From assembly GCA_014859225.1 (NCBI GenBank), contig JACUUP010000007.1, positions 1 to 30,866 of the forward strand: a stretch of DNA of 30,866 bases, read 5' to 3'. The DNA is from Candidatus Aerophobota bacterium (GTDB lineage: Bacteria; Aerophobota; Aerophobia; Aerophobales; B3-G15). A model generated the notes under the pieces. That model ran no database searches, was not told the DNA's origin, and saw only the letters and a program-made list of their open reading frames with translations. Below are positions 1 to 30,866 of the stretch, piece after piece (position 1 is the first letter of the stretch; the number at the start of each line of letters is the position of its first letter). A program made the translations under genes and the position numbers.

Positions 1-164
1 GGCAAGATAAAAACGGCAATCTAAGAATTAGATGGGATAATGCTCCTCACCATAAAAATATGAAAACTTTGCCTCATCATAAACACACGCCAACAATTGA
101 GGAATTTTCGGAAGCAAACTTTGAAGACATTCTAAAGTCAATAGAAGATAAATTGAATGTTTAA
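1..164 (+). CDS. C-terminal fragment of a TumE/DUF6516-like protein
   Basis: The window starts inside this gene; an open frame from base 3 gives 53 residues before TAA at 162-164. The visible part has the signature RWDNAPHH followed by LPHHKHTP and an acidic C-terminal helix ending DILKSIEDKLNV. From memory this matches the C-terminus of the small TumE (DUF6516) family, proposed as the toxin of TumE-type toxin-antitoxin pairs. The N-terminus and any partner gene lie outside the window or are absent: the 120 bases downstream hold only a tRNA promoter. The assignment rests on a short motif, so the function is tentative. Confidence 0.5.
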   Translation, partial: QDKNGNLRIRWDNAPHHKNMKTLPHHKHTPTIEEFSEANFEDILKSIEDKLNV

Positions 165-227
165 CTGGAAAACACCAAGGCAAAGGGCAGCAGTTAAATT
201 TTTCAGGAAACTGGAGTAGTAGTACAG

Positions 228-255
228 TTGACTTTTATGAGAGAATAAGTATAGT
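228..255 (+). promoter_or_regulatory. sigma70-type promoter of tRNA-Gly
   Basis: TTGACT (228-233) and TATAGT (250-255) are separated by 16 bases and place a start site near 262, about 22 bases upstream of the mature tRNA-Gly. TAGTAT two bases further on is an alternative -10. The rest of 165-283 shows no gene and no GC-rich terminator for the upstream fragment. Confidence 0.6.
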
Positions 256-283
256 ATTAGCGTTGTTAGCCGACGAAAGAGAG

Positions 284-358
284 GCGGGAATAGCTCAGTG
301 GTAGAGCATCACCTTGCCAAGGTGAGGGTCGCGGGTTCGAGCCCCGTTTCCCGCTCCA
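284..358 (+). tRNA. tRNA-Gly(GCC)
   Basis: A full cloverleaf can be read. The acceptor stem GCGGGAA pairs with TTCCCGC, the D arm is GCTC/GAGC, and the anticodon stem TCACC/GGTGA encloses the loop TTGCCAA with anticodon GCC. The T arm is GCGGG-TTCGAGC-CCCGT. Discriminator T is followed by an encoded CCA at 356-358. It reads GGC and GGU glycine codons. No Rho-independent terminator is visible between it and tRNA-Leu, although tRNA-Leu has its own promoter. Confidence 0.97.
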
Positions 359-442
359 GTTACGCATCGTTTCCCAAAATTAATTTTTTGACCTACCTAC
401 CATAAAATTCAAAATGAGTAAAGCATTTTCCAGGGCACATTG

Positions 443-460
443 ATGGCAATTTCTTGCCAT
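443..460. promoter_or_regulatory. perfect 7-bp palindrome over the tRNA-Leu promoter
   Basis: ATGGCAA (443-449) and TTGCCAT (454-460) form a perfect inverted repeat with a TTTC loop. It covers the -35 hexamer of the tRNA-Leu promoter. A T-run follows only 8 bases after the stem, so it could be a weak terminator for tRNA-Gly transcripts, an operator, or chance. I see no gene in 359-507. Confidence 0.3.
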
Positions 461-481
461 AATAGCAATTTTTTGTATAAT
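454..481 (+). promoter_or_regulatory. sigma70-type promoter of tRNA-Leu and probably tig-clpPX
   Basis: TTGCCA (454-459) and a consensus TATAAT (476-481) are spaced by 16 bases, predicting a start near 488, about 20 bases before tRNA-Leu. No other promoter can fit between the tRNA and tig, so this one probably also drives the downstream protein genes. Confidence 0.65.
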
Positions 482-507
482 TGTTACTTCAAGCAATATA
501 AATAAGT

Positions 508-594
508 GCGAGGGTGGCGGAATAGGCAGACGCGCTAGACTTAGGATCTAGTGAGTTTAATCTCATGCGGGTTCGAGTCCCGCCTCTCGCACCA
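508..594 (+). tRNA. tRNA-Leu(UAG)
   Basis: The acceptor stem GCGAGGG pairs with CTCTCGC with one G-U pair. The anticodon stem CTAGA/TCTAG encloses CTTAGGA with anticodon TAG, reading CUN leucine codons. A long variable arm (TGAG-TTTAA-TCTCA) marks it as a class II tRNA, as expected for leucine. The T arm is GCGGG-TTCGAGT-CCCGC. CCA is encoded at 592-594. The tig start codon lies only 15 bases beyond the CCA. Confidence 0.97.
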
Positions 595-609
595 TTTTAT
601 GGGGGAAAA

Positions 610-1959
610 ATGCAAATAAAATTAGATAAAAAAGAAAATTCCGAGCTAACCTTTGAGATAGAGATACCCAAAGAAACAGTAAATGATTTGTTCGCTAAGG
701 CTTTCAAGAAGGTTGCAAGAGAGGCGCAGGTCCCCGGATTTAGAAAGGGGAAAGCGCCCAGAAAAATCTTTGAAAAAAAGTACGGAAAGAAGCGAATTAA
801 GGAGGAAGCTGCCAAACAGCTTTATCCACTCGTTTACAATAAAATCCAGGAAAAAGAAAAGATAAATCCTCTTACTACTCCACATATGGAACTGGTAAAG
901 TTTTCCGAGAACGAAGCGGCGGTTGTAAAACTGAAGATAGTCACCAAGCCTGATGTTGATGCAGGAAGCTATAAAGGGGTGAAAACAAAAAGAAAAAAAA
1001 TAAAAGTGGAAGAGGAAGAGGTTAACCAGGCACTTAATAATCTCCAGAGAAATTATGCCGAATACCCACCACTTCTGGAAAATCGCCCAACACAGGAAGG
1101 AGACTGGTTACGCCTTGAGATAGCTCCAGTATCTGCAGGAAAAGAAGGAATACTGTCCCTTAGGAAAAACAAAGAAGACATATGGTACAAGTTAGGCTCT
1201 GAACAACTCCCCCCTTCTTTCCATAGAGAACTTCTGGGAGCAAAGGTGGGTGATGAAAAACCTATAGAAACTATGCTGCCTCCCGAACATCCACAAAAAG
1301 AGTTAGCAGGAGAAAAAATAAATCTTCAGGTGAAGGTAAAAGACATAAGAAAAGAGAGACTGCCCGAGCTCAATGATGAGTTTGCTAAAAGATTCAATTT
1401 TGACACCATTGAATTGCTCAAAAATCGTATAAAAGAAGACATTACCAGCTTCAAGGAGCGAAAAGAAGAAGAAAGAGTTAAAATGGAAATACTAGAAAAA
1501 ATTGTAAAAAATTCCAGAGTTGATGTGCCTCCCACATTAGTTGAAAAAGGATTGCAGGAGAAACATAGAGAGCTGGAAGAGGAGCTACAAAAAAGAAAAA
1601 TGAGCAAGAATACCGTTCTTGAGCAGCAAAAATTAACCGAGGATGAGTTAAACAAACGATTTAGAACTCAAGCGGAGTTAGAGCTAAAAACATTATTTGT
1701 TCTTGATAAAATTGCCCATGAAGAAAAAATAGAGGTTACAGAAAAAGAAGTGGAGGAAAGGCTACATCTTTTAGTCCAAAGACAGGATAAAACTACAGAG
1801 GGTGAGGAAAAGCAGCGCAGGGTGAAAGAATTAAAAGAGAACCTAATTAAAGAGGGAAGTATGCTTAATCTAATAGAAAGAATGAGAAATGAAAAAGTCA
1901 TTGAATTTCTCTACAGCCAGGCACAAATTTCTGAGGGAATTCTTTCCTCTTTGAAATAA
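610..1959 (+). CDS. tig: trigger factor, ribosome-associated chaperone and peptidyl-prolyl isomerase
   Basis: Trigger factor binds the ribosome near the exit tunnel and shields nascent chains. The 449-residue product has the three usual domains. The N-terminal ribosome-binding domain carries the signature GFRKGKAP at 43-50. An FKBP-like isomerase domain spans about 161-246. The helical C-terminal chaperone domain begins with PELNDEFA at 252-259, and the length is close to typical trigger factors. The ATG at 610 is chosen because the GGGGGAAAA stretch just upstream can serve as ribosome-binding site; an upstream in-frame start at 565 would lie inside tRNA-Leu. The tig-clpP-clpX order is a widely conserved protein quality-control arrangement, and the gene is probably transcribed with tRNA-Leu. 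Confidence 0.95.
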   Translation: MQIKLDKKENSELTFEIEIPKETVNDLFAKAFKKVAREAQVPGFRKGKAPRKIFEKKYGKKRIKEEAAKQLYPLVYNKIQEKEKINPLTTPHMELVKFSENEAAVVKLKIVTKPDVDAGSYKGVKTKRKKIKVEEEEVNQALNNLQRNYAEYPPLLENRPTQEGDWLRLEIAPVSAGKEGILSLRKNKEDIWYKLGSEQLPPSFHRELLGAKVGDEKPIETMLPPEHPQKELAGEKINLQVKVKDIRKERLPELNDEFAKRFNFDTIELLKNRIKEDITSFKERKEEERVKMEILEKIVKNSRVDVPPTLVEKGLQEKHRELEEELQKRKMSKNTVLEQQKLTEDELNKRFRTQAELELKTLFVLDKIAHEEKIEVTEKEVEERLHLLVQRQDKTTEGEEKQRRVKELKENLIKEGSMLNLIERMRNEKVIEFLYSQAQISEGILSSLK

Positions 1960-1997
1960 TCTAAAAAAATCATGAGTAAAAAGTAAGGAGATATACA

Positions 1998-2582
1998 ATG
2001 GCGCTAATCCCTATAGTGGTTGAAAGAACGGCTCGGGGAGAGCGAGCCTATGATATATATTCCCGTCTTCTCAAAGACAGGATAATATTTATTGGTTCTG
2101 TGATTGATGATGCGGTTGCTAATACAGTTATAGCACAGATACTTTTTCTTGAAGTCCAGGACCCCCAAAAAGATATCCATCTTTACGTAAACTCACCCGG
2201 AGGACTTGTAACCGCAGGACTTGCCATATATGATACTATGCAGTATGTGAAGCCTGATGTTTCTACCATCTGTATGGGGCAGGCGGCCTCAGCAGCCGCA
2301 CTTTTGCTTGCTGCAGGCGCCAGGGGAAAAAGGTTTTCTCTTCCCAATGCAAATATCCTCATTCATCAACCAATGGGTGGTATAAGAGGACAGGCTACAG
2401 ACATTGGAATTCAGGCAAGGCAAATCTTAAAGATAAAAGATAGAATAAACGATATCCTGGTGAAACATACCGGCCAACCTAAAGAAAAAATTGAGAAAGA
2501 TACAGATAGGGACTTTTACATGAGTGCCGAAGAGGCTAAAGAGTATGGTATAATAGATGAGGTAATTGAAAACAGAAAATAA
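1998..2582 (+). CDS. clpP: ATP-dependent Clp protease proteolytic subunit
   Basis: ClpP is the tetradecameric serine protease chamber of ClpXP. The 194-residue protein carries the full catalytic triad: Ser98 within GQAASAAA, His123 within LIHQP and Asp172 within TDRDFYMS, matching the Bacillus subtilis numbering. The oxyanion strand NSPGG is at 65-69. There is little or no propeptide, so the mature N-terminus lies close to the start ([11 protein letters not shown]). AGGAG at about 1986-1990 sits at good distance from the ATG. The gene is 38 bases downstream of tig and 32 bases upstream of clpX, its unfoldase partner, so all three are probably co-expressed in the cytoplasm. Confidence 0.97.
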
Positions 2583-2614
2583 AAAATAAATATAATACAA
2601 AAAGAGCATCAAAA

Positions 2615-3853
2615 ATGAAAAACGATAACTCCGTGCCACACTGTTCTTTTTGTGGCAAAAATCAGCTGGAAGTAGAAAAATTAATCTCGGGAGCAGGTGC
2701 TTATATATGCAACAGCTGTGTTACATACTGTAACCAAATTCTTAACGATAAAGATAGAGAGGATGATTCTTTCTTAAAGGGATTAAGTATGAAAAATTTG
2801 CCCAGGCCCAGGCACATGAAAGAGAACCTTGACGAGTGGGTAATTGGTCAGGAAAAGGCAAAAAAAATACTCTCGGTAGCTGTATACAACCACTATAAAC
2901 GACTTTTGTCAAATATAGATGAGGAAAAAGAAGTTGAGCTTGAAAAAAGTAATATTCTTCTCATTGGCCCAACCGGCTCAGGTAAGACTTTACTTGCCCG
3001 CAGCCTGGCAAGAATACTAAACCTACCTTTAGTAATTGCCTCTGCTACCAATGTAACCGAGGCTGGTTATGTGGGTGAGGATGTAGAAACTATTCTTCTG
3101 CGGCTTTTGCAAAAAACCGACTTTAACATACCGCTTGCCTCCAAGGGAATTGTTTACATAGATGAAATTGATAAAATTGCCAAGAAAAGCGGGGCAAACC
3201 CCTCAATTACCAGAGATGTTTCCGGAGAAGGGGTTCAACAAGCCCTTTTAAAAATACTGGAAGGCACTATCGCCAACATTCCTCCCCAGGGAGGAAGAAA
3301 ACATCCCCACCAACAGTTTATTCAACTTGATACCTCTAACATTCTTTTTATCTGTGGAGGAGCTTTCCCTGGACTGGAAGAAATAGTAAAAGATAGATTG
3401 GGAAAAAAAGCAGTGGGTTTTTCCTCTTCCAGCGAAACTGAACAAAAAAACATTCTCTTGAAGCTTTTCCCGGATGATTTAATCGAATACGGTTTTATCC
3501 CGGAATTTGTGGGTAGAGTTCCGATAACAGCAGTGCTTGACCCCCTGACCAAAGAACAGTTAAAAAGAATTCTGGTGGAACCTAAGAATGCGGTAGTTAG
3601 ACAATATCAAAAATTATTTCACATGGAAGGAGTTAAGCTAATCTTTACCGAAGAGGCACTTACAGAGATAAGCGAACTTAGCTTTGAAAGAGAGGTGGGG
3701 GCACGGGGTTTAAGGGCTGTGGTTGAGGAGATTATGCTTGAGGTAATGTACGATCTACCTTCCCGGGCAAATATAAAAGAATGTATTGTGGATGAAGAAG
3801 TGGTAAGAGGCGAAAAAAAACCGATTATTGTAAAGTATGAACTGACAGCTTGA
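2615..3853 (+). CDS. clpX: ATP-dependent Clp protease ATP-binding subunit ClpX
   Basis: ClpX is the AAA+ hexamer that unfolds tagged substrates and feeds them into ClpP. In order the 412 residues show an N-terminal zinc-binding domain (Cys10, Cys13, Cys32, Cys35), Walker A GPTGSGKT at 118-125, the substrate-gripping pore loop GYVG at 151-154, Walker B IVYIDEID at 179-186, the RKH loop at 228-230 and sensor-2 GARG at 362-365. The ClpP-docking IGF loop appears as VGF at 267-269, a conservative change that should still dock. The ribosome-binding site is weak. The ATPase A-subunit gene starts 15 bases after its stop, linking proteolysis genes to the ATPase genes in one likely transcript. Confidence 0.97.
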
Positions 3854-3868
3854 TAAAAGGAGCTATCC

Positions 3869-5644
3869 ATGGAAAGGGGACAAATAGTAAAGATCTCTGG
3901 CCCTTTAGTTGTTGCTAAGGGAATTCCCGGAGCAAGGATGTTCGATGTGGTAAGAGTGGGTAACGAGAGACTAATTGGAGAAATCCTGGAGATAAGAGGT
4001 GATTTATCCTCAGTTCAAGTGTACGAAGAAACGGCAGGCTTAAAACCGGGTGAACCGGTTGAATCTTCATACAGACCCCTATCGGTAGAACTTGCTCCAG
4101 GGCTTTTAGGTAATATTTACGATGGAATCCAACGCCCGCTTGATATTATACGGGCTAAAGAAGGCGATTTAATTGCAAGAGGTATAGAGGCACAAGCAAT
4201 AGATAGAAAAAAAGAGTGGGATTTTAGACCCGTCTTAAAAAAGGGAGATGAGGTTGTAGCAGGAGATATCCTGGGCACGGTCCAGGAAACAGAAATTATT
4301 GAACATAAAGTAATGGTGCCTGTGGGTATCCAGGGAAAAATAAAAGAAATCCACTCCGGTAAAGCAAAAGTGGAGGATGTGGTTGCGGTAATTGAAACCC
4401 CTAAGGGGGAGAAGAAAAAAATCACTATGCTCCAGCACTGGCCAGTAAGAAAAATGAGACCTTACAAGGAGCAAATTGAAGCAAAAGAGCCGCTGGTTAC
4501 CGGTCAAAGGGTTATAGACACTTTCTTCCCTATCGCTAAAGGAGGAACTGCCTGTATTCCAGGGCCCTTCGGGAGCGGAAAAACCGTGGTCCAGCACCAG
4601 TTATCAAAGTGGGCTGATGCTCAGGTTATCGTCTTTGTGGGGTGTGGTGAGAGAGGAAACGAAATGACTGATGTTCTCAGGGAGTTTCCCCAATTAAAAG
4701 ACCCCAAAAGCGGCAAACCCTTAATGCAAAGAACTATTTTGATTGCCAATACCTCCAATATGCCCGTTGCTGCACGAGAAGCATCCATTTATACGGGGAT
4801 AACGCTGGCTGAATACTACCGGGATATGGGCTATGACGTGGCTCTTATGGCTGATTCCACCTCTCGCTGGGCAGAGGCACTGCGTGAAATGTCAGGAAGA
4901 TTGGAGGAGATGCCGGGTGAAGAGGGGTATCCTGCATACCTTCCTTCAAGATTAGCAGAGTTTTACGAACGGGCAGGTAGAGTAATAACTCTGGGTAAAG
5001 AAAAAAGGATTGCTTCGCTATCTGCCATTGGGGCAGTTTCACCCCCCGGAGGTGACCTGTCAGAGCCGGTAACCCAGGCAACGTTGCGCATAGTAAGGGT
5101 ATTCTGGGCACTTATAGCAGAACTTGCCTACCAGCGACATTTCCCTGCTATTCACTGGCTGCGAAGCTATTCACTTTACCTTGATGACTTAAAAACATAC
5201 TTCACTAAAAAGGTAGCACCAGACTGGATAGAGCTTCGGGAAAAAGCGATGGCACTATTACAAAAAGAAGACGAGCTGCAGGAAACGGTGAGGCTGGTGG
5301 GAATAGACGTTTTATCATCCGAGGACAGAATAGCTATGGAAACAGCGCGCTCTATCAGAGAAGACTTTTTGCAACAGTTCGCTTTTCATGAAGTTGATAC
5401 TTACTCTCCTTTAAATAAACAGTACCTTATGCTAAAAATGGTGCTTGAATACTATGATTTGTGTATGAATGCGCTAAAAAAAGATGCACAGCTTGAAAAA
5501 CTTATAAATCTTCCTCTCAGAGAAGAAATTGCCCGGGCTAAGTACATTGCCACAGACGAAGCGGAGGAAAAAATAAAAAATTTGCACCAGAGATTAAAGG
5601 ATGAGGTAAAAAAGATAGTAGAAGAAAAACAGGTAAAAGTTTAA
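3869..5644 (+). CDS. ntpA: V/A-type ATPase catalytic subunit A
   Basis: This is the catalytic subunit of the V/A-type rotary ATPase, which couples ATP hydrolysis or synthesis to H+ or Na+ movement. The 591-residue protein has the expected N-terminal beta-barrel, the A-subunit-specific non-homologous insert (about 100-200), P-loop GPFGSGKT at 232-239, the catalytic GERGNE at 260-265 and [12 protein letters not shown] at 329-340. The P-loop and insert distinguish it from the non-catalytic B subunit and from F-type alpha and beta subunits. AAAGGAG at 3856-3862 precedes the ATG. It is followed by B and D, the usual order, but subunits E, F, C, I and K are not in the window. The ion used cannot be told without subunit K. 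Confidence 0.95.
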
Positions 5645-5666
5645 AAATAAAGAGCAGGATAAAATA

Positions 5667-7073
5667 ATGGGGAAAGAATATACAAAAATAAGAGAGTTAA
5701 CCGGACCCCTGATGTTGGTTGAAAATGTAGAGGGTGTTGCCTTTGAGGAACTTGTGGAGATAGAGCTTCCCGACGGTCAAAAAAGAAGAGGTAGAGTGCT
5801 GGAGGTAACCTCTGATACAGCTCTTATTCAACTTTTTGAACGACCGACAGAACTGGGCGTAGAAGAAACCAAAGTTAAATTCCTGGCAAAAGGAATTCAG
5901 TTAGGAGTATCTGAGGATATAGTGGGAAGAATATTTGATGGGTGGGGAAGACCAAGGGATGGTGGAGCACAAATTATCCCTGAAAAAAGACTTGATATCG
6001 GGGGAATGCCTATAAACCCCGAAGCAAGAGCTTATCCGGAGGAGTTTATCCAGACAGGAATATCTGCTATTGATGGGCTTAATACCCTATCAAGAGGACA
6101 AAAACTTCCTGTATTCTCGGGAGCAGGACTCCCCCATGCACAGGTTGCCGCACAAATTGCAAGACAGGCTAAAGTTTTAGGGAAAAAAGAGGAGTTTGCC
6201 GTTGTTTTTGCCGCCATGGGCATAAGTTTTGAAGAAGCAAATTTTTTTGTGCAAAATTTTGAAAAATCTGGAGCAATAGAAAGAGCAGTGCTTTTCTTAA
6301 ATTTAGCAGATGACCCAGTGATAGAAAGAATAGCTACACCCAGAATGGCACTTACCTGCGCTGAATATCTTGCATTTGAAAGAGATATGCACATCCTTGT
6401 TATTTTAATTGATATGACCAATTATGCTGAGGCTCTACGAGAGTTATCTGCTGCCCGAAGAGAGGTTCCAGGAAGAAGAGGATATCCGGGTTATCTTTAT
6501 ACGGACCTGGCAACAATTTATGAGCGAGCTGGAAGATTAAAAGAAAAAAAAGGTTCTATAACCTTAATTCCCATACTAACCATGCCTGATGATGATAAAA
6601 CTCATCCTATTCCTGATTTAACTGGATATATAACTGAGGGTCAGATAATCATTCAGCGAGATTTGCACCAAAAAGGAATTTATCCTCCCATCAATGTCCT
6701 GCCTTCGCTCTCGCGTCTGATGGATGAGGCTGTGGGAAAGGAAAAGACCAGAGAAGACCATCGTGAGTTATCAAACCAGCTTTATGCAACTTATGCAAGA
6801 GGAATGGAAGTTCGGGAGCTTGCCCTGGTTATGGGAGAGGCAACTTTATCTGACATGGATAGAAGATATCTGAAGTTCGCCGATGAATTTGAGAGAAAAT
6901 TTGTCAAGCAGGGAGAATTAGAGGATAGGTCCGTAGAGGAAACACTTGATATTGGCTGGAAGCTTTTAAGTCTCATGCCAAAGTCAGAGCTAAAGCGTGT
7001 GAGAGAGGAGTTTTTTTCAAAATACGGCACTTGGAAGGAAAAAGAAAAAGCTTTTTCTGCAGCAGGGAAATAA
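5667..7073 (+). CDS. ntpB: V/A-type ATPase non-catalytic subunit B
   Basis: Subunit B alternates with A in the A3B3 headpiece and contributes to the nucleotide-binding interface without catalysing hydrolysis. The 468 residues align in order with the family: an N-terminal barrel beginning [13 protein letters not shown], then [18 protein letters not shown] where the degenerate P-loop lies (no GKT), [41 protein letters not shown], and the [13 protein letters not shown] segment. It lies 22 bases after subunit A with an AGGA-containing ribosome-binding site, and 17 bases before subunit D. Confidence 0.95.
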
Positions 7074-7090
7074 GATAAGGAGAAGTATGA

Positions 7091-7711
7091 ATGCCACGGG
7101 CACTTCAGTTCAATCCAACACGCATGGAGCTTTTAAAACAGAGGAAAAGGTTTGAGACGGCACAAAGAGCGCATGACCTTCTGGAAGATAAAAGGGATGA
7201 GCTTATCCAGAGATTTTTGCCTCTCGTGAAACAAGTAAGACAGTTAAGAAAAAAGGTAAGAGATAAATTAGTTGTAGCCTACCGTGATTTTCAGATGGCT
7301 AAAATGATAAACTGGGGAAGAGAAATTGAAGAATGCATCCTCTGGCCCCAAATTAGATGTAGCATTGAAATTGCAAGATATACCACTCTTGGTGCTCCTC
7401 AGTTTGAAGTGAGTGTTGAGGGTGACCCCCTGTGTTACGGATTTTATTCCAGCAACTGGAAACTTGATGAAGGAATAAGGTCTTTTCATGAGGTTTTATC
7501 AGACCTTTTAGAGCTTGCCCAGAAAGAGGAAGAGATGAAAAGATTAGCCACAGAAATTGAGCGCACCAGAAGAAGAGTCAACGCACTTGAGCATATTCTC
7601 ATACCTCAGATTAAAGAGATAGTTAAATATATAACCATGAAGCTTGAAGAAAGAGAAAGGGCACATATTATCAATTTGATGAAAATAAAAGAGCTTATGG
7701 AGGGAAAGTAG
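7091..7711 (+). CDS. ntpD: V/A-type ATPase central stalk subunit D
   Basis: Subunit D is the long coiled-coil rotor shaft that turns inside the A3B3 head. The 206-residue protein starts with the family signature NPTRMELLKQRKRFETAQRAHDLLEDKRDEL, forms a helical N-terminus, a variable middle, and a second heptad-rich helix (about 140-200) ending with a charged tail. An ATG at 7087 is in another frame; the ATG at 7091 has AAGGAG eight bases upstream. In many bacterial V-ATPase operons D is followed by the I and K subunits; here a methyltransferase gene follows instead. Confidence 0.93.
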   Translation: MPRALQFNPTRMELLKQRKRFETAQRAHDLLEDKRDELIQRFLPLVKQVRQLRKKVRDKLVVAYRDFQMAKMINWGREIEECILWPQIRCSIEIARYTTLGAPQFEVSVEGDPLCYGFYSSNWKLDEGIRSFHEVLSDLLELAQKEEEMKRLATEIERTRRRVNALEHILIPQIKEIVKYITMKLEERERAHIINLMKIKELMEGK

Positions 7712-7754
7712 AGCTTCTTGCTTTATTATCTTTTATTTGTCCCAGGAACTTCCC

Positions 7755-8576
7755 ATGAAAAAAGAAAAAGTAGATGTGCTTTTGAAATACTATCTCAGCA
7801 TAAGTGGAACGAAACATCTGCATTATGGTTACTGGAAAGAGGGAGAAGAGCTCACAATGAAGAATATGCGTTTTGCACAGGAAAGATATGCTGACCACTT
7901 AATTTCATTTATTCCGCATGAAGTTAGAACGGTCTTGGATGTAGGATGTGGGGTAGGAGGAACTTCTTTAAAATTGTTAGAGAAAGGATACAGGGTGGCG
8001 GCTCTTTCTCCAGATTTTTATCAGTGCAAGGTATTCAAGGAAAATGTCCAGGTTGAGGTCCCTTTTCATCTTACCACTTTTGAGGAATTTGAATCTCAGG
8101 AAAAATTTGACTTAATATTAATGGCTGAAAGTTGTCAGTATATAGATATTGAGAAAGGTTTAAAAAAATGCAGAGATATTGTTACTCCAGAAGGTTATCT
8201 TCTGGTAGCCGATTATTTTGAAGTGGATGAACAGTATCTGGATCTACCCCTCTCCGGTCATCCTCTAATAAAGTACCTAAAGAAAGCAGAAGATGCAGGA
8301 TTTAAAACATTAAAATCTGAAGATATTACCTCCCGGGTTTCTCGCACTCTGGATTTTCGAAAAGAGTTTTACAGGGATTATTTAATGCCTACTTTAAAAA
8401 TAATAGCTTTTTCAATAAAGGTACATGCTCCTTTTTTTTACACCTTGGGTAATTTTTTTCTGGGGAGAATTGCTCGTAAAATGATTAACAGAGGCTTCGA
8501 GGAACCGGGGGTAGTTGATTCTAAAATTTTTGCTGAGCATAGAAAATATATGATATACCTTTTTCAATTATCCTAA
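7755..8576 (+). CDS. class I SAM-dependent methyltransferase
   Basis: The 273-residue product has the Rossmann SAM-binding motif I (VLDVGCGVGG at 60-69) and a post-motif hydrophobic strand (FDLILMAESCQYID). An HYGYW segment near the N-terminus is shared with methyltransferases acting on lipids and other small molecules, such as sarcosine-type and tocopherol-type enzymes. The C-terminal part has hydrophobic stretches that may contact a membrane substrate. The substrate cannot be named. ATG at 7755 is chosen because AGGA at 7743-7746 precedes it by eight bases; a TTG at 7737 is possible but lacks a good site. It is the last plus-strand gene before a convergent junction and may share the ATPase transcript. 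Confidence 0.8.
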   Translation: MKKEKVDVLLKYYLSISGTKHLHYGYWKEGEELTMKNMRFAQERYADHLISFIPHEVRTVLDVGCGVGGTSLKLLEKGYRVAALSPDFYQCKVFKENVQVEVPFHLTTFEEFESQEKFDLILMAESCQYIDIEKGLKKCRDIVTPEGYLLVADYFEVDEQYLDLPLSGHPLIKYLKKAEDAGFKTLKSEDITSRVSRTLDFRKEFYRDYLMPTLKIIAFSIKVHAPFFYTLGNFFLGRIARKMINRGFEEPGVVDSKIFAEHRKYMIYLFQLS

Positions 8577-8601
8577 TATCATCAAAAGGATACATAATTT
8601 A

Positions 8602-9801
8602 TCACCCATTGAATCTGGATAGCTCTTTTCCTATAATCTTTGCTATCCTTCCTGCTGCACCGCACTCTCCCATCCTCTCTTTGCCAATTTTTGCTACTTT
8701 AGCCAGCTGCCGAGAATCATCAAGTAGCTCAATAACCTTATCGGCAACCGCCTTTGCCTCATTTCTGGTCATAAAAACAGCGCCTCCTAAAAGTTTTCTC
8801 TGAATACGCAAAAATTTTTTTGTAATCTGCGGCCCTTTTCCCGGAAAGGCTACCACAGGCTTGCCCAAACCAACTGCCTGTTCGCTGGCCATACCCGCAG
8901 TCCCTATAACTACCCTGGACAAATTAACTACATCGCCAAATCTTGCCTGAATTACTTTAACTAAAGTTCCCTGCGGGCAGATTAAATTGGCAACTATTCC
9001 TTTTTCTTGTTCGCTTGCGGTTGGATTTTTTAGAGTCCAGCCATCTTTTTCCCGTAAACTTACATTCACTATGCTTCTCACATCCAGTGAAGGAGCAAGT
9101 GCCAGAAGAAAAATCACTTTTCCTTTTTTTTGCAAAAAAATCTCTTCCGCCGCATCCAGGATAACCTTTAAGTTTTCACAGGCTTCTTTTTTGCTTCCCG
9201 GGACAATTCCCACCACAGGATATTTTTTTTCAATTCCGAAATCCTCATCCGTTATCTCAAGACAATCCATCATTACATTACCCGCGTAAACTGCATGTAT
9301 CCCGCAACTTCTAAGCGATAAAGCTGTCTTTTTGTCGCGTGCGAACACCAGTTTGCAATATCGCTTCATCAACCACTTTTCTATCCAGTAGTGCTCTTTT
9401 ATATAGTCTGATTTCGCCGTGGGGAAAAAAATAATGGGTTTTTTTATGAAAAGTGCTGAAGTTAAAACTAAAAAAATATCACCTATGCAAACTACAAAAT
9501 GTAACTTACTTCTCTTAACCTTTAATGCCTTTACTTTCTTCAGATAGAATCTCAACCAGCCTGCGCTTAAATCCTTTAAAAAGTAAAAAAGATTCCCATT
9601 GATAAACCCATCACTCGGCGTTCTCTTGCACGGTCCAAGCGTCTCTATGTCTAATTTTTTAAAAGCTAACCCCTCACCCACAAACGGAACTGCTGCAATT
9701 CTTAAAAAAGGATACTCTTCCAATAAGCTCTTAATGATACAGCAAGCAATATTATCCTCGGCATATCCATTGGATAAAAATAATATGTTTCGTGATTTCA
9801 T
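8602..9801 (-). CDS. LpxB-related glycosyltransferase-like protein (third LpxB homologue)
   Basis: This 399-residue protein resembles the lipid-A-disaccharide synthase-related family (TIGR03492 type, best known from cyanobacteria) rather than true LpxB. It begins with LFLSNGYAEDNIA (8-20), where LpxB has a GEASGD-like motif. A PGSKKEA loop at 201-207 corresponds to the LPGSR loop. The donor-binding region GTAGMASEQAVGLGKPVVAFPG spans 300-321. It lacks the PQxWAW stretch of LpxB. Its acceptor and donor are unknown; position at the end of the envelope cluster, 10 bases after the flippase gene, suggests a lipid-linked sugar or lipid A step. It converges with the methyltransferase gene across 25 bases. 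Confidence 0.75.
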   Translation of the reverse strand: MKSRNILFLSNGYAEDNIACCIIKSLLEEYPFLRIAAVPFVGEGLAFKKLDIETLGPCKRTPSDGFINGNLFYFLKDLSAGWLRFYLKKVKALKVKRSKLHFVVCIGDIFLVLTSALFIKKPIIFFPTAKSDYIKEHYWIEKWLMKRYCKLVFARDKKTALSLRSCGIHAVYAGNVMMDCLEITDEDFGIEKKYPVVGIVPGSKKEACENLKVILDAAEEIFLQKKGKVIFLLALAPSLDVRSIVNVSLREKDGWTLKNPTASEQEKGIVANLICPQGTLVKVIQARFGDVVNLSRVVIGTAGMASEQAVGLGKPVVAFPGKGPQITKKFLRIQRKLLGGAVFMTRNEAKAVADKVIELLDDSRQLAKVAKIGKERMGECGAAGRIAKIIGKELSRFNG

Positions 9802-9811
9802 TTTGGCACTC

Positions 9812-10177
9812 TCAAGACCTTGAAACTAAAAAAACACCCCCGCAAATTAACAGGACTCCAAAAAAGCGCATAAGACCAAACCGCTCCTGAAAAAAAATCC
9901 AGGAAAAAATGAGCACCAGGGCATAACTTACACTTATCATAGGGTAAGCATAACTTAAATCTAACCTGGAAAGCACAGTTAACCAGAAAATTGTGCTTAC
10001 CGCATACAAAAAAAGTCCGAGCAACACAAAGGGGGAGCTGAGCATCTGAAATATGGTGGTAAAAATGGTGGAAAACCTCAGTGAAATGGGTCCCAAATGT
10101 GACATTCCGCTTTTCATACAAACCTGTCCCAAAGCTCCCAAAAGAACGCTTATAAAGATTAAAACCCAGGACTTCAT
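9812..10177 (-). CDS. small multidrug resistance/EamA-type transporter, ArnE/ArnF-like flippase
   Basis: The 121-residue protein has four predicted membrane helices in the SMR/EamA layout, starting WVLIFISVLLGALGQVCMKSG and ending FGVLLICGGVFLVS. The segment LSRLDLSYAYPMISVSYALV resembles the EamA signature shared with ArnE/ArnF. These flip undecaprenyl-phosphate-linked aminoarabinose across the inner membrane. Its neighbours are a polyprenyl-phosphate sugar synthase-like GT2 and an ArnT-like transferase, so a lipid-linked sugar flippase role is more likely than drug export; this is inference. ATG at 10177 is preferred over GTG at 10186 because AAGGTGAG is well placed only for the ATG. Such small transporters often act as dimers. 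Confidence 0.78.
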   Translation of the reverse strand: MKSWVLIFISVLLGALGQVCMKSGMSHLGPISLRFSTIFTTIFQMLSSPFVLLGLFLYAVSTIFWLTVLSRLDLSYAYPMISVSYALVLIFSWIFFQERFGLMRFFGVLLICGGVFLVSRS

Positions 10178-10194
10178 TTGTCTCACCTTTCAAA

Positions 10195-10944
10195 TTAAAT
10201 GATTTTTTTCGTTTCCTTCAGTTTGTACCTGTGTAAAATAAAATTCCATCTTATCTGTAGAAGTTCCTTAAAAAAACTGGTGTATGCTTTTAATTTTACT
10301 TTACTTCCAGAAGAATCTATCCAGTAAACCGGTATAACACCAACTTTGTAGCCAAGTTTCCTGGCTAAAACCAAAACCTCCACATCAAATGCCCAGGAAT
10401 TGATTTTACATCTTTTGAATATATCTTCGGCAACACTCCTGGTTAAAGCCTTAAATCCACATTGAGTATCCCACACCCCCCATAGGGCGAAAAGCTGGAT
10501 ACCAATATTGCCCAGATTTCCTAAAAATCTTTTCCAGGATGGTTGAGCTACTACCTGACAGGCACCTTCAGCATCTTTTGCATCCCGAGAACCAATAACA
10601 ATATCAAATCCTCGCTCAAAAAGCGGCCACATTTTTTCTATATGGTCAATTGAAGTGGAATTATCAGCATCGGTAAATAACCTGTGCTCTCCCTTTGCCT
10701 GCAACATTCCCTGGCGAACAGCATAGCCCTTGCCATGGTTTTGCCTGTTGTCAATGAAGCGCAGATTTTTGATTTTTGGGAGCATCGCTTCCACCAGCTC
10801 GTTTGTTCTATCCGTTGAACCGTCGTTGACCACAATAATTTCTGATTCATAGGGCTGAGCCAAAATGTAGCTATTAATCTCAAGTAATGTCCGGCATAAT
10901 CTCTTTTCCTCGTTATAAGCTGGAATTATAATTGATAAATGCAT
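10195..10944 (-). CDS. GT2 glycosyltransferase, ALG5/polyprenyl-phosphate sugar synthase-like
   Basis: The 249-residue GT-A enzyme opens with LSIIIPAYNEEKRL and contains VVNDGSTDRT, the metal-binding DAD at 92-94 (FTDADNST) and DTQCGFK at 159-165. The last is typical of the dolichyl-phosphate beta-glucosyltransferase (ALG5) and DPMS-like branch of GT2. It lacks a C-terminal membrane domain. Such enzymes move a sugar from a nucleotide donor to a polyprenyl phosphate on the cytoplasmic face. It sits between the ArnT-like transferase (29 bases upstream) and the SMR-type flippase (17 bases downstream), forming a plausible synthase, flippase and transferase set. The sugar is not identifiable from sequence. 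Confidence 0.82.
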   Translation of the reverse strand: MHLSIIIPAYNEEKRLCRTLLEINSYILAQPYESEIIVVNDGSTDRTNELVEAMLPKIKNLRFIDNRQNHGKGYAVRQGMLQAKGEHRLFTDADNSTSIDHIEKMWPLFERGFDIVIGSRDAKDAEGACQVVAQPSWKRFLGNLGNIGIQLFALWGVWDTQCGFKALTRSVAEDIFKRCKINSWAFDVEVLVLARKLGYKVGVIPVYWIDSSGSKVKLKAYTSFFKELLQIRWNFILHRYKLKETKKII

Positions 10945-10973
10945 GTTAACCGCTAATCCTCTTGAAAACAGGC

Positions 10974-12644
10974 TTAATTTTGTTTGTTAGATAAAAGGAT
11001 TTTCCCACCTCTCTTGTTAAGGGTATAAAGAGAAATGCCTTCCAGTTCTTCCTTTATCCCATGATAATCCTCAATATCCATAACAGCGTAAACTCTTTCC
11101 CCGGAGCTAAAAAGCTCTTTAAGATTTTCTACATTGCTAACCCCCAGCACAGGATGCTCGCTGTAGTATACAAGAGAGCAGTTAAACGATATGTCGTGTC
11201 CAGGCGTAACAGGATAATCAACTATTTTTTCTCCAGGCTGAATCACAGATTTAATTTCATGGGCAAAAAATTTGGTGGGTTTAAAAACCTCGGTAAAAGG
11301 TAAAATGTGGACAAGCAGAATCCACAAAAAAATACACATCCCTGCGACAAGTGTTAAAAGAGAAAGAAAAATTTTCCTTTTAAAGATAATAAAAACAAAA
11401 GAAAAAACGCCCGCTCCCAAAAGCCCAAATATAGCTAAAAGAACTGCATTCCCAAATAAAGCGTATTCATCTGGAAACAAGGTTTTTCCGATAAACGTCA
11501 AAGCTGTCATTAAAGCCAGGACAATCACAAAGAAAAAGCCAAAGGATATATACAAACCTTTACTTTGGGCTGGAAGCTTTGATGTTGCAAACTTATCCCA
11601 GAGCCAGCCAACGCTTAAAGCGCAGGCAGGATAAAGCGGAAAAATGTAGCCCGGCAGTTTGCTTTGAGAAAGAGAAAAAAAGATGAAAATCAGCGCAATC
11701 CAGATTAAAAGAAAAAAATGTTTTTCCCGCTCTTTAGCAGTCTTATCTTTACTCCTTCTTAAAAAATGAAAAAAAGCAAGGGGCAAGAAACTGCTCCAGG
11801 GGAAAAAACCTAAAATTAAAACCGCAAAATAGTAGTAAACAGGACCTGTATGTCCTTCAAAAGGAGTTGCAAATCTTGTTACCATTCTCAAAAAAAACAA
11901 CTGCTCTACAAAAATCCACCCGTGGCGCAGAAATTCAATAATATACCAGGGAGCGGCAATGGCAAGAAAAATCAAAACCATCCAGGGAACTCTCATTGCT
12001 TTCAACCTGTGCAGGTTTCTGGTAAGTGTCAGGTAGATAAGAATAATGAAGCCGGGAAGCAAGAATCCTATTGGACCTTTGGTTAAAGTGGCAAAACCCA
12101 TAGAAGCGGCAGAGAGTATATAATAGTTTCTTCTATCTGGATTTGTATACCCCAGATAGAAAAAAAGAAAAGATAAGCTTATAAAAAAACTCAAGGGAAC
12201 ATCAACCAGAGCAAGGCGTGATTGAACTATAAATTGCAAGCTTGTAGCTAAAATCAAGGCAGAGAAAAATCCCACTCGTTTATTAAATAAAACCCTGCCT
12301 AAAAAGTAAACTAATACAACATGGGTCATCCCAAATAGCGAAGAGGTTATACGCGTGGTAAACTCATTCCAGCCGAAAAAACGATAAAAAAGCGCCGTAA
12401 ACCAAAAATAAAGCGGCGGTTTATCAAACCACTCCCGGTAATTAAAGCGAAGCGTAATCCAGTCGCCAAATCGTAGTATCCCTCTGGCTACATCGCCATA
12501 AATAGGCTCATCCGTTTCCCAGAGACTTGTATCACCCAGTTTGAAGACAAAAAGATACAAACAAATGACGAGCAGAAAAACAACCAAAAACCATTCCCGG
12601 GAGATAAAAAACTCATGTTTAAGTTTTTTATCTGAATTTTTCAT
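10974..12644 (-). CDS. ArnT/PMT-family GT-C membrane glycosyltransferase
   Basis: A 556-residue integral membrane protein with about a dozen hydrophobic helices and a C-terminal extracytoplasmic domain. The first loop has the GT-C features of ArnT: DEPIYGD at 45-51, GDWITLRFNYREWFDKPPLYFW at 60-81, then an amphipathic segment ending in TRITSSLFG. ArnT moves aminoarabinose from undecaprenyl phosphate to lipid A phosphates; relatives mannosylate proteins or modify other lipids. Given LpxB and MsbA-like genes nearby, lipid A or LPS core is the likely acceptor, but the sugar need not be aminoarabinose. The 66-base gap upstream has no convincing promoter or strong ribosome-binding site. Confidence 0.85.
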   Translation of the reverse strand: MKNSDKKLKHEFFISREWFLVVFLLVICLYLFVFKLGDTSLWETDEPIYGDVARGILRFGDWITLRFNYREWFDKPPLYFWFTALFYRFFGWNEFTTRITSSLFGMTHVVLVYFLGRVLFNKRVGFFSALILATSLQFIVQSRLALVDVPLSFFISLSFLFFYLGYTNPDRRNYYILSAASMGFATLTKGPIGFLLPGFIILIYLTLTRNLHRLKAMRVPWMVLIFLAIAAPWYIIEFLRHGWIFVEQLFFLRMVTRFATPFEGHTGPVYYYFAVLILGFFPWSSFLPLAFFHFLRRSKDKTAKEREKHFFLLIWIALIFIFFSLSQSKLPGYIFPLYPACALSVGWLWDKFATSKLPAQSKGLYISFGFFFVIVLALMTALTFIGKTLFPDEYALFGNAVLLAIFGLLGAGVFSFVFIIFKRKIFLSLLTLVAGMCIFLWILLVHILPFTEVFKPTKFFAHEIKSVIQPGEKIVDYPVTPGHDISFNCSLVYYSEHPVLGVSNVENLKELFSSGERVYAVMDIEDYHGIKEELEGISLYTLNKRGGKILLSNKQN

Positions 12645-12710
12645 AATTTATATTCCAAAACCTTTAAATTGCAACTCAATCAACTCCGGATATATCTTTT
12701 ACGCTAAACC

Positions 12711-13640
12711 TCAATTAAATTTTTCTTCTTTAATAGCCTCTCTGAGCCCTTCCATGTAACAGTGGCTGGTAAACATTTTTATCAATGCATTCTTCAGCAG
12801 AGGGAAATTGCGCTCTTTAAGCTGAAGTACTAAATTATTTCGCTTTTTCTCACTCATCCAGCCAAAAAAATTGAACATACGGTCAAGTGCAAAGAAAAAA
12901 AGGCTAATATGAGTCATAAGTTTTACCTCAAGTGTGGGGTGTTTGCGGTAAAAAATGACTGCTGTGCGTCCCCGCATTTTTTCTTTATGGCAAAGCGGCG
13001 GAAGATGGGCTAATGTAACTTTTTTCCTGTAATGATAACCAACAGCATTTTTATTAGTTACAACCCTTAAACCTTCTTTTTTTAACCTGACTCCCAACTC
13101 TAAATCTTCCCATCCGTACTCTTTAAAGTCCTCATCAAACAAACCCGCTTTTAGAAGATATTTTTTTCTTATGGATACATTCCCCGTGGCAAAAAAAGCA
13201 GCAGATACATCGGTTAATTTCATTTTTTCCCGGGCGAGGTTGTCCATTCTTTCGGTGTTAATTACCACCCCCTTCACAACTAATTTATCCTGGTTTTCAT
13301 GAGAACTCACATGTGCCTGCACAAAATCCTGTTCTACGAGAATATCGCTGTCAATAAATATGATAATTTCACCCTGTGCTTTCTTTACACCGTAATTTCT
13401 GGCAGAGGCAGGACCAGCTCTTTTTTTTTTGAAATACCTGAAATGTAAAGGACTGGATATAGATGTTAATATTTTATCGGTGCTATCGGTGGAGCCATCA
13501 TCAACTAAGATTACTTCATATCTTTGCGCCGGATAAGTCTGTTTTGCTAAACTTGCAATGATATTTCCAACAATTTTTGCCCGGTTGTAAGTGGGGATTA
13601 TAATACTGACATTTATACTATCTTTGTTTTTTTGTTCCAA
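12711..13640 (-). CDS. GT2 family glycosyltransferase
   Basis: This 309-residue GT-A enzyme has VSIIIPTYNRAK (11-22), VDDGSTDSTD (46-55), the metal-binding IDSDI with DSD at 97-99, and WEDLELG at 177-183 as in GT2 enzymes with a galactosyltransferase-like C-terminal region. It probably adds a sugar to the LPS core or O-antigen on the cytoplasmic face. The start is assigned to TTG at 13640, one base after the exporter's stop codon, with GAAGG inside the exporter's last codons as ribosome-binding site. Longer starts would overlap the exporter by about 100 bases and precede the conserved domain with unrelated residues. Donor and acceptor are unknown. Confidence 0.82.
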   Translation of the reverse strand: MEQKNKDSINVSIIIPTYNRAKIVGNIIASLAKQTYPAQRYEVILVDDGSTDSTDKILTSISSPLHFRYFKKKRAGPASARNYGVKKAQGEIIIFIDSDILVEQDFVQAHVSSHENQDKLVVKGVVINTERMDNLAREKMKLTDVSAAFFATGNVSIRKKYLLKAGLFDEDFKEYGWEDLELGVRLKKEGLRVVTNKNAVGYHYRKKVTLAHLPPLCHKEKMRGRTAVIFYRKHPTLEVKLMTHISLFFFALDRMFNFFGWMSEKKRNNLVLQLKERNFPLLKNALIKMFTSHCYMEGLREAIKEEKFN

Positions 13641-13641
13641 T

Positions 13642-15381
13642 TTAGCGCCCTTCAAACTGCATATTGTATAATCTGGCGTAAAGACCCCCCTGGTTGAGAA
13701 GTTCTTCGTGAGAGCCAATCTCCTTAACTTTTCCCCCATCAAGCACAACTATTCTGTTTGCCCCTTGAATGGTGGAAAGTCTGTGAGCAATTATAAAAGT
13801 CGTTTTATCTTTCATTAAAACATCAAGAGCCTCTCTTATTAAAATTTCGGACTGAGTATCAACAGCTGAGGTTGCCTCATCCAGAATAAGAATACGGGGG
13901 TCCATGAGAACAGCTCTTGCAATGGCAATGCGCTGTTTCTGTCCCACTGAAAGCTTGACTCCCCGCTCTCCTACCTGTGTATCGTAACCTTTATCCAGGG
14001 CTACAATAAAATTATGGGCATTAGCTCTTTTAGCTGCCTCTACGATTTCCTCATCTGTTGCCTCTATTTTGCTGTAGGCAATATTATCTCTTATGCTTCC
14101 GCTAAAAAGAACAGTTTCTTGAGGCACAATACCTATCTGTTTTCTCAAGCTGGAAAGTTTTACTTCCCTTATGGAATATCCATCTATACTGATAGAACCA
14201 GAGGTTGGGTCGTAAAAACGAGGAATAAGACTGACTAACGTGGTTTTTCCCACTCCAGATGGTCCCACTAAAGCTATTCTTTCCCCGGGGTTTACCTCCA
14301 GATTGATATTTTCCAGAATGATGCCATTTTCATCATAGGCAAAGCAAACATCTCTTAGCTGGATGTGCCCTTTTACCGGTGGAAGTTCTTTTGCCTTCAA
14401 AAGCTCCTTGACCTCGGGTTCGGTATCTAAAATCTCAAATACCCTCTCAGCGGAAGCAAGCGCCTGTTGATAAACACCAAAAACCCTGCTTACCTGACTC
14501 AAAGGATGAATGACCAGACCAATATATCCAAGAAAAGCTACAAGTTCCCCCATGGTTAATGCCCCTCTTATCACTTCTCTTCCTCCATACCAGAGTATAG
14601 AAATTAATCCAGCCAGGGATAAAATTTCAATCAAGGGAGTTAGCAGGGCAAGCATACGACTTCTTTTCAAGCTTAAAGTCAGGTTTTTTATATTCTCTTC
14701 CCTGAATCTTTCAATTTCTCTTTTCTCTGAGGTGAATGATTTTATCACCTCAACCCCTACAATTGTCTCCTGCAGGATAGAGGAAATATCAGCCATTTTT
14801 CCCTGGATGGAAGAGCTGGATTTTCTAATCAGTAGACTAAACTTACTTACGGTGAAAGATAAAACCGGAATGAGTATAAGAACGAAAAGGGAAAGTTGCC
14901 AGTGTATGTAAAAAATAAAGGCCAGAACTCCAATAAGGAGAAGAAAGTTACCGAAGAAATTGCTCATTTCGTTGATAAAAGCATTTTGAATGACATCAAC
15001 ATCATTTGTCAGACGAGACATAATCTCTCCTGTGCGTCTTTTTTTATAAAAACTCAAAGAAAGGCGCTGCAGGTGCTCATAAGCAGAGCTTCTCAGGTCA
15101 GCAGCCACACTGTAGGTAACCCGGGATATAAGATACATCTGGCCAAAAGATGCAAATCCTTTAATAACAAAAAGTACAAAAAGACCTATGGCAATAAGAT
15201 TTAAAAGAGAAAGGTCTTTTCCCTCCAGAATTACAGAATCGATAAGGTCTTTCCCCACCACCCAGGGAACAGCAAGCGTAACTAAAGTTGTAATCACTGT
15301 GCATACTATACCAAAAGCAAGATATCCCCAGTAGGCTCGAAAATACCTGAAAAGTCTATATGTAGTGCGCGTAGCACTCAT
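13642..15381 (-). CDS. MsbA-like ABC exporter, fused permease and ATPase
   Basis: A 579-residue half-transporter. Six membrane helices (about 15-310) are followed by an ATPase domain with Walker A GPSGVGKT at 373-380, Q-loop at 421, ABC signature LSVGQ at 477-481, Walker B ILILDE at 497-502 and the switch histidine His533 in IIAHRLST. It should act as a homodimer. In this envelope cluster a lipid A-core flippase role (MsbA type) is the most reasonable inference, though related exporters carry other lipids or drugs. The second glycine of the usual LSGGQ is valine, a tolerated but uncommon change. The start overlaps the upstream glycosyltransferase stop as ATGA. Confidence 0.85.
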   Translation of the reverse strand: MSATRTTYRLFRYFRAYWGYLAFGIVCTVITTLVTLAVPWVVGKDLIDSVILEGKDLSLLNLIAIGLFVLFVIKGFASFGQMYLISRVTYSVAADLRSSAYEHLQRLSLSFYKKRRTGEIMSRLTNDVDVIQNAFINEMSNFFGNFLLLIGVLAFIFYIHWQLSLFVLILIPVLSFTVSKFSLLIRKSSSSIQGKMADISSILQETIVGVEVIKSFTSEKREIERFREENIKNLTLSLKRSRMLALLTPLIEILSLAGLISILWYGGREVIRGALTMGELVAFLGYIGLVIHPLSQVSRVFGVYQQALASAERVFEILDTEPEVKELLKAKELPPVKGHIQLRDVCFAYDENGIILENINLEVNPGERIALVGPSGVGKTTLVSLIPRFYDPTSGSISIDGYSIREVKLSSLRKQIGIVPQETVLFSGSIRDNIAYSKIEATDEEIVEAAKRANAHNFIVALDKGYDTQVGERGVKLSVGQKQRIAIARAVLMDPRILILDEATSAVDTQSEILIREALDVLMKDKTTFIIAHRLSTIQGANRIVVLDGGKVKEIGSHEELLNQGGLYARLYNMQFEGR

Positions 15382-16427
15382 AAGTCATCTCTTTTTAAAA
15401 GTTGATTGTATAGTTTTTCGTATTTTTTAAATATCCTCTTCCATGAAAAATTACGGGCAAAATCTTGAATTTTCTCCACATCATCTTTTCCCCTCCTCAT
15501 CTCAATCTTTTCTTTAAGGTCTTTTCCATCTTCAAATACGAATACTCCAGGAGAAGAGCCCCACAGCCGAACAAGTCCAGGAAGCCATCCTGGGATAAAT
15601 ACAGCTGTGCCTGATGCAAGAGCCTCTAAAACTATCAGAGCGAAAGCTTCGTTGCGAGAGCACACAAGAAGATAGGAAAAAAGAGGATAGATATTTTCAA
15701 CTTTTTCCTGATAGCCTAAAAATTGAATCTGGTCATCCAATTCCAGCATTTTTACGTAATTCTCAAGTTTTTTGCGTAAAGGCCCCTCACCCACTATTAA
15801 AAATTTTGAGGCAAATTTAAACTTTGCCTGAGTTTTAATCGCCCACTTAATGTTTTTTTGCCTGACCAGCCTTCCAACTATTCCCACAACCTTGCTACAG
15901 GTATCTTTTGTGTTTGGTGAACTGAAAAATCTCTCATCCACCCCGTTGGGAATAAAAAATAAATTTTCCCTTTTGATTCCGGCTCTAATAAAATAATCTT
16001 TATCAAGAGGATTTAAAACAACGCAGACATCTATTTTTTTTAAAAACTTTGCCGCAAGCCAGTAATTAGAGTATGAAGGAAGTGCATTATCATAGCCGTG
16101 ACAGGTGAAAATAACTGGTTTTTCCGGAAGATATTTTTTCGCAAGATAGGCCATCTCCGCTGCTGCATGGACATGAATAATGTCTATCTTTTTGCCTGCA
16201 TCCAGAAGTGCCTTTTTCAATTCAGATACTGCAGTTAAGGGCCGACTTGCCATCCAGTTTTTTAGTTTGTAAACTTTAACACCTGGAGGAACTCTTTCCA
16301 AACTATCACCCGTTGGACTAATAAGAAAAACTTTACACCCACTTTTTAGACTCTGGAAAATTAAATTAATAATGCACCTTTCTGTGCCTCCAAGGTTCAT
16401 ATAAGGGGTAACATAAAGAATATGCAT
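15378..16427 (-). CDS. GT4 family glycosyltransferase
   Basis: A 349-residue GT-B enzyme. The N-terminal half contains the glycine-rich loop NLGGTERCI (11-20) typical of GT4 enzymes. The C-terminal half begins VVGIVGRLVRQKNIKWAI and carries the EX7E motif, Glu260 and Glu268, in RNEAFALIVLEAL, which binds the donor nucleotide sugar. A retaining transfer to LPS core or O-antigen is expected; the sugar is unknown. AGGAG a few bases upstream supports the ATG. It overlaps the MsbA-like gene by four bases, implying translational coupling, and lies 14 bases after the O-antigen ligase-like gene. Confidence 0.87.
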   Translation of the reverse strand: MHILYVTPYMNLGGTERCIINLIFQSLKSGCKVFLISPTGDSLERVPPGVKVYKLKNWMASRPLTAVSELKKALLDAGKKIDIIHVHAAAEMAYLAKKYLPEKPVIFTCHGYDNALPSYSNYWLAAKFLKKIDVCVVLNPLDKDYFIRAGIKRENLFFIPNGVDERFFSSPNTKDTCSKVVGIVGRLVRQKNIKWAIKTQAKFKFASKFLIVGEGPLRKKLENYVKMLELDDQIQFLGYQEKVENIYPLFSYLLVCSRNEAFALIVLEALASGTAVFIPGWLPGLVRLWGSSPGVFVFEDGKDLKEKIEMRRGKDDVEKIQDFARNFSWKRIFKKYEKLYNQLLKRDDL

Positions 16428-16441
16428 TTTTCTCCTGCATC

Positions 16442-17644
16442 TTATTTAAGAACTTTGCTGGATTTGTATACACATCCCAGTTTCTCAGCGTAAAAAATAA
16501 TCCCTGCAAGGAGTAAAAAAAATGGACCAATATGCAGGGAATATACCGTGCAGTCTACCTGGTTGTGAATCAATATTCCCACAAAAGAAGCAAAGGCAAC
16601 TATCCCTACTTTCCTTAAAAAAAGATTACTGCATTTTACAATATTAATTCCTTTTGTAAAAATCAAAACCACGATAGCCAAAAAAGATACCAGGGCTCCT
16701 ATTCCGGCCTCAGCCCATATTTGGAGAAATATATTGTGAGCAAAGGAGACATTAGGAATCTGGCTTTCTTTTAACCTGTAATCCGGGTAAGTTGAAGGAT
16801 AATTACCTATTCCCACTCCGGTAAGAGGTTGCTCTTTAATCATCTCCCAGGTTGCCTCCATAATATATATTCTTTCCTGGTTGGAGGGATAAGATAAATC
16901 TTGTATAGATTCTAACCGATAAAGCAAAGGTGGATAGGTAAAAAAGGTAATGATAATGATACTCATTAAAATTACTACCTTTAGTCGGTCCCGCTTGCAG
17001 TAAACAAAGTAAATGAAAAGCCCCCCTGCCAATCCTAACCAGGCACCACGGGAAAAGGATAAAATCAAGCCAGCAACTATGGTCGCAAGTGCAAATCCGA
17101 CCAACAGCTTCTTTTTGCTGGATGCTTGACTGAAACAGGCTAATGCTCCAAACGCTGCGGGAATCATAACCGTCCCCAAGCCATTCTCGCCTGTAAAAAG
17201 AGACCGTGCCCGCCCCCCAAAGCCTCCAAAATAAAAAATCATTCCACAGATACCTGATATAGTTGAACACACAATGAATATTTTTAGTAGTTTTTTGAAG
17301 AAGGCTTCCCTCAATATAATATAACGTGATTCCAGCATCACCAGGTAGAGCATCAAGCAAATAGAGACAAACGAACCCAGGAAAAATAGCTTATTGGGAG
17401 TACTAATTACCGAGAGCAGGCAAAAAATTATAAAAATGTTTACCAGAAAAAAAAGGGGGTCTTTTTTTATGCTTGCACGGCTCTTTTTCCCCAGAATTTT
17501 TCCCGCCAGAAAAAAAGGAAAGGCGGCAATACCTGAACCAAGTGGTGTCCCTGCAAACATCAAAACCCACCCGCTTTTCAATAAAAAGGAAGAAATCTTA
17601 CTCTTTTTATCAGTAAAATTTCGCCTTTCTATTTTTGCTTGCAA
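16442..17644 (-). CDS. O-antigen ligase/polymerase (Wzy_C, WaaL-like) membrane protein
   Basis: The 400-residue protein has about ten to twelve membrane helices and the O-antigen ligase/polymerase family signature. SFSRGAW is at 196-202; a large periplasmic loop follows with PLTGVGIGNYP at 273-283 and HNIFLQIWAEAG at 303-314. WaaL-type enzymes join undecaprenyl-linked O-antigen to lipid A-core in the periplasm; Wzy-type ones polymerise repeats. Sequence alone does not separate the two. The start is a TTG inside the last codons of the upstream LpxB-like gene (16-base overlap), with GGGGAAG five bases before it, suggesting translational coupling. Confidence 0.83.
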   Translation of the reverse strand: MQAKIERRNFTDKKSKISSFLLKSGWVLMFAGTPLGSGIAAFPFFLAGKILGKKSRASIKKDPLFFLVNIFIIFCLLSVISTPNKLFFLGSFVSICLMLYLVMLESRYIILREAFFKKLLKIFIVCSTISGICGMIFYFGGFGGRARSLFTGENGLGTVMIPAAFGALACFSQASSKKKLLVGFALATIVAGLILSFSRGAWLGLAGGLFIYFVYCKRDRLKVVILMSIIIITFFTYPPLLYRLESIQDLSYPSNQERIYIMEATWEMIKEQPLTGVGIGNYPSTYPDYRLKESQIPNVSFAHNIFLQIWAEAGIGALVSFLAIVVLIFTKGINIVKCSNLFLRKVGIVAFASFVGILIHNQVDCTVYSLHIGPFFLLLAGIIFYAEKLGCVYKSSKVLK

Positions 17645-18897
17645 TTTAACTTCCCCTTATCTAAAAGTTCAAAAATAACCTCAGCTACCCTATCCGCGGC
17701 TGAAACTTCTGCTTCCATCATTTTTTTAAGTTGAGAGGAAATTGAGAGAAGCCTGCTTTCATCCTGCAAAAGCGCAACTGCCTTATCTGCGACATCCTGA
17801 GGCTGAATGATTCCTTTCACTTCGGGTACTATTTCCTCTTGGGCAAAAATGTTAGGCTGAGCAACAAACCCCAGTTTTTTCCCATATATTTTCACTACCC
17901 CTCTTTTAATAATTTTTCCCAAAAAAGGCATCTTACCCGCCCAGCCAGCAAGTCCATCCATAGGAATTAACTCAGGCATGTTAAGCGGCAAGGCTACTAC
18001 CATGGGAACGCCCAAACAGGCAAGCTCTGCGGTATTAGTACCGGGTATAGTGAGCGCAAGAGTAGATAAAGCCAGGAGATGATATTTACCCTCATCAATC
18101 AAGGGGGCATTTAAGCCACCTTCTGTTACAATTTTCCAGATACTATCCTCCTTGACCAGTTCTGCTTGCGAAAGTTTACATACTCTGCGTACCTCGGCCT
18201 TGCTCAAGTCCAAAAAAAGTTCCGTTTTAACAAAAGAAGACAGGGCAAGGAAAAACTGAGCCTGGGGAAATTTTTTTTTAATCAACTCGCAGGCAGTTAG
18301 AAAAAATAAAGCCATATTAGCGGCAATCTCGGGCCTGCTACCGGGAAAAATTGATATAACTGGTTTTCCTGTAATAAGAGAATGCACATCAAAAGCTTTT
18401 TCTTCCTGCATCTGAGCCTTTACCGAATCAACTACTAAATTACCAACTACAACCGCTTTATCAGGACTTATCCCCTTTTCCAAAAAATTTTTGCGCTTAA
18501 CTTCATCGCTGACCAGCATAAATTTTTCAAAGCTTTTTTCCCACCTTGGCTTTTGCATGTATGCTACTGCAGGAATCTTTAGCCTCCTTGAAATGAGAAC
18601 CGCATTGAAAGGGTCGCCTCCTAAGAACACACATACGCCTTTTTTATTTTTCATCTGCCTGATAAACCAGGGCGTTTTTCTCAAAAAAATATACTTTACA
18701 AAATCACCCGGCCCAACCACATAATCAACCTCAGAAAAGCTTCTAACAACCTCCACTTCCCTGGCGCTTGCATACTGGCAGGGAGGAAGCATTAAAATAA
18801 TCCTTATATCCCTTCGCCTTTGTTTCAGGTTTTTCACAACCGGTTTTACCCATCCAATGAGCTCTCCCGGACTGTTTGCCATTATAATAATATACAT
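17629..18897 (-). CDS. divergent LpxB-like glycosyltransferase (second LpxB homologue)
   Basis: This 422-residue protein has the overall plan of LpxB-family (GT19-like, GT-B fold) enzymes but is clearly diverged. IIIMANSPGELIG (3-15) stands where LpxB has its N-terminal GEASGD-like motif. LGGDPF is at 92-97, FPGSR at 184-188, matching the LPGSR loop, and PGTNTAELACLGVP at 285-298 matches the donor-binding SGTATLE region. The PQxWAW motif is replaced by YMQKPRWEKSFEKF. The substrate is unknown. It starts two bases after the DUF362 gene and overlaps the O-antigen ligase-like gene, so all are likely translated together. It could use a different lipid acceptor from the authentic LpxB. Confidence 0.75.
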   Translation of the reverse strand: MYIIIMANSPGELIGWVKPVVKNLKQRRRDIRIILMLPPCQYASAREVEVVRSFSEVDYVVGPGDFVKYIFLRKTPWFIRQMKNKKGVCVFLGGDPFNAVLISRRLKIPAVAYMQKPRWEKSFEKFMLVSDEVKRKNFLEKGISPDKAVVVGNLVVDSVKAQMQEEKAFDVHSLITGKPVISIFPGSRPEIAANMALFFLTACELIKKKFPQAQFFLALSSFVKTELFLDLSKAEVRRVCKLSQAELVKEDSIWKIVTEGGLNAPLIDEGKYHLLALSTLALTIPGTNTAELACLGVPMVVALPLNMPELIPMDGLAGWAGKMPFLGKIIKRGVVKIYGKKLGFVAQPNIFAQEEIVPEVKGIIQPQDVADKAVALLQDESRLLSISSQLKKMMEAEVSAADRVAEVIFELLDKGKLNCKQK

Positions 18898-18899
18898 TG

Positions 18900-20057
18900 T
18901 TACATCTTCAGTTTTTTTGCCAGCCAGTTATATTTAATTATTATAGCTTTCTCAGGACAAAACTCCTGGCAGCAAAAACATTTAATGCATTTTTTTCTTT
19001 GAATTTTAGGAATACTGCTGGCAAACTTAATTGCTTTTGTGGGACAATGCTTAACACATACTCCACAAGCTACACAGTTTTCCCGGTTTACCTGTGGCTC
19101 TACCTTCAAAAATAAGGGAGCAGCAACTCTTGCCAGAAAAAGGATAAAAGAGGGCACCCGCTTCAAGAATGTATTCAAATTGTTAATTAATTGAAAATCC
19201 TCAAGTTTGACCTCCTCAAGTTTTTCACCCCGGATGTCCAGCTTCTCAATTCTTGCTTCTCCAAATCCCCTTTCATAGGCAACTCTTGTTATTTCTACAT
19301 CTAATGGATTGTAGCCGATAATGTATGAGGCAACCGCATCTACTGCCACCATATCTTTGCTCGCCATAACCAACCCTATCCTGCGAGGAGAACCTGCTGC
19401 TGGTCCAAATCCTTCCATTCCTACAATCGCATCCATAACCGCAAGTTTTGGCTTCACTGCTGCCAGAATGTCCACTACAAGTTCGGCAAAAGCCTCAGGT
19501 TTTGGCGCAAGTGCATGAAGCTCTTTTTTTCTAAATCCCGGTATAGTTCCATAAAGATTTTTAATGGCACCGGTGAACAGGGTAAAACTGTGGGTTTTTA
19601 ATTTAGGCAGGGATATCACTGCATCGGCATCCATCACATCTTTTGCGATATGAAGCACTGGCACTCTTTTGTTCACAGAGGTTTTAATCTCCTTCACCTG
19701 TTTGAAATTAACAATTTCCACTCCTTCTTCTTCCGCAGCTTTTTTAAGACCAGTTGCCTGCCAAGCTTCTCGTGCATCTTCATAAGTATAAGCGATACCG
19801 GGTGCATCTCCTAAAAATGGTATCCCACCTGCTTTCTTGACCAGCCTTATTACAGCTTTTGCAATAGCAGGGTGCGTGGTTACCGCTTTTTCAGGTACAT
19901 CTGCATTTAACACATTTACCTTGAGTATCACCTTATCCCCCGGATTTACAATACCTCTCATCCCCCCTGCAAGCTCAACACTTTCTCTTACTGCCCTGTC
20001 TACTTCATCTTGTTCATAATTATCACATTTCACTATAGAAACTTTGCTCATACTCAC
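18900..20057 (-). CDS. DUF362 domain protein with two 4Fe-4S ferredoxin motifs
   Basis: Residues 1 to about 300 form a DUF362 domain, including SLPKLKTHSFTLFTGAIKNLYG (149-170) typical of the family. A hydrophobic stretch at about 302-318 follows. The C-terminus holds two CxxCxxCxxxCP motifs: Cys328, 331, 334, 338 and Cys357, 360, 363, 367, with an extra Cys362. It should bind two 4Fe-4S clusters and carry electrons; no substrate is established for the family. GTG at 20057 forms a GTGA overlap with the lpxB stop; ATG at 20051 with AAGG five bases upstream is equally plausible. Its position, tightly coupled between lpxB and an lpxB-like gene, is the odd point: iron-sulfur proteins are not part of known lipid A assembly. 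Confidence 0.85.
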   Translation of the reverse strand: MSMSKVSIVKCDNYEQDEVDRAVRESVELAGGMRGIVNPGDKVILKVNVLNADVPEKAVTTHPAIAKAVIRLVKKAGGIPFLGDAPGIAYTYEDAREAWQATGLKKAAEEEGVEIVNFKQVKEIKTSVNKRVPVLHIAKDVMDADAVISLPKLKTHSFTLFTGAIKNLYGTIPGFRKKELHALAPKPEAFAELVVDILAAVKPKLAVMDAIVGMEGFGPAAGSPRRIGLVMASKDMVAVDAVASYIIGYNPLDVEITRVAYERGFGEARIEKLDIRGEKLEEVKLEDFQLINNLNTFLKRVPSFILFLARVAAPLFLKVEPQVNRENCVACGVCVKHCPTKAIKFASSIPKIQRKKCIKCFCCQEFCPEKAIIIKYNWLAKKLKM

Positions 20058-21196
20058 CTTTTCCTTTTCGTGGCTACATCTACTACAACTTTTGCCGCGC
20101 GTTCAGTAGCCCCGACTGGACCTAACTTTGCCACGACATCTTTTAGCTCACGTTTCATTGCATCTAACTTTTCCGGACTCTCAAGAAGCTCAAGCATAGC
20201 TTTTAGGAGGTAGCGCTCTTTCGCTTTGAACTGCAATAGCTCGGGAACTATTTTTTTTTCTGCAATAATGTTTGGAAGGCTAACGTAGGGAAATTTTATT
20301 AAAATCCACGCCAGTATATACGTGGTGATGTGCGCTTTGTACATCACAATCATAGGTGCATCAAGACAAGCTGCCTCAAGTGCAGCTGTGCCCGAAGCAG
20401 TTACGACTAACGTGGATATATTCATAAAATCATAGATATTACCATCCGCCACCCTAACCTCAATGCCACTTTTGCTAACAAGCTGCATAATTTTTTCTTT
20501 GAAAACGGAAGCGGCAACCGGGATAGCATACTGAACATCTTTTATCCTTTTATTTAAGTTTTTGGCTGCCTGTAGCATCACCGGCAGCAGGTTTTTTATC
20601 TCATACTCCCTACTTCCAGGCAAAAGAGAAATTAGAGGTTTTTCCGGATTAAGGGAAAATTTTTTAAAAACTTCTTCTTTTTCCATTGTGGGTCTGGCTA
20701 TATCAAGCAAGGGATGTCCCGTCCACAAAACATCTGCTCCCATTTTTTTGTAAAGTTTTTCCTCAAAGGGGAAAATAGCAATAATCTTATCAATTCTTCT
20801 GGATGCTCTCCTCATTTTCAAATCAAACCATGCCCATAACTGAGGGGCAAAATAGTATACAACTGGTATCTTTAATTTCTTTGCCGGTTTAACCAGGTTG
20901 AGATTAAAGTCTCTGGAATCTATTAAAATTAATACATCGGGTCTTTCTTCTTTGAGTAATTTTTCCATTCTTAGCTTTATTTTTAAGAAGGAAGGGTAAT
21001 ATTTAAAACCTTCCACCACTCCCATCGTTCCCATATGAGTAGTAAAAGCCTTCACATCTACCCCGGCAGCCCTCATTTGCTCCCCTCCGGCACCTATAAA
21101 TTCAGCTTCAGGATAAATTTTTTTTATCGCTTTCACTAAGTGAGCAGCATGCATATCACCCGATACCTCTGTGGCGGATAACATAATTTTTAACAA
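20054..21196 (-). CDS. lpxB: lipid-A-disaccharide synthase
   Basis: LpxB condenses lipid X with UDP-2,3-diacylglucosamine to give the tetraacyl disaccharide of lipid A at the inner face of the cytoplasmic membrane. The 380-residue protein keeps the family hallmarks in order: ATEVSGD at 8-14 (usually GEASGD), IDSRDFN at 92-98 with the catalytic-type Asp96, YYFAPQLWAW at 114-123, LLPGSR at 191-196, a TASGTAALE donor loop, and VSLPNIIAEKKIVPELLQ. The start is TTG at 21196 with AGGAG seven bases upstream. It follows a 101-base gap with a nested palindrome and begins the envelope block. No other lpx genes are in the window. Confidence 0.93.
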   Translation of the reverse strand: MLKIMLSATEVSGDMHAAHLVKAIKKIYPEAEFIGAGGEQMRAAGVDVKAFTTHMGTMGVVEGFKYYPSFLKIKLRMEKLLKEERPDVLILIDSRDFNLNLVKPAKKLKIPVVYYFAPQLWAWFDLKMRRASRRIDKIIAIFPFEEKLYKKMGADVLWTGHPLLDIARPTMEKEEVFKKFSLNPEKPLISLLPGSREYEIKNLLPVMLQAAKNLNKRIKDVQYAIPVAASVFKEKIMQLVSKSGIEVRVADGNIYDFMNISTLVVTASGTAALEAACLDAPMIVMYKAHITTYILAWILIKFPYVSLPNIIAEKKIVPELLQFKAKERYLLKAMLELLESPEKLDAMKRELKDVVAKLGPVGATERAAKVVVDVATKRKR

Positions 21197-21218
21197 ACCC
21201 TATCTCCTCTCCTGATTG

Positions 21219-21297
21219 GGGAGCTCTGAAAAATCTAATTGCTGCCCTTTCCCTCGGCGGGCAGCTAAATTTATAAGAGGAGTTTTTCAGAGCTCCC
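21219..21297. repeat. nested palindrome: 15-bp outer and 7-bp inner stem
   Basis: GGGAGCTCTGAAAAA (21219-21233) and TTTTTCAGAGCTCCC (21283-21297) are perfect inverted repeats. They enclose an inner perfect stem GCTGCCC (21241-21247) and GGGCAGC (21258-21264). The outer arm begins at the base right after the panC stop codon. The element fills the panC-lpxB gap and leaves only the lpxB ribosome-binding site outside it. It could be a processing or termination structure, or a MITE-like element with terminal inverted repeats. No T-run follows the outer stem, so it is not a standard terminator. Confidence 0.85.
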
Positions 21298-22140
21298 TTA
21301 TATGAGCATATTATCTATTAATCTCGTTTTGCCGATTTTAACGGCCAGGGCAATAAGCACTTTATCTTTTATCTTTTCTACTTTCTCTAAATTTTCAGGG
21401 TCAACAATTGCAATGTAATCTATCTTAGCAAGCTTCTCTTCTTTAATAAGCCTCTCCATGGAGGGTATTATGCGGTAAGATTCTTTTTCTCCCTCTTCAA
21501 TGGCAGCTTTTGCCGCTAAAAGTGATTTGAATAAAACTTTTGCTGCTTTTCTTTCCTCTAAGGTTAAATATTTATTTCTTGAGCTACAGGCAAGTCCGTC
21601 TTTTTCTCTAACTGTCGGCGAAAGCACAATCTCTACATCCATGTGTAAATCTTTTACCATTTTTTTAATGACAAGTGCTTGCTGGTAATCTTTTTCTCCA
21701 AAATAGCTTACGTCAGGCAAAATAATATTAAAAAGTTTGGCAACCACAGTAACAACTCCTCCGAAATGATTGGGGCGGGAAGCTCCTTCAAGAATTTCCG
21801 TGAGTCTATCTTTAACCTCCACCCGGGGGGGAAAACCTTCGGGATACATCTTTTCCTCTGAGGGGACAAAAACAACATCTACTGCTTGCTCCTGGCAAAG
21901 CTTTAAATCCATAGTTAAATTACGAGGATAGCTTTTAAAATCCTCTTCCGGGCCAAACTGAGTGGGATTAACAAAAATACTCACCACCACAAAATCCGAG
22001 CTTTCTCTTGCCCTTTCTATCAGGGAAAGATGTCCTTCATGTAAAGCGCCCATGGTAGCTACAAAACCAATTTTTTTCTTCTCAAGTTTTTTTTTCCGGC
22101 AACAATTTTTCATTAAAGTTATATCTTCTATTACTTCCAC
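21298..22140 (-). CDS. panC: pantothenate synthetase
   Basis: PanC joins pantoate and beta-alanine with ATP to make pantothenate, the precursor of coenzyme A. The 280 residues include the nucleotidyltransferase HxGH motif in TMGALHEGHLSLI (His34, His37), IFVNPTQFGPEEDFKSYPR, the FGEKDYQQALVIKKMVKDL segment and the CSSRNKYLT loop, in the standard order. GTG at 22140 is chosen because the protein then starts at the usual family position (VEVIEDITLMK) and GAGGA lies eight bases upstream. An ATG at 22155 would overlap the TPR gene by 11 bases. No panB or panD is in the window; co-transcription with aromatic genes is the notable context. Confidence 0.93.
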   Translation of the reverse strand: MEVIEDITLMKNCCRKKKLEKKKIGFVATMGALHEGHLSLIERARESSDFVVVSIFVNPTQFGPEEDFKSYPRNLTMDLKLCQEQAVDVVFVPSEEKMYPEGFPPRVEVKDRLTEILEGASRPNHFGGVVTVVAKLFNIILPDVSYFGEKDYQQALVIKKMVKDLHMDVEIVLSPTVREKDGLACSSRNKYLTLEERKAAKVLFKSLLAAKAAIEEGEKESYRIIPSMERLIKEEKLAKIDYIAIVDPENLEKVEKIKDKVLIALAVKIGKTRLIDNMLI

Positions 22141-22144
22141 GATA

Positions 22145-22834
22145 TCAATCCTCATCCGTTAATCTTTGTATATGCCTTATACATATCTGTTTCACACCAT
22201 CATCCTTTGTGGAATAATATACTTTTTGCCATTGCAAAATTGCCTCCTCAATTTGACCATCCTTTTCATAAGCATAGGCGAGGATTCTTTGCAGAATTGG
22301 TGGATGACCTTCCATCTGAAGAGCAGCTTGTATTCCTTCTATGGCTTTTTTGTATTCTTTGGTTTTAAAAAGGCGGATGATGAAGTCTCTATAAAGCCAG
22401 AGCTCAAAAGCCCGGGGATTTTCGGCTATGCCCTTGTTCAGTAAATCTATCGCCTCGTCCACATATCCAAGCTCTTTTAAAACAAGTGCCCCAAAAGAAT
22501 AAAGAGGAACAAAATGAGGTGACATAAAACTAACTACCTGAATCAAAGGATAAATACTTTTGAATTTCTCCTCTGGTTTTAACTTCCAGTCACCATACTG
22601 CTGAATTATCTGGAGAAATAAAATATCTGAGGCAACCTCTTTAAACCCGAATAAAACTGCTGTTGTGGCAAAAGTTGCCTTTCCTGGACTGCTTTCTGCA
22701 AGAGAGGCTGTCAGCTGTCTCGTGGGGAACTGAGGGCCACTATTAGTATGAATATTAATTTGTGGTTGGAGTGAATTCTTACCAAGGAAAAAAACTCCCA
22801 CTAAAACTAACAGACAAATATCTTTTCTACACAT
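22145..22834 (-). CDS. membrane-anchored or exported TPR protein, function unknown
   Basis: A 229-residue protein with a short basic N-terminus and a hydrophobic segment (about 6-18) that looks like a signal peptide or membrane anchor. Residues about 106-212 form tetratricopeptide-like helical repeats (for example LYSFGALVLKELGYVDEAIDLLNKGIAENPRAFELW and LAYAYEKDGQIEEAILQWQKVYYS), a protein-interaction scaffold outside the cytoplasm. I do not recognise a specific family. Its ATG lies one base after the aroA stop, and panC starts near its end, so it is embedded in a metabolic operon whose products are cytoplasmic. Confidence 0.75.
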   Translation of the reverse strand: MCRKDICLLVLVGVFFLGKNSLQPQINIHTNSGPQFPTRQLTASLAESSPGKATFATTAVLFGFKEVASDILFLQIIQQYGDWKLKPEEKFKSIYPLIQVVSFMSPHFVPLYSFGALVLKELGYVDEAIDLLNKGIAENPRAFELWLYRDFIIRLFKTKEYKKAIEGIQAALQMEGHPPILQRILAYAYEKDGQIEEAILQWQKVYYSTKDDGVKQICIRHIQRLTDED

Positions 22835-22835
22835 C

Positions 22836-24152
22836 TCATCGCATACGGGGTCGGCGACCTCTAATTTTTTCTAATTTTTCCCAAAAATCGGGAAAAGATA
22901 TGTCTATGCACCGAGCATTATGAATGACGGTTGTTCCCTGGGCCAAAATTCCTGCTATGGCAAGAGCCATGGCTATTCTATGATCCTCCCAGCTGTAAAC
23001 TTCTGTCCCCTTTAACTTTCCTGCACCTTGAATGAGCATTCCATCTTCTCTCTCTTCTATCCTGGCACCCATCTTGTTTAACTCCACACATAAAGCCTTT
23101 ATTCTGTCAGTTTCCTTCACTCTTAGCTCTTTTGCACCCTCAATTAAGGTTTTGCCTTCAGCAAAGCAGGCAACAACAGCCAAAATAGGAATCTCATCCA
23201 AAAATCGGGGGACCTTCTCTTTATTTACTTTAACCCCCTGCAATTTGCTGGTGCTCTCAACTTCTATATCAGCTACCTCTTCATTGCATATTATATTCCT
23301 ATTGCACAATTTTATCTTTGCCCCCATCTCTATAAGGATTTCTAAAAATCCACATCTTGTGGGATTAACTCCCACTTTCTCTATTTTTACTCTGGAGCCT
23401 TCAAGAACTGCTGCCCCTCCTATAAAAAAAGCTGCCGCTGAAAAATCTCCCGGAATAAAAAAATCTCTTGCCTTAATTTCCTTACCTCCGCGAACAGCTA
23501 TTCTGGAACTATCCACATGTATATCTGCATCCATGAAGCTTAGCATCCGTTCGGTATGGTCTCTCGAGGGATAGGGCTCTTTAACCCTGCTTACACCTTC
23601 TGCGTAAAGTCCCGCCAGCAAAAGAGAGGATTTAACCTGGGCAGAGGCTACAGGCAGGCTGTACTCTATTCCCCGCAAAGCTCCTCCTTTAATGCTTAAA
23701 GGAGCCAGGTATCCTTTTCTTGACCATATTCTTGCCCCCATTTTGCCAAGAGGTAAAACAATCCTTTCCATAGGTCTTTTTCTGAGAGATATATCTCCTG
23801 TGAGAACAGAATAGAAATTTTGAGCGGATAAAACTCCCGAAAGTATTCTCATAGTCGTTCCAGAGTTTTGACAATTCAGGATATCCTCGGGCTCCTTCAG
23901 CCCCCGCAAGCCTTTCCCCTCAATAAATAAGTATTTACCATCCTCCTCAATTTGGACACCCAAATTTTGCATACATTGCATCGTGGCAAGGAGGTCCTTT
24001 CCTTCTTGTATCCCTTCTATACAAGATTTACCCTGGGCGATGGAGGCTAAAATCACTGCTCTGTGGGAGATAGACTTATCTCCTAACATCTTCATTTTTC
24101 CCTGCAAAGAAGAAGATGCAACAATCATCCTATCAGCCATTTTGCCCGTCAT
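22836..24152 (-). CDS. aroA: 3-phosphoshikimate 1-carboxyvinyltransferase (EPSP synthase)
   Basis: AroA transfers the enolpyruvyl group of PEP to shikimate 3-phosphate, step six of the shikimate pathway. The 438 residues show GDKSISHRA near 24-32, NSGTTMRILSG, GDISLRKRPMERI, the SAQVKSSLLLAGL and SRDHTERML segments, FFIPGDFSAAAFF, DEIPILAV, KETDRI and EDHRIAMALA, all EPSP synthase landmarks. The pattern (SISHR, NSGTT) resembles the Bacillus-type class II enzymes rather than the E. coli type. Two positions differ from the usual form: PGDKS is LGDKS and GNSGTT is QNSGTT. It starts one base after aroF and is followed by the TPR gene after one base. Confidence 0.95.
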   Translation of the reverse strand: MTGKMADRMIVASSSLQGKMKMLGDKSISHRAVILASIAQGKSCIEGIQEGKDLLATMQCMQNLGVQIEEDGKYLFIEGKGLRGLKEPEDILNCQNSGTTMRILSGVLSAQNFYSVLTGDISLRKRPMERIVLPLGKMGARIWSRKGYLAPLSIKGGALRGIEYSLPVASAQVKSSLLLAGLYAEGVSRVKEPYPSRDHTERMLSFMDADIHVDSSRIAVRGGKEIKARDFFIPGDFSAAAFFIGGAAVLEGSRVKIEKVGVNPTRCGFLEILIEMGAKIKLCNRNIICNEEVADIEVESTSKLQGVKVNKEKVPRFLDEIPILAVVACFAEGKTLIEGAKELRVKETDRIKALCVELNKMGARIEEREDGMLIQGAGKLKGTEVYSWEDHRIAMALAIAGILAQGTTVIHNARCIDISFPDFWEKLEKIRGRRPRMR

Positions 24153-24153
24153 C

Positions 24154-25167
24154 TTAAACTTCTCTCCCTACAGCTTGAGCCACTTTTTTTATCTGTTCCA
24201 TCAGTTGCTGAAAAATAGGAAAAGAAACAGATTGGAAACCATCTGATAAAGCTTCCTCAGGTCTTGGATGTACTTCCAGCAAAAGACCATCGGCGCCAGC
24301 GGCTACGGCTGCTCTTGACAGGGAAACCACCAGCTCCCTACTTCCCGTCCCATGGCTGGGGTCAACTACCACCGGGAGGTGGGAGAGAATTTCAATTAAA
24401 GCTACTGAGGTAATATCTAAAGTGAAACGGGTGGAATCCTCAAATGTTCTTATTCCCCTCTCACAAAGGATAACATCATAGTTACCGCTTGATAAAATAT
24501 ACTCAGCAGACATAAGAAGTTCCTTTACAGTTGATGCCATTCCTCTTTTCAGAAGAATAGGTTTTTTCTGTTTTCCCGCCTCTTTGAGCAGGTCAAAGTT
24601 CTGCATGTTTCTTGCTCCAATTTGAATAATATCTGCATAGGAACAGATAATCTCAAGCTGTCTTGGGTCCATAGCCTCGGTGACTACGGGAAGTCCAGTA
24701 ATTCTGGATACCTCGGCAAGATACTTCAAACCTTCCTCACCTAATCCCTGGAAAGAATAAGGGGAGGTGCGAGGCTTAAAAGCCCCACCCCTTAAAATAC
24801 AGGCTCCTGCCTGCTTAACCATTTTGGCTGTCTCCAGGAGCATATCCTTGTTTTCCACAGAACAAGGACCTGCCATAACCACAACCTTTTTTCCTCCAAT
24901 AACAACATCTTTAATTTTTAGTAGGCTATCTTTTTTCCTAAAATCTCTGCTTGCCAGTTTATACGGCTTGGATATGGGAGTGATTGATTCTACAATAAAC
25001 ATAGCCTCAAAGGTATGTCGGGCTCTTATGGCATTTTCTCCCACTACCCCGATGATTGTCCGCTCCTCACCCCTGGAAATATGAGGAGTAAACCCCAATT
25101 CTTTAATCTTATCTATAACGTGCTGAATTCCCTTTTCTGTTGTTCCTGGTTTTATAGTTATGACCAT
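24154..25167 (-). CDS. aroF: 3-deoxy-7-phosphoheptulonate (DAHP) synthase with N-terminal ferredoxin-like domain
   Basis: This enzyme condenses PEP and erythrose 4-phosphate, the first shikimate step. The 337-residue protein has a short N-terminal alpha-beta domain (1 to about 65, MVITIKPGTTEKGIQHVIDKI), like the regulatory domain of the Thermotoga enzyme. A type I-beta barrel follows with AGPCSVE at 99-105, RGGAFKPRTSPYSFQG and a C-terminal DPSHGTGSRE. In relatives, the N-terminal domain mediates feedback inhibition by aromatic amino acids, so control by Phe or Tyr is likely here. ATG at 25167 is chosen because GAGG is six bases upstream; a GTG at 25173 lies too close to that site. It sits 12 bases after pheA. 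Confidence 0.94.
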   Translation of the reverse strand: MVITIKPGTTEKGIQHVIDKIKELGFTPHISRGEERTIIGVVGENAIRARHTFEAMFIVESITPISKPYKLASRDFRKKDSLLKIKDVVIGGKKVVVMAGPCSVENKDMLLETAKMVKQAGACILRGGAFKPRTSPYSFQGLGEEGLKYLAEVSRITGLPVVTEAMDPRQLEIICSYADIIQIGARNMQNFDLLKEAGKQKKPILLKRGMASTVKELLMSAEYILSSGNYDVILCERGIRTFEDSTRFTLDITSVALIEILSHLPVVVDPSHGTGSRELVVSLSRAAVAAGADGLLLEVHPRPEEALSDGFQSVSFPIFQQLMEQIKKVAQAVGREV

Positions 25168-25179
25168 TTTCACCCTCTC

Positions 25180-26241
25180 TTAGTCTCCCTTAGGATACGA
25201 ACCAAGGATTTTTAAAAAGAAGCATTCCTTTTCCAGCTCAGATAAAGCCTTTTTAACATCCTCATCGTCCTTGTGTCCCATAAAATCCACAAAGAATACA
25301 TACTCCCAGGCTTTTTTCTTGGTAGGACGAGATTCTATCTTGGTTAAATTAATACTATGTTTTCTAAAGGGAACAAGCATACCATGCAAAGCTCCCACTC
25401 TATCCTTGATGGAAAAAAGTATGGAGGTTTTATCCTCTCCACTTCGTTCTGCATATTCCCTTCCAATTATCAGAAAGCGGGTATAGTTATGGGAAGAATC
25501 CTCTATGTGGTCCTCAATAATTGTGAGGCCGTAAAGTGATGCAGCAACTTCAGAAGCGATGGCACCAGATGTATCCTCCTGAGAAGCAAGCTGAGCAGCT
25601 TTTGCCGTGCTTTCAGTTTCGCAAATAACTGCCGAAGCAAGGTGTTCCTCCAACCACCTTCTACATTGAGCTATAGCCTGGGGGTGAGAATATACCTTCC
25701 TGATATTCGCTAATTTTCCTCTTCCCAAAAGATGGTGAGCTACCTCAAGAATTACCTCAGCACATATTTTTAAGTCAGAATCAAGAAACATATCAAGAGT
25801 ATGGGAAACTACTCCTTCAGTGGAGTTTTCCACGGGAACAACGCCATAGTCAGCCTTACCTTTTTCCATCAGTCCAAATATCTCTGAAATATTTTTGGCC
25901 GGTATGTACTCTGCATTGGGTCCAAAATTTTTGATAGCAGCAAGATGCGTGAAAGTTGCGGGAGGTCCAAAGTAAACAATTTTTAGCTTTCTCTGCAGGG
26001 CTAAAAACGAATGCAAAATTGTCTTTATAATCTCTTTTAACTGCTCATCGGGCAAAGGTCCCTTATTTAAGGCAATAAGTCTCTCGGTGACAATTTTTTC
26101 CCTGCCGGGCGAGTAGTAACTTTTGCCTTCTTGTTGTTTTATCTTACATATTTGCAAAACCTTTTCCGCTCTTTTGTTTAACAGTTCCACAAATCTGGAA
26201 TCTATCTCATCAATCTCCTCTCTGAATTTTTCTATACTCAT
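25180..26241 (-). CDS. pheA: bifunctional chorismate mutase/prephenate dehydratase (P-protein)
   Basis: This fusion turns chorismate into prephenate and then phenylpyruvate, committing flux to phenylalanine. Residues 1 to about 85 form an AroQ-class chorismate mutase (FREEIDEIDSRFVELLNKRAE, arginines suited to substrate binding). Residues about 87-265 form prephenate dehydratase with FGPPATFTHLAA, VVPVENSTEG (134-143), SHPQA and HNYTRF at 251-256 containing the catalytic TRF. Residues about 272-353 form an ACT domain with GALH (283-286) and ESRP (303-306), the phenylalanine-binding motifs, so feedback inhibition by Phe is expected. It overlaps aroQ by 32 bases, with GGAGG inside aroQ serving as ribosome-binding site. 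Confidence 0.95.
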   Translation of the reverse strand: MSIEKFREEIDEIDSRFVELLNKRAEKVLQICKIKQQEGKSYYSPGREKIVTERLIALNKGPLPDEQLKEIIKTILHSFLALQRKLKIVYFGPPATFTHLAAIKNFGPNAEYIPAKNISEIFGLMEKGKADYGVVPVENSTEGVVSHTLDMFLDSDLKICAEVILEVAHHLLGRGKLANIRKVYSHPQAIAQCRRWLEEHLASAVICETESTAKAAQLASQEDTSGAIASEVAASLYGLTIIEDHIEDSSHNYTRFLIIGREYAERSGEDKTSILFSIKDRVGALHGMLVPFRKHSINLTKIESRPTKKKAWEYVFFVDFMGHKDDEDVKKALSELEKECFFLKILGSYPKGD

Positions 26242-26686
26242 CTATTTTCCCCTCCTTTAAGAAATTTACAAGCCCCTCAAGGGCTAAAATATAGCTTAAA
26301 GCCCCAAATCCGCATATCTGACCAATGCAGACAGGTCTTATAAAAGATATATGGCGAAACTCCTCTCTTTTGTATATGTTGGAAAGATGCACCTCAACTG
26401 CAGGAAGGTTAACAGCCAAAATAGCATCCCTTATGGCAACACTTGTATGGGTATAGGCTGCTGGATTAATTATAATACCTTTTGCCCATTTTCTTTCTTT
26501 GTGAATCAGCTCAATAATCTCCCCCTCTGAGTTAGACTGTTCTATCTTTAACTGGCAATTTAAGTTTTTTGCTTTTTTATTTATTTCCTCGTTGATAAGC
26601 TCAAGTGAAACTTTCCCATACCAGGCAGGTTCTCTTTCTCCTAATAAATTAAGATTGGGGCCATGAATAACTAATATGTTTATCAT
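26210..26686 (-). CDS. aroQ: 3-dehydroquinate dehydratase, type II
   Basis: AroQ removes water from 3-dehydroquinate to give 3-dehydroshikimate, step three of the pathway. The 158-residue protein fits the dodecameric type II family: GPNLNLLGEREPAWYG (9-24) with the catalytic tyrosine Tyr23 in the flexible lid, EQSNSEGEIIE, NPAAYTHTSVAIRDA, EVHLSNIYKREEFRH with the active-site histidine, and a conserved GQICGFG. It overlaps the aroKB stop by four bases (ATGA), indicating translational coupling. The C-terminus, KEGKIDEYRKIQRGD, runs past the usual end because its last 32 bases also encode the pheA start. Confidence 0.95.
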   Translation of the reverse strand: MINILVIHGPNLNLLGEREPAWYGKVSLELINEEINKKAKNLNCQLKIEQSNSEGEIIELIHKERKWAKGIIINPAAYTHTSVAIRDAILAVNLPAVEVHLSNIYKREEFRHISFIRPVCIGQICGFGALSYILALEGLVNFLKEGKIDEYRKIQRGD

Positions 26687-28269
26687 ACAATAAGCTCCTC
26701 AATAACTTTTTTAACTAAATTTAGAGGCACATCGTCTCTAAGCGAAACTTTACCAATTTCCTCAGGTAAAACAAAAAATAACCTGCCCGCTCTTACTTTT
26801 TTGTCAAACTTCAAAGCCTCAAAAACTTTCCCGGCACCTAATCCCCTTGCTCTTGTGGGAAGTTTTGCTTTTTGCAACAAATTCTCAACCCTAAAAAATG
26901 ATGCTGAAGAGAAAATTCCCATCTCTACCCCAATTCTTCCTGCACCAACCATACCAATAGCAACTGCTTCTCCGTGGGTATACCTTCCGTATTTAGATGT
27001 AGCCTCAATGGCATGGGCTATAGTATGCCCAAAATTGAGTATCTGTCTTATACCTTTTTCCTCTAATTCATCTTCCTGCACTACCTTAATTTTTACTTCA
27101 AGCGCTTTTTTAATCAAGCTTCTCAAAACCCCCAAGTCACACATTAGAGCCTTTACTATATTTTCCTCCAGATAGGAGAAAAAAAAGCTATTATTTATAA
27201 TAGCACATTTAACTACCTCAGCCACCCCCTCTCTCATCCTTCGTGCAGATAAGGTTTTTAAAAGCAAAGGGTCTACAAGGACAAACTTTGGTTGATAAAA
27301 GGCACCGATAAGATTTTTACCCTGAGGCAGATTAACTCCAACCTTTCCTCCAGCACTTGAGTCAACCTGAGATAAAAGTGTTGTTGGAACCATCAGGAAA
27401 TTTATCCCCCTGAGAAAAGTAGCAGCTACAAACCCTGTAAGGTCACCTACAACTCCTCCTCCCAGAGCAAGAATTGAGGAAGTTCTATCTAAATTTGCCC
27501 TCAGACAAAAATCATATATTTTCCTCGCCCGGGAAAGTGATTTAGACCTTTCCCCCGGGGATATCTGTAAGAATTTTACCTGAAAATTTTCTTTTTCAAG
27601 AGAACGCCTTACCTTCTCCCCATAAAGAGGAAAAACATTGGCATCAGAAATAATTAGGATTTTCCCCCCGAGAGAAAAATCCCTGGTAACCTTTCCCACC
27701 TCATCAATAGATGTGCCAATAAAAATGGGATAGCTTCTTTCTTTAAGATTTACCCGGAGTTTCTCTTCAGGTAAAGATTTAATTACTTTTTCAACAACAT
27801 CTTCAACTGAAAGATGAGATGTATCAATAATAAAATCAGCTTGATTGTAAAAAAGGCGCCTTTTTTCCAGCAGCTCCTGTATCCTTTTTTTCTTATCAAT
27901 AAATCCTGCAAGAAGCGGTCTTTCTCCCTCGTAGTTTTTCGTTCTGCCTAAGATAACCTCGGGAGATGCCTCAAGGCAAACAAGATATCCCTTACTTTTT
28001 AAAGCATTTATATTTTCCCTGCGAAGAGGAACACCTCCCCCGGTTGAGATAACAAAGTTATTAAACTCTGACAGTTCTTTAACAACTTCTGTTTCTAATT
28101 TGCGAAAATAATCTTCCCCAAAACGGGCAAAAATCTCGGGGATGGAAAGCTTTTCCCTTTTTTCAATCATCTCATCTGTATCAATATATTTCATCCCCAG
28201 GTGTCTGGCAAGCTCTTTTGCCACGGCAGTTTTTCCTGTTCCCATAAACCCAAGCAAAGCAATGTTCAT
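26683..28269 (-). CDS. aroKB: bifunctional shikimate kinase/3-dehydroquinate synthase fusion
   Basis: One 528-residue protein carries two pathway enzymes. Residues 1 to about 168 are shikimate kinase: P-loop GFMGTGKT at 7-14, substrate-binding Asp32, GGG at 77-79 and RPLL in the lid. Residues about 172-528 are 3-dehydroquinate synthase: ISPGERSKSL, NAD-binding LGGGVVGDLTGF at 269-280, PTTLLSQVDSSAGGK at 295-309, and zinc-ligand regions EGVAEVVK, NFGHTIAHAIE and HGEAVAIG. So it serves steps two and five. ATG at 28269 is chosen because the kinase fold begins there (MNIALLGF) and AAGGAG lies upstream; a frame extending to 28308 would overlap aroC. Such kinase-first fusions are known, for example in Thermotogales. 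Confidence 0.95.
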   Translation of the reverse strand: MNIALLGFMGTGKTAVAKELARHLGMKYIDTDEMIEKREKLSIPEIFARFGEDYFRKLETEVVKELSEFNNFVISTGGGVPLRRENINALKSKGYLVCLEASPEVILGRTKNYEGERPLLAGFIDKKKRIQELLEKRRLFYNQADFIIDTSHLSVEDVVEKVIKSLPEEKLRVNLKERSYPIFIGTSIDEVGKVTRDFSLGGKILIISDANVFPLYGEKVRRSLEKENFQVKFLQISPGERSKSLSRARKIYDFCLRANLDRTSSILALGGGVVGDLTGFVAATFLRGINFLMVPTTLLSQVDSSAGGKVGVNLPQGKNLIGAFYQPKFVLVDPLLLKTLSARRMREGVAEVVKCAIINNSFFFSYLEENIVKALMCDLGVLRSLIKKALEVKIKVVQEDELEEKGIRQILNFGHTIAHAIEATSKYGRYTHGEAVAIGMVGAGRIGVEMGIFSSASFFRVENLLQKAKLPTRARGLGAGKVFEALKFDKKVRAGRLFFVLPEEIGKVSLRDDVPLNLVKKVIEELIV

Positions 28270-28291
28270 AAATAAAAAGCTCCTTTTTGTT

Positions 28292-29461
28292 TTACCTTGC
28301 CCTAACATACTCCATGTAGGAGAGGTAATTTTTTCTCATCTCCTCAAGCGAATCTCCCCCAAATTTTTCCCTCATCGCTTTTGCAATCTCTATTGCACAA
28401 ACTGCCTCTCCTATAACTGAAGCCGCAGGAACCGCACAAACATCCGACCTTTCCTTAGTTGCCGCAACTTCTTTTTTGCTTACGATATCCACTGACCGCA
28501 AAGGCTTCGCCAGAGTGGATATTGGTTTCATAGCTACTCTCAGTACAAGCGGCTCACCTGTTGTCATCCCTCCTTCAATACCTCCTGCCCGGTTGCTCAA
28601 GCGGTAAAAGCCTCTTGTTTCATTATAGGCTATCTCATCCTGAACTTCAGAGCCAAAGGAGGAGGATGCCTCAAATCCAGCTCCTATTTCCACACCAACT
28701 ATTGCCTGAATACTCATCAGGGAAAAGGCAAGACGAGCATCTAATTTAAGGTCCCACTGGATGTAGCTTCCAAGGCCGGGGGGAAGTCCCAAAAAAATAA
28801 CTTCAAAAATGCCTCCTACGGTGTCCCCCCTTCTCTTCACTTCATCTATAAGTTCAATCATTTTTCTTTCTGTAAAAAAGTTAAGGCAGCGAACAGGGGA
28901 TTTTTCAATCCTCTCATAAGATTCAATAGCTTCTTCCCGGGCAGTTGCGTCCTTTTCTCTTCCAATTTGAACTGTTCTACTGAAAGTTTTAATGTTAAAC
29001 TCATGCAGGAGTTTTTTGCAAACAGCACCCGCCGCCACTCGTGCTGCTGTCTCCCTGGCGCTTGCCCTCTCTAAAACATTGCGAAGATCTAAAAAATTAT
29101 ACTTTATCCCCCCGACAAGGTCCGCATGGCCGGGGCGAGGTCTGGTAAATGCGGGCACATCCTTATTTTCTACCTCATCAGCTCCCATTATTTTTTCCCA
29201 GTTTTTCCAATCAAGATTGGGAATGAGAAATGAAACAGGGGAGCCAAGAGTTTTTCCCAGGCGAACTCCTGAAATTATCCTCACCTCATCTTTTTCTATC
29301 TTCATCCTTTCCCCCCTGCCGTAACCTATCTGACGCCGCCTCAATTCTTTATCTATCCACTCTTTTGTGAGTTTTAATCCAGATGGAATACCCTCTAAGA
29401 TTACAACAAGAGCCTGACCATGAGATTCGCCCGCTGTCAGGTATCTAATTTTTGTGCTCAT
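28292..29461 (-). CDS. aroC: chorismate synthase
   Basis: AroC makes chorismate from EPSP, the last shared step, and needs reduced FMN. The 389-residue protein has GESHG at 11-15, the RRRQIGYGRGERMKIE segment, RPGHADLVGGIKYNF, the long SARETAARVAAGA helix, and the C-terminal FMN-binding region including GGMTTGEPLVLRVAMKPIST and ERSDVCAVPAA. Length and motif order are normal for the monofunctional enzyme; no flavin reductase domain is fused, so reduced flavin must come from elsewhere. It begins four bases after aroE and ends 22 bases before aroKB. Confidence 0.96.
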   Translation of the reverse strand: MSTKIRYLTAGESHGQALVVILEGIPSGLKLTKEWIDKELRRRQIGYGRGERMKIEKDEVRIISGVRLGKTLGSPVSFLIPNLDWKNWEKIMGADEVENKDVPAFTRPRPGHADLVGGIKYNFLDLRNVLERASARETAARVAAGAVCKKLLHEFNIKTFSRTVQIGREKDATAREEAIESYERIEKSPVRCLNFFTERKMIELIDEVKRRGDTVGGIFEVIFLGLPPGLGSYIQWDLKLDARLAFSLMSIQAIVGVEIGAGFEASSSFGSEVQDEIAYNETRGFYRLSNRAGGIEGGMTTGEPLVLRVAMKPISTLAKPLRSVDIVSKKEVAATKERSDVCAVPAASVIGEAVCAIEIAKAMREKFGGDSLEEMRKNYLSYMEYVRAR

Positions 29462-29465
29462 AACC

Positions 29466-30308
29466 TCACCTCATGAGAGCTTCTCTCATTTCATCCACGG
29501 GAGCTTTTCTACCTGTCCATATCTCAAAAGATAATGCCGCCTGGAAAATGAGCATATCCAACCCTCCCTGATATCTCATACCCAGCCTTTTTGCCTGGTT
29601 TAAAAGCTCCGTCTCTCTGTTATAAATCACATCATAAACAAATAAAGAGGAAGAGAATTGCTCAAGATTGATGGGCGCTGGGTGACCTTCTTGCATTCCA
29701 AGAGACGTTGTATTAATTAAAAGGTCTATTTCTTTTGCCCGGGGCAACGAGTTTCTTCTCTCAAATTCAACAATTTCCATCTTTACCTCACCCCTACTGC
29801 TTGCAAGTTTTTTTGAAATGTCTTTTGCCCGGGACAAAGTCCTGTTGGTTAAAATTAAACTTTCAGGTTTTTCTTTTAAGAGGGAAAAAGATATGGCTAA
29901 AGCCGCACCTCCTGCCCCCAAAAGGAGAATATGCTTTCCTTTTAAAGAAAAGCTTTTCTCTCGCAAAGATTCAGCAAAACCTTCTCCATCCGTATTATAT
30001 CCAGCCAGTTTTCCTTCCCGATTAACCACTGTATTTATCGCTCCTACTACATTAGCTTCAGGAGAAAGCTCATCCAGATACTGGATAATCTTCTGTTTGT
30101 GAGGAATGGTAACATTAACTCCCACCATCTCCAGTGCTTTTATTGCCCGGGTAGCCTCCCCCAGATTAGAAGATTTTACGGGAAAAGCAAGATAGATAAA
30201 ATTTAGCCCCGCCTTCTCAAAAGCAGCATTATGAATAAGAGGAGACAGGGAATGGGTAACTGGATACCCGAATAAACCGACTATTTTTGTTTTTCCTGTG
30301 ATTTTCAT
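29466..30308 (-). CDS. aroE: shikimate dehydrogenase
   Basis: AroE reduces 3-dehydroshikimate to shikimate with NADPH, step four. The 280-residue protein has the substrate-binding THSLSP at 18-23, NVTIPHK with catalytic Lys71, GAINTVV, NTDGEGF with catalytic Asp107, the nucleotide-binding loop GAGGAA at 131-136, LTNRT and NTTSLGM. It is the first gene of the large minus-strand cluster and lies directly behind a strong promoter, with a predicted leader of only about 15 bases. The ribosome-binding site is weak, and the ATG agrees with the family's usual start. Confidence 0.96.
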   Translation of the reverse strand: MKITGKTKIVGLFGYPVTHSLSPLIHNAAFEKAGLNFIYLAFPVKSSNLGEATRAIKALEMVGVNVTIPHKQKIIQYLDELSPEANVVGAINTVVNREGKLAGYNTDGEGFAESLREKSFSLKGKHILLLGAGGAALAISFSLLKEKPESLILTNRTLSRAKDISKKLASSRGEVKMEIVEFERRNSLPRAKEIDLLINTTSLGMQEGHPAPINLEQFSSSLFVYDVIYNRETELLNQAKRLGMRYQGGLDMLIFQAALSFEIWTGRKAPVDEMREALMR

Positions 30309-30329
30309 TTATTTATTCACAATTAAAGC

Positions 30330-30357
30330 ATTCTAACAAAATAGCTCCAGATGTCAA
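30330..30357 (-). promoter_or_regulatory. strong sigma70-type promoter of the aro cluster
   Basis: On the minus strand a perfect TTGACA (30352-30357) and TAGAAT (30330-30335) are spaced by 16 bases, predicting a start near 30323, some 15 bases before aroE. No attenuator, T-box or leader peptide fits in such a short leader, so control of the pathway is more likely at the enzyme level, or by a repressor. Confidence 0.75.
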
Positions 30358-30379
30358 TTAAGCTTCTCCAGTTTAGGTA

Positions 30380-30408
30380 TTGCAAATTGGGTAAAATTAT
30401 GATATACT
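30380..30408 (+). promoter_or_regulatory. sigma70-type promoter of the divergent membrane protein gene
   Basis: TTGCAA (30380-30385) and TATACT (30403-30408) are spaced by 17 bases. The predicted start, about 30415, is only about three bases before the ATG at 30418, which would give a leaderless or nearly leaderless mRNA. It lies back to back with the aroE promoter, 22 bases apart. Confidence 0.6.
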
Positions 30409-30417
30409 ACAAAAACT

Positions 30418-30837
30418 ATGCTGTGGCGAATAATAGGAATAGGAAGCCTGGTGTGGGGTGGGATTGTTTTTTATATTTTATCTACGACGCCTCTTCCCGC
30501 TGCGGGTGATATTAGCATCCAGGCCAGCCTTCAGTTTACCATTTACATTCTTTCCTTAGGATGGCTTGCATCTTCCGGTATTGTAAAGTTAGGTTTGACT
30601 TTAAAGAAAAAATGGATAAAAGTAAGTATTGTAAGCTGTGTGTTTTTTATATTTTTGCTGATAAATATGCATCTTGTGCAAGCAGGTATGCAGAATGAAG
30701 TATCAGTTCCCGAAGATAAATCTCCCTACCCCTACAATCTAATAGCATCCTGGTTCATAAGCTGGTTCTGGATAGATATGTTTTTGTTAATGAGCTGGTT
30801 TATGAGATGGATAAGCAAGAAAAGTATGCCCTCTTAG
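30418..30837 (+). CDS. small four-helix membrane protein, function unknown
   Basis: A 139-residue hydrophobic protein with four probable membrane helices at about 4-22, 37-58, 68-85 and 108-130. The loop after the third helix is polar and acidic (GMQNEVSVPEDKSPYPYN), and the C-terminus is tryptophan-rich and basic. I do not recognise a family. It is transcribed divergently from the aro cluster, has a good promoter but no Shine-Dalgarno sequence, and ends just before an inverted repeat at the window edge. Promoter, ATG and uninterrupted frame support a real gene. Confidence 0.6.
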   Translation: MLWRIIGIGSLVWGGIVFYILSTTPLPAAGDISIQASLQFTIYILSLGWLASSGIVKLGLTLKKKWIKVSIVSCVFFIFLLINMHLVQAGMQNEVSVPEDKSPYPYNLIASWFISWFWIDMFLLMSWFMRWISKKSMPS

Positions 30838-30845
30838 TATACCAT

Positions 30846-30864
30846 GACAGGCGGGACGCCTGTC
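30846..30864. repeat. perfect 8-bp inverted repeat at the window edge
   Basis: GACAGGCG (30846-30853) and CGCCTGTC (30857-30864) form a perfect GC-rich hairpin with a GGA loop, nine bases after the membrane protein stop codon. It could be a terminator, but the window ends before any T-run can be checked. Very similar GACAGGCG...CGCCTGTC units occur as dispersed short repeats in other bacterial genomes, so a REP-like element is equally possible. Confidence 0.6.
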
Positions 30865-30866
30865 CT

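Follow-up and report, generated by a model that had tools for sequence, protein, structure and literature searches.

A DUF362 protein with a predicted LarA-like fold and ferredoxin clusters is encoded among lipid A assembly genes in Aerophobota

Introduction

About 15% of surveyed genomes have genes for synthesis of the nickel-pincer cofactor but lack the lactate racemase LarA, and the user of the cofactor in these genomes has yet to be identified (PMC11796402). An E. coli system for nickel-pincer work already exists (PMC11796402). LarA, through its Lar_N domain (PF09861), shares Pfam clan CL0471 with the DUF362 family (PMC11770544), for which we found no function in the literature searched. 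The nearest named NCBIfam to the DUF362 protein described here is the Npun_F2552 family (NF052623), which aligns to residues 5-296 at 204 bits, under the cut-off of that family (500); unlike that family, our protein has a 2[4Fe-4S] domain and a hydrophobic linker, and its gene is coupled to lpxB.

Oxidation of a sugar carbon has been described in lipid A synthesis. Using NAD, GnnA oxidises UDP-GlcNAc at its 3-OH, ahead of transamination by GnnB (PMC5644692, PMC8036547); 2-aminogluconate is present in rhizobial lipid A (PMC5644692). Hence, the initial annotation of our locus was wrong in stating that lipid A assembly has no known redox step. GnnA/GnnB and the formation of rhizobial 2-aminogluconate resemble the step that we propose for DUF362, in that a sugar carbon is oxidised; unlike DUF362, GnnA, an NAD-dependent oxidoreductase, belongs to a different family, and it works on UDP-GlcNAc upstream of LpxA.

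Results

The window, by which we mean the whole 30,866 nt stretch of DNA that was analysed, comes from a genome of the phylum Aerophobota (Candidatus Aerophobetes). Four of its genes, lpxB, a DUF362 gene, a second lpxB-family gene (lpxB2) and a waaL-like gene, are tightly packed on the minus strand. These and the neighbouring features are:

20054..21196, minus strand: lpxB, canonical lipid-A-disaccharide synthase, TTG start; heads the coupled group
18900..20057, minus strand: DUF362 gene; LarA-like N-terminal domain, hydrophobic linker and 2[4Fe-4S] ferredoxin domain
19515..19592, minus strand: H156-K166-H181 stretch of DUF362 (HSFTLFTGAIKNLYGTIPGFRKKELH), counterpart of LarA H174/K184/H200
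18957..19076, minus strand: two 4Fe-4S motifs of DUF362, C328-C338 and C357-C367
17629..18897, minus strand: lpxB2, divergent LpxB-family GT-B glycosyltransferase
16442..17644, minus strand: waaL-like O-antigen ligase (Pfam Wzy_C, 2.3e-26)
15378..16427, minus strand: GT4 glycosyltransferase (Pfam)
13642..15381, minus strand: msbA-like lipid A flippase ABC transporter (TIGR02204 and TIGR02203 profile matches)
12711..13748, minus strand: GT2 glycosyltransferase (Pfam)
10974..12644, minus strand: PMT-family sugar transferase (Pfam PMT_2, 7e-25)
10195..10944, minus strand: GT2 glycosyltransferase (Pfam)
8602..9801, minus strand: TIGR03492 lipid-A-disaccharide synthase-related protein (314 bits; cut-off 219)

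The gene order and overlaps given in the initial annotation were confirmed. With a GTG start at 20057, which the reported 4-base overlap needs, the DUF362 gene overlaps lpxB by four bases (GTGA); its stop and the start of lpxB2 are two bases apart, and lpxB2 overlaps the waaL-like gene by 16 bases, provided that the TTG start of the latter is correct. DUF362 homologues start at an ATG two codons downstream (20051), and we consider this the likely true start, in which case the overlap with lpxB would become a 2-base gap. Identification of lpxB is supported by Pfam (LpxB, 313 bits, 3.4e-93) and by TIGR00215 (291 bits; cut-off 190). The msbA-like product matches TIGR02204 at 554 bits and TIGR02203 (MsbA) at 527 bits, each under its own cut-off. 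In many phyla, the TIGR03492 gene, the third LpxB-family member of the cluster, again lies close to lpxB2 and msbA.

The lpxB2 product belongs to the LpxB superfamily: it matches Pfam LpxB (1.1e-13), LpxB at full length (hhalign, 1.1e-41, probability 100) and the PDB LpxB entry 5w8n (1.3e-15), and it retains the GSR, PN and PE motifs of LpxB (GT19). Nonetheless, it is not a canonical LpxB, scoring 47.5 bits against the TIGR00215 equivalog cut-off of 190 and having the N-terminal motif NSPGE where LpxB has one of the ATEVSGD type; it adds to the canonical lpxB rather than replacing it. For the lpxB2 model, Foldseek ranks UDP-GlcNAc 2-epimerases slightly above LpxB, an identity that we did not adopt because the sequence profiles favour LpxB. 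No relatives of lpxB2 were detected in the viral contigs searched.

The DUF362 protein is a clear member of its family (PF04015, 204.7 bits against a gathering cut-off of 24; 2e-60), with an additional match to Fer4. The two intact 4Fe-4S motifs and the preceding hydrophobic stretch noted initially were borne out, the latter at about residues 296-318. The cysteines of the two CxxCxxCxxxCP motifs (C328/331/334/338 and C357/360/363/367) are kept throughout the family, save C328 in a few distant members; together with a ferredoxin fold in the AlphaFold model, which matches clostridial ferredoxin 1fca with an rmsd of 1.2, they identify a 2[4Fe-4S] ferredoxin domain. Aerophobota DUF362s have a strong hydrophobic linker, but copies from Desantisbacteria and a third phylum (G370) do not, ruling it out as a common mark of lpx-linked DUF362s. 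No solved structure matched DUF362 by sequence, except in the ferredoxin part.

The AlphaFold model of DUF362 (pLDDT 89) matches LarA (7s91) with a Z of 19.0 and an rmsd of 2.9 over 216 residues, and is thus predicted to have the LarA N-terminal fold. The alignment falls mainly over the N-terminal domain; DUF362 has a ferredoxin domain in place of the C-terminal substrate domain of LarA. H156, K166 and H181, invariant across 32 DUF362 proteins, are in register, by hhalign and by pattern, with the acid/base His174, NPN-anchoring Lys184 and nickel ligand His200 of LarA, and the H-x9-K spacing is the same in both. The hhalign match has an E-value of 0.0033 but a low probability (10%); at that same 10% it sets a GDAPG stretch of DUF362 opposite the second acid/base residue of LarA, His108, and the invariant H62 of DUF362 lies elsewhere in the sequence. 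In a Pfam search at E 0.001, Lar_N was not listed for the lpxB-linked DUF362; it was above cut-off, across the region of H156, K166 and H181, for four DUF362 paralogues from the same genomes (G000:C237, G010:C13, G006:C34 and G007:C62). We regard the predicted fold as well supported; DUF362 looks like a LarA relative with ferredoxin clusters added, in a genomic setting of lipid A assembly that is unlike that of the LarA family. The LarA match of the model and the conserved counterpart residues are what is new here.

Discussion

Membership of DUF362 in an operon of lipid A assembly genes is well supported, and we propose that DUF362 is an accessory enzyme of lipid A/LPS assembly in Aerophobota. 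A job shared with lipid A assembly had been suggested in the initial annotation, and is supported by the conserved tight packing in Aerophobota, by two independent lpx links in other phyla and by clustering in the tree. The redox modification suggested there, or a hydride-transfer step, is plausible, given the predicted architecture of a LarA-like domain combined with 2[4Fe-4S]. Our tentative reading, in which the cofactor, substrate, reaction direction and membrane contact are inferred, is that DUF362 transfers hydride as a LarA-like enzyme, relays electrons through its clusters and acts on a lipid A precursor. Lys166 would most likely hold the nickel-pincer nucleotide (NPN), or a nicotinate-derived cofactor that closely resembles it, with His181 as a metal ligand and His156 as acid/base. 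Hydride would be taken from, or given to, a C-OH carbon of a lipid A precursor that LpxB makes and that is membrane-bound, and the clusters would carry electrons on or off. This could amount to net oxidation, net reduction or assisted epimerisation, ahead of the action of lpxB2, WaaL and MsbA. If this is true, the synthesis of outer-membrane lipids would involve organometallic nickel chemistry, and an anaerobic, cluster-linked step would be added to lipid A assembly. The presence of DUF362 in a lipid A operon of the little-known Aerophobetes suggests a further chemical step in building the outer membrane.

The source genome has NPN synthesis genes, larB-larC (L218) and larE (L219), and also true LarA proteins, which account for them. 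Among 386 genomes, and uncorrected for phylogeny, larC and DUF362 co-occur with an odds ratio of 9.0, which is 10.0 (p 3e-15) in LarA-negative genomes and 9.6 (p 4e-6) with one genome per family, without LarA. In one genome with no LarA found (G247), larC and the gene of a close DUF362 relative share a 4-base overlap. DUF362 combines the predicted LarA fold with the cofactor residues, and its presence follows that of larC in genomes that lack LarA. The question of the cofactor user thus becomes directly testable in the existing E. coli system, with DUF362 as a candidate user in such genomes. Dependence on larC is not strict, since larC is missing from 56 of 213 DUF362 genomes. An alternative, which we consider unlikely, is that DUF362, although of LarA fold, works in lipid A assembly as an iron-sulfur oxidoreductase without the nickel-pincer cofactor, its chemistry being done by the clusters together with another bound cofactor; the roles of Lys166, His181 and His156 would then concern the substrate or this other cofactor. 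Indeed, the larC link is weaker for the ferredoxin-bearing subfamily in LarA-negative genomes (odds ratio 3.0, p 0.002), the DUF362 of a genome with neither larC nor LarA found (G299) keeps the invariant H-K-H residues, and another genome (G003) carries the trio of lpxB, DUF362 and lpxB2, with larC and larE not found. However, G003 encodes three LarA proteins, which makes a gap in the assembly the probable reason why larC and larE are missing; moreover, the DUF362 motif spacing is that of the NPN-binding motif, and the family as a whole is strongly associated with larC.

Beyond the source genome, eight Aerophobota genomes from four families (f1, f2, f5 and f6) have DUF362 in the same position, a recurrence beyond what chance would give; in all, the slot between lpxB and lpxB2 holds DUF362 in 9 of 17 Aerophobota genomes. 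DUF362 identity is 58-68%, higher than that of lpxB2 (40-54%) and of lpxB (48-57%, or 63-66% for the nearest). DUF362 is an accessory cassette, dispensable and not essential to the lipid A pathway, because lpxB directly abuts lpxB2 in several other Aerophobota. Such clean loss would also fit a passenger, unrelated to lipid A, of an extended operon of housekeeping genes (aro-panC-lpxB to msbA), with the spacing reflecting streamlined operons; aroE to TIGR03492 is indeed a single compact minus-strand run that includes unrelated aro and panC genes, and other close DUF362s adjoin dprA, hisS, alanyl-tRNA-synthetase-like or dnaJ genes. We nonetheless doubt this explanation, since the nearest DUF362 relatives, from two further phyla and set in other operons, again touch lpx genes; about 0.1 such contacts would be expected by chance among 73 genomes. 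In Desantisbacteria, a close DUF362 relative adjoins lpxB2; in G370, the order is bamA-skp-lpxD-lpxC/fabZ-lpxA-lpxB-DUF362, with a 4-base overlap. Outside Aerophobota, DUF362 is beside lpxB in one of ~73 genomes.

Adjacency is thus not confined to close relatives, nor are the lpx-linked DUF362s randomly scattered across the tree (none of 500 shuffles was as clustered), the two outcomes named initially as refuting a shared role. Adjacency in distant lineages, proposed initially as a check, holds for individual lpx links but not for the complete ordered trio, which we saw in Aerophobota only. Rather, it is the lpxB-lpxB2 pair that is widespread, in 26 of 67 named non-Aerophobota loci (Bacillota, Armatimonadota and others); DUF362 is present in one of the 67, from Desantisbacteria, which rules out the trio as a widespread unit. 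Similarly, lpx-linked DUF362s do cluster, but those of G061 and G336, beside nadA and a PIG-L gene, fall inside the cluster, and a single clade is neither proved nor rejected (p-AU 0.16).

It is improbable that, instead of acting on the lipid as an enzyme, DUF362 senses redox state or relays electrons for the LPS machinery, as the 2[4Fe-4S] domain and hydrophobic linker of the Aerophobota copies might suggest, since the invariant catalytic-type residues of the LarA-like domain point to catalysis, and the operon has no obvious electron partner elsewhere. Lastly, waaL directly follows in five of eight loci with DUF362 and none of five without it, a difference that is suggestive only (p 0.075).

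The lipid A gene run and its LpxB-family members

The window, contig C223 of a 91% complete, 1.8 Mb Aerophobota genome, carries a long, compact run of minus-strand genes in the order aroE-aroC-aroKB-aroQ-pheA-aroF-aroA-TPR-panC-lpxB-DUF362-lpxB2-waaL-GT4-msbA-GT2-PMT-GT2-TIGR03492. The genes of most concern here are:

18900-20057, minus strand: DUF362 (PF04015) gene
17629-18897, minus strand: lpxB2, a divergent LpxB-family gene
8602-9801, minus strand: TIGR03492 protein, third LpxB-family member, last gene of the cluster

The coordinates, overlaps and motifs given by the initial annotation for the lpxB-DUF362-lpxB2 trio are correct; the four-base overlap of lpxB with DUF362 fits those coordinates, but a two-base gap is more probable because DUF362 homologues begin at the ATG at 20051. 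lpxB2 is homologous to LpxB over its full length (hhalign 1e-41; PDB LpxB 1.3e-15), scores under the LpxB equivalog cut-off, and combines an N-terminal motif of its own with conserved GSR, PN and PE motifs; judged from sequence, it is best described as a putative glycosyltransferase for outer-membrane lipid assembly, the second of the LpxB family here. Adjacency of lpxB and lpxB2 is widespread, in Bacillota MAGs, Armatimonadota and others, and msbA and TIGR03492 often accompany the pair; in the first two groups the four genes form a conserved set, of which we found no description in the literature searched. The makeup of one operon, lpxD-lpxC-fabZ-DegT-lpxA-lpxB-lpxB2 in genome G031, connects lpxB2 with lipid A synthesis. 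The DegT-type aminotransferase gene of that operon (L047:7220-8359) lies between fabZ and lpxA, which suggests GnnB-like 2,3-diamino-sugar lipid A.

DUF362 as an accessory gene

DUF362 adjoins lpxB2 in eight of the 16 other Aerophobota genomes compared (G001, G003, G006, G010, G011, G014, G015 and G016), with lpxB on its other side in seven; in the exception, G016, the contig ends before lpxB. In G004, G007, G009 and G013, lpxB abuts lpxB2 directly, and a search for a DUF362 orthologue elsewhere in these four genomes found none. G009 and G010 belong to the same genus, yet have opposite DUF362 states at this slot. Given such presence and absence among Aerophobota, even within one genus, DUF362 is an accessory cassette between two old neighbours. 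G010 also has one more lpxB2 copy, with msbA immediately after it, on a different contig from its trio (C40; L050:2-715), reflecting a strain mixture or a genuine duplication. Two public MAGs labelled Clostridia bacterium (CSMAG_2518 and CSMAG_2055; L063 and L064) bear this operon of Aerophobota, and contigs from two genomes of the same order, G010 and G009, match them; their names are probably wrong.

We searched 386 genomes with a profile built from the trio DUF362 proteins. The gene for the top match outside Aerophobota, a Desantisbacteria protein, adjoins lpxB2; the third-best match, in G370 from another small phylum, ends a bamA-skp-lpxD-lpxC/fabZ-lpxA-lpxB-DUF362 operon with a four-base overlap (bamA and skp identified by eye). 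The initial annotation had proposed a shared job, to be recognised by adjacency in distant lineages and a single clade of lpx-linked DUF362 proteins. Adjacency does extend to lpxB2 in Desantisbacteria and lpxB in G370. Outside Aerophobota, ~73 genomes have such a DUF362, and G370 is the only one where the gene lies no more than 5 kb from lpxB. At four gene-side contacts among roughly 2,200 genes, ~0.1 chance contacts with lpxB or lpxB2 would be expected and two were seen (lpxB2 contacts were examined for top matches only), both among the three nearest DUF362 relatives outside Aerophobota. The eleven lpx-linked proteins cluster in a maximum-likelihood tree, needing two label changes (0 of 500 shuffles were as low), but two sequences, from G061 and G336, intrude among them; the tree is compatible with either a strict clade or a looser grouping. 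We conclude that DUF362 genuinely belongs to the lipid A operon as a conserved accessory gene, and that its lpx linkage is limited but multi-phylum. In G061 and G336, the lpx-side DUF362 lies between the quinolinate synthase gene nadA and a nagB-like/PIG-L pair (L159, L160); the nickel-pincer nucleotide (NPN) is nicotinate-derived.

A predicted LarA-like site

In an AlphaFold model of DUF362 (pLDDT 89), the predicted N-terminal domain resembles lactate and malate racemases (Z 18-19 over ~216 residues, far above unrelated entries), and the C-terminal part matches clostridial 2[4Fe-4S] ferredoxin. Pfam places DUF362 and lactate racemase, LarA, in one clan (PMC11770544). In LarA, His108 and His174 provide acid/base catalysis, a lysine carries NPN via a thioamide, and a histidine sits on nickel (PMC12611868); the lysine is lysine 184 (PMC11796402). 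LarA proteins of the genomes examined have the pattern H-x9-K-x15-H, whose DUF362 counterpart is HSFTLFTGAIKNLYGTIPGFRKKELH, with H156, K166 and H181 invariant across 32 diverse DUF362 proteins. A profile-profile alignment made blind to residue roles places these three residues in register with LarA, though its statistical support is modest (E 0.0033, probability 10%). Although the N-terminal fold is common to both, DUF362 is not scored as Lar_N (PF09861); Lar_N does exceed the Pfam cut-off on DUF362 paralogues of four genomes, over the H-K-H stretch. On our reading, the pattern would map to L. plantarum LarA residues 174, 184 and 200, the last being the nickel-ligand histidine.

The likeliest picture has DUF362 as a hydride-transfer enzyme that would attack a C-OH carbon in a lipid A intermediate, at the surface of the inner membrane. 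LarA gives its hydride back, and the product is a racemate. Given one clear catalytic histidine in its LarA-like site and a pair of 4Fe-4S clusters, DUF362 could instead export electrons or take them in, with net oxidation or reduction as the outcome. In Aerophobota copies the linker ahead of the clusters is strongly hydrophobic and could rest against the membrane. We infer the substrate, the direction of the reaction and even the use of NPN. The earlier premise that no redox step is known in lipid A assembly needs correction, because GnnA already oxidises the 3-OH of UDP-GlcNAc (PMC5644692, PMC8036547).

Association with orphan NPN-synthesis genes

The more interesting and general insight is that DUF362 has a predicted LarA-type cofactor site and goes with larC where LarA is absent. 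In the window's genome, larB and larC lie together (L218) and larE is also present (L219), which alone proves nothing about DUF362 because LarA proteins are also encoded. Across the 386 genomes, 157 have both larC and DUF362, 41 larC only, 56 DUF362 only and 132 neither (odds ratio 9.0, raw counts); larC and LarA give 5.7 in the same set. Among genomes without LarA, the corresponding counts are 63, 25, 31 and 123 (odds ratio 10.0, p 2.6e-15, kinship ignored), and with one such genome per family, 20, 9, 12 and 52 (odds ratio 9.6, p 4e-6). Ferredoxin-bearing DUF362 relatives alone give an odds ratio of 3.0 (p 0.002) in LarA-negative genomes; all these statistics ignore phylogeny and lifestyle.

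Roughly 15% of genomes carry larB, larE and larC without larA, the client protein being yet to be identified (PMC11796402). The authors of that study expect the client to be folded differently from LarA, whereas DUF362 has its N-terminal fold in common with LarA. DUF362 is a candidate answer to this orphan cofactor, and we found nothing linking it to orphan NPN-synthesis genes in the literature searched. It cannot be the sole answer, since M. jannaschii, H. volcanii and C. glutamicum, in our control set, have larC without LarA or, at the threshold used, DUF362. Synechococcus elongatus, from the same set, has larC, larE and DUF362 and lacks LarA. In G247, where larE is present and LarA was not found, larC shares four bases with the gene for a close DUF362 relative (L167:9180-11026), and a LolA-like gene follows.
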